64,000 nucleotides of DNA from Acetobacteraceae bacterium B3987. Its GTDB lineage: Bacteria; Pseudomonadota; Alphaproteobacteria; Acetobacterales; Acetobacteraceae. The position numbers and the translations under genes are program-made. The stretch is taken from contig JAFNMF010000029.1 in assembly GCA_026537415.1 (NCBI GenBank), positions 90,593 to 154,592 on the forward strand. The letters run 5' to 3'. A model generated the notes under the pieces. The model searched no databases. It was not told the origin of the DNA and saw only the letters and a program-made list of their open reading frames with translations. Positions 1 to 64,000 of this stretch are shown here, in pieces (position 1 is the first letter of the stretch; each line of letters begins with the position of its first letter).

Positions 1-105
1 GCAGCGGCGACCTGCCACCTCGCCAATCCCACCAAAGACCGCCAGCTGACCGGCGTCATTCTCGTAACCTTCAGCGATGGAAGCACGGACTATGCCCAGT
101 TCTGA
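1..105 (+). CDS. Phage baseplate/tail protein, C-terminal fragment
   Basis: The first reading frame is open from the window edge to a TGA at 103-105 and gives 34 residues ending in DGSTDYAQF. Only the C-terminus is present, so the family cannot be named. Its position directly upstream of, and overlapping, the baseplate J gene suggests a small baseplate component of the gpW/gp25 or late-control kind. That is inference from gene order in contractile-tail phages. The stop overlaps the start of the next gene, which points to translational coupling within one late operon. Confidence 0.5.
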   Translation, partial: AAATCHLANPTKDRQLTGVILVTFSDGSTDYAQF

Positions 106-1318
106 CGCCACAACCAATGTCCCGGCTCCCTCCCTTACCGAGGCAGGCTTTGTAGCCCCTTCGGAGCAAGACATCCTTTCCGGCGTTCTGGCCGACATGA
201 ACGCTGCCCTAGGTGGGGGTGCCAACACGGCCCTTTCCACACCACAGGGGCAGATCGCCCTTTCTGAAACTGCCATTCTGGGTGACTTTCTGGGGGCGAT
301 GATTGCCGTCTTCAATGGCGTGGACCCCGCCTCTTCCTCTGGCCGGATGCAAGATGCCATCGGGCGCATCTACTTCATGGAACGCAGGGCCGCCACAGCA
401 ACGACCGTCACGGTGCAGGCCAGCGTGAACGCTCCCGGCCAGACCATCGCAGCGGGAACAGTCGTAGCGCAGGGCAGTGATGGGAACCTCTACATAGCCC
501 CGCAGGCCGTCACGCTTCCCCAAGCCAGCACGGCCAACTTTGACCTTGCCTGTCAGACAACGGGGGCCATCACATGCCCTGCCAACAGCCTGACGCTCTA
601 TCAGGCCGGGTTAGGGCTGGCCTCACTCGCCAATGCTGCCCCCGGAGCCACAGGGGCCGAAGCCGAAAACCGCACCGACTTTGAAGCACGGCGACAGGCT
701 AGCGTGGCGGCCAACAGCATCGGGCAGAATGCTTCCCTCATGGGGGCTTTGCTGGAGCTGCCCGGTGTGACTGATGCCTTTGTGACGGACAACCCATCCC
801 CAGCCGATGTTGTGCAGCAGGGCGTCACCATCCCGGCATACAGCCAGTATGTCCTTGTCGAAGGGGGCGACCCAGAAGCCATCGGGCAGGCCATCCTTCA
901 TAAGAAGCCACCCGGCATCCCAACCACAGGGGCGCAGAGCATCACCGTGCAGGATACCAACCCCGTCTATGCCGGGAACCAGCCATCCTACAGCTTCAAT
1001 TATGACCGACCGACGCCTGTGGCGGTGCATGTGGTCATGGAGATTGCAGCCTTGGACACGGTGCCATCCAATGCGGCACAGCTCATCCAGCAGGCCATTG
1101 TCTCTTACCTGACAACCGGGGAAAACCGCATCCGGCTAGGCAAGACCATCTATGCCTCCCGCTTATCCGCCGTGGTGGATGGTCTGGGTGATTGGGCCGA
1201 GGTGCTGACACTGACCATCGGCACGGATAGCAGCGCAGGACAGAACCGGCTTACCTTGCCGATCAACCAGCTTCCCACCGTGACGCCCGATACAGTCAAC
1301 GTGAAAGTGGTTCTATGA
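92..1318 (+). CDS. Phage baseplate assembly protein J (gp47/J-like)
   Basis: This 408-residue protein looks like a baseplate J/gp47 family wedge protein, which joins the baseplate to the tail of contractile-tail phages. The N-terminal part has the FVAPSEQDILSGVLADMNAA type of opening and the middle has the GAEAENRTDFEARR segment typical of the family. Its length is normal. An in-frame ATG also exists at 77, but the ATG at 92 has GGAAG about nine bases upstream and is preferred. The gene overlaps the preceding one by 14 bases and the next by 4 (ATGA), so the tail genes are translationally coupled. Confidence 0.85.
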   Translation: MPSSDATTNVPAPSLTEAGFVAPSEQDILSGVLADMNAALGGGANTALSTPQGQIALSETAILGDFLGAMIAVFNGVDPASSSGRMQDAIGRIYFMERRAATATTVTVQASVNAPGQTIAAGTVVAQGSDGNLYIAPQAVTLPQASTANFDLACQTTGAITCPANSLTLYQAGLGLASLANAAPGATGAEAENRTDFEARRQASVAANSIGQNASLMGALLELPGVTDAFVTDNPSPADVVQQGVTIPAYSQYVLVEGGDPEAIGQAILHKKPPGIPTTGAQSITVQDTNPVYAGNQPSYSFNYDRPTPVAVHVVMEIAALDTVPSNAAQLIQQAIVSYLTTGENRIRLGKTIYASRLSAVVDGLGDWAEVLTLTIGTDSSAGQNRLTLPINQLPTVTPDTVNVKVVL

Positions 1319-1911
1319 TCGACATTCGGGAAACCATCCTTGCCCAATATGCCAACAGCCCTGCCCTGACCGGCATTATCGAGCGGTTCAATGCAGCGGC
1401 GGACCCTCGCCGAATCATTGATCTATTTCTGCATGATGTCTGGAATCCCCTCACCGCTACCGGATGGGGTCTGGATGTATGGGGCCGGATTGTCGGGGCC
1501 GGGCGTGTCCTGAAGATCGACACCGTTGGTTATTGGGGTTTCTCACAGGGCTACCCTTCATCCCGCACCTTCGGGGAAGGCATCTGGTATTCCGGGCAGG
1601 CCGCTGCCAGCAACTACGCTTTGAGCGATGAAGCCTACCGGCAACTCATCTTCGCCAAGGCGGCGGCCAATATTTCCGATGGCTCCATCGCCGACATCAA
1701 CCGGATTCTCATGATCCTGTTTGGCAATAAGGGCCGCTGCTACGTCGCTAATACGAGCGACCATACCATGATGATCGTCTTCTCCTTCCAGCCTACGCCA
1801 GTGGATGTTGCCCTCATCGCCTCCGGCGTTCTGCCTCGCCCTTCCGGGGTGAAGTATCGCTACGCCTTCATCCCTCCCACGGAAAATGATTTCGAGAATG
1901 ACATCCTATGA
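1315..1911 (+). CDS. Phage tail protein, DUF2612-like
   Basis: This 198-residue protein follows baseplate J and overlaps it by four bases. It shows the pattern of DUF2612/tail-protein-I-like proteins: an N-terminal helix with QYANSPAL, then WNPLTATGWGLDVWGRIVG, then a central LSDEAYRQLIFAKAAANISDG segment and a C-terminal VLPRPSGVKY strand. In related phages this gene sits between the baseplate wedge and the tail fibre and probably links the two. It overlaps the fibre gene downstream by four bases. The family call is from memory of the motif pattern; the tail role is supported by gene order. Confidence 0.75.
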   Translation: MIDIRETILAQYANSPALTGIIERFNAAADPRRIIDLFLHDVWNPLTATGWGLDVWGRIVGAGRVLKIDTVGYWGFSQGYPSSRTFGEGIWYSGQAAASNYALSDEAYRQLIFAKAAANISDGSIADINRILMILFGNKGRCYVANTSDHTMMIVFSFQPTPVDVALIASGVLPRPSGVKYRYAFIPPTENDFENDIL

Positions 1912-2864
1912 AGAGTTCTGATCTCCCCACAAAGATCGCCGTCCCCTTCGCCCAGAATGCAGGCTTGTCCTACCGGCGGGACGTTCCCCTGCAAAGCAGC
2001 GATGCCGGGGCAGCCTCTTTCATGCTGGGCTTCCCGCCGCTGACCTTCCAGCCCACAGGGGCGGGCGGCTCGCCCGTGGATGGGCGGGACATGAATGGCA
2101 TCCTGTATGCGCTTTCCTCCATTGCCCGGTCATGGTGTGCAGGCACTACACTGACCTTCGATCAGAGTTTCGCTCAGGCCGTTGGCGGCTACCCTTTGGG
2201 GGCCGTCCTGCGTTCTGCCACAGATCCAACCATTCTTCTCATCAGCCAGCGGGACGCCAACCAGACAGACCCGGCAGATGATGCAGAAGAAGCCCTCTGG
2301 AAGCCCATCGGGGCCGGGACCCTTACCTCTGTGGCGCAGTCCCTCGCTGGCAAGGTAAGCCGGACAGGCGACACCATGACGGGCAGCCTGTTCATGACAG
2401 GCACCTACAGCCTCAATGGCGGCCTTGCGACCGTTCCCATTGGGGCACAGATGGACCAGACACAGATCTATCTCCAGCTGGCAAAAGGGACCGATAATAC
2501 GATCTCGGGTACCCTGACCTTCCGGGACAGCAGCGGCGGCTACCATGACGTTCTGACCGTCACCCCTCGGGGCAACATCCTGTCCGTAAGGGGAAACCCC
2601 TTCCTTGAAGTCGGCTCGAACAGCGACCAACCCATGCGGATGGAGGCTTTCACAGCCATTGCCGATAGCGGGCAGCGTGTGACCTTTCCGAAAGGGTTTT
2701 CTGGAACACCCGTTAGCATCATCGTCAATGCGCTTGAAGCTAACTGGAGCTGTGCGGCGGCTGAAGGCACATGGGCCGCTGATGGCTTCACCATAACCAG
2801 CTATGCCACCAACACAGCAGGCAGACCCCAAAAGATTTCCGTCATGGCCGTGGGGCCTGTGTGA
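1908..2864 (+). CDS. Phage tail fibre protein
   Basis: This 318-residue protein opens with a stretch typical of the virion-anchoring part of tail fibres (FAQNAGLSYRRDVP, then GGSPVDGRDMNGILYALSS). A central strand-rich region contains SRTGDTMTGSLFMTG, a common fibre motif. The C-terminal 75 residues (about 244-318) have the pattern F-x-(9-10)-FPKGFSGTPVSIIVNA and resemble the ends of the proteins at 2872 and 6873. They are probably a receptor-binding domain. Translation couples to the previous gene by a four-base overlap. It is most likely a short tail fibre at the baseplate rim. Confidence 0.75.
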   Translation: MKSSDLPTKIAVPFAQNAGLSYRRDVPLQSSDAGAASFMLGFPPLTFQPTGAGGSPVDGRDMNGILYALSSIARSWCAGTTLTFDQSFAQAVGGYPLGAVLRSATDPTILLISQRDANQTDPADDAEEALWKPIGAGTLTSVAQSLAGKVSRTGDTMTGSLFMTGTYSLNGGLATVPIGAQMDQTQIYLQLAKGTDNTISGTLTFRDSSGGYHDVLTVTPRGNILSVRGNPFLEVGSNSDQPMRMEAFTAIADSGQRVTFPKGFSGTPVSIIVNALEANWSCAAAEGTWAADGFTITSYATNTAGRPQKISVMAVGPV

Positions 2865-2871
2865 GGACAAG

Positions 2872-4878
2872 ATGACAGCCCAAAACACAACGCCTAATTG
2901 GCGTTCCTACACCACCACCGGCAACCCGGTTGATATTGTTCCGTCCCCTACCGTGGCGAAGGCCATCGGACAAAAGGTTGATGCTCAGAACGGGCAGGCC
3001 GAAGGGTTGGCTCTGGATGGCACCACGACCCTCTCCGGCCTGACAGTGGACCGGGTATTAGGCAGGTTTTCGACCCTGCCTGTAACGGATTTCGGCGTTG
3101 TGGATGACCCGGACGGCCAGCATGTCGACGACAATACAGCCGCCTACCAGACCGCCCTTGATGCCTGTGCGGGGCAGCATCAGCTTCTGCATCCGGCGGG
3201 TCTTTCCGTTGTGCTGCACAATATCCAGATCACCAAATCGGACACGATCCTGATTCTGGATGGCAGCCTCACCCTTGCCCCCAACAGCAACACGAACTGT
3301 CTGGACATTTACGCCCCCGGCAAAACGCTTGAGCGCATCTCCATCACGGGGCGGGGTGTCATTGATGGCAATGGCTCCAACCAGCAGGGGGGCCAGACAG
3401 CCGTAGCGGGCGGCATCTGTGCCAACACGCTCAGCCATACAGGCAACACACCGGATGATCCGGCTTCCCCGACACTCATCGACAGCCTTCTGATCTCAGG
3501 TATTACGATCAGAGACACCTTCAACTGGCCGATTTCGCTAGGTCATATCAGCAACAGCCTTGTTTCCGGGGTAACGCTACTGAATGGCGGGAACTCCCCA
3601 CAATTCATCTGGTCCGCTGATAATTGCTGGTTCAATGATAGCGTATCGGCTGGCCATACGGATGGCGGCTTTGTCTTCTACATGGGATGCCGAAAATGCG
3701 GGGCATCCGGCAATAGTGTCTATGGCAACCATGACGGGATCGGGGTTTATTCCGACGCCTCCAGCCAGCCGGCTAATGATGGAATCATCATTTCCGGCAA
3801 CCACGTCCACGATAACCGAGATAACGGCATCGGCATTACCACAATGGTGCAGACTTCCGCCGCCATCACGCAGCGAAACATTCTGGTTACCGGCAATACC
3901 CTGACCAACAACAACACGGGTGGCCGCAATGGTGGTGGGTCCATCGGCATTGTAGCTGCCTATGGGGTCAGGGTTTCAGGGAATAGGGTTACGCAGGACG
4001 GGTCAACCACAACCAGCGGGCAGCCCGTTTACTCGCTCTATGTGTCGGATAGCTGCCAGAACATCGTTATAACGGATAACAGCTTCGAAAATGTAGGAAG
4101 CCAGACGAACCCCGGAACGGCCATTTACATTAACAAGGCATCTGGCTGTTCCATCCAGAACAACACGATTGCCGATAGTGGTGGGGCTTCTGGTGTAACA
4201 CGGGCAGGCATTGGTGGTATCCTCGGGCCACGCTGCATTATGGGTGGGAACATCGCATTAACGCCACTGAGCGGCTCTCTTCTATCCCTGCAATGGCCTG
4301 ATGATGCGGTATTTCTGGGACAGCCGGACGGCAATGGCGGGCAGAGAAATAACCTGTCCCTCCTCACCCAGCTTACAGTGGGTGGCGAATACACCTACAA
4401 CAACCAGACCCTTAGTCAGCCGGTTGCAGCTTCAGCATCTGACGGGCTGTTTTCCTTTCAGGCAGTGCGAGGCAGCACGGACGCCCTGACAGGGGGCCGC
4501 TTCGTGCTTCAGACCAAGGCGGGCCTGTACCGGCAGTTTGTCATGTCCGGCGATGGGGCACTGTCAAGCCCGGTTGGCACATTGCTGGCAGGCGACAGAG
4601 GGGCCAACGGGCTTCCGCTCTATGCCCAGCGGTTCACAGTCCGGGCGGGGCACGGGGACTTTGTGGCCTTCCCACGGGCCTTTGCTACGAACGACGTGTC
4701 AGTGTTCGTGGCTCCGTCCTTTGATGGAACCAACATGCAGCTTGCCGGTTCCTCGACGGTCTCACCCCCTACTCAGTCTGGATTCACGCTTGGGAAATAT
4801 TGGGTTGGCGGCGGCGGGGCTAATGTAGCACCGGCTGGGAAAGTAACCATCCTGGCCATAGGCGAGATCTCACCCTGA
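2872..4878 (+). CDS. Phage tailspike with parallel beta-helix (pectate-lyase-like fold)
   Basis: This 668-residue protein has an N-terminal FGVVDDP...DDNTAAYQTALDAC segment, which matches the start of pectate-lyase-3-type right-handed beta-helix domains. It is followed by many short Asn/Gly-rich rungs with repeated ISGNHVHDN-like turns (about residues 190-460), the hallmark of phage depolymerase spikes. The C-terminal 85 residues carry the FTVRAGHGDFVAFPRAFA domain shared with two neighbours. The start at 2872 is chosen because TGAGGA, overlapping the previous stop, is a good ribosome-binding site; an upstream ATG at 2803 lies inside the preceding gene. It probably binds or cuts a surface polysaccharide; no catalytic residues can be assigned. 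Confidence 0.8.
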   Translation: MTAQNTTPNWRSYTTTGNPVDIVPSPTVAKAIGQKVDAQNGQAEGLALDGTTTLSGLTVDRVLGRFSTLPVTDFGVVDDPDGQHVDDNTAAYQTALDACAGQHQLLHPAGLSVVLHNIQITKSDTILILDGSLTLAPNSNTNCLDIYAPGKTLERISITGRGVIDGNGSNQQGGQTAVAGGICANTLSHTGNTPDDPASPTLIDSLLISGITIRDTFNWPISLGHISNSLVSGVTLLNGGNSPQFIWSADNCWFNDSVSAGHTDGGFVFYMGCRKCGASGNSVYGNHDGIGVYSDASSQPANDGIIISGNHVHDNRDNGIGITTMVQTSAAITQRNILVTGNTLTNNNTGGRNGGGSIGIVAAYGVRVSGNRVTQDGSTTTSGQPVYSLYVSDSCQNIVITDNSFENVGSQTNPGTAIYINKASGCSIQNNTIADSGGASGVTRAGIGGILGPRCIMGGNIALTPLSGSLLSLQWPDDAVFLGQPDGNGGQRNNLSLLTQLTVGGEYTYNNQTLSQPVAASASDGLFSFQAVRGSTDALTGGRFVLQTKAGLYRQFVMSGDGALSSPVGTLLAGDRGANGLPLYAQRFTVRAGHGDFVAFPRAFATNDVSVFVAPSFDGTNMQLAGSSTVSPPTQSGFTLGKYWVGGGGANVAPAGKVTILAIGEISP

Positions 4879-4901
4879 CATTATCTGGCTCTCTAACCTT
4901 G

Positions 4902-4930
4902 AAACCCTCCCCCGATCGGGAGGGTTTTTT
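4902..4930 (+). terminator. Rho-independent terminator after the tailspike gene
   Basis: AAACCCTCCC at 4902-4911 pairs perfectly with GGGAGGGTTT at 4918-4927 around a six-base loop, followed by a T run to 4930. It ends the baseplate-tailspike transcription unit and separates it from the GH32 cassette. Confidence 0.9.
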
Positions 4931-4984
4931 ATGGCCACAACCCTCCTCCGTGAGGGGCAAACCACTCCTCACAGGGGAAGGCTG

Positions 4985-5290
4985 ATGCCTTCCATTCTCC
5001 AACAATACCGAGAGATTTTTGTGACTGACACCATACCAACCGCTCTGGCCTCGCTGAACGGGGCCGGAGGCGTGCGGGCTGGGGACCTTGTGCAGGTTTC
5101 TGCACTGAATGCCCCCCTGCCCGACAGTGAGGTTACGGGCATCGTGCGTGTGGACGTGTTCGAAACTGACTGGAGCGACTACGGTCGCGCCTGCCAGATG
5201 ATGCGTCTATCCGCTCTGTCCCAGACATTACGCAACTGGGCACGCGAGGCACAACGTGCGTCCCATCAAGCTGCAGGAGTACCATCATGA
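4985..5290 (+). CDS. Small unknown phage protein upstream of GH32 enzyme
   Basis: This 101-residue protein matches no family I recognise. It begins MPSILQQYREIF and is mixed polar with no membrane segment or signal peptide. The ATG at 4985 is preferred because AGGGGAAGG lies just upstream. An in-frame ATG at 4931 falls immediately after the terminator T run and has no ribosome-binding site. The stop overlaps the start of the GH32 gene (ATGA at 5287-5290), so the two are translationally coupled and may act together, for example as an assembly chaperone or virion adaptor for the enzyme. That role is inference. Confidence 0.6.
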   Translation: MPSILQQYREIFVTDTIPTALASLNGAGGVRAGDLVQVSALNAPLPDSEVTGIVRVDVFETDWSDYGRACQMMRLSALSQTLRNWAREAQRASHQAAGVPS

Positions 5291-6864
5291 CGCCTGCACA
5301 AGTCCTTAGTGAAGCCAACACATTAGAGCGTGTCCTGCCTACAACACGCTATTACCCGCTCCGCCATATGGCGCCCTACCCGGTGAAGGGAGGAACCAGC
5401 TGGCAGAATGATGGGCAAAATTTTGTATTTGACCCTTATTCTGGCCTATGGCGCACCTGGGCCCTAGGCAATCCTGATTGGAAGCCAGCTGACGGGTTTC
5501 CACAAACAAGCTGGATTGAATATGCCGGCCCGGCCCTCGACCAGATGGTACCCTTAGGGGTCCGGCTGGACAGAGCAGACTATTCAGCTGACATTTATAC
5601 ATCTGGTTCTGTCTTTGTGGATTGGCACAACAAGCTAGGGCGAGGCCACGGAGCCGCTTGGTACTTTGTTGCTACCCTCTCTGCCGAGCATTTACAGGCA
5701 CTCATGCTGCTAACGGCTCCAGCCCTTGGCACAACTCCACATGTACAAGGTATCGTCATTCCCAATGATGCCGTTCCGCCAGACCAGCGAGGGCCGGGAC
5801 TGGATCTGCGTGATTGCCGGGTATTCTGGGACGATGCACATGACCAGCTAGTGCTCTCGGCCACCTGCGGGGCAAAATTCATATTTTTCGCCTCAACGGA
5901 CGGCTTCAACTGGCGGTATCTCTCCACATTGGCCGGCCCCGGCCCACTAGTGGAATGTCCGAACATGCTGCAAGTGCCATTGCACGATGCTAACGGTTCA
6001 CCCACCGGGAAAACACGCTGGGTGATTCTGGGTGCCGTGCAGGGGACCTGGTCAGGTGCCACGGACAGTTTTGAATGTTGTGCTGTCTGGGTCGGTAACT
6101 GGGATGGTACTACCTTCACCCCGGATGCAGGATATCCATTGCCTGTTGATTACGGGCCGGACAGCTATGCCAGCACGACCGGCACGGACCATCTTGGCCG
6201 ACCCTTCATGGGATATTGGCTGGGCAACTGGGAATATTGCACCAGGGTAATGCCTTTTGAAGGCTTCCAGAACATTCAGGGCCTACCACGCCAGTGCTGG
6301 TTACAGCCTGATTCCTCCGGCGTTGTGCGGCTCTTTTCTGCACCTCTGGAGACCGATCTGGATGCTTATAGCACCAGCTACGCAGGCAGTCACCAGACTC
6401 TGGACAGCACAACGGCGTATGCATGGCCAAACCAGGCCATCCCAACTGGGAAATGCGCCCGGGTGGATATCACTCTGGAGCGGATTGGCGAAAGCTGGCC
6501 AGAAACCATCACGTTGCAACTGCGTGCAGGAACGGTCAACGGACAGTCCTTCCATACCGACTTAACCGTAAATGGAACGACGGGAACGGTCATTCTGGAC
6601 CGCTCCAAAGCTGGCTCTGAAGGACCTGCTGCACCTGTGCCTGCCTCTTGGACACGCCCTTACACCATGCCAGCCAGTCTGGGCGTAACGAGCGGCAAAA
6701 CCATTACCTTGAGCGTGCTGCTGGATAGCTGCTCGGTCGAGGCATTCATCAATGGGGGACTAGGCAGCATGGCTGCGCTGATCTTCCCCCCTGACACCTG
6801 CCAGGGTCTCTCCCTGACAGCGAGCGGAACGGTTTCTGCCACCGCAACAATCCATCATTATTGA
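5287..6864 (+). CDS. Glycoside hydrolase family 32 enzyme (fructanase/levanase-like) in phage tail cassette
   Basis: This 525-residue protein has the ordered motifs of GH32. WQND at residues 39-42 corresponds to WMNDPNG with Asp42 as nucleophile. YTSGSVFVDWHN near 104-115 corresponds to the FSGS...D motif. RDC at 175-177 corresponds to RDP, and ECP at 223-225 carries the acid/base Glu223. The C-terminal beta-sandwich ends with SCSVEAFINGGLGS...IFP, the usual GH32C pattern. There is no signal peptide, so the enzyme is either built into the virion or released at lysis. Flanking genes are phage tail and fibre-like genes. The likely substrate is levan or another fructan of the host capsule; that is inference. 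The Pro-to-Cys and DPNG-to-DGQN changes are unusual, and the exact substrate (levan, inulin or sucrose) cannot be read. Confidence 0.85.
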   Translation: MTPAQVLSEANTLERVLPTTRYYPLRHMAPYPVKGGTSWQNDGQNFVFDPYSGLWRTWALGNPDWKPADGFPQTSWIEYAGPALDQMVPLGVRLDRADYSADIYTSGSVFVDWHNKLGRGHGAAWYFVATLSAEHLQALMLLTAPALGTTPHVQGIVIPNDAVPPDQRGPGLDLRDCRVFWDDAHDQLVLSATCGAKFIFFASTDGFNWRYLSTLAGPGPLVECPNMLQVPLHDANGSPTGKTRWVILGAVQGTWSGATDSFECCAVWVGNWDGTTFTPDAGYPLPVDYGPDSYASTTGTDHLGRPFMGYWLGNWEYCTRVMPFEGFQNIQGLPRQCWLQPDSSGVVRLFSAPLETDLDAYSTSYAGSHQTLDSTTAYAWPNQAIPTGKCARVDITLERIGESWPETITLQLRAGTVNGQSFHTDLTVNGTTGTVILDRSKAGSEGPAAPVPASWTRPYTMPASLGVTSGKTITLSVLLDSCSVEAFINGGLGSMAALIFPPDTCQGLSLTASGTVSATATIHHY

Positions 6865-6872
6865 GGTTTATT

Positions 6873-7523
6873 ATGAGCGACTTTACGCCTGGCCTTCCCA
6901 CCAAGAAAACACTCGTCTTTGTGGATAATAACGGCAACCGTTTTTCTACAGACATTGAAGTCAATCCCGGTGCCCCCGGCGCAGGAGGGACTGGTGGTGG
7001 TATCTCCCCGAATGGCGGAACAATCTCCGGAAACCTGGTCCTGGACGCTGGCAACGATGCCACGCCCTGGAGCGTTACCCCGCAAAACATCCTGCGCGTC
7101 GGCGACCACGAGGCGCATATTTCCGGCCAGATGACTGGCGAAGGAGACCTGCAGGTCCTGCTCGGGGTGGACAATTACGCCCCATGGGTATTCCGCCCGG
7201 GCAAGCATCTCATTTTCACCCCGACCGGGAATACTGTGGTTGAGGCGAACGATTCCGCCACAGCCCCGGTCCTGATCCAGCGTTTCAGTGTTACGGCAAA
7301 GAACGGGGATTATGTAGCATTCCCCAAAGCCTTCAGCAGCGACACCGTGCGAGTGATTGTGCCCTCCTATTTTGACGGCACGAGCTTTGTTCTCGGTGGG
7401 ACAGACCGCCAGAAACCGACTGACCGCAACGGCTTTACGCTAAGCAAATGGAGTGCTGGCCCGAACCCGGGCTGGAACAATTACGCCGATACAATGGACA
7501 TTATTGCCATCGGAGCTGGCTAA
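6873..7523 (+). CDS. Short tail-fibre-like protein with shared C-terminal domain
   Basis: This 216-residue protein has an N-terminal strand (PTKKTLVFVDNNGNRF), a Gly-rich linker near residues 35-50, and a C-terminal domain from about residue 134 (FSVTAKNGDYVAFPKAFS...GFTLSKW...IIAIGAG). The C-terminal domain closely matches the end of the tailspike at 2872-4878. The ATG at 6873 follows TGAGG at 6862-6866 and is chosen over an upstream TTG. It sits nine bases after the GH32 stop, so it probably belongs to the same cassette. It may be a receptor-binding or host-attachment subunit paired with the enzyme. Confidence 0.7.
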   Translation: MSDFTPGLPTKKTLVFVDNNGNRFSTDIEVNPGAPGAGGTGGGISPNGGTISGNLVLDAGNDATPWSVTPQNILRVGDHEAHISGQMTGEGDLQVLLGVDNYAPWVFRPGKHLIFTPTGNTVVEANDSATAPVLIQRFSVTAKNGDYVAFPKAFSSDTVRVIVPSYFDGTSFVLGGTDRQKPTDRNGFTLSKWSAGPNPGWNNYADTMDIIAIGAG

Positions 7524-7531
7524 TCTATCAG

Positions 7532-7580
7532 TGCCTCAACCGAGGCAGTGGCTGGCCCTGCCACTGAACAGGCAGGGCCA
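7532..7580 (+). terminator. Tandem hairpins ending the GH32 cassette
   Basis: Two hairpins follow each other. TGCCTC/GAGGCA lies at 7532-7547, and a perfect ten-base-pair stem TGGCCCTGCC/GGCAGGGCCA lies at 7553-7580. The sequence after the second stem is pyrimidine-rich but lacks a long T run, so termination may be partial. With the terminator at 4902 it brackets the GH32 cassette. Confidence 0.6.
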
Positions 7581-7613
7581 TATCTCTTACCCCTCTATGA
7601 TAAAGAACCCATC

Positions 7614-7847
7614 ATGAACCTGTACTTCGCAGGCGGTATCCTGCTCTCCGTACTGGGGTTCCTCGGCGGTCTGGTCTGGTTCTCCAACCAGGCCGGACGC
7701 CATAGTGCCGAGGTCACCACCAGCGAGCGGGATACTGCCAACGCCAATGCCACGGCCTGCGCCACTCACGCCATGCTGGAGGCCCGCACAAACGGCGTGC
7801 GTAATATTGCTGGGCTGACGGGAGAGCTGGACCGAGGGACGTTCTGA
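7614..7847 (+). CDS. Small single-pass membrane protein, probable inner-membrane spanin
   Basis: This 77-residue protein has one N-terminal transmembrane helix (about residues 3-22, FAGGILLSVLGFLGGLVWF) and a polar helical tail. That is the layout of inner-membrane spanins of the Rz type, although the tail is short. The start at 7614 is chosen because an upstream in-frame ATG at 7548 lies in the terminator hairpin. The stop overlaps the start of the next gene by one base, and that gene encodes an Rz1-like lipoprotein. Pairing with an outer-membrane spanin is the main support. A small holin is the alternative. Confidence 0.55.
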   Translation: MNLYFAGGILLSVLGFLGGLVWFSNQAGRHSAEVTTSERDTANANATACATHAMLEARTNGVRNIAGLTGELDRGTF

Positions 7848-8086
7848 TGCACGGCCTCTCCTCCCCCACGCTAGCCTTTGCCGGGGTAATGCTGGCTGCT
7901 CTGCTTTCCGGCTGCTCCTCTGCCACACTTAGACCCGTTTGCCCACCGCTGGTAACATATAACCGACAAGAGCAAGCCGCTCTCGCTGGAGAAATACGAA
8001 CCCATCCCGACCTTACCGAGATGCCGCTCTTCCTCGCCGATTACGCTAATGAACGCAACGAGTTGCGAGCCGCCTGTAAACCATGA
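7847..8086 (+). CDS. Rz1-like outer-membrane spanin lipoprotein
   Basis: This 79-residue lipoprotein has a short signal sequence ending in the lipobox LLSGC with the lipidated Cys at residue 23. The mature part begins near CPPLVTYNRQEQAALAGEI and ends YANERNELRAACKP, the pattern of Rz1/LysC-like o-spanins of phages. The o-spanin joins the inner-membrane spanin across the periplasm and fuses the membranes at the last step of lysis. The start overlaps the previous stop (TGATG), typical of coupled spanin pairs. Confidence 0.75.
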   Translation: MHGLSSPTLAFAGVMLAALLSGCSSATLRPVCPPLVTYNRQEQAALAGEIRTHPDLTEMPLFLADYANERNELRAACKP

Positions 8087-8108
8087 CCCTCACCAAAGCC
8101 TGACCACT

Positions 8109-8133
8109 AACCGCCCTTTGAGGCGGTTTTTTT
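8109..8133 (+). terminator. Rho-independent terminator after the spanin genes
   Basis: AACCGCC at 8109-8115 pairs with GGCGGTT at 8122-8128 around a six-base loop and runs into seven T bases. It lies 22 bases after the lipoprotein stop. Confidence 0.85.
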
Positions 8134-8149
8134 GTGACCAGAGAATTCA

Positions 8150-8452
8150 ATGACTGACCAATTCCCAACCCCTCCGCCCTTCACACCACTGAATGAGCGC
8201 ATTGCAGCGTTGGAGGCCGTGCAGGCCCGTCATGATGACGACATCACGAAGCTTTCCGACAAAATCGACAATCTCGCCCGAGAGCAACGTGCTGGATTGG
8301 AGGCATTAAGCGATCAGATTGCTTCAACCATCTCCACCCGCTCCCAACTCATTACCGCTGCCATTACCGGCAGTGCAGCTTTTGGGGGCGGTGTCGCAGT
8401 GGGGCTGTATCAACTCCTCCACACACTTAACCCCCATCTATTCGGAAGCTGA
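8150..8452 (+). CDS. Coiled-coil plus C-terminal membrane helix protein, holin-like
   Basis: This 100-residue protein has a Pro-rich start, a heptad-rich helix from about residue 15 to 62 (NERIAALEAVQARHDDDITK and onward) and one hydrophobic C-terminal helix near residues 68-90. The layout resembles XhlA-type haemolysin/holin accessory proteins, which help release phage endolysin. It lies between the spanins and a virion/lysis protein, which supports a lysis role. No catalytic motif is visible. It might instead be a tail-tip membrane-associated protein. Confidence 0.5.
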   Translation: MTDQFPTPPPFTPLNERIAALEAVQARHDDDITKLSDKIDNLAREQRAGLEALSDQIASTISTRSQLITAAITGSAAFGGGVAVGLYQLLHTLNPHLFGS

Positions 8453-8453
8453 T

Positions 8454-8876
8454 ATGACACCCCGAGGCATCCGCAATAACAATCCGGGGAACTTGAACTT
8501 CGTCCATCAACCCTGCGCTGTTCTGGAACCCGGACCCAATGCCCGCTTTGCCCGTTTCTCCACGCCGGAAGACGGGCTTGCCGCCCTGCGTGACCAGCTT
8601 TGCCGCTACATCCTAAAGGATGGCATCGACACGGTAATGAGCATCATCAGCAAATGGGCACCACCAACCGAGAATGATACTGCCGCCTATGTCCGGGGCG
8701 TAGCGCACTCTCTGAATGTCGAACCGGATGCACAACTAGGCCAGCCTACACCCCATCTCATTGGCGGCCTGATGAACGCCATCATCCGCTTTGAGAACGG
8801 CCAGAACCCCTATGGGAGGCTAGTTGAACAGGTGGCGGCATCTTCTCCCTCATCTCACCATGATGCGACAGCCTGA
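8454..8876 (+). CDS. Phage virion/lysis protein of the GIRNNNPGNL family
   Basis: This 140-residue protein begins MTPRGIRNNNPGNLNF, the signature of a family often annotated as phage structural protein P5-like and found in lysis cassettes of alphaproteobacterial phages. The following FARFSTPEDGLAALRDQLCRY and WAPPTENDTAAYVRGVA segments fit the same family. It may be a peptidoglycan-acting enzyme or a virion protein; I see no certain catalytic residue. The ATG at 8454 follows GGAAG and lies two bases after the previous stop, indicating coupling with the holin-like gene. Confidence 0.65.
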   Translation: MTPRGIRNNNPGNLNFVHQPCAVLEPGPNARFARFSTPEDGLAALRDQLCRYILKDGIDTVMSIISKWAPPTENDTAAYVRGVAHSLNVEPDAQLGQPTPHLIGGLMNAIIRFENGQNPYGRLVEQVAASSPSSHHDATA

Positions 8877-8959
8877 CCCCCTACCAGCCTCATACCTTAC
8901 GATTCACCTTACTATGGCCGCCTTACTGGTGGCTCTTTCCACATCTGGAGATACCATTC

Positions 8960-9190
8960 ATGGACATCACCTCTTTCCTCACGTCTCTCCCAACCAGCAT
9001 CCAGACCTACGTCGCTTCTGTCATCATTATCTGCAATCTGATGACCGTCTTTATTCGCCCACCTGCTGCCGGGTCACGGTGGATACTACCCTATCGGCTC
9101 ATCTCCATACTGGCACTCAATATCGGCTGGGCCAAAAACCATCTCCAGCCGGGACACCCAGAAAATGAGACATCCCATACATCTTCCTGA
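8960..9190 (+). CDS. Small membrane protein at the end of the prophage lysis cassette
   Basis: This 76-residue protein has a hydrophobic helix at about residues 15-33 ([16 protein letters not shown]) and a second weaker one near 44-58. A GGAGA ribosome-binding site lies nine bases upstream of the ATG. It is the last phage-like gene in the window and follows the virion/lysis protein, so it may be the holin proper or a holin partner. No named family is recognised. The 83 bases before it hold nothing clear. Confidence 0.5.
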
Positions 9191-9297
9191 ACAGAAAATT
9201 GCCGCCTTTACCCCGGGCGGCCCTCTCCCGTACCTTCTTATTTTTTACAATCTCCTGCTATAGCCAGGCTGAACTTACCATATCAGGTCATCCCGCC

Positions 9298-9639
9298 ATG
9301 CAGCCTCTTCTGGCCTCCTGCCTTCTGTACAGCCTCGCAGCCCTTGCCGAAATTGCAGGCTGTTTTTCCGCCTGGGCCTGGTTACGGCTAGGCAGGACAC
9401 CGCTCTGGCTATTACCGGGCAGCCTCTGCCTTGGTCTGTTCGCCATCCTTCTGACCTTCAGCCCGGCTGACCATGCCGGGCGGGCTTATGCCCTTTATGG
9501 GGGAATCTATATTGCCATCAGCCTGTTATGGGGCTGGCTCATAGAAGGAACAATTCCAGATATCTGGGACATAGCCGGAGCAGCTTTATGCCTGAGTGGG
9601 GCTATGCTCATCCTTCTAGCACCTCACGGCCGGAACTGA
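9298..9639 (+). CDS. ynfA: YnfA/UPF0060 family small membrane protein
   Basis: This 113-residue protein has four predicted membrane helices and the YnfA pattern: [22 protein letters not shown] at the start, [14 protein letters not shown] in the third helix and [17 protein letters not shown] at the end. YnfA proteins are about 108 residues and resemble small multidrug resistance transporters. The ATG at 9298 is chosen since it gives the family's length. It is probably the first host gene to the right of the prophage, because no phage-like gene follows. It converges with the TRIC-family gene ten bases away. Confidence 0.85.
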
Positions 9640-9648
9640 CCCGCCCTA

Positions 9649-10266
9649 TTAAGACCGATAGCTGAAGCGTGGCAACGTCCAGTTATACCGAATGGAAAGC
9701 AGGCGGAAGCTGATGCCAAAGACCATAGAGACAATCAGCTCTATGGTGCTGTTATCCACGATGTGGGAGCAGCACAGAAACACAACGCCCGTACTGACAG
9801 AGACCGTGCCATATAGCTCGGACCGGAACAGCAAGGGAATATCGTTGCAAAGTATGTCCCGCAGCACCCCGCCCATGCACCCTGTAATCATGCCAGAAAT
9901 GATGACACAGACCACGGACAGATGTTCCGTCATGGCGACCTGACAGCCCATCACGGTAAAAACGACCAGCCCAATGGCATCCAAAAACAGAAACAACTTG
10001 CGCAGCCTGTGCATGTGCTGGGCCACCATAATGGTGGCCAGCGCAGCAAACCCGGTAATCAGCGGATAGCTGGGATGCTTCACCCAAGAGAGAGGATAAT
10101 GGTTAAGCAGCACGTCACGAATGGACCCGCCACCCAGAGCCGTAATCCACCCCAGCAGAAACACCCCGACAAGGTCCATCTCCAGCTTTCCGGCCAGTAG
10201 AGCAGCGGTCATAGCTTCGGCAATGATGGCAATAATATACAGCGTGGTATAAAGATCGAAATTCAT
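9649..10266 (-). CDS. TRIC/UPF0126 (YicG-like) cation channel family protein
   Basis: This 205-residue membrane protein has about seven helices made of two similar halves, each with a Gly-rich motif followed by Arg-Asp: TALGGGSIRDVLL near residues 42-54 and CMGGVLRDIL near 128-137. This is the bacterial relative of trimeric intracellular cation channels (UPF0126). It probably conducts monovalent cations across the inner membrane; the physiological role in bacteria is uncertain. An AGG about nine bases upstream supports the start. Confidence 0.85.
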   Translation of the reverse strand: MNFDLYTTLYIIAIIAEAMTAALLAGKLEMDLVGVFLLGWITALGGGSIRDVLLNHYPLSWVKHPSYPLITGFAALATIMVAQHMHRLRKLFLFLDAIGLVVFTVMGCQVAMTEHLSVVCVIISGMITGCMGGVLRDILCNDIPLLFRSELYGTVSVSTGVVFLCCSHIVDNSTIELIVSMVFGISFRLLSIRYNWTLPRFSYRS

Positions 10267-10318
10267 GCCGATTTACCTGCCATACGCCACTCTACCAGAA
10301 AATAATGTGTTCTTGTGG

Positions 10319-10759
10319 TTAACGAACAACCAGCCGCTTATAATTAGCGAACAGAACATGCGCATCATCCTCCCCAAAGGGGGTACCTTTCTTCAGGCAA
10401 AGGATGAAGCGGTTCATAAACCGCATAGAAGCCAGTGTATCATTGGCCGCATCACCGTTAAACTTCACCATCAAGCGATTGAAGTCGCCATCAACCGCAT
10501 AATACCGTTCGGAAGAGAAACACTCACAGAGGGCATGAAACTCCTTCTCCATTGAGCTAACCATCTGCCGATAAAACTGGTGAGATGCCTCAATCTCACT
10601 GTAAAACGCCTCATGCCGCGGCTCCACCCGTGGATGAGCGGTAGGAAATGGTGTCAAATCCTGCGAGAAGAGTTCATGCTTGGAAAGCCGCCCGATCTTC
10701 TTCCCCAACTGGCGCACTTCCGCCTCATAGCCGAGCAGACTGTAAACTGAATCAACCAT
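10319..10759 (-). CDS. Conserved-looking protein of unknown function
   Basis: This 146-residue protein matches no family I know. It is soluble and helical by composition, with a polar N-terminal helix (YEAEVRQLGKKIGRLSKHEL), an aromatic middle (FYSEIEASHQFYRQMVSSM) and two cysteines near residue 80 of the CECF type. There is no signal peptide or membrane segment. AAGGAAA a few bases upstream of the ATG supports translation. It stands alone between the TRIC gene and two secreted-protein genes on the same strand. Confidence 0.55.
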   Translation of the reverse strand: MVDSVYSLLGYEAEVRQLGKKIGRLSKHELFSQDLTPFPTAHPRVEPRHEAFYSEIEASHQFYRQMVSSMEKEFHALCECFSSERYYAVDGDFNRLMVKFNGDAANDTLASMRFMNRFILCLKKGTPFGEDDAHVLFANYKRLVVR

Positions 10760-10900
10760 AAAGATAGCTTTCCTTCTGAGCCGTCATAGCGTCCCATCGA
10801 CCGGCGGATATGACGTAACAGATATTATGATAGTGCAGAATAAGTAACATATCTGCCTACCTGACAGAATGACTTTCCCACATCAGCATGATGCCCTGCA

Positions 10901-11254
10901 TCAGTCAGGGTGGTTCAGCGACCAACAACGGGATGTCACCACATTCTGATCCGTTTCCGGATCTGGCATCGTCAAGGCACAAAGGACCGTGCTACCAGCT
11001 GCGGCGTTCTTCCCTTCACGGGAAAGGACCAACACTTCCTCACCCCCTGCCTGATGCGCCGTAATGACGTGGTAATGCTGGTTCAGTAGAGTCTCCAGAG
11101 AGTCCACGAGCGGTGCCATACGGGTCGGCACAGCCAAAGGGCTATAAGGAGCCTTGACCCCCGAAGCAGGCAGAACCAGATCAGCCGCTCCGGCTCCAAC
11201 TGGAGCCACCAAGCAGACTAACCATACCGCCCCAGATTTCCTGAACCAGCGCAT
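10901..11254 (-). CDS. Small secreted protein of unknown function
   Basis: This 117-residue protein has a clear signal peptide (WLVCLVAPVGAGAADL, cleavage probably after the AGA at about residue 22). The mature part has two cysteines, near residues 92 and 109, that could form a disulfide bond. A strong GGAGGAAGG site precedes the start. It lies 24 bases downstream of the other secreted-protein gene on the same strand, so the two are probably one operon and may act together in the periplasm. No family is recognised. Confidence 0.6.
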   Translation of the reverse strand: MRWFRKSGAVWLVCLVAPVGAGAADLVLPASGVKAPYSPLAVPTRMAPLVDSLETLLNQHYHVITAHQAGGEEVLVLSREGKNAAAGSTVLCALTMPDPETDQNVVTSRCWSLNHPD

Positions 11255-11278
11255 ACCCCGCTTTCCTTCCTCCTGACT

Positions 11279-11770
11279 TCAGAAAAGCTTCGCCGCAATG
11301 GCGTTGATCTGTACCGTACCCGTAAAATAGCGGTTGGCAGGCAAGACCCCTGATGCCTGACCATCACGCATTTTTAGAACACCCCGCACCCTTGTGAAGA
11401 TGGATGCTGTATGGTCGTGCGACATCCGGCTCAAACTGGCAGAAATCACGTAGCTCAGCGTGCCGTTATCATATCCACCACCATTGCCGTGGGACAGGCG
11501 CACTCTCATGCGATACTGGCTGAGCTTATAACCGCCCTGCCCGATTGAAACCGTCTTCTGCTCCTGTTTCTGCCGGATATTCGGGCCAAGTTGTGTTTTC
11601 AACACATCCGTTGTCGAGCCATTGCCCGCCACAAGAGCTGTCGGAGACAGCTGCGCCTGTACCTCATACACACGGTCCAGCCCTTCTGCCTGAGCAACAC
11701 CAGCCATTGCGCTCATAGCCAAAGCCATCATCCCGCCATACAGGCCAGCTTTCCCATATCGTGCCATCAT
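11279..11770 (-). CDS. Secreted protein of unknown function
   Basis: This 163-residue protein starts with a signal peptide (GGMMALAMSAMAGVAQAEG, likely cut after AQA). The mature part is strand-rich, with YEVQAQLSPTALVAGNG at the start and a long polar middle, and may be a small beta-sandwich. The start at 11770 follows GGAGGA; a longer frame beginning at 11821 would put a charged stretch before the signal peptide and is less likely. It heads a two-gene unit with the small secreted protein downstream. Function is unknown. Confidence 0.6.
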   Translation of the reverse strand: MMARYGKAGLYGGMMALAMSAMAGVAQAEGLDRVYEVQAQLSPTALVAGNGSTTDVLKTQLGPNIRQKQEQKTVSIGQGGYKLSQYRMRVRLSHGNGGGYDNGTLSYVISASLSRMSHDHTASIFTRVRGVLKMRDGQASGVLPANRYFTGTVQINAIAAKLF

Positions 11771-11987
11771 CAGTCTCAAATCCTCCACATCCTTCCCGAT
11801 TACCAGACCAGCGCAAGGCATAACGCCATGGTGCTACGCTAACGGCTCTCGCTGCCAGAGAAAGAACGGCATGTCTGCCATGCTCCCTACATGAGCATCC
11901 GTAATTTTGTTTCTTACCCGAAACAGGAATCCACATTCGCACATCATGCCGTTCATGCAAATCAGGATTCTGAGAGAATGTGGCGAA

Positions 11988-12503
11988 TCATTCCGGGCTA
12001 GAACGATTATCCAACAAAATCTGCATGAAGGTCAGATCCAACCAACGTCCGAACTTGCATCCGACCTGCTTGCACTGCCCAGCAACCGAAAAACCCAACC
12101 GTTCATGAAGGCGAATAGATCCAGAATTGCCCGATTCAATCCCAGCCACCATAGCATGATACCCTCGCTGACGGGCTTCCTCCAACAAAGCGACCATTAG
12201 AGTTCGCCCAATCCCAGCACGCTGTCTGTCCTTATGGACATAGACAGAATGTTCCACTGTATGACGATAGCCGTCCCATGCACGCCATGGCCCGAAAGTG
12301 GCATAACCGGTCACTTGGTCCTCATCATCAACAGCCACCAACACAGGCAGATTGGCCTCCTCATGAGCCTTCAGCCACGCAGCACGGTCAGAAACATCTA
12401 CAACCCGTTCATTCCATATGGCCGTCGTGGTGCTGACAGCATGGTTATATATTTCAGTGATAACAGCGAGGTCCCTCTCCGCTGCTGGCCGAATTTTCAT
12501 CAT
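11988..12503 (-). CDS. GNAT N-acetyltransferase, phosphinothricin/methionine sulfoximine type
   Basis: This 171-residue enzyme looks like the Pat/YncA (MnaT) branch of GNAT acetyltransferases, which acetylate phosphinothricin, methionine sulfoximine or related amino acids using acetyl-CoA. Diagnostic parts are AAERDLAVITEIYNHAV at the N-terminus, EHSVYVHKDRQRAGIGRTLM with the acetyl-CoA-binding Q/RxxGxG loop, and NSGSIRLHERLGF near the C-terminus. Length is normal. It is a single gene on the minus strand, and the natural substrate is not fixed by the sequence. Confidence 0.85.
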   Translation of the reverse strand: MMKIRPAAERDLAVITEIYNHAVSTTTAIWNERVVDVSDRAAWLKAHEEANLPVLVAVDDEDQVTGYATFGPWRAWDGYRHTVEHSVYVHKDRQRAGIGRTLMVALLEEARQRGYHAMVAGIESGNSGSIRLHERLGFSVAGQCKQVGCKFGRWLDLTFMQILLDNRSSPE

Positions 12504-12698
12504 CACACTCTCTTTTCCTTACCTCGGCCACTATTCAGGTACATTTAGAATGGGTGTCTTCTTCCAGTACTGGCGGCCAATGCGGCACTCTTCATATTTT
12601 TCACAGAGACCCCGAAAAAACCATTCCTTTATTACGAAAAATTAATTACTCCTCGTCGAAAATGAACGTCTCGTTACCCCGCCTTGGAGAACAGAATC

Positions 12699-12818
12699 AT
12701 GTCGTCCTCCTGCCACTTTCTTTTCCAGCTTGCCATTACAGCCGCCCTGCTCATCGGCTTTGCAGCAGCGGGGCTGCTTAGTAGCTTGCGTAAACGCCAC
12801 CCATTTCGGCGGCAGTAA
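12699..12818 (+). CDS. 39-residue single-pass membrane protein
   Basis: A short frame gives a 39-residue protein with one hydrophobic helix (FQLAITAALLIGFAAAGLL) and a positively charged end (RKRHPFRRQ). A strong GGAGA site lies eight bases upstream of the ATG. The helix with a positive C-terminal tail suggests an inner-membrane microprotein. It lies 192 bases upstream of the PepSY membrane operon but is separated from it by that operon's likely promoter. No family is recognised and expression is unproven. Confidence 0.45.
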   Translation: MSSSCHFLFQLAITAALLIGFAAAGLLSSLRKRHPFRRQ

Positions 12819-12872
12819 ATGCGGCCTGACAGAACACTAAAATAAAGCGGTTCATCAGGCCCTCCTATATCC

Positions 12873-12887
12873 TGTATAAATTATACA
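12873..12887. promoter_or_regulatory. Perfect palindrome next to a promoter, possible operator
   Basis: TGTATAA and TTATACA form perfect seven-base arms around a single A. The site ends three bases before a -35-like TTGACG, where a regulator could control the downstream PepSY operon. The regulator is unknown; iron or haem regulators are candidates because PepSY membrane proteins often occur with siderophore uptake. Confidence 0.4.
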
Positions 12888-12890
12888 TGT

Positions 12891-12920
12891 TTGACGCTTC
12901 GTTAATGCTTCCCGTAAAAT
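12891..12920 (+). promoter_or_regulatory. Sigma70-like promoter of the PepSY operon
   Basis: TTGACG at 12891-12896 and TAAAAT at 12915-12920 are spaced by 18 bases and close to consensus. The leader to the start codon at 13011 is about 85 bases. A perfect palindrome abuts the -35 element. Confidence 0.5.
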
Positions 12921-13010
12921 CCAACCTGTAATTGAGGTCATCCGGTAACCATCTGTCTCTCCCATCGAAAGGGAATCAGCGGACCGGATGCAAGCAAAAC
13001 AGGGGGGAGT

Positions 13011-13310
13011 ATGAGACCGGAGGCTGTAACAGAGCCCGTCTTCTTCTGGAGTGGATTGCTGGTCGGGGCCGTGTGGGCCGTTCTTCTGTGGATGCAGCTC
13101 CCAGGTCAAACTCCTCGCCCTGAAAAGCTGAGCCGTTCAACAGCTATAGCCGGCCTCGTTCTGTCCGGTGGATTAGCATGGATGCTGTGGGCCCATGTCT
13201 TCGGCGTCATCCCGGCTTTCTTTTGCCTTGGGGGGTGGAGCATGGCTCTGCTGTGCATCGTCCCTATCCTTTGGGCCGTGCTGGTGTCCGGTCATTCCCA
13301 TATATCCTGA
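13011..13310 (+). CDS. Small three-helix membrane protein, partner of PepSY protein
   Basis: This 99-residue protein has three hydrophobic helices (about 11-28, 44-63 and 72-93) and a strong GGGGGGAG ribosome-binding site. Its stop overlaps the next start (TGATG), so it is translationally coupled to the PepSY membrane protein. In siderophore-uptake clusters such proteins are accompanied by small membrane proteins of the DUF3325/DUF3649 kind; the hydrophobic pattern resembles DUF3325 but similarity is too weak for certainty. Confidence 0.6.
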   Translation: MRPEAVTEPVFFWSGLLVGAVWAVLLWMQLPGQTPRPEKLSRSTAIAGLVLSGGLAWMLWAHVFGVIPAFFCLGGWSMALLCIVPILWAVLVSGHSHIS

Positions 13311-15229
13311 TGCGCAACCGCCCAGACAGAACAGGCCAGCCCTCTTCCCCTCCACGCCCTCACTCTCTCACCACGCTCTGGCTGCGATTACTTATAGGCA
13401 GTGCTGTGGCAGCCCTTTTCGTCGTGGCATCGTGCTGGGCGGATAGAAAATTTGCCTGTTTTCAGGCTGTTGGCGTAACGGGGCTTTACCTACTGATAAC
13501 AGGTGCCTGCCTCGCAGGAATTACGGGTCTGACCCTGTCTGTCGGCATTGGGGATAGTCCCAAACTCCAGCATCTGGCTATCCGCTACCGCTCCCTGCAT
13601 GGCTGGATTGGTATTTTGACGGGCAGTCTACTTTCCATAAGTTTTCTGGCAGGCACGCTGACCCTGTTTGCAGCACCACTTCAACAATGGAGCCAGCCGT
13701 CCCTCCCGGCACATAGTACCATTCCACTGACGGATATACCCGTCGTACTTGATGAACTGCTTGGAACAGAACACGGTAGAACTGCTGCCCCCTCCGCTGG
13801 CCTCCATTATAGGCTGATACTCAGGACGCCAGATACTGCCAGCCTCAGCTTCCCTATGGGGCCAGACCTTCCCCTCGGCCTGCCCGCTCCCCACATTCTC
13901 GTCAGCCGGACAGGCCCCCAAGAAACCTCACTTTATCAGCTCACCCCCTCGCCGGTGCCCACATTCATCGGGGGGCTACATCGCCGCCTGGGCCTTCCTC
14001 TGCCAGAAAATCAGGCCATGCCTTTTGTCGGCATCATCTGTTTCCTCTATGGGCTGGCCCTGTTCTCTGGCGTTATTCTGCTTCTACCGGGCATGTGGCG
14101 GACACTCATGACCGTTCGCCTACAAGGCCATGCTCGCCGCCTCTGGCTTGACCTGCATAGTCTGCTTGGCCTCTGCTCTCTGCCGTTTCATCTCATCATC
14201 GCCCTAACAACGGCTCTCTTTGCCTTCTCCCCGCTTCTGCATTCCTTTTCCACGGGCATGGGGTCTGATGCCATAACGCATCGGGGTATCCAAACAACAC
14301 CCCCCATATCGCCTCTCCTACCACCAGACAGAGCCCTGATGTACCTCCATGAGATGGCTCCAGAGTTTCATCCCCTCATGCTGGATTATGTCCTCTCTCC
14401 CCACGCCACAGACAGCCATGCTGAACGCCTCTCTCTCCATGCCCCACTTTACAACGCCAATGGAGACCAGAGCCTGCCCCCGACAGCACAACCTTACCTA
14501 CTGGCAGAGGGAACAGACCCTCACAACCCGCTCATCGGTCGCGATCGAGGAGCTGTCCTACTGGACCCTCACACAGGCAGCCTGATCGATAACCAGAATC
14601 TTCCCAGCCAGCAAACACCGGCCCGCCGTACCCTGACATGGTTTCTTGCTCTCCATTTTGGCAGTTTTGGCGGTGAATTCGTTCGCTGGCTTTATGTTGC
14701 TCTAGGTCTGTGTGGAGTTAGTTTTTTCCATACAGCCAATCAACTCTGGCTCAATACCCATCGCCGTAAAAGCCCGGGGCAAACAGCCTCCATCGATACA
14801 CCAGCTACCCTATGGCTCGGCCGTCTAAGCGAAGGAACACTTCTAGGATGCCTATTGGGCATTTGCGGCCTCATAGCCGTCAGCCCCCTCATGACGGACC
14901 TGATACCTGTTACCCATCTTTCCGGCCTCACACCACCGGATATGGAGCGCACCTATCAGTATATCAGCATCTCATATTACGGAATCATGGCGTTGACGCT
15001 TATCAGCTACTGCCTGTTCCCTCGACAACTCTGCCGAGGGACGACTCTGACTCTAGCGGCCCTCTGCCTTTCCGGGGCAGTCACCATCGTAGCCCTGCGC
15101 CACACGGCATTACAGTCTTCTCTTTCGGCAGCACTGACCATCGCCTTCAGCATCGCCAGTCTAGCTCTATGGGCAGTGGCCTTACATACATTTCGATTCT
15201 GGAAGCGTGAGGGCCTCGACAGCAGATAA
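13310..15229 (+). CDS. PepSY-associated transmembrane protein
   Basis: This 639-residue inner-membrane protein has several helices and a large periplasmic region. The segment RYRSLHGWIGILTGSLLSIS followed by FLAGTLTLF is the first PepSY-TM helix pattern; LWLDLHSLLGLCSLPFHL is the second and WFLALHFGSFGGEFVRWLYV the third. The His residues in these helices match those proposed to bind haem or metal in the family. Family members act in ferric-siderophore reduction or iron use. The start at 13310 overlaps the upstream stop; a longer frame from 13178 lies inside the upstream gene. Confidence 0.8.
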   Translation: MRNRPDRTGQPSSPPRPHSLTTLWLRLLIGSAVAALFVVASCWADRKFACFQAVGVTGLYLLITGACLAGITGLTLSVGIGDSPKLQHLAIRYRSLHGWIGILTGSLLSISFLAGTLTLFAAPLQQWSQPSLPAHSTIPLTDIPVVLDELLGTEHGRTAAPSAGLHYRLILRTPDTASLSFPMGPDLPLGLPAPHILVSRTGPQETSLYQLTPSPVPTFIGGLHRRLGLPLPENQAMPFVGIICFLYGLALFSGVILLLPGMWRTLMTVRLQGHARRLWLDLHSLLGLCSLPFHLIIALTTALFAFSPLLHSFSTGMGSDAITHRGIQTTPPISPLLPPDRALMYLHEMAPEFHPLMLDYVLSPHATDSHAERLSLHAPLYNANGDQSLPPTAQPYLLAEGTDPHNPLIGRDRGAVLLDPHTGSLIDNQNLPSQQTPARRTLTWFLALHFGSFGGEFVRWLYVALGLCGVSFFHTANQLWLNTHRRKSPGQTASIDTPATLWLGRLSEGTLLGCLLGICGLIAVSPLMTDLIPVTHLSGLTPPDMERTYQYISISYYGIMALTLISYCLFPRQLCRGTTLTLAALCLSGAVTIVALRHTALQSSLSAALTIAFSIASLALWAVALHTFRFWKREGLDSR

Positions 15230-15275
15230 AACCTGCCGACAAGGCCACCCGTTCCAGTATCCCTTACTCTCCAGA

Positions 15276-16400
15276 TTACTCAGTGCCAGCTCCCGATTTT
15301 TCTTCCTCTTCAGAGGGCACACCAACCCATTCCCTAATCATCGTTTCAGTCAGATAAAGAAGAGTCGGGCCAATAAAGACACCTGCGAACCCAAATGTCG
15401 CCAGTCCACCAAAGGCTCCCACCATAATGACGATGACAGAAATCCGCACATAGCGGCGAATGATGAGCGGCTGAAGAAAATTATCCCCAGCTACCGCCAC
15501 CAAAGCAAACAGAAGCATGATGACAGCGTGCGTCAAAGGTGCCGTGAAATACAACCACACAGTACTAAGCAGCAATACCCACGCACCACCAAACTGTAGC
15601 ACGCAGGAAATGAACATGACGGCGGCTATAACGCTCCCCATCGGCATACCGGCGGCCATCAGCCCAACCCAACCGAACAGCGATTCAATAATGGCCGTAA
15701 GCGTAACACCCAGTGCGACACCCCGTGTCGTGATTTCAGCCTGTTTTAGAAAGGAACGCCCTCTCTCACCTCCCAGCTGACCACCGATCTTCTTCAGAAG
15801 GACAATGATACCCTCTGCACGGCTCAGAAGAAGCACCATGACAACCAATGTCAGGGCGAACTCCAACAAAAGAGACCCAAAACTGCCGGCTGAAGACAAA
15901 AGGACATGCAGTATCTTCTCCGGCGGAGGAATAACATGTTGCAACAGACTTGGTAGGCTATTATCCCGCAAATGATCCCAGAACGGAATAATCCTGCCCC
16001 CTACGTAAGGGATACGCTCTACCCACACCGGGGCTGCTGGGAGCCGTAGGGACGGCAAGATCGTAATGAAATGCGATACGGCATCCACATGCTGTGCGAA
16101 AATGACGATCACCAACACAGCGGGAAGGAAGAAAATAATCATGGCCGCCAGAATGGTGAAAAACACAGCGGCGGACCTACTGCCAAAGCACACAGCCTGC
16201 AAACGCAGAACCAACGGCCAGAGCGTAACAGAAATCGTAGCACCCCAGATGATCGGGGGTAAGAAAGGATGAATGATCCATACTGCCGCCAAAAGCAGTA
16301 GCCCCACAGCTAAAGCCGTAAGGACCGGCCTCACCGGGCTAACAGCAGCCCTTGTCGTAGCCTCAGCTGAAGCAAACAAATTCCTGAAACGTGTTATCAT
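15276..16400 (-). CDS. AI-2E family transporter (PerM-like)
   Basis: This 374-residue protein is an AI-2E/PerM family membrane protein with about eight helices. Two N-terminal helices (LTALAVGLLLLAAVWIIHPF) come first, then a long amphipathic middle and the C-terminal helix cluster with ESLFGWVGLMAAGMP and FGGLATFGFAGVFIGPTLLY, which is the family signature. Members export small molecules or sodium; the substrate here is unknown. The start at 16400 (MITRFRN) follows AGGACAGG; a longer frame to 16487 adds a polar stretch that does not look native. Confidence 0.85.
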   Translation of the reverse strand: MITRFRNLFASAEATTRAAVSPVRPVLTALAVGLLLLAAVWIIHPFLPPIIWGATISVTLWPLVLRLQAVCFGSRSAAVFFTILAAMIIFFLPAVLVIVIFAQHVDAVSHFITILPSLRLPAAPVWVERIPYVGGRIIPFWDHLRDNSLPSLLQHVIPPPEKILHVLLSSAGSFGSLLLEFALTLVVMVLLLSRAEGIIVLLKKIGGQLGGERGRSFLKQAEITTRGVALGVTLTAIIESLFGWVGLMAAGMPMGSVIAAVMFISCVLQFGGAWVLLLSTVWLYFTAPLTHAVIMLLFALVAVAGDNFLQPLIIRRYVRISVIVIMVGAFGGLATFGFAGVFIGPTLLYLTETMIREWVGVPSEEEEKSGAGTE

Positions 16401-16632
16401 GACCTGTCCTGAACAAGAGTGCTGCCTATTGGCTCCCTTACGGGAGAGACAGCCGAAATTCACATAAAAAATCTTCAAAAACCACAAAAAGTCTCTCCAT
16501 AATCTGCCGGTGTCTCAGCATAAAAGAAGATATGAAATATTCGACAGCCGAATAGGATAATTCCGATCTTTTCATTCATACCTCGTGACCTTCATATCCA
16601 AAGACTGCTAAAAGCTTACAGGAGATGCCAGC

Positions 16633-16848
16633 ATGGTACCCCATCCGGCATTGCCACTTCATTCCATGGAAGGATTTACCTGCATGCCTCAGACAGATAA
16701 CAACATCGCCCGCAGCATGACCCGCGAGGACCTGATCTTCGCTCTGGTGCAGGACGTGGTTCGCATTGAAGGCCCGAATACCAAGATCGATCGCGCCTAC
16801 CTGCTTAAACTTGTGGCAGAAATTGCCCGCTCTGTTGACGGCAAGTAA
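16633..16848 (+). CDS. Small conserved-looking protein of unknown function
   Basis: This 71-residue protein has a soluble helical C-terminal part (MTREDLIFALVQDVVRIEG, then IDRAYLLKLVAEIARSVDGK). AGGAGA lies eight bases upstream of the ATG at 16633, and a second ATG at 16684 also has a GGAAGGA site, so either start is possible. The C-terminal half looks like a folded helical domain. It ends 25 bases before a bidirectional terminator and converges with the MscS gene. No function is assigned. Confidence 0.55.
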   Translation: MVPHPALPLHSMEGFTCMPQTDNNIARSMTREDLIFALVQDVVRIEGPNTKIDRAYLLKLVAEIARSVDGK

Positions 16849-16873
16849 AATCAACCCGCAAAGGCGGTATAAT

Positions 16874-16904
16874 AAAGGCCAGAGTGATCGTCGCTCTGGC
16901 CTTT
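16874..16904. terminator. Bidirectional terminator between convergent genes
   Basis: AAAGGCCAGAG at 16874-16884 pairs perfectly with CTCTGGCCTTT at 16894-16904. A-rich and T-rich flanks let it stop both the small gene on the left and the MscS gene on the right. Confidence 0.8.
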
Positions 16905-16918
16905 ATCATGCCTAAAAT

Positions 16919-19363
16919 TTAGGACGCATCATCAGGCGAAGCCGTCAGTGTCACCCGCGGTACCGTGAGGCTGATTCCCTCCTGACTGAACTTGTTCAGC
17001 AGCTCAGAGACAACCGCCGTACGGGCAGCATCGCTGTTGGTGCTGCGAGATATATAGACCGCCAGTGTCGCTGCCACCGTCTCCCCTATACTGTCACCCA
17101 ACCAGATCTGCGGTGCTGGGTCACGCAGAACATCCGGTTGGTCGGCGGCAACAAGCATGAAGAGTGCCTTCACTTTCTCCACGTTCACATTCGTCGGTAC
17201 AGAGAAGACAAGCCTCATCTTCAATGGGTTATAGCCTGCGCTATAATTCTGCACATTCGCCGTGATGAACTGAGAATTCGGTACGATCAGCGTTGTTCCA
17301 TCACTCAACCGAATATCGGTTGCACGGACATTCACACGTTGGATCACACCCGTATTACCACCAATGGTAATCTTATCACCTGCCTGTGCTGGCCGCTCAG
17401 CAAGCAGGATAAGACCAGAAATAAAGTCCTTGACGATGGACTGTAAACCAAAACCGACACCAACAGACAGGGCACTGACAACCCATGTCAGATTTTGGAC
17501 GGAAATGCCGATCATAGCCAACAGCTTCAGTCCAGCAGCAATCCACAGCATATAGGTCAGAATGCTGATGATGGATGTCTGCGCTCCATTATCCAATGAT
17601 GTGACTGGAAACAGACGTGTCTGCAACCACTGCTGCAAAAAGCGTATAGCGTAATACACACCTACAAGCAGCAGAGCCGCCCCCACTATCGTACGGGGTG
17701 AGAACGGCACACCAAAGAAAATCCCGCCTCCAAAGATATGCTGCAACTGCCGCCATGTCCCAATAAAAGAGACACCATTCCGCCCCTGCAACAGAGCAAT
17801 GAACACCATGACAAGACTAAGGCCAACCAGTGCCGTTGTAATAACCTCCAGCTGTGCAAGACGGCGGGCACTCAACTCAAGTTCAGTCCACAACCTGCCA
17901 AGGCGGCTCTGGGACGAAAAAAGAAACCGGGAAAAATCCCTCCATGCCTGCATGAGCAACATAACAGCACCAAAGGCATAGAGCAGCGTCAGCACCCAGT
18001 CATTCATCAAAAAGGCAAAAGAAATATACCCGCTTAGAACTGTAACAACCGTTACACCGAGCAGCAGGGCAGACACACCATGCAAAGGTATATGCTGGAT
18101 CAACACGGCACCAATATCCTGCCCCGTGCCACTGCCACCCCCGACATCGCCTAGAGCAGCACCATCCTGCTGCTCACGTTTGCTGGAACGACATGTCAGG
18201 TACAACAAAACAGCCGTGGACAGAGCAAAAGCCCCTTCCAACACGGCATCGGTACCCGGGCTAACATCACGACTGACTTCTGCCGTCCGCAACGCACCAT
18301 AAAACAGAATTCCCCCGCCCAGAAGCAGACTGCACGGCAGGCACGTCCTTCCTAGAAGCCAACGCTTGAGCGAAACACCAGCTCCAATAATAAAGCCACA
18401 CACGGGCAGAGCCTGTGTCAGGTACTGGCCTTGTGCAACGGGCACTCCCTCACCGCCAAAAGCTACGAGCTGCCAGCCCTGCCAGAGCAATTCCGCCAAC
18501 AAACCGCACAGCACACCCGCCAGCACACTGCCCAATGCCTGCTGGCTACAGAGGCCTCTTCCCCAACTCGCCTGCCCCCGAGCTGAGGTAAGAATACGCA
18601 CTGCCAGCTGCCTCAGCCCAAAGCCAAACAGCAGGACCAGACATCCAATACCCAAAACACCAATCAGGACATTCAGTTCAGCCCGGCCTATATCCCGGAA
18701 AGTGGCATAGCCATCAGACAAAGCACGCCGCCAGAACCCAACACTGAGCGGGGACTCAACATGCCGGGCCAAAGCCCCCTGCTGCACTCTACGGCGCAAA
18801 TCATCCAGCTGCCCCTCAAGCTGACGGGTCTGGAGGTCACAAACACGCATACGCACCTGTAGGGCAGCAATCCCCATAGATGTCTTGCGAGCCATGACAC
18901 GCTGTCGGGTTATGGACGCATCCTCTCCTTCTTCCGCCTTGTCACCTAGAACCTTCAGCAAAGAACTGATGGAACTATCATAGGCCTGAATCTGTGCCAT
19001 TCCGCTCGTCACATGCTGACGAACTGTCATCACCTGCTGCGTGTAGGAATCCAACAGCCGCCCAACCGGCAATCCCTTCAAGGTACCTAACGCAGAGCCG
19101 ACACTTCGTAATGTGGCCTGATCCTGATCCAGCTGCGTTCGCAGCGCAGTTGCTACCCCTGCCCAACCAAAATCACCCTCCGGTTGTCCCAGAACAAGAG
19201 GTGCCGGTGTACTACCTGCTGGTACCCCTCCAGAATCCGCCTTCTCAGCTTTTGGGGCAGTATCAGAGGCTGCAAGGCCCTGCACAGGGGCCGCCAACAG
19301 GATAGCCAGCCCTATGCCAGCTCCCACACCAGCCATGATCCGACGCACAGAATAACACTTCAT
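16919..19363 (-). CDS. MscS-family mechanosensitive channel with DUF3772-type N-terminus
   Basis: This 814-residue protein has a signal peptide (LAILLAAPVQGLAASD), a long periplasmic helical domain (about residues 35-210, DUF3772-like, with TQQVMTVRQHVTSGMAQI), then about eleven membrane helices and a C-terminal MscS core. The pore helix region reads VVSALSVGVGFGLQSIVKDF, followed by the beta domain RPAQAGDKITIGGNTGVIQ and DGTTLIVPNSQF. Such large MscK/YjeP-type channels release solutes at osmotic downshock. It is a single gene with its own terminator. Confidence 0.85.
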   Translation of the reverse strand: MKCYSVRRIMAGVGAGIGLAILLAAPVQGLAASDTAPKAEKADSGGVPAGSTPAPLVLGQPEGDFGWAGVATALRTQLDQDQATLRSVGSALGTLKGLPVGRLLDSYTQQVMTVRQHVTSGMAQIQAYDSSISSLLKVLGDKAEEGEDASITRQRVMARKTSMGIAALQVRMRVCDLQTRQLEGQLDDLRRRVQQGALARHVESPLSVGFWRRALSDGYATFRDIGRAELNVLIGVLGIGCLVLLFGFGLRQLAVRILTSARGQASWGRGLCSQQALGSVLAGVLCGLLAELLWQGWQLVAFGGEGVPVAQGQYLTQALPVCGFIIGAGVSLKRWLLGRTCLPCSLLLGGGILFYGALRTAEVSRDVSPGTDAVLEGAFALSTAVLLYLTCRSSKREQQDGAALGDVGGGSGTGQDIGAVLIQHIPLHGVSALLLGVTVVTVLSGYISFAFLMNDWVLTLLYAFGAVMLLMQAWRDFSRFLFSSQSRLGRLWTELELSARRLAQLEVITTALVGLSLVMVFIALLQGRNGVSFIGTWRQLQHIFGGGIFFGVPFSPRTIVGAALLLVGVYYAIRFLQQWLQTRLFPVTSLDNGAQTSIISILTYMLWIAAGLKLLAMIGISVQNLTWVVSALSVGVGFGLQSIVKDFISGLILLAERPAQAGDKITIGGNTGVIQRVNVRATDIRLSDGTTLIVPNSQFITANVQNYSAGYNPLKMRLVFSVPTNVNVEKVKALFMLVAADQPDVLRDPAPQIWLGDSIGETVAATLAVYISRSTNSDAARTAVVSELLNKFSQEGISLTVPRVTLTASPDDAS

Positions 19364-19444
19364 AAAACCTACTTAGTTCCAATAACTGGATATTTATCTG
19401 CCGGGTTACGTAAACACGAGAATATGGTGGAGTTATGTTACCTT

Positions 19445-20608
19445 TCAAGGCCGGTCCGTCAGCTTCCGTCCCATCTCAATCCCCATCCGTATAACAGCAG
19501 CAACATTCTCCGATGTTCGGCGAATATTTTCACGAGCCTGCGCCAGAACATCCGGCAACGCTTCAGGACGGGGCACAGTATCAAAAAATGCCCCTATCCC
19601 GACCTGATGCATCTTGTCCACACCTACCCCTGTAGAGCCAACGATGGCGATGACTGGCAGCCCATGAGCTTTAGCAACTTGGGCAACACCCATAGGAGCC
19701 TTACCCTGTGCGCTCTGCCCATCCATTCGACCCTCCCCGGTAATGACGAGGTCTACATCCCTAAAACGGGTATCCAACCGGAGCTGATCTGACACAATCT
19801 CCACACCGGGTCGCAACCGAGCATCCGCAAAAGCCAGAAGACCAGCACCCAGCCCGCCTGCCGCACCAGCACCGGGCACCGCCGCCACATCCTTTCCGCA
19901 CCGCTTCAACAGAATACGGGCATAATGCGCCAGTGCTTCATCCAAACAGGTCACATCCGCTGGACTGGCCCCTTTCTGGGGACCAAAAACATAAGAAGCA
20001 CCCTGTGGCCCCGTCAAAGGACTAATTACGTCACAGGCACCTTCCAACGTCACGCCAGACAACCGCTTATCTATGCTAGAGAGGTCCACATCTGCCAAAC
20101 GGGCCAAGGCAGCACCGCCGGGTGGCAACTCCTGACCATTCTGGTCTAGAAACCGTGCCCCCAAGGCTTGAGCAAAGCCCGCCCCCCCATCATTGGTCGC
20201 ACTGCCACCCAAACCAAGAATGATATGCGTGCAGCCTCTATCCAGAGCGGCACGGACAAGCTCTCCAACGCCATATGTCGTTGTTCGTAACGGATTGTAC
20301 TCTTCGGGCTTCAGCAATGGGAGACCAGCCGCAGCCGCCATCTCGATAATGGCCGTCTTCCCATTGCCACTAATCCCGAAAAAGGCTGGAACCGGTGTCC
20401 CCAAAGGCCCCGTAACGGAACAATGTACAAGCTCGCCATCCGTACCTTGTACGAGAGCCTCCACAGTGCCTTCCCCGCCATCAGCCATAGGCAGACAGAG
20501 ATAGTCAGCTTCGGGGAACACACGGGAAAAACCCGCTTTTATCTCTTCAGCCACATCCAGCGGGGCCAGACTCCCTTTGAAAGAGTCACAGACAATAGCA
20601 ATTTTCAT
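19445..20608 (-). CDS. glxK: Glycerate kinase, type I (GarK/GlxK)
   Basis: This 387-residue enzyme phosphorylates glycerate to 2-phosphoglycerate with ATP. It has the type I pattern: KIAIVCDSFKGSLAPLDVAE at the start, PMADGGEGTVEALV near residue 41, LGLGGSATNDGGAGFAQALG near 130, and DLVITGEGRMDGQSAQGKAP near 284. GGGAGGAGG precedes the ATG. It probably feeds glycerate from glyoxylate or sugar-acid breakdown into glycolysis. It lies 43 bases downstream of the queH gene, so the two may be cotranscribed, although their roles are unrelated. Confidence 0.92.
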   Translation of the reverse strand: MKIAIVCDSFKGSLAPLDVAEEIKAGFSRVFPEADYLCLPMADGGEGTVEALVQGTDGELVHCSVTGPLGTPVPAFFGISGNGKTAIIEMAAAAGLPLLKPEEYNPLRTTTYGVGELVRAALDRGCTHIILGLGGSATNDGGAGFAQALGARFLDQNGQELPPGGAALARLADVDLSSIDKRLSGVTLEGACDVISPLTGPQGASYVFGPQKGASPADVTCLDEALAHYARILLKRCGKDVAAVPGAGAAGGLGAGLLAFADARLRPGVEIVSDQLRLDTRFRDVDLVITGEGRMDGQSAQGKAPMGVAQVAKAHGLPVIAIVGSTGVGVDKMHQVGIGAFFDTVPRPEALPDVLAQARENIRRTSENVAAVIRMGIEMGRKLTDRP

Positions 20609-20651
20609 GCTGTCCTCCTCCCGGCAGGATGCGCTGCGGGCAAGAAAACGT

Positions 20652-21443
20652 CTAGTCTTCCTCGCCGTAAAACTCCTCGCCTAGCACAATGGCTGGTCGC
20701 CCTTTGGAGCGGCGAAAGTTGTTCGTATCCCGCAAGGAATAGGCACAACCACAATATTCCTGCTTATAGAACCGTTCACGCTTGCTGATTTCAATCATAC
20801 GGGCAGAGCCGCCGCCCTTGCGCCAGTTGAAGTCCCAGTAAGCCAGCCCTTCATAAGGGGCGACAGCACGGGCCCCGCAATCATTAATCTGGGCCATGTT
20901 CTTCCAACGAGAAATACCCAGAGAGCTGGTCATGACGGGAAAGCCATGCTCATGCGCATACAGGGCCGTACGCTCAAAGCGCATATCAAAGCACATCGTG
21001 CAGCGTATGCCCCGTTCTGGCTCCCACTCCATGCCCTTCGCCCGTGCGAACCAATCATCCTTATCATAATCAGCATCCACAAAAGGAATATTGTTCGCTT
21101 CAGCAAAACGGACATTCTCTTCCTTACGCAGAAGATATTCCCGCTCTGGATGAATGTTCGGATTGTAGAAAAAAATGGTGTAGTCGATGCCAGATTCCGT
21201 CATCGCTTCCATCACCTCACCAGAGCAAGGGGCACAGCAGGAATGGAGCAAAACCTTCTTCTGCCCCCCCGGTGGTTCAAGAAACGCTCTGCCAGAGGGA
21301 GTCAGCTGCGCTGCCTTGCGGCGTTTCTTACGGGCTGCATAGCCCCGCTCCCTGCCAGAAGACTCCTCCGCTACAGGGCGTTGCGCCTCATCACAGGCCG
21401 AATCATGAAGGGCTCCCTGCTGGTCTGTCCGCTCATGGCTCAT
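20652..21443 (-). CDS. queH: Epoxyqueuosine reductase QueH
   Basis: This 263-residue protein is QueH (formerly DUF208), which reduces epoxyqueuosine to queuosine in tRNA and substitutes for QueG. Conserved cysteines lie in [15 protein letters not shown], in [14 protein letters not shown] and in [10 protein letters not shown] near the C-terminus, all in family positions for the iron-sulfur cluster. The N-terminal 65 residues are a charged extension with KKRRKAAQ. The start at 21443 is chosen because AGAGGAAA lies just upstream; a longer frame to 21509 lacks this. Confidence 0.9.
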
Positions 21444-21568
21444 TAGTGGTTTCCTCTGTCCGATCATCAGCGCAAAACCGACACTCCGGTCGGAATATCT
21501 GCCCGCCATACAGGGGAGATGAAGGCCTGTCGAGCAGAAGTACCATCCTAATTATCTCTCACACCGCA

Positions 21569-22750
21569 TTAGAGCGTTTTCACCAGATATCTCAACCAGC
21601 ACCACCCACAAATGGCGGCAATGAGAGACCCTGTGAGAATACCAATCTTACTGGACACCAACAGAATAGAAGCAGGAAAGGCTAGTGACGCCATAAAAAG
21701 GCTAACCGTAAAACCCAGCCCACAGAGCAGACAGAGACCAAACAGCATCTGCCATGATGTCCCTACGGGAAGAACAGCCAGACGACACCGTATAGCAAGC
21801 CACGTCATGCCGAATATGCCGCTTGTCTTGCCAAGCACCAACCCGGCAGCAACGGCATAAATCAAACGCTGATTAAAGGCCGTAGTAGGGACATCAATCA
21901 GCGGTATTCCTACCGTGACAAAACCGAATAACGGAAGAATCAGCCATGTAACCCATGATGAAATGCCCTGTTCCACACGGTCCAACGGCGAAAGACCCGT
22001 TGAGTCGCCTTTCGAGCAAACTGTCGGCAAGCAAAGTCCAACCGCAACCCCTGCTAATGTGGGATGCAGCCCTGCCCCCATCATGCAACCCCACAGCAGA
22101 CATCCTCCAACACCATAAAGCCAAAGACACTCTACTCCCCACCATCCGGCAAGTGCCATAGCCCCCATAAGCACAAAACTGCACAGAAGAGGCATGACAT
22201 GCAGAGGCCCACCATAGAAAAGAGCGATGATAAGGATTCCCAGCACATCATCAAAAATGGCCAGAGCCATCAGCCAGACTCTTCCCCCTTCCGACACACG
22301 CCGCCCCAATGCCAGAATGACCGGCAATGTGAAGGCCGCATCAGTCGCAACAGGAATGGCCCACCCAGCCCGCAAAGCGGGATCAGGTGCGGCAATCAGC
22401 GTATAAAGGCAGGCAGGAACAACCACACCTCCTAGAGCCGAAAGACAGGGAAGAAGGGCCTGCCGGAAACTTGCAAGATGCCCTGCAATTAATTCCTTTT
22501 TCAGTTCAAGCGTGATGCCGAGAAAAAACAGCGTCATCGGACCAATGGTGACCATCTCTGCAAAACTAGGCAAGCTGATCTCGGGCATACCGGCTACCAA
22601 AGCATACCTTCCCAAAGGGTGTTCCAGCAGCGCATACAAAGAACGCCACGGCGAATTAGCCACAACAAAACCAATAATCGCCATGAACAGAAGGAGACAG
22701 GGGCCAGCTATTTCCGGAGATAAAAGTCCGTTCCTACTTTTTATCGTCAT
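21569..22750 (-). CDS. nhaA: Na+/H+ antiporter NhaA
   Basis: This 393-residue protein is NhaA, which exchanges sodium for protons and controls cytoplasmic pH. The signatures are GPMTLFFLGITLELKKELIAG near residue 70, GWAIPVATDAAFTLPVI with the paired Asp region near 128, and ALAIFDDVLGILIIALFY near 162. The double Asp of the transport site (IFDD) is present. Eleven to twelve helices are predicted, and length is normal. It is read away from the channel gene downstream. Confidence 0.93.
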   Translation of the reverse strand: MTIKSRNGLLSPEIAGPCLLLFMAIIGFVVANSPWRSLYALLEHPLGRYALVAGMPEISLPSFAEMVTIGPMTLFFLGITLELKKELIAGHLASFRQALLPCLSALGGVVVPACLYTLIAAPDPALRAGWAIPVATDAAFTLPVILALGRRVSEGGRVWLMALAIFDDVLGILIIALFYGGPLHVMPLLCSFVLMGAMALAGWWGVECLWLYGVGGCLLWGCMMGAGLHPTLAGVAVGLCLPTVCSKGDSTGLSPLDRVEQGISSWVTWLILPLFGFVTVGIPLIDVPTTAFNQRLIYAVAAGLVLGKTSGIFGMTWLAIRCRLAVLPVGTSWQMLFGLCLLCGLGFTVSLFMASLAFPASILLVSSKIGILTGSLIAAICGWCWLRYLVKTL

Positions 22751-22823
22751 CCTTATCCCGTTCTCCGACTATCCACACCATGTCCCCGCAAGGCGGCAAA
22801 AGCCCCCACAACCGGACGGACCG

Positions 22824-23744
22824 TCAGTAATGGGAAAACAAGGCTCCATCAAACAGGTAAACCAGCTTGAAATAATAGGCATTGGTCTCCGGAATGTAAC
22901 GCCCATCCACTGAATGCGCATAGCGGGCCGTGATATCCAGTTTGGAACTGATTCTCCACATCAACCCCACACCGAGCGTCACCTCACGGCTGCTGCTGTC
23001 TGCTATGTAACGGCCCAGCGTATTGTCACGCCATCCGGCATTATTCTGCCAATCCATGGCGAAAAAAGGCTCCCACATGCGGCTTGCCTTCCAGCTAAAC
23101 CGCAAATTGCTATGGAAGGCTGTCCCCGGATGATAGGAATGCTCCCCCCGGACATGCTTGGTAGAGGCCACCACAGCCCCGAGATCACCATCGAAGCTGA
23201 AATGCTTCCACTCATAATCAAACATGAAGCTGGAAAGATTGGACCAATATTGCGGATTTAGGTCTCTCCGAGTGGCACTTGGCGTCTGCATGAAGGTCTG
23301 GATACCGAAGGTACTATGTTTATTAGGCTTAAACCACACAGCAGGCCCCGTGATGGTTGGGCCTAACCCCCCGTAATTTGTCCCATTTGCCAGACGACAA
23401 CTTTCTGACTGAATGACCTCATAAGCAAAACCAACATGAGGGATGGAGTCAAACGTCCAGAAATGAACGTACTTGCTCAAACCGGACCATGTGTGGCTCC
23501 CGCCTTCTGGCTTCCGGGAACCTTGTCCATTGTAAGAACTGCCAGCTGCATTACCGACCCCGTATTGAACAAACACATTGAAAGGTTTGAAATCCACCGG
23601 CAGGTCATATTCATGAGGGCCGATAACAGCGAATGTAATATCGGAAGCCACCGCACATGAAGAAGATAACAGCCAGAACAGGGCCGCCCCTCCTACACTC
23701 GGCAACAGCACACCCGGTGATCGCACTCTCCTCAGGCACAGCAT
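22824..23744 (-). CDS. Outer-membrane beta-barrel protein, phenol-degradation MetA-like channel family
   Basis: This 306-residue protein has a signal peptide (LFWLLSSSCAVASD) and alternating strands rich in aromatic residues, ending in KLVYLFDGALFSHY. Segments such as WTFDSIPHVGFAYEV, GPAVWFKPN and STFGIQTFMQTPS fit the MetA-pathway-of-phenol-degradation channel family (also called 'transporter'). It probably carries small organic solutes across the outer membrane. The ATG at 23744 follows GGGGAAGG; the longer frame to 23774 would start with TTG. It ends 73 bases from nhaA. Confidence 0.65.
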   Translation of the reverse strand: MLCLRRVRSPGVLLPSVGGAALFWLLSSSCAVASDITFAVIGPHEYDLPVDFKPFNVFVQYGVGNAAGSSYNGQGSRKPEGGSHTWSGLSKYVHFWTFDSIPHVGFAYEVIQSESCRLANGTNYGGLGPTITGPAVWFKPNKHSTFGIQTFMQTPSATRRDLNPQYWSNLSSFMFDYEWKHFSFDGDLGAVVASTKHVRGEHSYHPGTAFHSNLRFSWKASRMWEPFFAMDWQNNAGWRDNTLGRYIADSSSREVTLGVGLMWRISSKLDITARYAHSVDGRYIPETNAYYFKLVYLFDGALFSHY

Positions 23745-23974
23745 GTAAAGCCTTCCCCACAGAGCCAGACGCAATGCAAAACCCGACCGTCACTGGGGGC
23801 GCATCACATTCGCTGCCATCCAACACAGGATGGCCAGTCAAAAGACGGCTTCTCTCTGTATAGAAGGGGACGCTCTACTTTAACAAGTCAGATCGATTAT
23901 AAATATAATGGTACTCTATAAGTACAGTTTTCTTTGCCTCTACTCGGACTTACCCTATATCGCAGAGGGGAAAG

Positions 23975-25333
23975 TTATCCCCCCACCCGCTCGCACCGCT
24001 TTGCCCAGACATAATAGACCACACCCGTCACCAGCAGGCTGACAACCCAAGAAATATCTACACCATGCAAGGAAGAAACGAGCGGCCCTGTATAAGGACC
24101 TGTCTTCATGAAAGGCAGCTCTACCAGAACGCCTATGAAATAAATCAGCACAACCGGTGTATTAAAACGCCCATACGGCCCGCCATCAGCCCTGAAGAAC
24201 GCCATGACGTCATACTCACCATGCCGCAGCAGGTAATAATCGCACAGATTAATCGCCGTCCACGGCACGAGTACGGCCATAAGAATATCCAGAAACGACG
24301 TGTAAGCCTTCAGGAAGTCTCCCACCATGCCGAGACTCATCACAAGGGCAGCCCCCAGAAGCAGCACCGTCATAACAAGCCGCCCCCACAGGCCGGACCG
24401 CCACGAAGGGTAGAAAGTCTGCACCAATGTCAGACTGCACAATGCCCCGCAATAAACACTCATGGCATTAGCCAGCGGAATAGCCAGTGCCAGCACCAGC
24501 AGGACAATGTCCCCCATACGTCCGCCTGTTAAGGAAAGCGCACCAGCCAGTGGTAGAGATGGATAGCTCAGTGCCAGAAGGCTACCCAGCACCATCGGCA
24601 GCACAGCCCCGATGACTGTCCCTCCGTAGGTCGCCCAGAAAGCCTGACGGCCAGAGCCTGCCTCATCTGGCAAATACCGGGAAGAGTCAGAAACATAAGG
24701 AGCATAAGCGATCTGCCAAAGAGCCGAAACCGAGAAGGCTCCGAAAAAACCAGCCACAGTGCCGTGCATATCCGCCAGCAATGTGCGGGAGAACCCACCC
24801 AGCCCACAACCAATGGCATAAATGACCGCCACAATAGACACCCAGCTGGCCACACGGGAACAAACATGAATGGCTTTATACCCCATCATGCAGGGCAGGA
24901 GTGTCAGCACAGCGATGAGCCAGACTCCCCTACTGCCTTGGAATACAGGCAGGACATGGGCTAGGGCCTCTCCCCCCACAACGCAGTTGGAAGCCGCAAA
25001 GCCGATATACATGAGTACAACAAGAAGGATGATCGGTACCGACCCATAAACACCAAACTGCCCCCGGCTCTGCACCATCTGAGGCACACCAAGGCGAGGC
25101 CCCTGTGCGGCATGAAGGGCCATGAAAATCGCCCCGACTACATTGCCCAACACCAAGGCCAGAACAGACCAGATGAAAGACAAGCCAAACACAGCCGGCC
25201 CCAAAGCACCGGTGACAACTGTCAGCAATGTCATATTGGCACTGAACCAGACCGAGAACAGATCGGCTACACGCCCGTGGCGATGCGCCTGCGGGACGGG
25301 ATGGATGGTATGGGTTTCCATATGGGTACTCAT
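23975..25333 (-). CDS. Purine/cytosine permease (NCS1 family, CodB-like)
   Basis: This 452-residue membrane protein is of the nucleobase:cation symporter-1 family. It opens DLFSVWFSANMTLLTVVTGALG, the family's first helix, and later has FSVSALWQIAYAPYVSDSSRYLP, the usual Asp/Ser-containing loop, and FLDILMAVLVPWTAINLCDYYLLR near the end. About twelve helices are expected. It takes up cytosine, purine or a related base with a cation. No deaminase or salvage gene sits beside it, so the substrate is undetermined. Confidence 0.85.
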   Translation of the reverse strand: MSTHMETHTIHPVPQAHRHGRVADLFSVWFSANMTLLTVVTGALGPAVFGLSFIWSVLALVLGNVVGAIFMALHAAQGPRLGVPQMVQSRGQFGVYGSVPIILLVVLMYIGFAASNCVVGGEALAHVLPVFQGSRGVWLIAVLTLLPCMMGYKAIHVCSRVASWVSIVAVIYAIGCGLGGFSRTLLADMHGTVAGFFGAFSVSALWQIAYAPYVSDSSRYLPDEAGSGRQAFWATYGGTVIGAVLPMVLGSLLALSYPSLPLAGALSLTGGRMGDIVLLVLALAIPLANAMSVYCGALCSLTLVQTFYPSWRSGLWGRLVMTVLLLGAALVMSLGMVGDFLKAYTSFLDILMAVLVPWTAINLCDYYLLRHGEYDVMAFFRADGGPYGRFNTPVVLIYFIGVLVELPFMKTGPYTGPLVSSLHGVDISWVVSLLVTGVVYYVWAKRCERVGG

Positions 25334-25542
25334 GGTCCCGCTTTTCCCACACTCCCAAAGGCGTGAAAAGAGATTACTTCGTGTTAATCATCTCAAGGTG
25401 ACAAGTCGGTTTGAAAAATACCCATGGCCCAAAGATAGACTTTGAAGTTCCCTCCAAAATTCTTTAACAGATTCGTCAATATCGTCTCATTGTGGGAAAA
25501 TACCGCACCATCAGGGTTCTTTTTAAAGAAATGGGGAACATA

Positions 25543-27087
25543 ATGCCTGCTCTTTCATCCCACCCCATTCAGAAAAAAAAATCCCTAGTTCTGAAATTCT
25601 TTCTCTATTGTCTTTCTAATCCTTTCAAAAAATTGACCAAAAACTGGTTCAATATACTTCCCATAATCTTTTTCTTCTTCTCCATACCCCTCGCACAGGC
25701 ACAGGTACTTGACGAAATTATCGGGAACGAACCTCTGCTCCGGGTCGATACCCCCCTGCCCGCCCATGGCGGCTACACAACATCCGTTCCACCTTTTGAT
25801 AGACCCGAAGCCCTCTTTCCTCATGGCTTCGGCATGACAGACTGGCTACGCCAACGGGGAATCGCCTTCCTACTCGACAATACGAACGAGTTTGCCGGTG
25901 CCATCACGCCCCCCACAAAGAATTACCCCAACTCCCAACATTTCGCTCCATACAAGCAAGGTGCCAGTAATGCTGGACAATATGCAGCTTCGCTCAACAT
26001 CAACTGGGAGCAACTCATTGGGTTACGTGGCTTCTCCACCCATAGCATCATTGTTGGCCGTTACGGGACAACAGCCAACCGCATGTTTGGTGACTGGTTA
26101 AACCACGCTTCGGAGGATTATGGCGGCGGTGGTAATGTGGTTGTGCATCTAGTCATGGCCTACGGAGAGGAAACACTGTTCGGCGGTCGCCTCTCCATCG
26201 CTGCGGGCCGTATGGCGGAAATGTCGGATTTCCAGAACAGCCCCTTCTTCTGTAACTTCCAGAATGGCAGCATCTGCGGTCGCCCCAAAGCGGCAACGGA
26301 CAGCAGCTTCGTCAGCGGTTATCCGGCCTCTGTCTGGGCAGGGCGTATCCGTGTCCGTCCATCGCGTTTACTTTATGTACAGACCGGTCTCTATGCCGGT
26401 GAAAATGGCATTTACAAAAACGAACAGCACCGCACTGGCTTCAAGTTCAACGGCGGTAACATAAATGGGTTCCGCCTGCCTCTGGAAATAGGGTGGGAGC
26501 CAATCTTCGGTAAAAACCATCCCGGGCACTATAAAATCGGTGGGGTGATGATGACCGCCCCCAGCCCCGACAATTATTTCGATGAAGAAGGCCAACCCTA
26601 TGCTCTCACCCAAGGCAGACCTCGCACACGACATGACGGCTATGGTGCATGGTTCATGGCTGACCAGCATATATTGAATCATTATAACAGCAACAAACGC
26701 GGCATCACGCTGCTGGGAGGCTTCCTCTATAACGATAAACGTATCGCCTTGCGGGAATGGGAAGCCTATGGTGCCCTCATAGATCGTGGCATCTTCCGGT
26801 CCCGGCCCTTTGATACATTTGGTCTTGCCTTCACCTATGAAAAAATTGCTCCCGGTGTGCAGGCAACGGAAACCATGATGCTGGATACCCAGCAATTCAG
26901 CCACCTTCCCAACCGTGCAACCGGCGTACAACGCAACGCTGCCGTGCTGGAGGTTAACTACGCCATCCATGTCTATAGAGGGGTCATCTTCCAGCCTTTG
27001 CTAGAATATTTTTTCCGCCCCAATGGGCAAGGCAATCTTCGTGATGCTGCCCTACTTGGTTTTAAGAGCCATATTGAGATTTTCTAA
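25543..27087 (+). CDS. Carbohydrate-selective porin OprB (first copy)
   Basis: This 514-residue outer-membrane protein is of the OprB family, which lets sugars through the outer membrane. A signal peptide follows a long, AT-rich leader (IIFFFFSIPLAQAQVLDE). Family segments include FPHGFGMTDWLRQRGIAFLLD, LNINWEQLIGLRGFSTHSIIVGRYG and GYGAWFMADQHILNH, and strands continue to a terminal aromatic strand. The start at 25543 follows GGGGAA. A second OprB at 35924-37588 lies on the other strand. Porins of this kind are common in acetic acid bacteria that oxidise sugars in the periplasm. Confidence 0.85.
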   Translation: MPALSSHPIQKKKSLVLKFFLYCLSNPFKKLTKNWFNILPIIFFFFSIPLAQAQVLDEIIGNEPLLRVDTPLPAHGGYTTSVPPFDRPEALFPHGFGMTDWLRQRGIAFLLDNTNEFAGAITPPTKNYPNSQHFAPYKQGASNAGQYAASLNINWEQLIGLRGFSTHSIIVGRYGTTANRMFGDWLNHASEDYGGGGNVVVHLVMAYGEETLFGGRLSIAAGRMAEMSDFQNSPFFCNFQNGSICGRPKAATDSSFVSGYPASVWAGRIRVRPSRLLYVQTGLYAGENGIYKNEQHRTGFKFNGGNINGFRLPLEIGWEPIFGKNHPGHYKIGGVMMTAPSPDNYFDEEGQPYALTQGRPRTRHDGYGAWFMADQHILNHYNSNKRGITLLGGFLYNDKRIALREWEAYGALIDRGIFRSRPFDTFGLAFTYEKIAPGVQATETMMLDTQQFSHLPNRATGVQRNAAVLEVNYAIHVYRGVIFQPLLEYFFRPNGQGNLRDAALLGFKSHIEIF

Positions 27088-27237
27088 GATAATCTGCCTT
27101 GAGTATGACGGTTGCACATAGAGTATTTTTAGGCTGTTATCACTATGTTCGGGATGGCCGATGACTCAAGATAGGAACAGCCGCAGGCTACCTGTGTGAA
27201 AGCCATCCTCCATCATATGGCTTAAAAGGATATTCCC

Positions 27238-27966
27238 ATGCGCTTCACGACACTGCACAAGGGCCTTGCCCTCTCCATTTTCGGGCTAGGCGCACTGACT
27301 GCACCAGCTTTCGCCGATGACGCAGCACCGGCTACCCAGAACAAGGCACCTGCCAAAACCAGCAAACATGTAAAAAGCGAACGCAAAAAAGAGCATCGCG
27401 CTTTCCATCACCTGTCCGAGCATGGCCAGAAGGCCATGACAAGCATCCTGCAGGCCCAGCAGCTCCTTGCCGCAGGACAGAGCGAACAGGCCTTACCGGC
27501 ACTTAATGCCGCTCTGGCCCACCTTCAGGCTGCTTCCAAAGCTCGTGAACAGTTCACCGCTGCTGAAGCTGACCTGCACCCTGCTCCGCAGCATCCTGTC
27601 TCCAGCTCCCACACAGCCCAAAACGGCCCGACAGACTGGATTCCAGTTGGTGGTGAAGTCATCGCCACAGACATGCTGGAGCCCAGCAAAAAGAGTGCCG
27701 TGGCAACAGCCAATGCCCAGCTGAAGGCAGGCCAGACCCAGCAGGCCGCCCAGACCCTACAGGTCATCGGGCAGGACATCGACTTCATCATTGCTCTGGC
27801 CCCGCTGAACCAGCTTCAGGGTTTTGTGAACCGTGCGCTGATTTTTGCACAGGGTCATCATCCTGATGCCGCCAATGTGGCTCTGAATGATGCGTTGAAC
27901 ACACTCGTTTTCGTCTCTGAAAACGTCATAACCGAAGCCACAGCTGCCGCTCAGCAGCAGAAATAA
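27238..27966 (+). CDS. YfdX family periplasmic protein
   Basis: This 242-residue protein has a signal peptide (LGALTAPAFADDA) and a YfdX-type body: HHLSEHGQKAMTSILQAQQLL, TDWIPVGGEVIATDMLEPSK and DIDFIIALAPLNQLQGFVNRAL. YfdX is a stress-linked protein of unclear role that is regulated with acid resistance in enterobacteria. AAAAGGA lies upstream of the ATG. A weak TTGCAC/TGTTAT pair at 27112-27140 could be its promoter. It ends before a bidirectional terminator. Confidence 0.8.
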   Translation: MRFTTLHKGLALSIFGLGALTAPAFADDAAPATQNKAPAKTSKHVKSERKKEHRAFHHLSEHGQKAMTSILQAQQLLAAGQSEQALPALNAALAHLQAASKAREQFTAAEADLHPAPQHPVSSSHTAQNGPTDWIPVGGEVIATDMLEPSKKSAVATANAQLKAGQTQQAAQTLQVIGQDIDFIIALAPLNQLQGFVNRALIFAQGHHPDAANVALNDALNTLVFVSENVITEATAAAQQQK

Positions 27967-28008
27967 AACGGCCTCTCGTCTCCCACAAAAGACGAAGTCC
28001 ACATAAAG

Positions 28009-28036
28009 AAAACCGGCATGTCATCGTGCCGGTTTT
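28009..28036. terminator. Terminator after YfdX gene
   Basis: AAAACCGGCA at 28009-28018 pairs with TGCCGGTTTT at 28027-28036 around an eight-base loop. A- and T-rich ends make it suitable for both strands. Confidence 0.75.
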
Positions 28037-28331
28037 CTTATATCCACCCAAGTCACCCCAGACAGGATCCATAAAAGTTCTGTGGAATCCACCTCTTACG
28101 GAGAATGTGTGGATAATCACTCACACGATAGACTGAAGGTGGCTATTTTCTGCGGCTTAACACCTGTGGAAAACTCTGTGAGTAATGCCTGCTCCCTATT
28201 GACAACGATTCCTAGTAGCGAGACCGAGGAGTCGCAGGTTGGCAAGAAGAAAACTGTTCACAGCCCCTCATGAAAGAGAGCCTCGTGCAACCTCTCATGC
28301 CCTCACCGGGACTCCCTCTATGACGACCGAA
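28037..28331. other. Intergenic interval with nothing recognisable
   Basis: Between the terminator and the end of the outer-membrane efflux gene I see no convincing gene, promoter or RNA. A short frame of 63 codons on the plus strand has no ribosome-binding site. Confidence 0.5.
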
Positions 28332-30020
28332 TTACGGCTTAGCCTGCCGTACCGTCTGGCTGACCTGCTCTTCATCAGGCAAAGTCTCCGACCAACCGCC
28401 GCCCAGCGCATTGTAAAGACGGGCCATATCTGTCGCAAAGGCACTGTCACTCGCTGCTAAATCCAGCTGAGCTTCCTGCAATTTCTCCTGCGCCTCCAGA
28501 ACAGACAGATACGTCGCCAACCCTGCCCGGTACTGGCTGGTTGCCAGTGACAAAGCTCGTTTCTCATCATCCACGGTTTTTGCCAGCCCCTCATGATGAA
28601 TCTGCTCATCATGGTAGGCCTGCAAAGCGTTATCCACTTCATTCCACGCCTGAAGAACCGTCTGCCGATACTCCACAGCCGCTGCACGCTGTGCGGCCTT
28701 TTTCAACCGCAACTGCCCGTAAAGCCGTCCCCCCTGAAAAATAGGCAAAGAAATACTGGGGCCAACATTCCACGCACGGGCATTCCAAAAGCCAAGGTCT
28801 CGGAAAGACAGGGTCTGAAAACCGAAATCCGCCGTCACGGTCACCTTGGGGTAAAAGTCCGCTGTGGCCTCACCCACTTCCGCCACTGTTTCCCTCAGAT
28901 GCTCCTCAGCTTCCCGAATGTCCGGGCGGCGATGGGCCAATTCGGAGGGAAGACCAGCCGGAACAAAAGGAGGAACCGTAGGCACGTCTGCTGTCCGGCC
29001 AAGCTCCTCATTCAGGCTCTGCGGCGGCATACCCAGAAGCAGAGCAATGGCGTTCTGCTCCCGTGCCACTGTTTCATCAAGATTGGCCTGCTGCGCCTCA
29101 ATGCCATGTAAACGGGCCTTCATGCTATCCACATCCAGCTCCGTCACCAACCCGCTCTTATAACGGCTCTGTGCTAATGACAGCAGATTCTGCACCGTGG
29201 CGTGACTATCTGCCAGAATATGTTGACGCTTCTGGTCGCCACGCAGCTGAAGATAATCACGGGCCATATCAGCCTGACGGGCAATGAGGATGCTGCGCCG
29301 CTCCTCCTCACTCATCTTCATCAGATATTTGGCAGCCTGATACTGGTACGCCACACGCCCCCAAAGATCGATCTCATAGGTCGCATCAATCTTATCCTGC
29401 CACTGATTCAGCAGCGGAACCTGAGCCTCCTGAGACCCCTGAAGGAAATTGGCCTCCTGTGAGGGCAGGTCAGGGAAGCCCTTCCCCACACGCTTGAAGA
29501 TTTCCTGAAGCTGTTTGGAACTATGTTGCGACCTCACATAGGTTCCATAGGCCGACAGATTGGGGAAACGCTCTGCCCCGGCAATAATCATCTGGGCACG
29601 GCTCTGCGCCAGATTCTGCGTGGCCAGCAGGAAAGACAGGTTCTGCGTGGCTACACGCTCTTCTAGAGAGGTCAGTTCCGGGTCATGGAATGTCTTCCAC
29701 CACGCATCAGCCATAGGCAGTTCCGTCACGACAGAGGCAGGCGAGGCCTTTTCGTTTGTCTTATCCTCTGGTGCCGCATTGGCCCCATGCGGGCCACGAC
29801 CATTCCCCTTCATGACCTCTTTAGAAGCCTGATTGCTACCATTATGCAGATCATAATGTGGTGGGGCCCAATCCTTGGGGGGATGGTATTTCGGGCCGAC
29901 CATAAGGCACCCTCCCAACCCCAGCAGAGCCACCCCACACAGAAGCTGCCGGCTGAAACGGCGTGAAGACAGGGCCACCGCCCCCTTGCGGACGGAATGG
30001 AACAAATGAGCGTCTTTCAC
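28332..30020 (-). CDS. Outer-membrane factor lipoprotein of a drug efflux system (NodT/OprM family)
   Basis: This 562-residue protein is the outer-membrane channel of a tripartite efflux pump. It has a lipoprotein signal with lipobox LGLGGC (Cys at residue 38), then VGPKYHPP at the start of the mature protein and two similar OEP repeats. The repeats carry TYEIDLWGRVAYQYQAAKYLM and HRRPDIREAEEHLRE, typical of NodT/OprM. The start is a GTG at 30020, preceded by CAGGAG. It is read divergently from the TetR gene and its partner pump genes lie 0.8 kb beyond on the same strand. A 60-residue Gly/Pro/Lys-rich insert lies near the N-terminus. Confidence 0.88.
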   Translation of the reverse strand: MKDAHLFHSVRKGAVALSSRRFSRQLLCGVALLGLGGCLMVGPKYHPPKDWAPPHYDLHNGSNQASKEVMKGNGRGPHGANAAPEDKTNEKASPASVVTELPMADAWWKTFHDPELTSLEERVATQNLSFLLATQNLAQSRAQMIIAGAERFPNLSAYGTYVRSQHSSKQLQEIFKRVGKGFPDLPSQEANFLQGSQEAQVPLLNQWQDKIDATYEIDLWGRVAYQYQAAKYLMKMSEEERRSILIARQADMARDYLQLRGDQKRQHILADSHATVQNLLSLAQSRYKSGLVTELDVDSMKARLHGIEAQQANLDETVAREQNAIALLLGMPPQSLNEELGRTADVPTVPPFVPAGLPSELAHRRPDIREAEEHLRETVAEVGEATADFYPKVTVTADFGFQTLSFRDLGFWNARAWNVGPSISLPIFQGGRLYGQLRLKKAAQRAAAVEYRQTVLQAWNEVDNALQAYHDEQIHHEGLAKTVDDEKRALSLATSQYRAGLATYLSVLEAQEKLQEAQLDLAASDSAFATDMARLYNALGGGWSETLPDEEQVSQTVRQAKP

Positions 30021-30142
30021 AGTGCAGCTCCTGAAGAATAATCAACATAAAACGGGCAAGAAATGATTCGCCCATATGGACCATGCCGCTCTGGCGGCCT
30101 ATCATGCCCCTCCATACGCAGGCGCAACCCTTCCACAGGACG

Positions 30143-30787
30143 ATGACCCAGACCGAACAACCGGCCCAACGCCCTTCCCGTAGCGGCAAAGGGGCATCCA
30201 GCAAATGTGAGCAGATCCTCCAGAGTGCAGGGCAGCTTTTCCTTCAACAGGGTTATGAACGGACTTCCATGTCGCAGATCGCCCGTATGGCCGGTGTCTC
30301 CAAAGGCTCGCTCTATAACCATTTCGAGAACAAGGCGGACCTGTTCACGGCCTTTTTCGAGGAACGCAGCCGTACACGTCTCAACACGCTGAAATCCGTC
30401 TCTCAAGCTCCTCAGCCCGACCTGCACACGGCTCTCCGGCAGGCAGCAGCCACCATCATCAAGCTGATGATCGACCCGGAAGCCATAGGCCTCTACCGCA
30501 TCGTTGTGGCAGAAGCCAACGAGTTCCCCAATCTGGCGGACACGCTCTGGCATTATGGCGTCTCCCGAACACTGACCGGCCTTGCCGGCTGGTTTGCCGA
30601 GAAACATGCCGCAGGCCAACTCATCATTGAGGATATCGACCTTGCTGCCGAGCAGTTCCTCACGATGTGCCAGACCCGCATCATCCACCGGAGCCGCCTT
30701 TCTCTGCCCGTGGATACCAGTCAGGCCAGCATAGATAGCGTGGCCAGCATGGTAGCGGACAGCTTCCTTCGCATGTACGCTCCCTGA
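30143..30787 (+). CDS. TetR/AcrR family regulator of the efflux genes
   Basis: This protein of about 214 residues has the TetR helix-turn-helix near residues 22-70 (GYERTSMSQIARMAGVSKGS and LYNHFENKADLF) and a ligand domain that continues with LYRIVVAEANEFPNL. It is enclosed by efflux genes: the outer-membrane factor is divergent and emrB is convergent. The start is uncertain; ATG codons at 30083, 30104 and 30143 are all in frame and none has a good ribosome-binding site. Its likely operator is the palindrome upstream of emrA (33632-33649). Repression is inference from family behaviour. Confidence 0.82.
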   Translation: MTQTEQPAQRPSRSGKGASSKCEQILQSAGQLFLQQGYERTSMSQIARMAGVSKGSLYNHFENKADLFTAFFEERSRTRLNTLKSVSQAPQPDLHTALRQAAATIIKLMIDPEAIGLYRIVVAEANEFPNLADTLWHYGVSRTLTGLAGWFAEKHAAGQLIIEDIDLAAEQFLTMCQTRIIHRSRLSLPVDTSQASIDSVASMVADSFLRMYAP

Positions 30788-30816
30788 AGATATTACCGGG
30801 CGATCAGTCTCAACGC

Positions 30817-32394
30817 TCAATGGCCGCCTCCTCCTTGCCCCCCGCCCTTCATCGGGGACATGAGGAAACAGAATGGCACAACACAGAGGGCCATAATCCC
30901 CAGAACATTGAAGAGCTGGTTATAGGCCAGCATGGCCACCTGCCGCATGAACTCCTGATACATATGAGCCACCGCAAAAGCATGGGCACGCAGCGGTGCC
31001 AGACCATGCGCTTCCGCCAGCTGCTGGACACGGAAGATATAATCCCGGAACTCCGGCCGAGAGGCGATGGCATGAGCGGATACATCCGTCTGCTGCACCT
31101 GCCGCATTTCCGTCAATGCTGCCGTGGAGAGCGAAATGGCCTGCGACCCGAAATAGTTCCGCACCATGCTGAACAAGGCCGATGCATCACCATTCAACTC
31201 TCTCGGCAAAGTAGCATAAGCGATGGTGGAAATGGGAACAAACAAGAAGGCCAACGGGGCTGTCTGCCGCACACGACAAAGTACCAGATACCAGAAGTCC
31301 ACATCAGAATAGAGCGTAGCCGCAAAGAAGCAGGACAGAGCCAAAAAGGTAAACCCCATCCCGATGAGGTACCGAACCTGCACATACTTCATCAGAATCC
31401 CCACAAGAGGGATCAACACCATCACAGCCATGCCGCCTGGTGCCATGAGCTGCCCGGCAATCGTAGCTGTATAGCCCTGCACCTGCTGAGCAAACTGCGG
31501 GACGATCACAGCAGAGGCGTAGAGCAGCACCCCCACAGCACCAATCATGAAGGTACCAACAGCAAAATTACGGTCCTTCAGCACGCTCAGCCGCAAAAGA
31601 GGGTTTTTAGCCTTGAGCAGCCAGATGATGGCCCCCAACGTGCAAAGCCCCCCTATGACCGCCATGGTCACGATAAAAGGCGAGCCGAACCAGTCATCAT
31701 CCTCACCACGGTCGGCCATAATCTCAAGGCAGCCAAGGCCCAGTGAAATCAAGCTGATACCGACAACATCCACCCGTTCCCGCACGGCCTTCACCCACGG
31801 CGGGTCTTCCACAAGGGCGATCACGGCCATGACGGTCAGAATACCAAACGGCACATTGACGTAGAAAATCCACCGCCATGAATAGGTATCTGTCAGCCAT
31901 CCCCCCACCAGCGGTCCCAGAACCGGCCCCACCACAATGGCCAGAGCGGTCAGCCCGAAGGCAGCCCCGCGCTTCTCCGGGGGGAAAATATCCAGAATGA
32001 TGGCCTGCTGTACCGGTTGCAGTCCGCCACCAAAAAAACCCTGCATAAGGCGGAAAATCACCAGCATCGGCAAAGAGGTGGACAGCCCGCAAAGGAAAGA
32101 AGACAGGGTGAACATCGCCACACAGATGAGGAAATATCGCTTCCGGCCGAACCGCTTGGAAAGCCAACTTGAGATTGTTAGCACGATCCCGTTAGCCACA
32201 AGGTAAGATGTCAACGCCCATGTGGCGTCATCATAAGAACTGCCAAGCGAGCCAGCGATATGCGGCAGGGCTACATTGACGATGGTGGTATCCAGCACCT
32301 CCATGAAGGCAGCCAGTGTCACCACCACCGCCACAAGCCACGGATTATGACGGGGCCGCCAGTTCTGTTGGTCTTCTACGGATGAATCAGCCAT
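30817..32394 (-). CDS. emrB: EmrB-type MFS drug exporter (DHA2 family)
   Basis: This 525-residue protein is a 14-helix DHA2 exporter, the inner-membrane pump that moves drugs with a proton gradient. It shows LAAFMEVLDTTIVNVALPHI in the first helix, the motif A segment SKRFGRKRYFL and motif C around GPVLGPLVGGWLTD. The ATG at 32394 with TGAGG upstream is preferred over an earlier GTG. It follows emrA by eight bases, so EmrA and EmrB are made together. The outer-membrane factor gene is 0.8 kb further on, past the TetR gene. Confidence 0.88.
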   Translation of the reverse strand: MADSSVEDQQNWRPRHNPWLVAVVVTLAAFMEVLDTTIVNVALPHIAGSLGSSYDDATWALTSYLVANGIVLTISSWLSKRFGRKRYFLICVAMFTLSSFLCGLSTSLPMLVIFRLMQGFFGGGLQPVQQAIILDIFPPEKRGAAFGLTALAIVVGPVLGPLVGGWLTDTYSWRWIFYVNVPFGILTVMAVIALVEDPPWVKAVRERVDVVGISLISLGLGCLEIMADRGEDDDWFGSPFIVTMAVIGGLCTLGAIIWLLKAKNPLLRLSVLKDRNFAVGTFMIGAVGVLLYASAVIVPQFAQQVQGYTATIAGQLMAPGGMAVMVLIPLVGILMKYVQVRYLIGMGFTFLALSCFFAATLYSDVDFWYLVLCRVRQTAPLAFLFVPISTIAYATLPRELNGDASALFSMVRNYFGSQAISLSTAALTEMRQVQQTDVSAHAIASRPEFRDYIFRVQQLAEAHGLAPLRAHAFAVAHMYQEFMRQVAMLAYNQLFNVLGIMALCVVPFCFLMSPMKGGGQGGGGH

Positions 32395-32402
32395 ATTCGG
32401 CC

Positions 32403-33533
32403 TCACTCACCCACATGGACGGTTGGCTCGACAGACATGCCCAGTGAAAGGGGCAGCTTGTCATCAAGCCCGCTATCAATCAGGATTTTGACGGGAATAC
32501 GCTGAACGGTCTTCACAAAGTTCCCCGTAGCATTCTCCGGCGGGAACGCACTGAAGGACTCACCAGAGCCTCTCTGTATGGTATCCACATGACCCTTTAG
32601 ATGGAGCTGAGGATAGGCATCCACCTCAATCTCAGCCTTCTGGCCCGGGCGCATGTCAGAGAGCTGGGTTTCCTTATAATTGGCAACAATCCAGACATCC
32701 CGGGCCACGATGGAGAACATCTCCTGCCCAACCTGCACGAAATTGCCCTGCTCCACCGTACGCTGTGAAACCCAGCCATCCCGTGGGGCACGGATATCCA
32801 TCCACTCCACATTTTGACGGGCCAATTCCAGCTCGGCCTGTGCTGATTTCAGCGTGGCCTGAGCCTGAGTGTAATGAGCATAGGCATTGCCAATATTCGC
32901 CTTGACCGGCTCCGCCTGTGTCAGCTGGCCCTGCGCCTGCATGACGGATGCCGTCGCTTCATCCAAAGCTGCACGGGCATAATCAATGCTCTGCTGCGTT
33001 GTAGCGGCACGCTCCACACGATGCTGCCGGACATAATCCGTCTGAGCCCGGAAAAGGCGAGCCTTAGCCTCCTGAAGAGCCCCTTGGGCAGCCATCAACT
33101 GGCCAGGATAATTCTTCTGCGCCACGGCGTAGGACAAATCGTAAGAGACCATATCCGCCTCGGCCTGCGCTACGGCCGCTTCGGCCCGATGCAGTTGCGC
33201 CAGATAATCCCGGCCATCAATCTGCACCAGAAGATCACCCTTATGGACAAACTGGTTATCATCCACCAGCAAGCGGGACACATATCCGCTAACATGCGCT
33301 GCAATGGAAATCTTGCGACCCGTCACATAAGCATCATCTGTCTCAACCTTGTTCCGGTTGAAGAAGAAATACAGCCCGATACCCAGTACAACCATAACCA
33401 AAATAAGAATCAGGATGAGTTTCCTGGCCCCACGGTCCTTGAAGGGCTTTCCTGTCTGGTCCGAGGTGGCCTGCTGCTCCTGTCCACCCGGTGCGGCAGA
33501 GTGAGTGTCAGACTGTGTATCGGACTGTGCCAT
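32403..33533 (-). CDS. emrA: EmrA-type membrane fusion protein (HlyD family)
   Basis: This 376-residue protein has one N-terminal helix (residues about 38-60), a biotinyl-lipoyl domain (VETDDAYVTGRKISIAAHVS and VDDNQFVHKGDLLVQID) and a long coiled-coil hairpin (about residues 110-220) before a beta-barrel with MDIRAPRDGWVSQRTVEQG. It bridges EmrB and the outer-membrane factor. The start at 33533 follows AGAGG; an in-frame GTG lies at 33539. A TetR-type operator lies about 100 bases upstream. Confidence 0.88.
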   Translation of the reverse strand: MAQSDTQSDTHSAAPGGQEQQATSDQTGKPFKDRGARKLILILILVMVVLGIGLYFFFNRNKVETDDAYVTGRKISIAAHVSGYVSRLLVDDNQFVHKGDLLVQIDGRDYLAQLHRAEAAVAQAEADMVSYDLSYAVAQKNYPGQLMAAQGALQEAKARLFRAQTDYVRQHRVERAATTQQSIDYARAALDEATASVMQAQGQLTQAEPVKANIGNAYAHYTQAQATLKSAQAELELARQNVEWMDIRAPRDGWVSQRTVEQGNFVQVGQEMFSIVARDVWIVANYKETQLSDMRPGQKAEIEVDAYPQLHLKGHVDTIQRGSGESFSAFPPENATGNFVKTVQRIPVKILIDSGLDDKLPLSLGMSVEPTVHVGE

Positions 33534-33631
33534 GATCACCTCTAGAGTATGAGATTATCCATCCTGCACCCTGTCAGCTTGGCTATGGCCTGCATGGCTG
33601 TGACTGGACCAGCGATGATCTAAAAAAGAAA

Positions 33632-33649
33632 AATGACCAATCGGTCATT
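33632..33649. promoter_or_regulatory. TetR-type operator palindrome upstream of emrA
   Basis: AATGACC at 33632-33638 and GGTCATT at 33643-33649 form perfect seven-base arms around AATC. TGACC-N4-GGTCA is a typical TetR/AcrR-family operator layout. The site lies about 100 bases upstream of emrA and is the likely target of the TetR protein encoded at 30143-30787. No exact copy is seen between the TetR gene and the outer-membrane factor gene. Confidence 0.6.
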
Positions 33650-33794
33650 ATGTGTATGAACAGGAGTTATCCTATTCATATAGAACAATCAAGCACTTGT
33701 TCCAGAATGGCCATTCTTATGAAGAATTCATGACCATCACGGCTTCTGCCAAATAGCAGAAGCCTGCAACGACAAAACCCAAAAAACGCTTCTC

Positions 33795-34706
33795 TCAGCC
33801 CTCTAAAGAGGCTCTGCGCCGACTCGCTGCCTGAAAGGTATTATACAGCAGGCAGGCAATGGTCATCGGTCCGACACCACCCGGCACTGGCGTAATGTGC
33901 CCGGCTACCTGGCTGGCTTCCTCAAACACCACATCCCCGACCAGACGGCTCTTGCCCTCCGGAGTCTGCACACGGGTGATGCCGACATCAATGACCGTTG
34001 CACCGGGCTTGATCCAACTCCCCTTCACCAGCCCTGCCTTGCCGGTAGCCACCACGATAATATCAGCCTCCCGAGCCAATGCCTCGATGTTGCGGGTATG
34101 AATATGCGCTATCGTAACGGTGCAGTTAGCCTTAAGCAGAAGCTGTGCCATCGGCTTGCCCACCAAATTGGAGGCTCCGATGACAACGGCCTTCATCCCT
34201 GTCATGTCCGCATGAACGGACTGCAACAACTTGAGGCAACCCAACGGCGTACAGGGGACAATGCCATTCTCCATGCCAAGAGCCAGACGACCAGTATTAA
34301 CCTCGCCCAGTCCGTCAACATCCTTATCCGGGTGGATAGCGTTGGTCACGGTAGCGGCGTCAATCTGCGGCGGTAGTGGCAACTGAACCAGAATACCATC
34401 CACCTTGGGGTTGGCATTCAGCTCTTCAATCAGGGCCAGCAGCTCTTCCTGCGAAGTACTTTCTGGCATCATCTGCATGAAGGACTTCATCCCCGCACGA
34501 TGGGTCTGGATTGCCTTGTTCTTGACGTACACTTCCGAGGCCGGGTCATTGCCGACAAGCACCACAGCCAGACCGGGCAGCTCATGCCCTTTTTCGACCA
34601 GCTGCTCCACCTGACTACGGATTTCATCCGTCATTCTGGCCGCCATAGCCTTACCATCAATCAGTTCTGCCTTACCGCCTGCATGTACGGTGGATGATGC
34701 TGTCAT
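33795..34706 (-). CDS. folD: Bifunctional methylenetetrahydrofolate dehydrogenase/cyclohydrolase FolD
   Basis: This 303-residue enzyme interconverts methylene-, methenyl- and formyl-tetrahydrofolate using NADP. It has [15 protein letters not shown] with the catalytic YxxxK, the [10 protein letters not shown] motif, [15 protein letters not shown], the Rossmann segment [19 protein letters not shown] and [16 protein letters not shown]. The start at 34706 follows GGAGAG by seven bases; a longer frame to 34766 adds twenty residues without support. It is divergent from the threonine aldolase gene. A hairpin at 33741-33764 may help end transcription, but it has no T run. Confidence 0.95.
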
Positions 34707-34846
34707 GAACGTACTCTCCGCCAAAACCGGTGTTTCCCGCCTCTCTATGCCCATTGGACAAGACATGACAAGACCTGATCTTTCCGCTAGAGACTGAGAA
34801 CCAGAAATGGACAGCCCCCTCCGGCAAGGATGAAGGAACTCACGTC

Positions 34847-35911
34847 GTGCGTGATGATCTACGCAAGAATTTTGCCAGCGATAACGTAACCCCCGCCTGC
34901 CCGACTGTCATGCAGGCCATCGCTGATGCCAACACCGGTAATGTTCCTTCCTATGGTCATGACGACCTCTCCTTGGCACTAAACCAACGTTTTGGCGAAG
35001 TCTTCGATGCGGAAGTTGCTGTCTTCCCGGTTGCAACGGGCACGGCGGCTAATTCTCTGGCCCTCTCCGCCATGGTTCCCCCTTATGGGAGCGTATTGTG
35101 CGACCAAAGTGCCCACATCAACAATGAAGAAGGCGGGGCACCGGAATTCTTTACTCAGGGGGCCAAACTAGTCGGTATTCCATCCCCGGAAGGACGGATG
35201 GACCCGGCGGGCCTGCCACCCACCCTTCAGCAGAACCGCTGCAAAGGTGTCCTCGCACCTCCCTTCACGGCCCTCTCCATCACGCAGGCCACGGAATGGG
35301 GCACGACCTATCCCTGCAAAACTGTTGCCGCCCTGTCGGACATCGCCCATGAACACGGGTTGAGCGTCCATATGGACGGTTCCCGTCTGGGTAATGCCAT
35401 TGCCCATCTGGAATGCAGCCCTGCCGATACCACATGGAAAGCTGGTATTGACGTACTGAGCTTCGGCGGTACCAAAGCCGGAGCCATGGCCGCAGAAGCT
35501 ATTGTCTTCTTCCTCAATGACCGGACCCGCCCGATGGTGGAAACCATGACACGCCGTATCAAACGCGGTGGGCATCTGTGGTCCAAACAACGTTTCATGG
35601 CAGCACAGCTTCTTGCCCTGCTGCACAACGATCTTTGGCTAGAAAACTGCCGCCACGCCAACGCCATGTGTCAGCGTCTGCGACACGGCCTCTACAAGCA
35701 TCCGGCCGTCAATCTGCCATTCACTACGGAAAGCAATGAGATTTTTGCTGTTCTGCCAGAAGCGCAGGTAGAACAACTGCATGCCGAAGGCTACCAATTC
35801 TACACCTACCCCACCCCGCAAGGAGTACCGGGCAAGCTACTGCGCTTCGTCACCAGCTTTTACACCCGTTCTGAAGATGTTGATGCCCTGCTGGAAAGCC
35901 TCATCGGCTGA
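34847..35911 (+). CDS. Low-specificity threonine aldolase-like enzyme
   Basis: This 354-residue PLP enzyme resembles threonine aldolases (beta-eliminating lyase family), which split threonine to glycine and acetaldehyde. [17 protein letters not shown] opens the domain. [14 protein letters not shown] holds the phosphate-binding part, [13 protein letters not shown] the Asp that contacts PLP, and [15 protein letters not shown] the Lys that forms the Schiff base. The start is a GTG at 34847, with AAGGA nine bases upstream. The enzyme is cytoplasmic. Related family members act on other beta-hydroxy amino acids. Confidence 0.88.
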
Positions 35912-35923
35912 CGGGCTGTATCG

Positions 35924-37588
35924 TCATAGAACCACTGTAAGCTGAAGCCCGAACACGGCAGCATCATGATAAGTCGTTGTTGCACTAGGCCGCTGGATGT
36001 ACTGAAAGTCCGGCTGTAGGGCCATCGCCCGGGCCACATGGGCACTATAGAACAGCTCATAAACATTTTCATGAGACTGCACGCCATCCACAGCCCCCCA
36101 TCGATTAGGCAGAAAGGGACGGCCCAACAGCAATGATGCTTCCTGCTGATGCGTAGCTGATGAACTAATCCCCAGATGCTGCCACATCGCCCCTACTGTA
36201 TCGAGTGGCCTATTCCAGAAACGCCCTGTTTCCAACAAGCCCAGCCATTCATGTTCATGCACGGAGACAGTTCTGCCATCAGTGTACATGGCACCACCCA
36301 ACAAGATCAGACCGTTACTTTCCCCCGGCCCATGTCGTAACACCATCTGATCGGCCATAAACCACGCACTGTTCATGCCCGCCCGATAACGCTGGGGCCT
36401 TCCTGTTAGCTGAAAAGACTGCCCATAAGCATCACGGTACAAATCGGGATAACGGGAATTATCGTAAGAATAACCAATTTTGTAATGGCCTGTCAGATGA
36501 TGTCGGCCAAACTCTGGCAACCAACCCAATTCCACCGGCGTGGAAAATTTGCCCAATCCATCCTGCGCCCATGACCAGCCAGAGATGCCGCCATTATAGC
36601 CATGCGGACTAACAGCAAACAGCCCGCCCATGATGTAAAACCCCCTAACAGGCATAACATGCACAACCATGCCCAAATTACCGGAGGGCCAATCCCTGTT
36701 GCCATTGGTATATTTGTTCGGCCCCGGATTGCCGCAGATAGCCACATTCATGAAGTCGCAAAACAAAGGTGAGGCTGCAAAGAAAGACCCGACCGGCATC
36801 CACCCCACATTCAGGTTTACCCGCTCCTTCCAGAAGGACCGTTCGCCATACATGGCCACAAGATGCGCCACCACATTGCCACGGGCTCCGTAAATCTCCT
36901 GCGAGGCTGCCAGCGTATCCCCGAAATCAGTCGATACGCTTCGCCCATGCCCATTGACGATGATGGTATGTGTCTTGAAGTTCCGCAGCCCGGCGAGCTT
37001 CTGCCAATCAATATCCAGCTCCAGCCCGACTTGACCGGCATTACTGTTAGCTCGCTTCTTCCCGCCCGTCAGATTTCCGGCCAGTTCTTCATTAAGAGAC
37101 ACAAGCAAACTGATACCGTGATCCACCAACCAAGGCTGGATGCCACCCCAATCTCCAAAGAAATGCTGATCCCTTACAGATGGAGGATTATACCGTTTCC
37201 GAGTCAATACTTCATCAGAGATAGCATCACTATGCACAGCATTGATAACATCTGGCAGAACAGTCGCTGTTTTCTTTCTATTATTCTGCTGCGCCGCAAT
37301 AGCCGCTGCTATGACCGCAGCCTTGCGTTTTTCCTCCAACCGCCGGGCTTCACGCTGCTTGTAACGCTGCCAGTCCGTGACGAACCGACGATTATACACC
37401 AGCTTATGATAACGACCGCTCCAGCCCATCTGGTGCCGATGGTACACACCATGCAGCGGTACTGGTGCCTTTATGTCCGATTTCACAGCCTGTGCGGAAG
37501 AACCATCAGCCCCCTCTGCCCACCCACCCGACAGGCACAGCAGGAAACAGACCACCGCACTGTACAATACCGGAATAGACCAGGACAT
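35924..37588 (-). CDS. Carbohydrate-selective porin OprB (second copy)
   Basis: This 554-residue outer-membrane protein is an OprB with a signal peptide (SIPVLYSAVVCFLLCLSGGW). After it comes an unusual region of roughly 120 residues, basic and helical, with RRLEEKRKAAVIAAAIAAQQ, before the porin domain begins at FFGDWGGIQPWLVDHGISLL. Family segments LELDIDWQKLAGLRNFKTHT and SAWFMADQMVLRH are also shared with the first copy at 25543. The ATG at 37588 gives a clean signal peptide; a TTG at 37630 is the longer choice. Confidence 0.82.
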   Translation of the reverse strand: MSWSIPVLYSAVVCFLLCLSGGWAEGADGSSAQAVKSDIKAPVPLHGVYHRHQMGWSGRYHKLVYNRRFVTDWQRYKQREARRLEEKRKAAVIAAAIAAQQNNRKKTATVLPDVINAVHSDAISDEVLTRKRYNPPSVRDQHFFGDWGGIQPWLVDHGISLLVSLNEELAGNLTGGKKRANSNAGQVGLELDIDWQKLAGLRNFKTHTIIVNGHGRSVSTDFGDTLAASQEIYGARGNVVAHLVAMYGERSFWKERVNLNVGWMPVGSFFAASPLFCDFMNVAICGNPGPNKYTNGNRDWPSGNLGMVVHVMPVRGFYIMGGLFAVSPHGYNGGISGWSWAQDGLGKFSTPVELGWLPEFGRHHLTGHYKIGYSYDNSRYPDLYRDAYGQSFQLTGRPQRYRAGMNSAWFMADQMVLRHGPGESNGLILLGGAMYTDGRTVSVHEHEWLGLLETGRFWNRPLDTVGAMWQHLGISSSATHQQEASLLLGRPFLPNRWGAVDGVQSHENVYELFYSAHVARAMALQPDFQYIQRPSATTTYHDAAVFGLQLTVVL

Positions 37589-37810
37589 GCATGACCACTG
37601 GCCGAAAGACAGGCTGTCATTCTTCCTCAAAAGCCGTCATCTCCCGGACTGGCAACAGCCTCTGCTGTCACAGCCTCTCAATGTGATGGAAGCTTCACCA
37701 CTACCGGGAATAGGCCAGACCGTAAACGGACCACACAGAAAATCCTGCCTCCCTTGTTACAGAAAAGCAGGATTCTCATTAGCGAACAGACTTAAAACGA
37801 CGTGGGATGC

Positions 37811-39346
37811 TTACTGGCTGTCATCGCCATCATCATCACCATCGCTCGACCCATCGGGAGAAACAGCCACAAAGAGCTGCTGACCATCACGCAGAATACG
37901 CAACAACGGTGGCTGATGCTGCTTAAGCACCTTCTGCACCAAGGCGACTACAGCGTGCGGATTGGCCGTCATCTGATTGCCAACCGCCACAATAATATCC
38001 CCCGGACGAATACCAGCATGCTCCGCCGGACTACCCTGCGCCACATCGGCTACAATACAGCCCTGCACGCTGTCATCCAGCCCCATTTCCTGCCGAATCC
38101 GTGGCGTCAGCACACCCAGAGCCAGCCCGAGCTTACCGGAAGGCGCATCAGTCGTGCTGCCATCCGTACTACTCCCTTCCTGCCCATTGCGGGCCTGATT
38201 GCCAACCGTAATGGGCAGTGACATGGTCTTTCCATCACGCAGCACCATAAAAGTGCCTTTGGAACCCGGTGCCATGGATACGACCTTCACAGCCAGATCA
38301 TGAGCACTACGGACATCATGCCCGTCTACGGATAGCACCACATCCCCACTCTTCAACCCGGCCTTGTCCGCCGGACCGCCCTTGATGAGATTGGCAATCA
38401 AGGCACCATGCGCCGGTGAACCGGGATGATCACTGCTTACAAGACCAAGGGCACGTGCCATGGTCGGGGTGATGTCTTGCGTCTCCACCCCAATGAACCC
38501 ACGCACCACGTGGCCCGTCGCCCGCAGCTGGTCCACCACCGAGCGTACTGTGGCGGAAGGAATGGCAAACCCAATCCCGATAGAACCGCCCCCATTGGGG
38601 GACATAATCATGGAATTGACGCCAATCACCTTGCCATCCAGCGTGATTAACGGACCACCGGAGTTCCCGTGATTGATCGGTGCATCCACCTGTATGAAGT
38701 CATTATAGGCACCGGAATGGAGGTCACGCCCCAAAGCAGAAATGATGCCCGCCGTCACCGTACCGCCAAGACCATAGGGATTACCAACAGCCACGACCCA
38801 CTGCCCTGGCTGCACATCATCGGAATTGCCCAGCTCGACATAAGGCAGATGATCCGCCTTCACACGCAGCAGGGCGATGTCCGTCTTGGCATCATGCCCG
38901 ATGACCTTCGCAGGTATGGTCGTACCATCATCCAGCTTCACGCTGACCTTGGTCGCCCCGTTAATGACATGATTGTTGGTGACGATGTACCCGTCAGCCG
39001 AGATGATAAACCCCGACCCTCTGGCCTCTACCGTGCGGTTAGACGGCATCCCCGGCATCATTTGGAACGGAAATGGGAATGGGAAGGAAAAGCCCAGCGG
39101 GCCGCCATTACCACCGGATGGCCCATCTTCCCCATCATCGGCCCCCTCGCGGATATGGGCCGTAATAGACACCACCGCCGGTTTAACCTGCTTTACGATC
39201 TGCACGAAATCAGGAATCCCCTGCCCTCCCGACATTTGCGGGCGGATAGGGGCATTCTGGGCCATGGCAGGCACGGTAGCACCGGCCATACCTAAAACAG
39301 GCAACATAGCCAGACATGCCAAAGAGAGACGGGAAGGCGGCTTCAT
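37811..39346 (-). CDS. Periplasmic serine protease, DegP/DegQ/MucD (HtrA) type
   Basis: This 511-residue protease-chaperone has a signal peptide (LACLAMLPVLGMAGATVPAM). The trypsin-like domain has its triad in TNNHVI (His), KTDIALLRV (Asp) and HGNSGGPL (Ser), at about residues 126, 156 and 229. Two PDZ domains follow (IGVETQDITPTMARAL and LGLALGVLTPRI). A Gly/Pro/Phe-rich stretch near residue 80 is the usual flexible loop. It degrades misfolded envelope proteins. The ATG at 39346 has AGGAAA about nine bases upstream and is preferred over 39355. It is divergent from azlC. Confidence 0.92.
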   Translation of the reverse strand: MKPPSRLSLACLAMLPVLGMAGATVPAMAQNAPIRPQMSGGQGIPDFVQIVKQVKPAVVSITAHIREGADDGEDGPSGGNGGPLGFSFPFPFPFQMMPGMPSNRTVEARGSGFIISADGYIVTNNHVINGATKVSVKLDDGTTIPAKVIGHDAKTDIALLRVKADHLPYVELGNSDDVQPGQWVVAVGNPYGLGGTVTAGIISALGRDLHSGAYNDFIQVDAPINHGNSGGPLITLDGKVIGVNSMIMSPNGGGSIGIGFAIPSATVRSVVDQLRATGHVVRGFIGVETQDITPTMARALGLVSSDHPGSPAHGALIANLIKGGPADKAGLKSGDVVLSVDGHDVRSAHDLAVKVVSMAPGSKGTFMVLRDGKTMSLPITVGNQARNGQEGSSTDGSTTDAPSGKLGLALGVLTPRIRQEMGLDDSVQGCIVADVAQGSPAEHAGIRPGDIIVAVGNQMTANPHAVVALVQKVLKQHQPPLLRILRDGQQLFVAVSPDGSSDGDDDGDDSQ

Positions 39347-39543
39347 CGCAAACATTTCCTGACGCTAGATGTTAAACTCTTATCAACCGGAACTGCCTTA
39401 CTAGATAGGGACAGGATGACCCGCTCTGCAAGCAAGTGCCACCTAAAAGAAATGTAAGGCATACCCATATCACCCTCTGTCCCCGACAGCTATTTCCCCA
39501 CAAACTCTTGCTGACAAGACAACAGAATTTTAAAACGGGTACC

Positions 39544-40263
39544 ATGCAGACCACATCCCTTCCCAATAAACAGGACGATTTTTGGCCTGATTTTCTCAGG
39601 GGCATGAAAACATCCCTGCCATTGCTCATCGCCTTCGTCCCGTTCGGCCTGTTACTGGGCAGTCAGGCCGTGCAAAAGGGCTTTTCTATTGCAGAAGTCC
39701 CGCTGCTGACGGGCCTCAATTTTGCCGGTGGCTCAGAATTCGCTGCTGTTGGCTTGTGGTCCATTCCCCCAGCCATCCTACTACTGGCAGGGGTGACCTT
39801 CCTCATCAATAGCCGCCATATCCTCATGAGTGCCGCTCTGGCACCGCACTTGCGGCATCTGCCCCGCTGGAAGGTCTTTCTCCTGCTCTTCTTCATGTGT
39901 GATGAGGTCTGGGCTTTAACCCTGACAGACCTGCACGCCAGACCGGGTCGCCGCTTCAGCATGGGGTTCTATGCCGGTATTACGGTCTGCCTCTATCTCT
40001 GTTGGGTCATCTTCACCTTCATGGGGGGCTATTCCGGCAATCTGCTGGGGGACCTGACACGCTACGGCGTAGATATGGCCTTTCCAGCCGTGTTCATCAT
40101 GCTGCTCAAGGGCATGTGGAAAGGGGCCCGCAATGCCCTGCCATGGTGTGTCAGCCTTGGTGTGGCCGTGCTGGTCTATCACTTTCTACCCGGTGCTTGG
40201 TATGTTCCCGCAGGAACACTCGCCGGAATCCTCACATCCCTGCTGGTGGTGAGAAGCATATGA
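39544..40263 (+). CDS. azlC: AzlC family branched-chain amino acid exporter subunit
   Basis: This 239-residue membrane protein is the large subunit of an AzlCD-type exporter for branched-chain amino acids. It opens with FLRGMKTSLPLLIAFVPFGL, then has EVPLLTGLNFAGGSEFAAVGL and LLAGVTFLINSRHILMSAAL, all family segments. Its stop overlaps the azlD start (ATGA), so the subunits are coupled. The start at 39544 is the first ATG before the conserved part. The gene is divergent from the DegP-type protease gene. Confidence 0.9.
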   Translation: MQTTSLPNKQDDFWPDFLRGMKTSLPLLIAFVPFGLLLGSQAVQKGFSIAEVPLLTGLNFAGGSEFAAVGLWSIPPAILLLAGVTFLINSRHILMSAALAPHLRHLPRWKVFLLLFFMCDEVWALTLTDLHARPGRRFSMGFYAGITVCLYLCWVIFTFMGGYSGNLLGDLTRYGVDMAFPAVFIMLLKGMWKGARNALPWCVSLGVAVLVYHFLPGAWYVPAGTLAGILTSLLVVRSI

Positions 40264-40562
40264 TACTTCATACCCCGGCTCTACTGGCCATCCTCGCCAT
40301 GGCTCTGGTGACGTATCTGACACGCATCAGCGGCTATCTGCTGCTCGCCGGTCGCCACCTTTCCCCCCGTATGCAGGCCATTATGGACATCGTCCCCGGC
40401 TGTGTGCTGGCGGCCGTCATCGCCCCGGACTTCGCCACGGGTCATCCGGCCGATCTGCTTGGTCTGGCTGCAACCATTCTAGCCGCTACACGTTTCTCCC
40501 TCCTACCCACCATGTTGTGCGGGGTCATCACAACAGGGATTCTCCGAACCATCCTAAACTAA
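40260..40562 (+). CDS. azlD: AzlD family exporter subunit
   Basis: This 100-residue protein has about four helices and the AzlD pattern (ILAMALVTYLTRISGYLL, IVPGCVLAAVIAPDF, ATILAATRFSLLPTML). It pairs with AzlC in the inner membrane. The start overlaps the azlC stop by four bases. It converges with tadA, and the two genes overlap by four bases at their stops. Confidence 0.88.
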   Translation: MILHTPALLAILAMALVTYLTRISGYLLLAGRHLSPRMQAIMDIVPGCVLAAVIAPDFATGHPADLLGLAATILAATRFSLLPTMLCGVITTGILRTILN

Positions 40563-41047
40563 CCCTCCCGCTGCCGCAGACCTCGGAAAAAACGCCGTAA
40601 CTGTGATGCAGCCTCACGCTCCCGCACGCCGCTAATGATTTCATCCGGCCTGTGCAGACAACTGGAGCGGGCAAAGAGACGAGGCCCATGATCCACCGCT
40701 CCCCCCTTAGGGTCATAAGCCCCATAAATCACACGCTGGATGCGGAAATGCGTGATAGCTGCCGCACACATTGGGCAGGGCTCCAGCGTGACAACTAACG
40801 TGCAGTCTTCCAACCGGACCGTCCCGCATTGATGCGCCGCCCGCCGCATGGCCAACAGTTCGGCATGGGCACTGGCATCGTGATACTCCTCCACATGGTT
40901 ACGGGCCGTGGCCAGAACACGCCCCTGCCCATCCAGCACCACCGCTCCGACAGGAACCTCCCCCACACGGGCCGCCTCCTCCGCCAGTGCCAGAGCCTGC
41001 TGCATGGCCTGCTGCGTTGTCATGACAAGGGGAAAGGACATGCTCAT
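40559..41047 (-). CDS. tadA: tRNA-specific adenosine deaminase TadA
   Basis: This 162-residue zinc enzyme converts adenosine 34 of tRNA-Arg(ACG) to inosine. SAHAELLAMRRA holds the HAE motif with the zinc-binding His and catalytic Glu, and LEPCPMCAAAI holds the two cysteines. VGEVPVGAVVLD is the family opening. An AGAGG lies upstream of the start, so initiation at 41047 or the next Met is likely. It is divergent from rluB, an order often seen in alphaproteobacteria. Confidence 0.93.
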   Translation of the reverse strand: MSMSFPLVMTTQQAMQQALALAEEAARVGEVPVGAVVLDGQGRVLATARNHVEEYHDASAHAELLAMRRAAHQCGTVRLEDCTLVVTLEPCPMCAAAITHFRIQRVIYGAYDPKGGAVDHGPRLFARSSCLHRPDEIISGVREREAASQLRRFFRGLRQREG

Positions 41048-41150
41048 GTACCTCTAGGACTGGAAATGGACCATAAATCCTTCCTCGACTGCTTTATAGA
41101 GCCGTAAATGGATTGCCAAGGAAAGGCCGGACACTGTATGTCCGCAGATT

Positions 41151-41930
41151 ATGAAAGATGTTGCATCCTCCTCTCCCGATACACAGCGTGGTGAACGTAT
41201 TGCCAAGGCTCTGGCCCGCCGTGGGGTTGCCAGTCGCCGTGATATCGAACGGATGATCGAAGAAGGCCGCATCACCCTCGGGGGCAATCCGGTGACCCAT
41301 CCGGCCACCTTCATACAGCCAGACGATATTGTCTGCGTAGATGGCAAGCCCGTGGATCCGCCCCAGCGCACCCGTCTCTGGCGTTATCACAAACCGGCTG
41401 GTCTGGTCACAACCCATCACGACCCAGAAGAACGCCGCACGGTTTTCGACTCCCTGCCCTCCGCTATGCCTCGTGTCGTCAGTGTCGGCAGGTTGGACCT
41501 GAACTCCGAAGGGCTGCTGCTGCTGACCAATGATGGCAGTCTGGCCCGTGAACTGGAACTGCCCTCCCGCCAGTGGATCCGCCGCTATCGTGTCCGTGTC
41601 TTTGGTCTCGTGGATGAAAAACGACTGAAAGCCCTTGCAAAAGGCTGCGTTCTAGATGGCGTGCAGTACGGCCCTATTGAAGCGACTCTGGATTCCTCCA
41701 AAGGTGACAACTCATGGTTGACTGTCAGCCTACGAGAAGGAAAAAACAGGGAAATCCGTAAGGTCATGATGGGAATGAACTTGCATGTCAGCCGTCTCAT
41801 CCGCCTATCCTACGGCCCCTTCAGCCTTGGAACTCTCAAACCCCATGAGCTGGAAGAAGTATCTTACAAAACCCTGCTGGAACAGATTCCCGGCTTAAAA
41901 TCCGGCAAAACCAAAAAAGCACGGTCCTGA
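41151..41930 (+). CDS. rluB: 23S rRNA/RsuA-type pseudouridine synthase (RluB-like)
   Basis: This 259-residue enzyme has an N-terminal S4 domain (RIAKALARRGVASRRDIERM) and an RsuA-family catalytic domain. The domain carries VGRLDLNSEGLLLLTNDG with the catalytic Asp and the C-terminal EGKNREIRKVMMGMNLHVSR. This is the RluB/RluE/RluF pattern; RluB is the best fit by length and neighbours. It modifies uridine in 23S rRNA. It is followed four bases later by rsmD, the usual order. Confidence 0.88.
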   Translation: MKDVASSSPDTQRGERIAKALARRGVASRRDIERMIEEGRITLGGNPVTHPATFIQPDDIVCVDGKPVDPPQRTRLWRYHKPAGLVTTHHDPEERRTVFDSLPSAMPRVVSVGRLDLNSEGLLLLTNDGSLARELELPSRQWIRRYRVRVFGLVDEKRLKALAKGCVLDGVQYGPIEATLDSSKGDNSWLTVSLREGKNREIRKVMMGMNLHVSRLIRLSYGPFSLGTLKPHELEEVSYKTLLEQIPGLKSGKTKKARS

Positions 41931-41934
41931 CACT

Positions 41935-42582
41935 ATGAGGATCATTGCCGGTACAGCCCGTAACCGCCGCCTACAGGTTCCCGCCGGGATAACCACCCGT
42001 CCAACGGCCCAACGTGCCCGCCAGACCCTATTCGACATGCTAATGCACGCGCCGTGGTTTGGCCGGGATGAACTGGAAAATGCCGTAGTGCTGGACGCTT
42101 TTGCAGGTACAGGAGCTCTCGGGCTGGAAGCTCTCTCCCGTGGGGCACAATTTGCCACCTTCATGGAAGGCAGTCGCCCCGGTATTGCTGCCCTCCAGAC
42201 CAATCTACGCAGCTGCGGCATGGCAGACCGTGCCCGCCTGCGCCATTGTGACGTGACACACCCCCCAAAAGCACCACAGCCCCATACACTTATTTTTCTT
42301 GATCCTCCCTACCATAAGAACCTGGTGCAGAAGGGATTACGGGCCTTGTGGCGGGCAGGCTGGATAGCTGATGGTGCCCTGATTGTTGCAGAAACGGAAA
42401 CCACCCCTCTGCAAAATGACACCAAAGAGCCGGAAGAACCTTTCCAGCCTTTCCATGCCCATATTCTCCCCAGTCTCTCTGCACCACCGCCAGAACTGCT
42501 GGCACAGCGCAGTTTTGGTGCCGCCACCCTCCATATCTGGCGGCATGATGCCAGCGTTAAGGGCAGCCGCCCCGCTCTCTGA
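41935..42582 (+). CDS. rsmD: 16S rRNA (guanine966-N2)-methyltransferase RsmD
   Basis: This 215-residue SAM-dependent enzyme methylates G966 of 16S rRNA. The signatures are MRIIAGTARNRRLQVPAG at the start, RPTAQRARQTLFDML, VLDAFAGTGALGLEALSRGA as the SAM-binding loop, and LIFLDPPYHKN as the catalytic DPPY. It follows rluB by four bases and precedes ftsK by 98 bases. The C-terminal 30 residues run past the usual family end and may be disordered. Confidence 0.92.
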   Translation: MRIIAGTARNRRLQVPAGITTRPTAQRARQTLFDMLMHAPWFGRDELENAVVLDAFAGTGALGLEALSRGAQFATFMEGSRPGIAALQTNLRSCGMADRARLRHCDVTHPPKAPQPHTLIFLDPPYHKNLVQKGLRALWRAGWIADGALIVAETETTPLQNDTKEPEEPFQPFHAHILPSLSAPPPELLAQRSFGAATLHIWRHDASVKGSRPAL

Positions 42583-42680
42583 GTACGTCAGGCAGATGGG
42601 TTCTGCTTTCCAGAATCAAACTGAACAGGCTATATTGCGGGCCGATCCCGTCTTCCTGACCAGCCAGAGGACCCGCCCCT

Positions 42681-45600
42681 GTGCTTTCCCGCTTTCGCCT
42701 TCCTGCCAAGCTGCGCTCTATCCTGCCTGTCACACGGCGTAGCCCTTCTGATGCTGTCGATCCATTCCTCGGGCACGACATGGTAGAGGATGACGGGGAC
42801 ATTCCTACATGGCATGATTCCCCCATCTCTCGCATTCTCTCCGCCAGAATGATGGAAATACTGGCAATCATCCTCCTCATCATGGCACTGGCGATTGCCG
42901 CCTCTCTCTTTAGTTTCAATCCGCATGACCCGTCCTTCAACACCGCAACGGGAACAGAACCGACCAACCTGCTCGGACGCTTCGGAGCGACCATTGCCGA
43001 TGGGCTAATGCAATTACTAGGTCTGGCGGGAATCATACCCGTTCTCGTTCTGCTGGCATGGACATGGCAGCTCCTACGCCATCACCACCTGAGCCTACCT
43101 GCGCTGCGCCTCATAGCAGCAGCACTATTCTGTCCAGCAGTCGCCATGACAATCGGCCTGTTTCAGTTAACAGTGCCCGGGTTAAGCGTCGCTTGGCCGA
43201 CCAGTAGCGGGTTGGGGGGAGAAAGTGGTGTTTTCTTTGCCCAGAAACTTCTAAATCTCGTCTCGGGCGAAACGGGTAGTATGGGAGGCATTTTCTCCAT
43301 CCTACTTAGCCTCGTTCTTCTAGCTATACTCTGCCCCATGTCTATGGGGCTACAGGGACGAGAATGGCGTTCTGTAGGCCGTGGCCTCAGTGCCCTCATC
43401 CGTCTGCCTGTCCGGGCTCTGCTCCGCTCCCGTGGGACCCCACCCGAGATGGAACGTCAGGTCGCTTACCCTTCCGGTGCTGGTGGGCCGGTCCGTCACG
43501 GACGTCCGGCCATGGGCAATGGGCCGCTCCCATCTGGTTTCATCATGCGTAATCTCGGCCGTCAGGCTGAACAGCCTGTACCACCACCAACCGGAAACAC
43601 ACCATGGTCTCCCATGCAACAAGGGGCAGCCCCTTGGCAGAAACCATCCTCCGCCCAGCCTCAGCCGCCTGTTCCACCTGACCCGTCCCCCATTCAGGAA
43701 GAAACACCCCATGTCGCTCCTCATGAAGAGGAAGCTGACAACCCTTATGCCCGTATGCTGGCCCATATCCGCCATGACCCCGGGCGGACCAGTATAGCTC
43801 AACGTCGCCACGCTGAAGAAAATTATGAAGACCTCTCCAGCGTCCCTCTATCTGTCCAACCTCAGGAAGTTTCTGGCCCAGCGCAGCAGCCCAGCTTCCT
43901 GAAACGTTTCATGGCAGCCACCAGCTCCACCGCAGCACCCATGCCAGACACATCTGGCACCATCAGCGAAGCACTCCCTGGCAGCGTTCCACCAGCCGCT
44001 CCGGCTGCCCCGGTCACAATAGAACATTCCACCAATATGGGCGGAGTTACGCCAGTTCATGAGGCTGCCATACACACTGGCGGGGCTCCCGTACCACCAC
44101 GGCCCGTTCCACCACCCGGCATAGCTCAGGGGCCGCTGCCCGGCATGGCCGCTCCATCCACATGGTTGCCGCCATCCATCAGCTTGCTCAATCCTTTGCC
44201 TGACCAGAATGAAACTGGCCCCTCTGAAGAAGCTCTTCAGGCCAATGCCCAGATGCTGGAAAAGGTGCTGGATGATTACGGCGTACAGGGTAGTATCACC
44301 GATTATCGTGCCGGTCCTGTTGTCACCCTCTATGAGCTGGAACCCGCCCCCGGTGTGCGTTCCTCCCGCGTGATTGGTCTGGCTGACGATATCGCCCGTA
44401 CCCTTGCCGTGCTGAGCGTCCGTATCGCCACAGTACCGGGCCGCAACGTCATCGGTATTGAAGTCCCCAACAAAACCCGTGAAACGGTGTATTTCCCCGA
44501 ACTTCTGCTCTCCCCAGCATGGAAGGAAAACCGCAGCAAACTGCCTCTAGCACTGGGTAAGGACATTGCTGGAGAGCCCATCATGGCGGACCTGGCCCGG
44601 ATGCCGCACCTGCTCGTAGCCGGAACGACCGGGTCGGGTAAATCAGTCGGGATCAATGCCATGATCCTGTCACTGCTCTATCGGCTCAGCCCGGAAGACT
44701 GCCGACTTATCATGATTGATCCGAAAATTCTGGAACTCTCCATCTATGACGGCATCCCACACTTGATGACCCCAGTGGTGACAGAACCGCCCAAGGCCGT
44801 CAGTGCCCTAAAATGGGCCGTACAGGAAATGGACCGCCGTTACCGCCTGATGGCCGATCATGGTGTGCGGAATATCAGCAGCTATAATGACCGGATACGC
44901 CACCTTAAAGCTTCTGGTGAAACACCAACCCGCCGCATCCAGACCGGTTACGACCCGGAGACGGGCCGACCTGTTTTTGACGAACACCGCCTGCCGCTGG
45001 AACATCTGCCTTATATCGTCATCGTCATTGATGAAATGGCCGACCTGATGATGGTGGCCGGTAAAGAGATTGAGGCCTCTGTGTTGCGTCTGGCCCAGAA
45101 GGCCCGTGCCGCTGGTGTGCATGTCATCATGGCCACGCAACGTCCTTCCGTTGATGTCATCACCGGAACCATTAAGGCCAACTTCCCGACCCGCATCTCC
45201 TTTCAGGTCACTAATAAATATGACAGCCGTACCATTCTGGGTGAACAGGGTGCGGAACAGCTCCTTGGCCGAGGTGATATGCTCTTCATGCAAGGCGGTG
45301 CCCGCATCACCCGTGTGCATGGCCCCTTCATCAGCGATGAAGAGGTCGAAGCCGTAGTAAATGACCTGCGTTCTAAGGGGGCACCCGTCTATAATACCGA
45401 AGTTCTTGCTGATGAGCAGGAGGAAGAAGACACCTCTTCCAGCAGTAGAAGCGGCGGAAAAGGCACGGATGAAGATCAAGACAATGCCCTTTATGAACAG
45501 GCAACAGAGCTTGTCATCCGGAACCAAAGGGCTTCAACAAGCTTTGTGCAGCGTCATCTTCGCATAGGCTATAATCGGGCTGCCAACATCATCGACCAGA

Positions 45601-45713
45601 TGGAACGAGAAGGCATCATCAGTGCTGCCAACCATGTGGGGAAACGTGACGTTCTTGCGACTAAAGCCTCTCTGGGGCTGGACCGGAACGATCATGATGA
45701 TGACGAAGACTAA
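42681..45713 (+). CDS. ftsK: DNA translocase FtsK
   Basis: This 1010-residue motor couples chromosome segregation to cell division. N-terminal membrane helices lie at about residues 55-210. A Pro/Gln-rich linker runs to about residue 510. The motor follows, with Walker A GTTGSGKS near residue 650 and Walker [15 protein letters not shown] near 778, and a C-terminal winged-helix gamma domain carries [20 protein letters not shown]. The start is a GTG at 42681 with GAGG ten bases upstream. The translocase acts at the septum and recognises polar sequences to activate XerCD. It is followed by an RluA-type gene after only three bases. Confidence 0.95.
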
Positions 45714-45716
45714 CCT

Positions 45717-46490
45717 ATGGCTGCTCCTCCCCTCTTCTTCCCCGGAAAAGAACTCCCCATCCTGTGGGAAGACCGGCATTTTGTCGTCATTAACAAACCG
45801 GCAGGGCTGGCAGCCCATCCCGGCCCCCAAACACAGGATAGTGTTGAAACCCGCCTCGTTCCTCAAAAACGAGGCGGCCCTTGGCTGGTCCACCGGCTGG
45901 ATGCCGATACGGCTGGCTGTCTGCTCATAGCCCGCCGCAAATCCGCCCTCATTGCAGCACAACAAGCCTTTGCCGAGCATAAGACCACCAAACGCTACTG
46001 GGCACTGGTTGATGGTCGCCCCACTAACGAGAAAGGGACACTCACAACCCTACTGCGGCGTATTTCCTCCGCCCAGCAAGGATGGAAAATGGTCTCCGAA
46101 GCGGTGCCGAAAACGGCTTCTGCCAAGAAGGTCACGCCCCAGCAGGAAAAACATAGCAAGCCAGCCCAAACCTCATGGCGTATTCTGGCAAGTGATGGGG
46201 CATCCAGTCTACTGGAACTAACCCTCCATACAGGGCGGACCCATCAGGCCCGTGTCCATTGTGCCCTACTAGGAACGCCCATCCGTGGCGATCGGCTCTA
46301 TGGCAGTGCCCATCATGCCAGCAAACTCCATCTGCTAGCCCGTTCCTTGGAAGTCCCTGTCACACTGGCTCCATTGGAGACAAACAAAGCAGCTTCACAG
46401 AAGACAAAACCGCAGCGCATACAGGCCATTGCGGGGGATGTGGAACTGGAACAGTTCCTCCAATCCCACGCTATCATGACCAGTTCGTAA
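45717..46490 (+). CDS. RluA-type pseudouridine synthase
   Basis: This 257-residue enzyme has the RluA family core: DRHFVVINKPAGLAAHPGPQ, then LVHRLDADTAGCLLIARR with the catalytic Asp, and LTLHTGRTHQARVHCALLG near the C-terminus. The substrate (23S rRNA or tRNA) cannot be read from sequence. It lacks the S4 domain. It starts three bases after ftsK. It converges with the flavoprotein gene, and a seven-base-pair hairpin at 46495-46515 overlaps that gene's end. Confidence 0.85.
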   Translation: MAAPPLFFPGKELPILWEDRHFVVINKPAGLAAHPGPQTQDSVETRLVPQKRGGPWLVHRLDADTAGCLLIARRKSALIAAQQAFAEHKTTKRYWALVDGRPTNEKGTLTTLLRRISSAQQGWKMVSEAVPKTASAKKVTPQQEKHSKPAQTSWRILASDGASSLLELTLHTGRTHQARVHCALLGTPIRGDRLYGSAHHASKLHLLARSLEVPVTLAPLETNKAASQKTKPQRIQAIAGDVELEQFLQSHAIMTSS

Positions 46491-46502
46491 CGCCCCGTCC
46501 CC

Positions 46503-48113
46503 TTATACGGGACGGAACAGCTCTGCTTCCAACAGGTCAGGATTGTCTTTGTACCGCTCGGGGTCTGTCTGTTCCGTAATGGCGAAATAGGCCCCTCTTT
46601 TTATGAAATCCATATAGTTGCGTCCCGCCTTCAGATAATACTGAACACACAGAATCAAATTATGGTTCTTCCTAAGGATGGCGAGTGCCTTCTCTTTTTC
46701 ATGAAATGGGATGTTAAGCTCTGGAACAAACGCATGAAATGTTTCCGGCTTCAGGAGCATATAGTCGTACCCCTTTATGCCGTTATTCTTGAACTCATCT
46801 GATGCAAGGAACTTGACCGTTTCGCCATAGACAAAACCCGCTCCAATGAGTGCATCCATGACCTCATTTCGGAAAGATTTATCCTCCTCCATAAACATGG
46901 ACTGAAGAGCATTGGACATAATATGCACCATAAACGGCGCATACATCGTTATATCGACGTTATATTTTGAGCAAATATAGTACCAGCTCCCTTTCCGGGG
47001 ATAAAAGTCAAAAAATGTAGTCCCAAAGCCTATCATGATGTTCTTGATGAACCCATTGGCCTCGTCCAGACGTTCGCTGATACGTTCCCCACCCCGTTCC
47101 GCAGCAATCAGCTCCGTCAGAATAGTGTTCTGCATCCCGATCAAATCAAACCCGTTGGAATAATAAGGGTCCCATATCCCGTAAGCGTCCCCTATCAAAG
47201 CCCAACGTTTTGGATCTACCCAATACTCGCACTCACTAGCGAACCGCCTCAATATCCTGAAATCAAGGATTGGGAATTTCTTTTCCTCAATATAATCAAT
47301 CAGGACGTTAACATTCTGCCGCAACCAAGCAGTTGTCTTTTCCCATGTGGCAAAATCTTGGAAATCATACATGTCTTCATCGAAGACAATACCAACACTT
47401 GTCTTGTCTTCAGAAAGACGCAGGATCCATATCCAGTATCCTACCCCTTCCAGATGTATGGAACTCCACGAGCGTCGGTCTGATGTAAACGGGCTATCCT
47501 CAGTCCGTGGCAAGAACTCATCTACATTAACGCCGCCACCCACACGGAACCAAACTGAGGAATGATTGATGTCCAGCCTGTGCGTGATCCCCAATTTACG
47601 GGCCAGCAGCTTTTTCATACCGGCTGCATCAACAAGCCATGCAGCTCGCAATGATACAGAACTCTTATCAGCCCGATTCAGAACATGGATTTTCTTCTCA
47701 TCACCATCTTCTTCAAAATCGATGTATTTGTGATTGAGATAGAAATCCACATCGTCTTTTACGAGGCCGTATAGATCATTCTCCAATTTCCCACGCTCAA
47801 AATGAAACGAAGTTGTGGGGAACGGGCTGTTTATGCCCATTTCCTGATAGGATGTTTCATTGATTTTGAAAAAACGCATCCCCATTTTGCGGGGATAACG
47901 TTCCTTCATAAACTCTTTAAGACCAAGCATCTGGTCGAAATAAATAGCGGCCAATTCGTTAAACGATTCACCAACTTTGCTTGTTATGTCATCGTTAGGA
48001 AATGACGAGTCATGCACAATGGCAATACGGAGGTCTTTTTTCTTTTTCTTTAGCTGATAGGCCAGTGTCAGTCCGGCAAAACCAGCACCAATAATGACAA
48101 CATCATATGTCAT
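46503..48113 (-). CDS. FAD-dependent oxidoreductase of the flavin halogenase-like class
   Basis: This 536-residue flavoprotein has a Rossmann start (YDVVIIGAGFAGLTLAYQLK), SKVGESFNELAA after it, a GYWIWILRLSEDKTSVGIV segment equivalent to the WxWxIP motif of flavin-dependent halogenases, and GDAYGIWDPYYSNGFDLIG at the FAD pyrophosphate site. The IP of WxWxIP is replaced by IL, so halogenation is uncertain. It could be a monooxygenase or dehydrogenase. Base composition is visibly AT-richer than the flanking core genes, suggesting acquisition by transfer. No biosynthetic partners or flavin reductase lie beside it. Confidence 0.7.
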   Translation of the reverse strand: MTYDVVIIGAGFAGLTLAYQLKKKKKDLRIAIVHDSSFPNDDITSKVGESFNELAAIYFDQMLGLKEFMKERYPRKMGMRFFKINETSYQEMGINSPFPTTSFHFERGKLENDLYGLVKDDVDFYLNHKYIDFEEDGDEKKIHVLNRADKSSVSLRAAWLVDAAGMKKLLARKLGITHRLDINHSSVWFRVGGGVNVDEFLPRTEDSPFTSDRRSWSSIHLEGVGYWIWILRLSEDKTSVGIVFDEDMYDFQDFATWEKTTAWLRQNVNVLIDYIEEKKFPILDFRILRRFASECEYWVDPKRWALIGDAYGIWDPYYSNGFDLIGMQNTILTELIAAERGGERISERLDEANGFIKNIMIGFGTTFFDFYPRKGSWYYICSKYNVDITMYAPFMVHIMSNALQSMFMEEDKSFRNEVMDALIGAGFVYGETVKFLASDEFKNNGIKGYDYMLLKPETFHAFVPELNIPFHEKEKALAILRKNHNLILCVQYYLKAGRNYMDFIKRGAYFAITEQTDPERYKDNPDLLEAELFRPV

Positions 48114-48348
48114 AATACATCCTATACATGGCTCACGATGTAACTATCAGCTTCCAAAAGCTGGCAAAAAGATATAGCGAGCCATTTCAGTAACATGGGA
48201 ATTGTCCGACACTTTTCGGGAAAAAGCGTCTTCCCATACCAAAACCACCCTTGCGACCACTATCACCGTAAAAAGCCACGACAAGCAAGCGGTTTTAGAA
48301 ACAAAATCTAAACCTTTTCCTCACCCCTCATTAAGAAAGGAAGGACGA

Positions 48349-49617
48349 CTATACAGGGTCCATCAGCATCCGTGTTACGGCCTTTTTGAACGGAGCCAAG
48401 CGGTTGGCCAGCATCAGCCCAGCCCGGCGGGCGAGCGGGAACGGGCCATCATCACGGGTATAGGCCACGGCAATCGCATTGGTCGCCGTAAAGAGCGGGA
48501 AAGTCGCCCGGCGATGCCGCCGCTCAAACCGCTGGAGGGAGGCCGCATCACCCGGGTCACCCGGCCCGGCACTCAGCTCCTGCACCAGCGTCTCCTGCCC
48601 ACGGATGCCAAAGTTAAAGCCATGCGCCGTAATGGGGTGCATTCCTACTGCTGCATCACCAATCAGGGCCACACGGGGCGCATGAAAACGATGGGCGTAC
48701 ACCGCCTTGAGAGGATAGGTGATACGGTCACTCATAACACGGAGTAGACCAAGCCGTTCATCCGTGCGTCGGGTGATCTCAGCGTTAAAGTCATCATCCT
48801 CTGCCACACGCAGGCGGGCAATATCATCTGGTGGTAGAGTAAGTACCAGAGAGGAAATATCCCCTATCCCCCCATCAGAAGCTACCGGCAAGAGAGCGAT
48901 GGTCTGCCGTTCATCAAACCATTGCAGAGCCGTGTTATCATGCGGCGTAAGATGCCTCATCCGGCAGACAAGAATACTCATGCCGAAATCATGCACAATG
49001 GATCCAATTCCGGCCATCTCACGTATCCGGGAAAAACGCCCATCCGCACCGACAAGCAACCGAGCCTGCATCACTCGGCCATCCGAAAGCTGCACCTGCA
49101 CATCATTCCGACTGGCCTGATATCCCGTCACGCCCGTTCGACAGAGCAGGGTAATGCCTTCCGTCCGACTGACAACCCGATAAAGGGCCTGCCGAATGAG
49201 ATGATTCGCCACCAGATACCCCAGCGGCTCACCGTCCAGTGCCTCATCGGACGATGCTTCTTGTGGGGCACCCGGCGCATGGAAGATTAAAGGTGGGCCA
49301 CCAAGACGGCCACTCTCCACTCTGGCGACTTCCAGAGGACACACAGCTTCAGCCGGGATTTCATCCCACACGCCATGCTGTTTCAACCAATGTACCGTGT
49401 GATGAGTCAGAGCGATTTCTCGCCCATCAAAGGCGGGAGCCTCCAGCACGCTGCGAGGGGCTTTCTCCACCACGCTCACCTGCCAGCCTTCCCGGGCGAA
49501 AGACAGAGCCGCCGCCAGACCAGCAGGACCACCACCGGCAATCACCACGTCACTGCGCACAAAATCCGCCTGCGGCTGCCCTGCCTGATGAACGTCACCG
49601 TGCTGTGGCTGTGTCAT
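48349..49617 (-). CDS. FAD-dependent ubiquinone-biosynthesis hydroxylase (UbiM/UbiH-like)
   Basis: This 422-residue flavin monooxygenase has DVVIAGGGPAGLAAALSFAR at the N-terminus, a central VGADGRFSRIREMAGI segment (DG motif), and a C-terminal ALIGDAAVGMHPITAHGFNF that resembles UbiM of alphaproteobacteria more than UbiH (which has HPIAGQGFN). It hydroxylates the ubiquinone ring. The first 22 residues form a polar extension. It is read away from the nitroreductase gene downstream of its start, in the same direction. The exact ring position is not determined. Confidence 0.75.
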   Translation of the reverse strand: MTQPQHGDVHQAGQPQADFVRSDVVIAGGGPAGLAAALSFAREGWQVSVVEKAPRSVLEAPAFDGREIALTHHTVHWLKQHGVWDEIPAEAVCPLEVARVESGRLGGPPLIFHAPGAPQEASSDEALDGEPLGYLVANHLIRQALYRVVSRTEGITLLCRTGVTGYQASRNDVQVQLSDGRVMQARLLVGADGRFSRIREMAGIGSIVHDFGMSILVCRMRHLTPHDNTALQWFDERQTIALLPVASDGGIGDISSLVLTLPPDDIARLRVAEDDDFNAEITRRTDERLGLLRVMSDRITYPLKAVYAHRFHAPRVALIGDAAVGMHPITAHGFNFGIRGQETLVQELSAGPGDPGDAASLQRFERRHRRATFPLFTATNAIAVAYTRDDGPFPLARRAGLMLANRLAPFKKAVTRMLMDPV

Positions 49618-49703
49618 GATGCGGCCCTGCCTTCCTCAACTCCATACGCTCATCGCTTTAACGCAACCGGCACCACCCGGCAACCAGCCCCCTAGACAGA
49701 AGA

Positions 49704-50327
49704 TTAACGCTCCTTCCGCCTATCATCAGCACCAAAGGCAATGGGACTCCGGCCATCCCAGAAGGCCATGTAATCCCCGATATCCGGGCGAGCATGGGAG
49801 CGGTCTGGTTTCTCTGGCGTACCCACAAGCAGGAACCCCGCAAGGCGATGCGGTGCTTCTAGCCCCAACTGACTGAGCAGTGACCGATCCTCACAAAATG
49901 CACCGCTGACCCAGACACCTCCAAACCCCTCCATATGCAAGGCATTCAGGACATTCATGGTGCCAGCCGCCACGGCCATTTCCTGCTCCATAACAGGCAC
50001 CTTATGTTCCGGCCGAAGATGCATACCCAACGCAATAATCATTGGTGTCTCGGAAAAACGCTTACGCCGTTTCTCTCGTTTCTTCTCCGGAGCCTCTGGC
50101 TCCTGTCGTGCTACAGCGGCCACGACATGCTCCGCAAAAACCGAACGAGCATCCCCCGTAATTACCACATACCGCCACGGGCAGAGATGCCCATGATCCG
50201 GAGCCCGCAAGCCAGCGGAAAGAATACGGGCCAGCACATCCCCCTGCGGGGCTGGGGCGACAAGATCGCCCGTCGAGGACCGGTCCAGCAACACGTTAAG
50301 CGGTGAAACGGATGAAGCCTGCGCCAT
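49704..50327 (-). CDS. Nitroreductase family protein (YdjA-like)
   Basis: This 207-residue FMN enzyme resembles the YdjA branch of nitroreductases: short, with ILSAGLRAPDHGHLCPWRYVV at the phosphate-binding loop and MEQEMAVAAGTMNVLNALHMEG and GVWVSGAFCEDRSLLSQLGL at the dimer/FMN part. It reduces nitro compounds or other acceptors with NAD(P)H; the physiological substrate is unknown. The start at 50327 follows AGGAGGGG, a strong site; a longer frame to 50384 is less likely. It is divergent from hisB. Confidence 0.85.
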   Translation of the reverse strand: MAQASSVSPLNVLLDRSSTGDLVAPAPQGDVLARILSAGLRAPDHGHLCPWRYVVITGDARSVFAEHVVAAVARQEPEAPEKKREKRRKRFSETPMIIALGMHLRPEHKVPVMEQEMAVAAGTMNVLNALHMEGFGGVWVSGAFCEDRSLLSQLGLEAPHRLAGFLLVGTPEKPDRSHARPDIGDYMAFWDGRSPIAFGADDRRKER

Positions 50328-50438
50328 GATGACGCCCCTCCTGAAAAGCTTGTCACAGTCAATGGACTGGACAGTCTCACTCACACAATCACAATAAGCA
50401 AGTTTGGAAAGAAGCGCATATTAGTATAGCAGAAAGAC

Positions 50439-51041
50439 ATGACCACTCAGACATCACGCACCGCTACACTGAATCGCCAAACAGGCGAGACTGACATCAC
50501 CCTCTCCGTTGCCATTGATGGGCATGGGAAAAGCAATATCCAGACCGGCATCGGTTTCTTCGACCACATGCTGGATGCTCTAGCCCGACATGGCGGGCTG
50601 GACCTTGATATTCAGGTCAAAGGCGACCTGCATATTGATGACCATCACACCATCGAGGATGTAGGAATCACACTGGGCGACGCCCTCTATCGGGCCATTG
50701 GCGACAAACGGGGAATCGAACGCTTCGGCTCTGCTCTGGTCCCACTGGATGAAGCTCTCTGCGAAGCCGTCGTCGATATTTCAGGCCGTCCTTTCCTTGC
50801 ATGGAACATTTCTTTCCCTCGTGAAATGATTGGCAGCATGGCCACGGAAATGGTGGAAGAGTTCTTCCGTGCCCTCTGCATGTCCGCTCGCATCACCGTG
50901 CATATGAATTGCCGTGCCGGGACAAACGCCCATCACATCGCTGAAAGTGCCTTCAAATCTTTCGCCCGTGCCCTGCGTATGGCCCTCTCCCGCGACCCGC
51001 GCAGTGCAGGACGGATTCCCTCCACCAAAGGGGTGCTGTAA
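50439..51041 (+). CDS. hisB: Imidazoleglycerol-phosphate dehydratase HisB
   Basis: This 200-residue manganese enzyme catalyses the sixth step of histidine synthesis. It has GIGFFDHMLDALARHGGLDL and DLHIDDHHTIEDVGITLGDAL, with the metal-binding His/Asp clusters, and later EFFRALCMSARITVHMNCRA and NAHHIAESAFKSFARAL. Length is typical for the single-domain form. It is the first gene of the his operon here and is divergent from the nitroreductase gene. The promoter is probably in the 110 bases before it; none can be called with certainty. Confidence 0.95.
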   Translation: MTTQTSRTATLNRQTGETDITLSVAIDGHGKSNIQTGIGFFDHMLDALARHGGLDLDIQVKGDLHIDDHHTIEDVGITLGDALYRAIGDKRGIERFGSALVPLDEALCEAVVDISGRPFLAWNISFPREMIGSMATEMVEEFFRALCMSARITVHMNCRAGTNAHHIAESAFKSFARALRMALSRDPRSAGRIPSTKGVL

Positions 51042-51123
51042 AGCACCCTTCACGATTTTTCCTTGATTTATCTCCCCCTCCTGCATGAAACAGGAGCGGA
51101 CAATTGCGGTATGGAGAGAGTTT

Positions 51124-51765
51124 ATGCGTGTTGTCGTGATCGACTACAATGGCGGCAACCTAGCTTCTGCCGCACAGGCAACCCAACGGGCGGCTGTCCT
51201 GCGTGGGCTGGATGCTGACATCATCATTTCCCGTAACGAGACGGACATCCTCTCAGCAGACCGGCTTATTCTTCCCGGTCAGGGGGCCTTTGCCGATTGT
51301 GCCAAAGGGCTGGATGAAGGCGGCCTCCGCCCACTTCTGGAAAAAGCCACGGCTGAGGGTACACCCTTTCTCGGTATCTGTGTCGGTATGCAGCTCATGG
51401 CACAATACGGGCTGGAGCATGGCCGCACAGAAGGGCTAGGCTGGATTGAAGGCCATATTGCTCCCATGGATGACAGTGCCCAAAAGGGCTTACGACTTCC
51501 CCATATGGGCTGGAACACACTGTCCTTCACACCCGACGCTCATCCACTGACAGACGGTCTGGAGCCGGGCAATCACGGTTATTTTGTCCATTCCTATGCT
51601 CTAATTGATGCCCATGCGGATGAAACCATCGCCACGGCAGATTATGGCATGACGGTTCCTGCCATTGTGGCAAAGGGCAACCGATGCGGCACACAGTTTC
51701 ACGTGGAAAAAAGTCAGGATGTGGGACTAACCATCCTGGGCAACTTCCTGACATGGCAGCCCTGA
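51124..51765 (+). CDS. hisH: Imidazole glycerol phosphate synthase subunit HisH (glutaminase)
   Basis: This 213-residue class I glutaminase supplies ammonia to HisF. It opens VVIDYNGGNLASAAQA. The nucleophile Cys lies in FLGICVGMQLMAQYG, and the His/Glu pair lies in GTQFHVEKSQDVG, where the usual FHPEKS Pro is Val. The start at 51124 follows GGAGAGAG; an in-frame ATG at 51085 is further from it. It overlaps the next frame by 13 bases if that frame starts at 51753. Confidence 0.92.
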   Translation: MRVVVIDYNGGNLASAAQATQRAAVLRGLDADIIISRNETDILSADRLILPGQGAFADCAKGLDEGGLRPLLEKATAEGTPFLGICVGMQLMAQYGLEHGRTEGLGWIEGHIAPMDDSAQKGLRLPHMGWNTLSFTPDAHPLTDGLEPGNHGYFVHSYALIDAHADETIATADYGMTVPAIVAKGNRCGTQFHVEKSQDVGLTILGNFLTWQP

Positions 51766-53147
51766 CGGATACAGCCCCAACCATGATCCATAGCCCCGAA
51801 AGCTACCATGTAGAACGGCTGGGTCAGACCATCAGCGAAGATGATCTGGAAAGCCTGCTGGAAAGCACCGTGGCCGCCATTCTAGCTGAAGGCGTATTCG
51901 ACTGGCACACACCGCCCGAAAGCAACACCCTACGGCGTTTCTTTCAAGGTCTGTTACTCGTGCCAGAACGAGATGTCTTCATCGTCCGGGCACCTGATGA
52001 CAGCATCTGCGGGGCGGCGGTTCTCGCCCATGCGACCACCCGTTCCGAGACATACAGCACCAGTGCCACTATCACAGCGTTCTTCATCGTCCCTTATGAG
52101 CGGGGAAAAGGGCTGGGCAATCTGCTCATGGAGGCTATTATCAGCCGAGCACAAGCTATCGGTGCCAAGGTACTGGACTGCTGTGTGCGTGAAACACTGC
52201 CTGATGCGGCGGCCCTGCTCACCTCGCTTGGCTTCACCCACTGGGGCACTCACCCCTATTTTGCACGAATCGGAGACCGGACAGTGCGCGGATTATTCTT
52301 CTCAAAACTCCTCATTCCTGAAGAAAAAGCCATGCAGTGGCAGCCGGCCGATACCCCTCTTTCCGTCCTCCATCGTAACTCCGGGCAGACTACACCCGCC
52401 CGGAAATCCCTGACCCTTTACCCGGCTATCGACCTAAAAGGCGGTGCCTGCGTAAGGTTGCGACAGGGAGAGATGAGCGAAGCCACCCATTATTCCGACA
52501 ACCCACCTGCTCAAGCTAAACTGTTCGAAGAGGCAGGGTGCCGTCATCTCCATATCGTTGATCTGGACGGAGCCTTTGCAGGCCAATCCGCCAATGTGAA
52601 AGCCGTGGAAGGCATCATTGCCAACACCTCCCTCCCCATCCAGCTTGGAGGAGGCCTGCGAGACATGAAAACTATCGAACGCTGGCTGGAGGCTGGTGTC
52701 AGCCGTGTCATTCTTGGGTCCGCTGCCGTAAAGGACCCCGACCTTGTGCGTCAGGCTGCCCGTGCATGGCCGGGCCGTGTGATTGCCGGAATTGACGCCC
52801 GACAAGGCCGTGTCGCCACCGAAGGCTGGGCTGAAGTCTCCGAACTGACTGCAACCGATCTCGCCCATCGGATGGAAGATGCTGGTGTAGCAGGCATCAT
52901 CTTTACCGAAATCACCCGTGACGGCATGTTGGAAGGGCTGGATATTGACCAGACAGTCGCACTGGCCCGCCACGTCTCCATCCCTGTCATTGCCAGCGGT
53001 GGTGTTGGCAATCTGGAGCATCTCCGTGCCCTGCGTCAGGCAGCAGATGAAACACCCGGCATCACCGGCGTGATTGTGGGACGTGCCCTCTATGATGGCC
53101 GTATCAGCCTGCCGGAAGCCCTGAAGATTCTGGAGGGGACATGCTGA
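51753..53147 (+). CDS. hisA: GNAT acetyltransferase fused to HisA isomerase
   Basis: One uninterrupted frame of 464 residues encodes two domains. Residues 1-195 are a GNAT acetyltransferase, with [20 protein letters not shown] (the acetyl-CoA loop) and [17 protein letters not shown]. Residues about 218-464 are complete HisA, which isomerises ProFAR in histidine synthesis: [24 protein letters not shown]-type core, [28 protein letters not shown] and [14 protein letters not shown]. No Met sits at the usual HisA start; the nearest is at 52332, 26 residues upstream. A separate HisA from 52332 remains possible, but its ribosome-binding site is weak. The first start could be 51753 or 51783. Confidence 0.85.
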
Positions 53148-53902
53148 AACTGCGTGTCATCCCCTGTCTTGATGTGTGTGACGGACGGGTTGTTAAAGGG
53201 GTCAATTTCGTCTCCCTGCGGGATGCCGGTGACCCAGTCGAACAGGCCCGCCTGTATGACGCTGCCGGAGCGGATGAGCTGACCTTTCTGGACATCACAG
53301 CAAGCTCGGACAACCGGGAAACCATCTTTGATGTCGTAGAACGGACCGCTGCTGAGGTCCGCCTACCGCTGACCGTAGGCGGTGGCGTACGGAGCTGCGC
53401 CGACATCCGCAAACTCCTGCTAAGCGGTGCTGATAAATGCGCCATCAACTCCGCCGCTATCCGCACGCCAGACCTCATTAATGAAGCAGCAGAGCGGTTC
53501 GGTAGCCAATGCATCGTGGTGGCCATAGATGCCCGCTCTAACGGGCGTGGCGGATGGGAAGTCTATGCCAAAGGCGGACGGGAACCGACCGGGCTGGACG
53601 CTGTCGCATGGGCCGAGCAGATGGCTACTCGTGGTGCTGGAGAAATCTTACTCACCAGCATGGACCGTGACGGCACCCGCTCCGGCTTCGACCTTGATCT
53701 GCTAAAAACCGTCTGCAACCGTGTTTCCGTGCCTGTTATTGCATCTGGCGGGGTAGGCGAGCTGTCGCATTTCGTGGAAGGCGCACAGGCGGGAGCCAGC
53801 GGCCTTCTGGCAGCCAGTGTGTTCCATTTTGGCCAGTTCAAAATTGGTGAGGTCAAACAAGCCCTGCACGATGCCAAATTGCCCGTCAGATTGGGTCGCT
53901 GA
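53141..53902 (+). CDS. hisF: Imidazole glycerol phosphate synthase subunit HisF (cyclase)
   Basis: This 253-residue TIM-barrel enzyme joins PRFAR to ammonia from HisH. It opens [20 protein letters not shown], with the catalytic Asp. It continues [37 protein letters not shown] and [19 protein letters not shown], with the second catalytic Asp. It overlaps the end of the HisA frame by seven bases, so translation is coupled. Length is typical. Confidence 0.95.
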
Positions 53903-53929
53903 AGCGCGGCATGAAAAAGGACAAAACAA

Positions 53930-54289
53930 ATGCCTCAGAATAACGCTCCCTCCCCTGCAACCCGCAAGGATGTTCTGGAACGGCTCTATCATACAGTCAT
54001 GGCCCGCAAGGGTGCCTCTCCCTCTGTCAGCCACTCGGCCCGCCTCATGGCCAGAGGACGGAGCAAGATTGCCCAGAAGTTCGGTGAAGAAGCCGTTGAG
54101 TGTGTCATTGAGGCCATCAAAGGGGACCGTAATGGCCTCATCAGCGAAAGTGCGGATGTTCTCTATCATCTGATCGTCATGTGGGTTGATGCAGGCATTG
54201 ACCCGGCAGATGTCTGGAAAGAGCTGGAACGTCGTGAAGGCACCAGCGGCATTGAGGAAAAGGCATCTCGTCCGAAACCGTCTTTCTAA
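53930..54289 (+). CDS. hisE: Phosphoribosyl-ATP pyrophosphatase HisE
   Basis: This 119-residue enzyme hydrolyses phosphoribosyl-ATP to phosphoribosyl-AMP, the second step of the pathway. It has [20 protein letters not shown] then [20 protein letters not shown] and [16 protein letters not shown], the MazG-like core with its acidic Mg-binding residues. It is a stand-alone HisE rather than a HisIE fusion. It lies 27 bases after hisF. HisI is not in this window. Confidence 0.93.
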
Positions 54290-54379
54290 GGTGGGTCATA
54301 GGTGGGTTGTTGCCTTCCGCCCTTGACTTCCCCCCGCCCCACTCCCCAATCATTAAAGGAACGAGGAGGAACCCATCTT

Positions 54380-54760
54380 ATGCCGACACCTACCCCCGCC
54401 TACGATCCCAACAATGTTTTCGCCAAGATTCTGCGGGGAGAAATCCCGGCTGAGCGTGTCTGTGACAGCAAACACTCTTTCGCTTTCTACGACATTTCTC
54501 CGCTGGCCCCCATCCATGTTCTGGTGATCCCTCGCGGAGCCTATACGAACCTGCATGACTTCCTCTCCCGTGCCAGTAATGAGGAGATTTTGGACTTCTG
54601 GCAGCTCGTAGACAAAATTTCCGCTGAACAGTCTCTCATTCCCAGTGGCTTCCGTCTCGTCAGCAATATTGGCCCTGATGGAGGTCAGGAGGTTCCGCAC
54701 TTCCATGTCCATCTTCTGGGTGGCCGTCCCCTTGGGCCTGTTCTGCCCTCCAGCCGATAA
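54380..54760 (+). CDS. hinT: HIT-family purine nucleotide hydrolase (HinT-like)
   Basis: This 126-residue protein has the histidine triad EVPHFHVHLLGG near the C-terminus (HxHxH plus hydrophobics) and NNVFAKILRGEIPAERVCDS at the N-terminus. HinT proteins hydrolyse AMP-linked phosphoramidates. The ATG at 54380 follows AGGAGGA. It lies 90 bases after hisE and ends before a terminator, so it may be the last gene of the his transcript. Confidence 0.92.
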   Translation: MPTPTPAYDPNNVFAKILRGEIPAERVCDSKHSFAFYDISPLAPIHVLVIPRGAYTNLHDFLSRASNEEILDFWQLVDKISAEQSLIPSGFRLVSNIGPDGGQEVPHFHVHLLGGRPLGPVLPSSR

Positions 54761-54771
54761 ACAGCCAGACC

Positions 54772-54802
54772 AAAGAAGCCTCCTTTCGCGGGGGCTTCTT
54801 TT
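54772..54802 (+). terminator. Rho-independent terminator after the his/hinT operon
   Basis: AAAGAAGCCTCC at 54772-54783 pairs with GGGGGCTTCTTT at 54790-54801, with one wobble, around TTTCGC, and a T-rich tail follows. It lies 11 bases after the hinT stop. Confidence 0.85.
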
Positions 54803-54893
54803 GTTTAAGGGATGAAAAACCTTTTTTTACAAAAGACCTGCTTTTCCCCTTGCGCTTCTCCGACATTCCCTCTAGGAAAGCCTCACGCCTTTA

Positions 54894-54969
54894 GTCCCGT
54901 TCGTCTAGAGGCCTAGGACACCGCCCTCTCACGGCGGCAACACGGGTTCGAATCCCGTACGGGACGCCA
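54894..54969 (+). tRNA. tRNA-Glu (anticodon CTC)
   Basis: The 76-base cloverleaf has acceptor arms GTCCCGT/ACGGGAC, the D-arm TAGAGGCCTAGGACA, an anticodon stem CCGCC/GGCGG around loop CTCTCAC (anticodon CTC, Glu), the T-arm CGGGTTCGAATCCCG and an encoded CCA end. It stands alone between the hinT terminator and the decarboxylase gene. Confidence 0.97.
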
Positions 54970-55090
54970 ATACATCGCCATCTAGAGCATGTGGCATAAA
55001 CTGGCATCTTCCATATTCAGTTATGAAATAGAACGCCCTTGCAGGCAGGTACTATAAGTAATACCCGCCCGCCTCTTCCGTGGCCTACTC

Positions 55091-56761
55091 TTACTGCTTA
55101 TGCCCTAGAGCCTCCGCCATGGCAGGAGCATCATACCGGGGAGCTACAACCTCAAGATACGCTCCTTGCCCCGGCACCACAGCATCCAAAGCTTGCCTCA
55201 AAGCCTGAGGAGTACTAACACGCTCGCAGTGCCAGTCCTCGCAACCAAACCCACGGGCTAGAGCCGTATAATCCCAGCTGGCAATATCGTTGTAGTAACG
55301 TTCCCCATCATCACAAAGCAGACGCTCGATCAAATATCCCTCGTTATTCAGGACCAAAATAAGCGGCTGGCAGTCAAATCGAGCAAATTCACCAAGGGCC
55401 TGCACCGTAAGCTGATGTGACCCCTCCCCCGTGAGCAGAACGATCCGTTTATGCGGTACCGCAAGAGCCATGCCAAAAGCGGCCGGTGTAGCCCAACCAA
55501 TAGCTCCCCACAGGCTCTGTTCCTCATAATCAACACCATCAGGCAGGCGGACAAATCCCATACCCATGGCGACCGTTCCCGTCTCGCATACCACAACATC
55601 CCCAGCCCTCAGATGGTCTCTGACAGCAGAACAAAGCGTATGGGTACGAATGACCCCCTCATCTTTTTCATCATCCTGCTTGGGTGACAATTCCATCCCC
55701 AGATAACCGGGCCCTGCCCGTCTCGGAATAGTATCAGCCAGTTCGGCAAGAAGTGCGACAACGTCATCCAAAGCTGCTTCATAAACCGCACCATCACCAA
55801 ACTGCACACTCGTTTCCATGACGCTGATGACACGTTCCGGGGGTAGTTTCTGCGTAAAAAGCCCTGTACTGAAATCAGTCATCTCAGCACCAAGTGCCAA
55901 GACAAGATCGGCCTGCTCTACAAAATTGGCCACTTCCTCCTGCACAAGGTGGCCACCATACATCCCTACAAACCCAACAGCCTGCTCACTTACAACACCT
56001 TTATCCATATACATTGTGGCATAAGGCAAGCCGGAACTGGTCAGAAACTGTCTTGCGGCATTCCGACACCCAAACCGGGCCGTCAAAATACCCGGTAGAA
56101 CACACGGATTCTTACTCTGTTTTAATTCCGAAACAATACGGCGAACCACAATTTCCGCCTGTTTCTGTCCCCTATCGACCGGCAGAACCGCCCTTGCCGC
56201 ACCCTTTGCGGCCATCACCACATCATCATAAGCCGCATCAGCGGGAATACCGATATAAATGGGCCGCCGCTCTTTCCGTAGCGTAGTCAGGACACGCTTC
56301 AGCTCCTGAACACAGGTCTGGCCATCCAAAATCGTGCGGGCACAAACAACATGGTCCGCAGCCTCGTAAAAGGCCCAAAGCCGACCATCCCCCAACGTGT
56401 GATGCACAAGCCTTTTCTCGTTCAGAATGGCCCGTCTAGGCATACCCACAAGATGAATAACCGGCAGATGTTCCGCATAGGCACCACCCACTCCATTCAT
56501 GGCACTCAGCTCACCAACGCCATAAGTCGTGTTCAGGACGGCAATACCCTTCATGCGTGCATAGCCATCAGCGGCATAAGCAGCATTCAGCTCGTTGGAA
56601 CACCCAATCCAACGCATGTCATTCCTGCCTGTGATGGCATCGTTGATCGGAAACGCATAATCACCCGGCACACCGAACACATGCTCCACACCAAGTTGTG
56701 CGAGCTGGTCCAAGAGATAATCAACAACCTTTACCATCACACTTTCCTTCATCTCATCCAC
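55091..56761 (-). CDS. Thiamine-diphosphate 2-keto-acid decarboxylase (pyruvate/indolepyruvate type)
   Basis: This 556-residue enzyme decarboxylates a 2-keto acid to an aldehyde. The PYR domain has VFGVPGDYAFPINDAI and CSNELNAAYAADGYARMKG with the Glu that activates ThDP. NEKRLVHHTLGDG carries the adjacent His pair of pyruvate-, indolepyruvate- and branched-chain-keto-acid decarboxylases. The C-terminal ThDP motif reads TGEGSHQLTVQALGEFARF and LILVLNNEGYLIER. GEGS replaces the more common GDGS. The substrate (pyruvate, indolepyruvate or another) is open. It is divergent from a LysR gene 89 bases away, its likely regulator. Confidence 0.85.
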   Translation of the reverse strand: MDEMKESVMVKVVDYLLDQLAQLGVEHVFGVPGDYAFPINDAITGRNDMRWIGCSNELNAAYAADGYARMKGIAVLNTTYGVGELSAMNGVGGAYAEHLPVIHLVGMPRRAILNEKRLVHHTLGDGRLWAFYEAADHVVCARTILDGQTCVQELKRVLTTLRKERRPIYIGIPADAAYDDVVMAAKGAARAVLPVDRGQKQAEIVVRRIVSELKQSKNPCVLPGILTARFGCRNAARQFLTSSGLPYATMYMDKGVVSEQAVGFVGMYGGHLVQEEVANFVEQADLVLALGAEMTDFSTGLFTQKLPPERVISVMETSVQFGDGAVYEAALDDVVALLAELADTIPRRAGPGYLGMELSPKQDDEKDEGVIRTHTLCSAVRDHLRAGDVVVCETGTVAMGMGFVRLPDGVDYEEQSLWGAIGWATPAAFGMALAVPHKRIVLLTGEGSHQLTVQALGEFARFDCQPLILVLNNEGYLIERLLCDDGERYYNDIASWDYTALARGFGCEDWHCERVSTPQALRQALDAVVPGQGAYLEVVAPRYDAPAMAEALGHKQ

Positions 56762-56850
56762 ACATCATTTTGCGCAGCTAAGGAAAGCCTATCCGGCCAC
56801 TCTCTAATATGGTAATATTATATCTCTATATAAACTATAATCTTTTACCT
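56762..56850. promoter_or_regulatory. Divergent promoter region between decarboxylase and LysR genes
   Basis: The interval is AT-rich with short inverted repeats such as TAATATTA near 56815. LysR-type regulators usually bind such a divergent region with a T-N11-A core. I cannot call exact -10 and -35 elements. Confidence 0.4.
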
Positions 56851-57738
56851 ATGCCCTACCCTAAAATGACGTTCCGGGAACTCCATTACTTTATGGCAGT
56901 TGCCACACAGGGCAGCTTCAGCCGTGCGAGTGACCTGCTGCATATCAGTCAGCCCTCTCTGAGCATGGGTATCCGCTCTCTGGAAAATAAACTGAATGTC
57001 TGCCTCTTTGAGAGAACCCACAAAACCGTCATCCTGACTGAAAAAGGCAAAACCTTTTTCCTCCACGCCGAACGTCTCCTAGAGGCTGAACAGAATCTGC
57101 ACCGGGCTATAACTGATGAAGCAGGACCGCTAAAAGGAACCGTCCATCTGGCATTTCCACCTATATTAGGAGCCATCTATTTCCGTCCCATCATTCGACA
57201 GTTCTGTAGCCTATATCCCGATGTTGTATTGAATATTGAAGAATACCCTTCAGACAGGCTCATTACACAGCTTCTTGGCCATCACACGAACATTGCCGCT
57301 CTTATTGGGCCTGTGCAGAATAGACAGTTACGCATCATTCCCTTTGCAGAAACGGAACTGTACCTGCTGATGTCTGAATCACATCCCCTTGCAGGGCGGG
57401 CTGCTTGTTCCTTCACGGACATTCTTGATGAGAAACTGGTTCTCATGAATGAGAACTTCAAAATCAGTCAGTTTATTTCAGAAGCATTCGCTAGCCACGG
57501 CGCAACACCCCATGTCACCGGCCGCACCAGCGATTCAAGCCTGTTGCTCACCATGGTTCAAGCAGGCGTAGGTATCACCATCATCCCCGCAGCATTCCAC
57601 AATCCAACACAGAATGACGGTCTTTACTGCTGCCCTCTAAAAGATCCAACAATCCGCATTACCATCTCATTAGCTGTTCGTCATAACAGCCCTCTAAGCA
57701 AGGCTGAAGAAACATGGTTACAGATTAGCGGCCTTTGA
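56851..57738 (+). CDS. LysR-family transcriptional regulator
   Basis: This 295-residue protein has the LysR helix-turn-helix near residues 6-65 (TFRELHYFMAVATQGSFSRA, then LLHISQPSLSMGIRSLENKL) and a co-inducer domain with LKGTVHLAFPPILGAIYFRP and LTMVQAGVGITIIPAAF. LysR proteins normally control the divergent neighbour, here the keto-acid decarboxylase. The start is probably the ATG at 56851, but 56866 is also possible. The AT-rich 89 bases between the genes contain TAATATTA and similar dyads where it may bind. Confidence 0.88.
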   Translation: MPYPKMTFRELHYFMAVATQGSFSRASDLLHISQPSLSMGIRSLENKLNVCLFERTHKTVILTEKGKTFFLHAERLLEAEQNLHRAITDEAGPLKGTVHLAFPPILGAIYFRPIIRQFCSLYPDVVLNIEEYPSDRLITQLLGHHTNIAALIGPVQNRQLRIIPFAETELYLLMSESHPLAGRAACSFTDILDEKLVLMNENFKISQFISEAFASHGATPHVTGRTSDSSLLLTMVQAGVGITIIPAAFHNPTQNDGLYCCPLKDPTIRITISLAVRHNSPLSKAEETWLQISGL

Positions 57739-57757
57739 GTTCTGGTGAAACCGAGCC

Positions 57758-57785
57758 ACCAGCCCCCGGAGAGGCTGGTTTTTTT
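57758..57785 (+). terminator. Rho-independent terminator after LysR gene
   Basis: ACCAGCC at 57758-57764 pairs with GGCTGGT at 57773-57779 and is followed by a T run to 57785. It lies 20 bases after the LysR stop and separates it from the convergent hydrolase gene. Confidence 0.85.
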
Positions 57786-57816
57786 ATATTTCCGATAGCA
57801 ACGGCCCGTCTGCTTA

Positions 57817-58407
57817 TCATTCCTTCAGAGCGTTGATCAATTCCTGCGAGGTATGCACACCTCCCAGTTTGGGAAAAAACGTCTCTGTCAGGAAGCTATG
57901 AGCCGTTTCATCACCATCGGCACAGGCATCCCGAATGACGGCAAGGTCATAATCAAGATCAAACGCCTGATTGAATGTCGTCAGTACAACATGTGATGTA
58001 GCAACGCCGGCTAGAAAAATCTTCTCGACACCCTTTGCTCGTAGAATCATATCAAGGTCCGTTCCGCCAAAAGCACCAACCCGTCGCTTCTGCACGACAG
58101 GTTCTTCCGGCTGCGGTGCCATTCTATCCACAAAGGCAACCCCACGACTGCTAGGGTCTGCCATGCCGCTATCCCGTATCCATGAAAACATCCTGTTCCG
58201 CCCACTAATCTCCGGATAACCCGGACGGAAACACACACTCACATGGATGGTAAAACATCCAGCCTGACGTGCTGCTGCAAGAACAGCTTCGGCCTTCTCT
58301 ACCACCTGTTCGGCTCTCTCAGGCGGCAGAAAGTTTTCTAGAATGTAATTCTGAAAATCCATAAAAATGAAAACGGTTCCAGCTTTCTTAAAACTAATAG
58401 CGGCCAC
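57817..58407 (-). CDS. Isochorismatase-fold hydrolase lacking the usual catalytic cysteine
   Basis: This 196-residue protein has the isochorismatase-family fold: FIFMDFQNYILENF with the Asp, PVVQKRRVGAFGGTDLDMIL with the conserved Lys, and IFLAGVATSHVVLTTFNQAF in the nucleophile strand. Cysteine hydrolases (nicotinamidase, carbamoylsarcosine hydrolase) have Cys at the SHV site, but here no Cys is present, as in PhzD-like isochorismatases. The reaction is therefore probably not Cys-based. Substrate is unknown. It lies beside the decarboxylase/LysR pair and converges with LysR. Confidence 0.75.
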   Translation of the reverse strand: MAAISFKKAGTVFIFMDFQNYILENFLPPERAEQVVEKAEAVLAAARQAGCFTIHVSVCFRPGYPEISGRNRMFSWIRDSGMADPSSRGVAFVDRMAPQPEEPVVQKRRVGAFGGTDLDMILRAKGVEKIFLAGVATSHVVLTTFNQAFDLDYDLAVIRDACADGDETAHSFLTETFFPKLGGVHTSQELINALKE

Positions 58408-58558
58408 AGACTTCTCCCATTTGGATCAAATACTCCAATAGGTGAAAATCATACATCAAACCAAGCAATGAGAAGCAACCGAAAATTGCCTCCATTATCT
58501 CTAGAATCCATCACCCATTGTTAAGATAAGAGAAAATAAAAACATAAAAAATATCTTA

Positions 58559-58759
58559 ATGAATAAGGAAAATAAATATAAAATTATTACCCAAGTATTA
58601 AATTATGCAATCTATCAATTTGAATTAACACCACTTACTTTATCAGATCTCAAAAATAATTCAGATCAAAATAAAATAAATACTGACACTCAAAAAGTTG
58701 ATCTAATTTACATGAACGATACCTTGATTACCTTTAATCTTTTTATTAATGAAAGGTAA
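58559..58759 (+). CDS. AT-rich 66-residue frame of unknown function
   Basis: This frame gives 66 residues (starting MNKENKYKIITQVLNY) rich in Asn, Lys, Ile and Leu. The codon and base use is far more AT-rich than any neighbour, which suggests foreign origin or a chance frame in AT-rich DNA. No ribosome-binding site is evident and no family is recognised. It is the only candidate gene in the 451-base interval before the giant adhesin. Confidence 0.35.
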   Translation: MNKENKYKIITQVLNYAIYQFELTPLTLSDLKNNSDQNKINTDTQKVDLIYMNDTLITFNLFINER

Positions 58760-58858
58760 CATGAGCTTCTTCAGGCATGACGTCCCCCTTTTCCCTGTCA
58801 GCTTCATCATTCGCCCCGGGCAACCGACAAAGCAACGTATGTGAAAGGTGCAACCATA

Positions 58859-61800
58859 ATGACAACACACAGCTCTTCTTACAAAAAGACAGCATCTTTC
58901 ACACAGGTCGGTTCAAATTCAATTCTGACCTATAAAGGCAAGGCCGCTTCCCCTCTCAAGCTATCGGCCCGGAGGATTGCGCTGCTTCTAGCGGGCGTTT
59001 CGTCTTTCTCCATCATCAGTGCACCTGCACATTCGGAGGACACATCACAGTCCCAGCAGGGCAGCTCTGTGCGGACTTTCTCTCCTGCCGTTAACACAGA
59101 AAATACGATTGCAGCACCCATTACAGACAGCGGAGAGAACACTCCCCTTTCCGTAGAGCAGGCAGGCGCAGGAACGACCATTCTTTCCGCCATCAACACC
59201 TATACAGGGGCAACCCATATCAAAGACGGCACGTTAGCCCTCTCTAGTATTGGTAACATTGCTAGCTCCAGCGGCATCTCCATAGAACAGAATGCTAATT
59301 TTGACATAAGCAAAGCCAGTGCTAACGCAACTGTTCAGGATATTTCCGGTGCAGGCAGTATCACCCTCGGAAATAATAACCTCATCCTGTCTTCAGCCAA
59401 ACCTAATACCACCTACGATGGTATCATTTCTGGCATGGGGGGCCTGAACATCACTGGTGGGGCTAAAACCCTAACAGCAGCACAGACCTACACGGGCAAA
59501 ACGACTGTTGACCAGAATACTAGCCTGACCCTCTCTGGTTCCATTACTGGGGGCCTTGACAATAGTGGCACCTCCACCCTCCAGAAAGGCTCCTCCATCG
59601 CTGGTGATGTCACAAACAGCGGCGCACTGAATGCCACCAACGCCACGCTCAGCAAGGCTCTTAACAATAGCGGCACGGCCACCCTTACGAACGGCTCTCA
59701 GGCCTCTGTCTCCAACAGTGGCACTGCAACCCTCGCTGGTGGCAACAATACAACCGGCGATGTCTCCAACAAGAGCGGCGGAACCCTGACGCTTGATAAC
59801 AGCTCCATCGCCGGGGCTCTGAATAATGACGGACAGTCCACCCTGCAAAATGGGGCGTCCGTCATTGGCACCGTGACAAACAGCAGCACCGGCACGGTGA
59901 ATGCCACCAACGCCACACTCAATGCTCTTAACAATGCGGGCACGGCGACCCTTACGGGCGGCTCTCAGGCCTCTCTCTCCAACAATGGCACTGTGACCCT
60001 CGCTGGTGGCAACAATACAACCGGCGATGTCTCCAATAAGAGCAACAGAACCCTGACGCTTGATAACAGTGCCATCGCCGGGGCTCTGAATAATGACGGA
60101 CAGTCCACCCTGCAAAATGGAGCGTCCGTCATTGGCACCGTGACAAACAGCAGCACCGGCACACTGAATGCCACCAACGCCACACTCAATGCTCTTAACA
60201 ATACGGGCACGGCAACCCTTACGGGTGGCTCTCAGGCCTCCGCCACAAACAGCGGCGACCTGACACTTGCTGGTAGCGATAAGGCTAGTGGCAACAAGAC
60301 AGACGGGGATGTCTCCAACACAGGCAACGGAACCCTGAAGCTTGATAACAACACCATCTCCGGGACCCTGACCCATAACGGGAAGGACCTGACCGTCACC
60401 AATAACGGGGCCACTGCTGGCTCCCTCGCTGGGGGCAGTGACGGTACACTAAATGGCTCCCTGACTCTTAGTAATGCCAAGGACACCTATAACGGTACCC
60501 TCTCCGGCGGTGGTGGCCTGATCGTCAATGGTGGAACGGAAACCCTGACAAAGGCACAGAACTACAGCGGCGACACGGAAATCAATAACGGTGCCACCCT
60601 TGCACTGACTGGCAACGGTAATCTTGAAAAGAGCACGATCCAGCTGAACGCTGGAAACGTAACAGGTAAATCAACACTCGACATTTCCAAAGCCGACCAG
60701 CCCGTTTCTATTGCAAGCATAGGGTGGGGTAATAATGGTGCCACCGTCAATCTCGGTGGGAACACACTCAACATCGTAAGTGCCATCGGTTCAAATGGGG
60801 CTACCTTCCAAGGGGATGGTGGGACTATCGTCGTTTCAGGTGCCTCCCAAGCCTTTAACGGCACCATCCAGCAGACCCCTGTCGACGATGGAACAACCTC
60901 TGATGGCACGACCTCCAGCGGAACTCCCACCAACAAAGACACGACCAAAGGCGTCAATCTTGTAGCTAACGCCGCGAATGTTACTCTGAATGCTGGTCGG
61001 ACCTTCAGCTATACAGGCACCACAACTGTCAACAGTGGTAGCACCCTGCATGTCAACGGTAATAGCTACGGCACAACAAGTATAGTTGTAAACGATGGCG
61101 GTAAACTGGACGGTACGGGTAATATTGGTGGTGTTAGCAGCACAACAACTATTGCAAAAAATGCAACCATCGCCCCCGGCACGTCCGACATCCGCCGTGG
61201 GACGCTGGGAATAGGCGGCGGTCTCACCGTCAATGGAACATCCGACTTCAGCGGTGTTCAAAGTAATAGCTCTGGCAAACTCTCCAATGGCACTATTTTT
61301 GTCGGAGGCGACAGAAGCGGCGATCTTACACTGGGAGGGACAGTCAAAGCTGTCGATCTCTCCTTCCAGCAAGGTTCCGGTATCCAGACGCTCTACCGCT
61401 ACACACAGAATCTGAATTGGGACAATCCTACCCTCAAAGTCTATCAGACTTCAGGGGCTGAAGACCCCAATAACAAAAGTGTCCTTCAGGGTGGCAACCA
61501 TCAGGTCAATCTTGTTACGGCCAATACAGGGGACAATCTGACCTTCTGGAATGGCAACACAACAAGCACATCAACCACCACCGACCATCATATCGATGCC
61601 GGTGATGGCACATGGACACAGGGAAAGACCAACTGGACCACAGCCAATGGCGATCAGAGTTCAGCATGGCAGGAAAAAGGCTATGCTATTTTTGGTCAGG
61701 TTTCCGACAATGCAGCCCAGCAGAACACAAAACATGCCTATAATGTAACGGTGGACGGCAATGTCGATGTTGCTGGCATGCAGTTCAGCCAGACGACCCG

Positions 61801-64000
61801 CCCCTCCTCCTATTCCATTATCCCGCAAGACAATAACAGCTCCATTACACTGTATGGCAACCGGTATACGGACCATGATAATTCAAATCAGCTCAACCAT
61901 TATTTCTCTGTTACCGACAATATCGGCCAGTCCGGCACCCCGAGCGATGCCGACATAAAACAGTACGAACAGAATAACGGTATTCTGGTCAATAAATCCG
62001 GCCTTGTTTCCGTAATCCGTGTGGGAGATGGCACAGGCTATGGGGATACCAACCTGGCCGTCATCAAAACATCTATCAAAGATGACCCGGCCAACGCGAC
62101 AACCCTCGTAAAAACGGATACGGGCACGCTCGTCCTGAGCGGCACCAATAGCTATACTGGTGGCACAGTCATCACCAATGGTACGCTTGGAATCACTTCT
62201 GACGCCAGCCTGGGTAACCAGAATGGTGCTCTGAACATCAACGGTGGTACATTGCGGATCGAGCAGGATCAGGTCAGCACTAACGAAAACCGCAACACCG
62301 TTCTGGGCTTTAACGGAGCCACCATTAACCTCAATGGCTATGAATATAGCAATAATGGATCAATCATTGGGCCCAGAGGTGCCAATTTAAAGATTGTAAG
62401 CCCAATCACTGATCGTTCCACCTACGATCAGGATTCCAAAACCCCCGCCAACCCCACAATTGAGCAAGTCTTTAATACATCTCAACAGAATGCTGGTATC
62501 AGCTTGGGTGGGAATAAGCCTGTCCTCAACCTCAATGGCGAAAATACCTACCTAGGTAATACAGACATTGAGGGCAACAACAGCACTGGCGACACTAATG
62601 TTGTAGTCAATGCTAACAGCAAAACGCCCTTTGGCTACTCTGACAGCACAACAAAAGGCGGTGACCTGAACATCACAGGCGGTGCCACTGTCAACATGAA
62701 TGGTGGGCAGAATCAGTCTGCCTCTATGGGCAACCGTAATGTCACCCTTCAAGACAGTAGCGTTCTGAACTTTAACAATCACAGTGTGGCCGATACGGCA
62801 AACATCACAAACGGCAGCAATGCCAGCGTTTCCTTCAACGATTCCAGTTCGGCCTCACAATCCATCATCCAGAATGCCGGGACCGTCTCTTTTACAGGTA
62901 ATGCAACCGCTGATGGTGCCACCATCCAGAATAACAGCGATGGTGCCAAGGTCGATATCTCCAAGACATCAAACGGGGTCTCCATCGGCTCCCTGTCTGG
63001 CAATGGCACGGTCTCTCTGGGCAACCAGACACTGACAATCGGGGCACTCGGCAAGGACGATACCCTCTCTGCCACCATAAACGGGGCCAATGGCTCACTC
63101 GTCAAAACAGGGAATGGCACCCAGACGCTGACAGGCAATAACAGCTATACCGGCTCCACCACCGTGGATAACGGTACACTGGCTCTGGCCGGTAATGGTG
63201 CCATCGCCCAGTCCTCCTTTGTGAATATCAACAAAGGCACCAACCTGGACATTAGCCAGTCTTCTAATAATCAAAATCTGACCGACATCCGAGGTGACGG
63301 TAATATTGCTCTTGGTAGTCACTCTCTTTCTCTGACGCAGGCCGATTCAAACCATAATTACGATGGTGTCATCTCCGGGGATGGTGGCCTGACTATCCAG
63401 AGCGGAACAAAAACACTCACAAACCATCAAGCCTATACAGGCGACACAACCATTGCCCAGAATGCCGGCCTGAACCTCACTGGCTCCCTCGATGGAACAC
63501 TTACCAATCATGGTAATTCCATCCTCCAGAACGATTCAGTCGTTAAGAGACTGGTTACCAACACTGGGAAACTAGACGCCCACAACGCCCAGCTGCTGAG
63601 CGATGTCACAACATCTGGAACACTACTCCTCGATAAGGGAACAACCGTCTCAGGCAAGCTCACTGCTGAAGGGGGTAAATTCACCATTGGAGATGGCGGT
63701 GCTTCTGTCGGAAGCCTCTCCGGCACAAACAACAATACCGGCATTCTCAATGGCACTCTGACCCTTACCAATGCGAAGGACGGCTATGATGGTACCCTCA
63801 CCGGCAAAGGCGGCCTGACTATCCTTGGAGGAGGCCAGAACGACATTCAGAGTACAGGCGAATACCTCAACGGCCACAACACCTATGAGGGTGAAACCCA
63901 TGTCGGTCCGAATGGCTCCTTCACCCTGAAAGGCAGCATCACCGGGGATCTCAACAACGAAGGGAGCACCTACGTCAACCCCAACGCTGCAACCGCAGGT
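58859..64000 (+). CDS. Giant autotransporter-type adhesin, 5' part (runs off window)
   Basis: At least 1714 codons are open from the ATG at 58859 to the window end. An extended signal region (residues 1-59) ends with a hydrophobic helix IALLLAGVSSFSIIS and a cleavage site near APAHS. The passenger is Asn/Gly/Thr-rich and built from repeats with the autotransporter-associated beta-strand pattern, such as TGTLVLSGTNSYTGGTVITN and GNGTQTLTGNNSYTGSTTVD. The translocator barrel is beyond the window. Near-identical 89-residue repeats lie at 59663-60240. It probably forms a long beta-helix on the cell surface for adhesion. AAAGG lies upstream of the ATG. Confidence 0.8.
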   Translation, partial: MTTHSSSYKKTASFTQVGSNSILTYKGKAASPLKLSARRIALLLAGVSSFSIISAPAHSEDTSQSQQGSSVRTFSPAVNTENTIAAPITDSGENTPLSVEQAGAGTTILSAINTYTGATHIKDGTLALSSIGNIASSSGISIEQNANFDISKASANATVQDISGAGSITLGNNNLILSSAKPNTTYDGIISGMGGLNITGGAKTLTAAQTYTGKTTVDQNTSLTLSGSITGGLDNSGTSTLQKGSSIAGDVTNSGALNATNATLSKALNNSGTATLTNGSQASVSNSGTATLAGGNNTTGDVSNKSGGTLTLDNSSIAGALNNDGQSTLQNGASVIGTVTNSSTGTVNATNATLNALNNAGTATLTGGSQASLSNNGTVTLAGGNNTTGDVSNKSNRTLTLDNSAIAGALNNDGQSTLQNGASVIGTVTNSSTGTLNATNATLNALNNTGTATLTGGSQASATNSGDLTLAGSDKASGNKTDGDVSNTGNGTLKLDNNTISGTLTHNGKDLTVTNNGATAGSLAGGSDGTLNGSLTLSNAKDTYNGTLSGGGGLIVNGGTETLTKAQNYSGDTEINNGATLALTGNGNLEKSTIQLNAGNVTGKSTLDISKADQPVSIASIGWGNNGATVNLGGNTLNIVSAIGSNGATFQGDGGTIVVSGASQAFNGTIQQTPVDDGTTSDGTTSSGTPTNKDTTKGVNLVANAANVTLNAGRTFSYTGTTTVNSGSTLHVNGNSYGTTSIVVNDGGKLDGTGNIGGVSSTTTIAKNATIAPGTSDIRRGTLGIGGGLTVNGTSDFSGVQSNSSGKLSNGTIFVGGDRSGDLTLGGTVKAVDLSFQQGSGIQTLYRYTQNLNWDNPTLKVYQTSGAEDPNNKSVLQGGNHQVNLVTANTGDNLTFWNGNTTSTSTTTDHHIDAGDGTWTQGKTNWTTANGDQSSAWQEKGYAIFGQVSDNAAQQNTKHAYNVTVDGNVDVAGMQFSQTTRPSSYSIIPQDNNSSITLYGNRYTDHDNSNQLNHYFSVTDNIGQSGTPSDADIKQYEQNNGILVNKSGLVSVIRVGDGTGYGDTNLAVIKTSIKDDPANATTLVKTDTGTLVLSGTNSYTGGTVITNGTLGITSDASLGNQNGALNINGGTLRIEQDQVSTNENRNTVLGFNGATINLNGYEYSNNGSIIGPRGANLKIVSPITDRSTYDQDSKTPANPTIEQVFNTSQQNAGISLGGNKPVLNLNGENTYLGNTDIEGNNSTGDTNVVVNANSKTPFGYSDSTTKGGDLNITGGATVNMNGGQNQSASMGNRNVTLQDSSVLNFNNHSVADTANITNGSNASVSFNDSSSASQSIIQNAGTVSFTGNATADGATIQNNSDGAKVDISKTSNGVSIGSLSGNGTVSLGNQTLTIGALGKDDTLSATINGANGSLVKTGNGTQTLTGNNSYTGSTTVDNGTLALAGNGAIAQSSFVNINKGTNLDISQSSNNQNLTDIRGDGNIALGSHSLSLTQADSNHNYDGVISGDGGLTIQSGTKTLTNHQAYTGDTTIAQNAGLNLTGSLDGTLTNHGNSILQNDSVVKRLVTNTGKLDAHNAQLLSDVTTSGTLLLDKGTTVSGKLTAEGGKFTIGDGGASVGSLSGTNNNTGILNGTLTLTNAKDGYDGTLTGKGGLTILGGGQNDIQSTGEYLNGHNTYEGETHVGPNGSFTLKGSITGDLNNEGSTYVNPNAATAG
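59663..60240 (+). repeat. Tandem 267-bp repeats within the adhesin gene
   Basis: Equivalent points (AACAATAGC, AACAATGCG, AACAATACG) occur at 59663, 59930 and 60197, exactly 267 bases or 89 codons apart. The first two units are nearly identical and the third fades after about 60240. A related partial unit begins near 59571. Such repeats vary by recombination and may be prone to assembly collapse. Confidence 0.85.

Follow-up and report, generated by a model that had tools for sequence, protein, structure and literature searches.

The window (the whole stretch of 64,000 nucleotides that was analysed) comes from a bee-associated acetic acid bacterium of the genus Bombella. The following features were found at the locus:

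77..1318, + strand: baseplate J-like protein (PF04865, phrog_6)
1315..1911, + strand: DUF2612 protein (PF11041; phrog_587, structural protein)
1908..2864, + strand: tail fibre (phrog_12796 over residues 1-170)
2872..4878, + strand: beta-helix spike (PF13229; phrog_2234 tail spike, 2.5e-4; frame scanned from 2803, likely start 2872)
4901..4930, + strand: terminator-like hairpin separating the spike from the cassette (stem of 11 bp, loop of 6 nt, T run)
4985..5290, + strand: adaptor-like protein, 101 aa, related by homology to the C-terminal portion of the gene product preceding GH32 at locus L037
5287..6864, + strand: GH32 enzyme gene, 525 aa, ATG start
6873..7523, + strand: short fibre (the partner), 216 aa, with an N-terminal PG...PGAPG domain and a C-terminal tip domain of ~85 residues
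7553..7580, + strand: terminator-like hairpin downstream of the cassette (terminator scan, folding)
8454..8876, + strand: endolysin (phrog_873, 5.1e-43; frame scanned from 8319, likely start 8454)
9649..10266, - strand: host gene bordering the element on the right (matched in 11/11 Bombella genomes)

The identity of the 5287-6864 product as a GH32 protein is far beyond chance. Pfam places the N-terminal catalytic domain PF00251 at residues 37-341 (9.4e-22; 78.4 bits vs a curated cut-off of 22.1) and the C-terminal domain PF08244 at residues 381-517 (4.5e-16; 59.7 vs 21.9 bits). The PHROG 21583 'levanase' profile matches residues 16-512 (4.7e-25), and the closest PDB sequence match is 9h8i, the LevB1 endolevanase (3.1e-22); NCBIfam gave sub-cut-off matches only (TIGR01322, 30.6 vs 356.4 bits). 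By alignment the catalytic triad is complete, consisting of D42 (WQNDGQN), D176 (LRDCRV, in which C replaces the P of the RDP motif) and E223 (VECPNML), and the SGS motif lies at residues 106-108. These matches bear out the earlier note, which had read a 525-residue GH32 protein with ordered motifs from the letters of the sequence. Its claim that a signal peptide is lacking also held, as no signal-peptide-like stretch was found: the maximal 11-residue hydropathy within the first 45 residues is 0.16, compared with 2.02 by the same measure for the strain's own chromosomal GH32 (L003). Pfam gives two GH32 domains only, with no beta-helix catalytic domain found. A virion anchor is likewise absent from the chain, which has 36 residues ahead of the GH32 match; an anchor was seen only in the class C fusions described below. 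For the window and L037 proteins, short-pattern scans of IMG/VR turned up no close relatives.

The GH32 gene had been described as lying among tail and lysis genes, after a beta-helix spike and before a fibre-like protein, and the Pfam and PHROG matches of its neighbours confirmed this arrangement. The stop codon of the adaptor-like gene overlaps the GH32 start by 4 nt (ATGA), and the partner gene begins 8 nt past the GH32 stop codon. The adaptor-like product gave no family match above cut-off (Pfam, PHROG). On its own, the fibre-like partner is without a PHROG match and gives nothing above cut-off in Pfam, yet its tip domain is homologous to the spike: the C-terminus of the partner family aligns with that of the window spike (hhalign probability 97.6, E 2.7e-12), and the domain is common to the upstream spike and the upstream fibre. 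The hairpin at 4901-4930 was missed by the terminator scan; the fold of 4895-4935 has an energy of -20.4 kcal/mol. The hairpin at 7553-7580 is weak evidence alone, because shuffled sequence gives a mean of 7.8 terminator-like sites where the 10 kb hold 11. Ahead of the cassette, a scan for sigma-70-like promoters, of a kind that misses other promoter types, found none. Speaking against a place in the tail, GH32 is a separate chain without an anchor, and the first hairpin parts the cassette from the spike in a moron-like manner.

The search for GH32 genes in other Acetobacteraceae prophages that the earlier note had proposed showed that such genes recur, in homologous cassettes beside phage genes. 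At seven loci a related GH32 gene is the middle one of a cassette of three, after an adaptor and before a short fibre, and the adaptor and GH32 frames overlap in 7/7 cassettes compared, by 4 nt in six and by 8 nt in one. Counts of GH32 recurrence and of fusions are lower bounds, with at most three candidates scored per genome and either 397 or 377 genomes taken in the family searches. A tail-fibre-type N-terminus was found in four of six class A adaptors, by PHROG match in L035 and L040 and by 72-74% identity to L035 in L038 and L056. The L035 and L039 adaptors differ in their N-termini but have a C-terminal stretch of 63 aa in common, with 84% identity. A profile of the class A adaptor C-terminus matched 5/397 family genomes, at one place each and always directly upstream of a class A GH32 gene; four of these places had supplied rows of the profile, and the fifth (G054) was new. 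One class A GH32 copy is broken.

The window adaptor is 34% identical to its L037 homologue over 82 aa (E 3e-7) and is without the N-terminal domain present in the latter. Two neighbours in L037 gave no PHROG match, which leaves L037 a candidate phage locus. Homology between the window adaptor and the class A adaptors was not detected by profile comparison (probability 3%); the class A C-terminus profile did not match the window adaptor either. Because the window adaptor has neither an anchor domain nor detected class A homology, docking of the window GH32 is argued by analogy. The class B relative L036, from B. mellum, sits away from phage genes and is accompanied by the partner only, an observation that runs against a tail reading, as does the lack of GH32 at the tips of the other complete elements considered below.

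A tree was built from 32 GH32 rows hand-chosen from the matches, with the short frames L016 and L026 left out, skewed letter composition in nine rows and a host row (L070) without its N-terminal part. Fecal 'Bacteriophage sp.' scaffolds with GH32 were also left out; the three inspected carried an UNVERIFIED mark. Host invertases and Bacillus phage levanases fall outside the branch that classes A and B make up together (support 100/99). A single clade for all tail-type GH32 (classes A, B and C) was rejected (p-AU 5e-54), as was descent from a host invertase, the window GH32 lying on a distant branch. The triad is filled in 11/11 class A-C rows aligned, and motif changes are seen in the window (WQNDGQN) and in class A (ET instead of EC).

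Fusions of a Mu gp48-like baseplate domain to GH32 in a single frame (class C) are described here. They occur at three loci in two genomes of one genus, G054 (Neokomagataea anthophila) and G131, and one IMG/VR contig also encodes a gp48-like baseplate-GH32 fusion. The two fusions scanned by PHROG matched baseplate wedge (1e-22 and 1.3e-24) and levanase (3.6e-67 and 1e-68); the Pfam gp48 match is below cut-off (28 vs 37.4 bits). Among 377 genomes, the full fusion was found in at least three places, all in G054 and G131, and the baseplate part without GH32 in at least 32. Since the class C GH32 proteins belong to another lineage, these fusions support the reading of the window by analogy only.

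The element that carries the cassette is ~29 kb long and occupies the same locus in 10/11 Bombella genomes, and all ten carriers have the left flank in common, while seven also have the right flank on the contig of the element; the eleventh genome (G032) has a deletion scar in its place. Element divergence tracks flank divergence (r 0.93 over 45 non-independent pairs, with G334-G296 as an exception), and one carrier (G273) has a second sheath gene. The element genes are under purifying selection, with dN/dS of 0.03-0.18 for 14 genes in the pair G000-G118 and higher values in the pair G317-G273 (up to 0.26 for o232 and 0.48 for the protease). A search limited to the tyrosine integrase family PF00589 gave no match on the element's contig (C26) and three matches elsewhere; the class A prophage contig C21 has one match. 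As to att repeats, no 12-mers were common to the two end stretches compared. What the earlier note called a prophage is better taken as an old phage-like element that occupies one locus in 10/11 Bombella genomes and has no detected tyrosine integrase. PBSX-like domesticated particles and gene transfer agents consist of chromosomal structural, packaging and lysis genes with vertical inheritance and purifying selection, and the element, as far as its genes tell, resembles a domesticated (PBSX-like) particle. The DUF2612 gene (1315..1911) diverges more between elements than its upstream neighbour, which puts the start of the variable tip region about there. GH32 is absent at the tip of the other six complete Bombella elements compared and is a strain-specific part of this region.

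That the host itself makes levan, as had been suggested, was not supported: a search for GH68 (PF02435, levansucrase) found none in the strain itself or in the 11 Bombella genomes, against matches in 52/397 family genomes, with 3 and 4 matches in the fusion genomes G054 and G131. Host-made levan was rejected as the target for this host, and because Bombella is without levansucrase, other bacteria or a shared matrix are the probable source of the target sugar.

We consider it somewhat probable (roughly 0.58) that GH32 is a tail-tip component, cutting fructan or surface sugar, of a contractile-tailed phage-derived particle, which would more likely be a host-kept device than a temperate phage. 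GH32 would be made together with the small adaptor-like protein and the short fibre from closely coupled genes and be placed near the baseplate at the tail tip. There it may clip a fructan (levan is the best guess) or a fructose-bearing surface sugar, probably not of Bombella, so that the tail reaches the cell beneath. The interpretation in the earlier note thus holds in part, and a tail role has more behind it than the note had: cassette anatomy and the gp48-GH32 fusions in relatives both favour by analogy the virion role put forward there. The enzyme's presence in particles, its substrate and its use are inferred. Given the age and conservation of the element and the undetected tyrosine integrase, the particle would more likely be a killing or DNA-carrying device kept by the host than an ordinary temperate phage.

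An unlikely alternative is a soluble levanase freed at lysis, which would stay outside the particle and loosen the matrix around released particles, as proposed for the capsule-degrading enzymes of Bacillus phage phiNIT1. Bacillus phage levanases do exist (PMC4595243, PMC6966330), as the earlier note stated; one review says that LevP is not a tailspike and that its companion enzyme PghP is burst-released (PMC6966330), although the SP10 levanase is included in another review, on virion-associated enzymes (PMC5380687). The window chain resembles a soluble enzyme in lacking an anchor and a signal-peptide-like stretch and in sharing a PHROG with phage levanases. Its gene, however, lies between spike and lysis genes, overlaps the adaptor-like gene and is followed by a fibre gene with the spike tip domain, whereas levP-type genes in three Bacillus phages lie among sigma-factor, nuclease and hypothetical genes, away from tail genes; baseplate fusions in relatives also weigh against release. 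Likewise doubtful is a tail-bound enzyme that acts, rather than on levan, on a surface polysaccharide that carries fructose and is made by Bombella or by a neighbour. The absence of levansucrase from 11/11 Bombella genomes, the separate branch of classes A and B and the motif changes would fit it, but the PHROG and best PDB sequence matches are levanases. We know of no fructose-bearing surface polysaccharide in Bombella, which we count against it.

Two further accounts deny the enzyme a tail function. Supply of an extra sucrose or fructan hydrolase to the host for food seems quite improbable, even though the niche is rich in sugar, PHROG 21583 belongs to the category 'moron, auxiliary metabolic gene and host takeover', a Bacillus phage GH32 was termed an AMG in a 2015 paper (PMC4595243) and hairpins flank the cassette on both sides. 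Against it, a Bombella study reports an extracellular TAT-type GH32 invertase in the Bombella analysed and growth on sucrose in those tested (PMC9147383), and the strain has its own GH32 copy on C28 (30% identity to the window GH32 over 350 residues). The window enzyme, moreover, is without an export signal, and its cassette travels with tail-type genes, which it overlaps and adjoins. Least credible is a passive remnant stranded in a decaying element and neither made nor used any longer: the undetected tyrosine integrase, the orphan B. mellum copy and the broken class A copy would agree with decay, but the frame is open, the triad is filled and neighbouring element genes have the low G000-G118 dN/dS values. 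Taken together, the comparison with relatives is more suggestive of a fructan-cutting enzyme borne on the tail than of a gene for nutrition.

A wider scenario is tentative at best. Bombella may keep a domesticated contractile, phage-derived particle at one chromosomal site and swap its tips. Since the maker itself has no levansucrase, the GH32 tip of this strain would be directed at competitors or recipients that are coated with fructan, in nectar and in the hive. Phages of acetic acid bacteria would have taken GH32 into their tails on at least two occasions, as docked subunits in one case and as a baseplate fusion in the other. If the enzyme is on the particle, phages would be attacking fructan matrix as a barrier among acetic acid bacteria, and the genus-wide Bombella particle, its tips exchangeable, could be tested as a tool for competition or gene transfer in hives and on flowers. 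Searches for phage depolymerases commonly look for beta-helix tail proteins. Levanases are named among the target enzymes in three search protocols (PMC9700779, PMC13385381, PMC13123978), at least two of which also demand a predicted beta-helix (PMC9700779, PMC13385381), so that adaptor-docked or baseplate-fused enzymes of another fold would be missed by these two.

Several known systems invite comparison. With PBSX and gene transfer agents the element, read from its genes, has in common vertically inherited structural, packaging and lysis genes under purifying selection and no detected tyrosine integrase. The extracellular Bombella invertase is GH32 like the window enzyme, but is a host enzyme on a distant branch and is reported to have a TAT signal (PMC9147383), whereas the window enzyme has no signal. 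Beta-helix tailspike depolymerases are similar in their proposed tail-borne cutting of polysaccharide, and the spike and the partner have a tip domain in common; the window enzyme differs in being of the GH32 family and on a separate chain. LevP and its relatives in Bacillus SPO1/NIT1-like phages (PHROG 21583) are likewise phage-encoded, with GH32 domains, the triad and no signal peptide, but are only 23-25% identical to the window GH32, form a separate branch and, in the three phages inspected, are encoded off the tail module, while the gene in the window has the spike on one side and lysis genes on the other. The class C gp48-GH32 fusions also put GH32 at a phage baseplate in Acetobacteraceae; they do so as a fused chain of a separate GH32 lineage, whereas the window GH32 is a chain of its own.

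The cassette in the window comprises an adaptor-like gene, a GH32 gene and a gene for a short fibre, the partner:

4901-4930, hairpin
4985-5290, adaptor-like gene, overlapping the GH32 start (ATGA)
5287-6864, plus strand, GH32 gene, open frame of 525 amino acids
6873-7523, partner gene, beginning 8 nt past the GH32 gene
7553-7580, hairpin

The GH32 protein carries both GH32 Pfam domains (9.4e-22 and 4.5e-16), matches PHROG 21583 'levanase' (4.7e-25) and has the LevB1 endolevanase (9h8i, 3.1e-22) as its best PDB sequence match. Its catalytic triad is filled (D42, D176, E223), and it has no signal-peptide-like stretch. Genes for baseplate J, DUF2612, a tail fibre and a beta-helix spike lie 5′ and an endolysin gene lies 3′. 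The earlier note was thus correct in describing a 525-residue GH32 protein with catalytic motifs among tail and lysis genes, and in finding it to lack a signal peptide. One C-terminal tip domain is common to three window tail proteins (1908-2864, 2872-4878 and 6873-7523).

The 2.04-Mb genome holds three GH32 genes, on contigs C28 and C21 and in the window (C26). PMC9147383 reports that the Bombella it analysed have an extracellular, TAT-type GH32 invertase. GH32 relatives were matched in 62 of 397 family genomes, many at ~30% over the C-terminal two thirds, as for the host copy on C28. Tail-type proteins fall into three classes. Class A, ~30% identical to the window GH32, comprises the C21 protein and those of B. 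intestini, B. favorum, Saccharibacter, N. anthophila and IMG/VR contig L056. Class B comprises the window enzyme and proteins of B. mellum (locus L036, 44-46%) and genome G070 (L037, 47-48%). Class C, fused to a gp48-like baseplate protein, comprises one protein in N. anthophila (G054), two in G131, which bears the same genus label (g54), and one on IMG/VR contig L082. The class A gene of N. anthophila (L043:9109-10733) is split into two frames, and the same genome carries the unbroken class C fusion. The search for GH32 neighbours in other Acetobacteraceae prophages, proposed in the earlier note, showed that such genes recur there. In B. mellum, an orphan class B gene with a 111-aa partner, its sole cassette companion, lies remote from phage genes (L036:8938-10892), flanked by autotransporter-like and fumarase-like genes (named from sequence).

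In a GH32 tree of 32 chosen rows, each class formed one group (A, 100/99; B, 100/100; C, 100/99). Classes A and B join in one branch (100/99), which also takes in host genes of genomes G116 and G029 and is separate from the host invertases and the Bacillus phage levanases. Class C groups with a GH32 of G389 (99/97), located ~2 kb from a GH68 gene. A single clade of all three classes was rejected (p-AU 5e-54), so GH32 appears to have entered tails at least twice under the tree model used. Two GH32 genes remote from phage genes (L041:9488-11014 and L042:9523-11055) group weakly with class B (81/73), and the G116 protein has Glu at the nucleophile position.

The two class C proteins scanned against PHROG are 668 aa each, with residues ~5-167 matching baseplate wedge subunit phrog_203 (1e-22 and 1.3e-24) and residues 186-633 the levanase PHROG (3.6e-67 and 1e-68). 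Three of three class C proteins matched the Pfam Mu gp48-like family at 28-29 bits, under the 37.4 cut-off, and alignment shows the L082 protein to be arranged alike (60% identity, query residues 1-666). Compared with Bacillus phage levanases, the GH32 part shows 36-38% identity. When the L082 protein was searched against 377 genomes, the full length was matched only at the three G054 and G131 places among the matches listed; the baseplate part occurred without GH32 at at least 32 places, and GH32 without the baseplate part at many places among the matches listed. The fusion thus arose by the joining of GH32 onto a baseplate protein. In the window's own genome, a gp48-like baseplate stretch without GH32 (C28:466218-466664) is probably a third phage region.

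The order adaptor, GH32, partner recurs at seven loci (the window, L035, L037, L038, L039, L040 and L056), with adaptor and GH32 frames overlapping in all seven; at an eighth, L043, the adaptor motif lies 5′ of the broken GH32. Six adaptors belong to class A, and those of L035, L038, L039, L040 and L056 were compared. The L035 N-terminus matches tail-fibre PHROGs, the L038 and L056 adaptors are 74% and 72% identical to that of L035, the L040 adaptor matches phrog_12796, and the L039 adaptor had no PHROG match. The last 63 residues are common to the L035 and L039 adaptors (84% identical). L039 adjoins phrog_684, phrog_212 and phrog_394 genes, judged a podovirus-like set, and baseplate wedge genes (phrog_6) adjoin L035 and L040. 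When 397 genomes were searched with a profile built from the last 60 residues, five places matched, all directly 5′ of a class A GH32 and none without GH32; four of these had supplied profile rows, the N. anthophila place being new. We infer that the C-terminal stretch of class A adaptors holds the enzyme and the N-terminus the tail. Evidence for class B docking is thinner. The window adaptor is 34% identical to the L037 adaptor over 82 aa (E 3e-7) but lacks the N-terminal domain by which the latter resembles the partner N-terminal domain (probability 93, E 2.8e-7), and homology between the window and class A adaptors was not found. Two proteins neighbouring L037 had no PHROG matches, and that locus need not be of phage origin.

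The window's start lies within a ~29-kb phage-like element in Bombella chromosomes. Upstream of the window lie genes for a repressor with an S24 peptidase domain, terminase subunits, portal, head protease, cement protein, sheath and hub, and a weakly matched capsid protein. Ten of the 11 Bombella genomes carry the sheath, at 75-91% in the nine besides the window's own, and G273 has a second copy. The left flank (aldo-keto-like, dinB-like and repressor genes, names judged from sequence) is the same in all ten elements, and the right flank lies on the same contig in seven. At the G032 site, a fragment amounting to 21% of the repressor lies between both flanks and is a deletion scar. Between the window's genome and B. 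intestini, dN/dS was 0.03-0.18 for 14 element genes versus 0.00-0.03 for three flank genes; other pairs gave higher values (in G317-G273, protease 0.48 and o232 0.26). For four element genes, amino-acid divergence tracks that of two genes in the flanks (r 0.93 over 45 non-independent pairs). G334 and B. mellum are the exception, differing less in the element (4.4%) than in the flanks (12.7%), which suggests exchange. PF00589 had no match on C26 and one at the C21 end. The tip is variable, with GH32 in one of seven whole elements, the window's. Directly 5′ of the window (L034:6974-9840; C26 about 87566-90432), minus-strand genes for small proteins with secretion-like N-termini lie amid tail genes; several are kept in other Bombella elements, and the three scanned had no Pfam match. 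Saccharibacter has tail genes related to those of the element, but the stretch examined there yielded neither head nor terminase genes, and across the family 50 of 397 genomes have a sheath homologue; a fixed element is therefore claimed for Bombella only. Across Saccharibacter loci L040 and L113, a hub-like gene is matched at four adjacent sites, with m174-like genes on the opposite strand between them.

GH68 levansucrase was found in 52 of 397 family genomes, in none of the 11 Bombella genomes, and in neither Saccharibacter sp. 17.LH.SD nor G070. Both genomes with class C have it, with three matches in N. anthophila (one with an internal stop) and four in G131. Levan is a likely class C substrate. 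Class A or B GH32 occurs in seven genomes, six of which lack GH68; the seventh is N. anthophila, also a class C holder. The window enzyme could act on levan made by neighbours or on another fructose-bearing sugar.

Neither 'GH32' nor 'levan' occurs in the main text of PMC10259446 or PMC12282179, on bee-bacterial prophages and CRISPR. A virion-bound GH32 and a Bombella phage-like particle were not found in the literature searched, mostly openly readable papers. In four E. coli phage records (ON470589, ON470594, ON470608 and ON470622), one gene bears the annotation beta-fructofuranosidase or sucrose-6-phosphate hydrolase, and in three of them it lies within ~90 bases of a record end; these genes may be host DNA. 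GH32 was reported in three Bacillus phages and termed an AMG (PMC4595243), LevP is said to be no tailspike (PMC6966330), and the SP10 levanase is named among hydrolases in a review of virion-associated enzymes (PMC5380687). We read the Bombella element as a putative domesticated particle of the PBSX-like or GTA-like kind. The tail-associated GH32 module is real and recurrent, and its anatomy makes it a putative phage depolymerase of a novel form, carried in a host-kept element.
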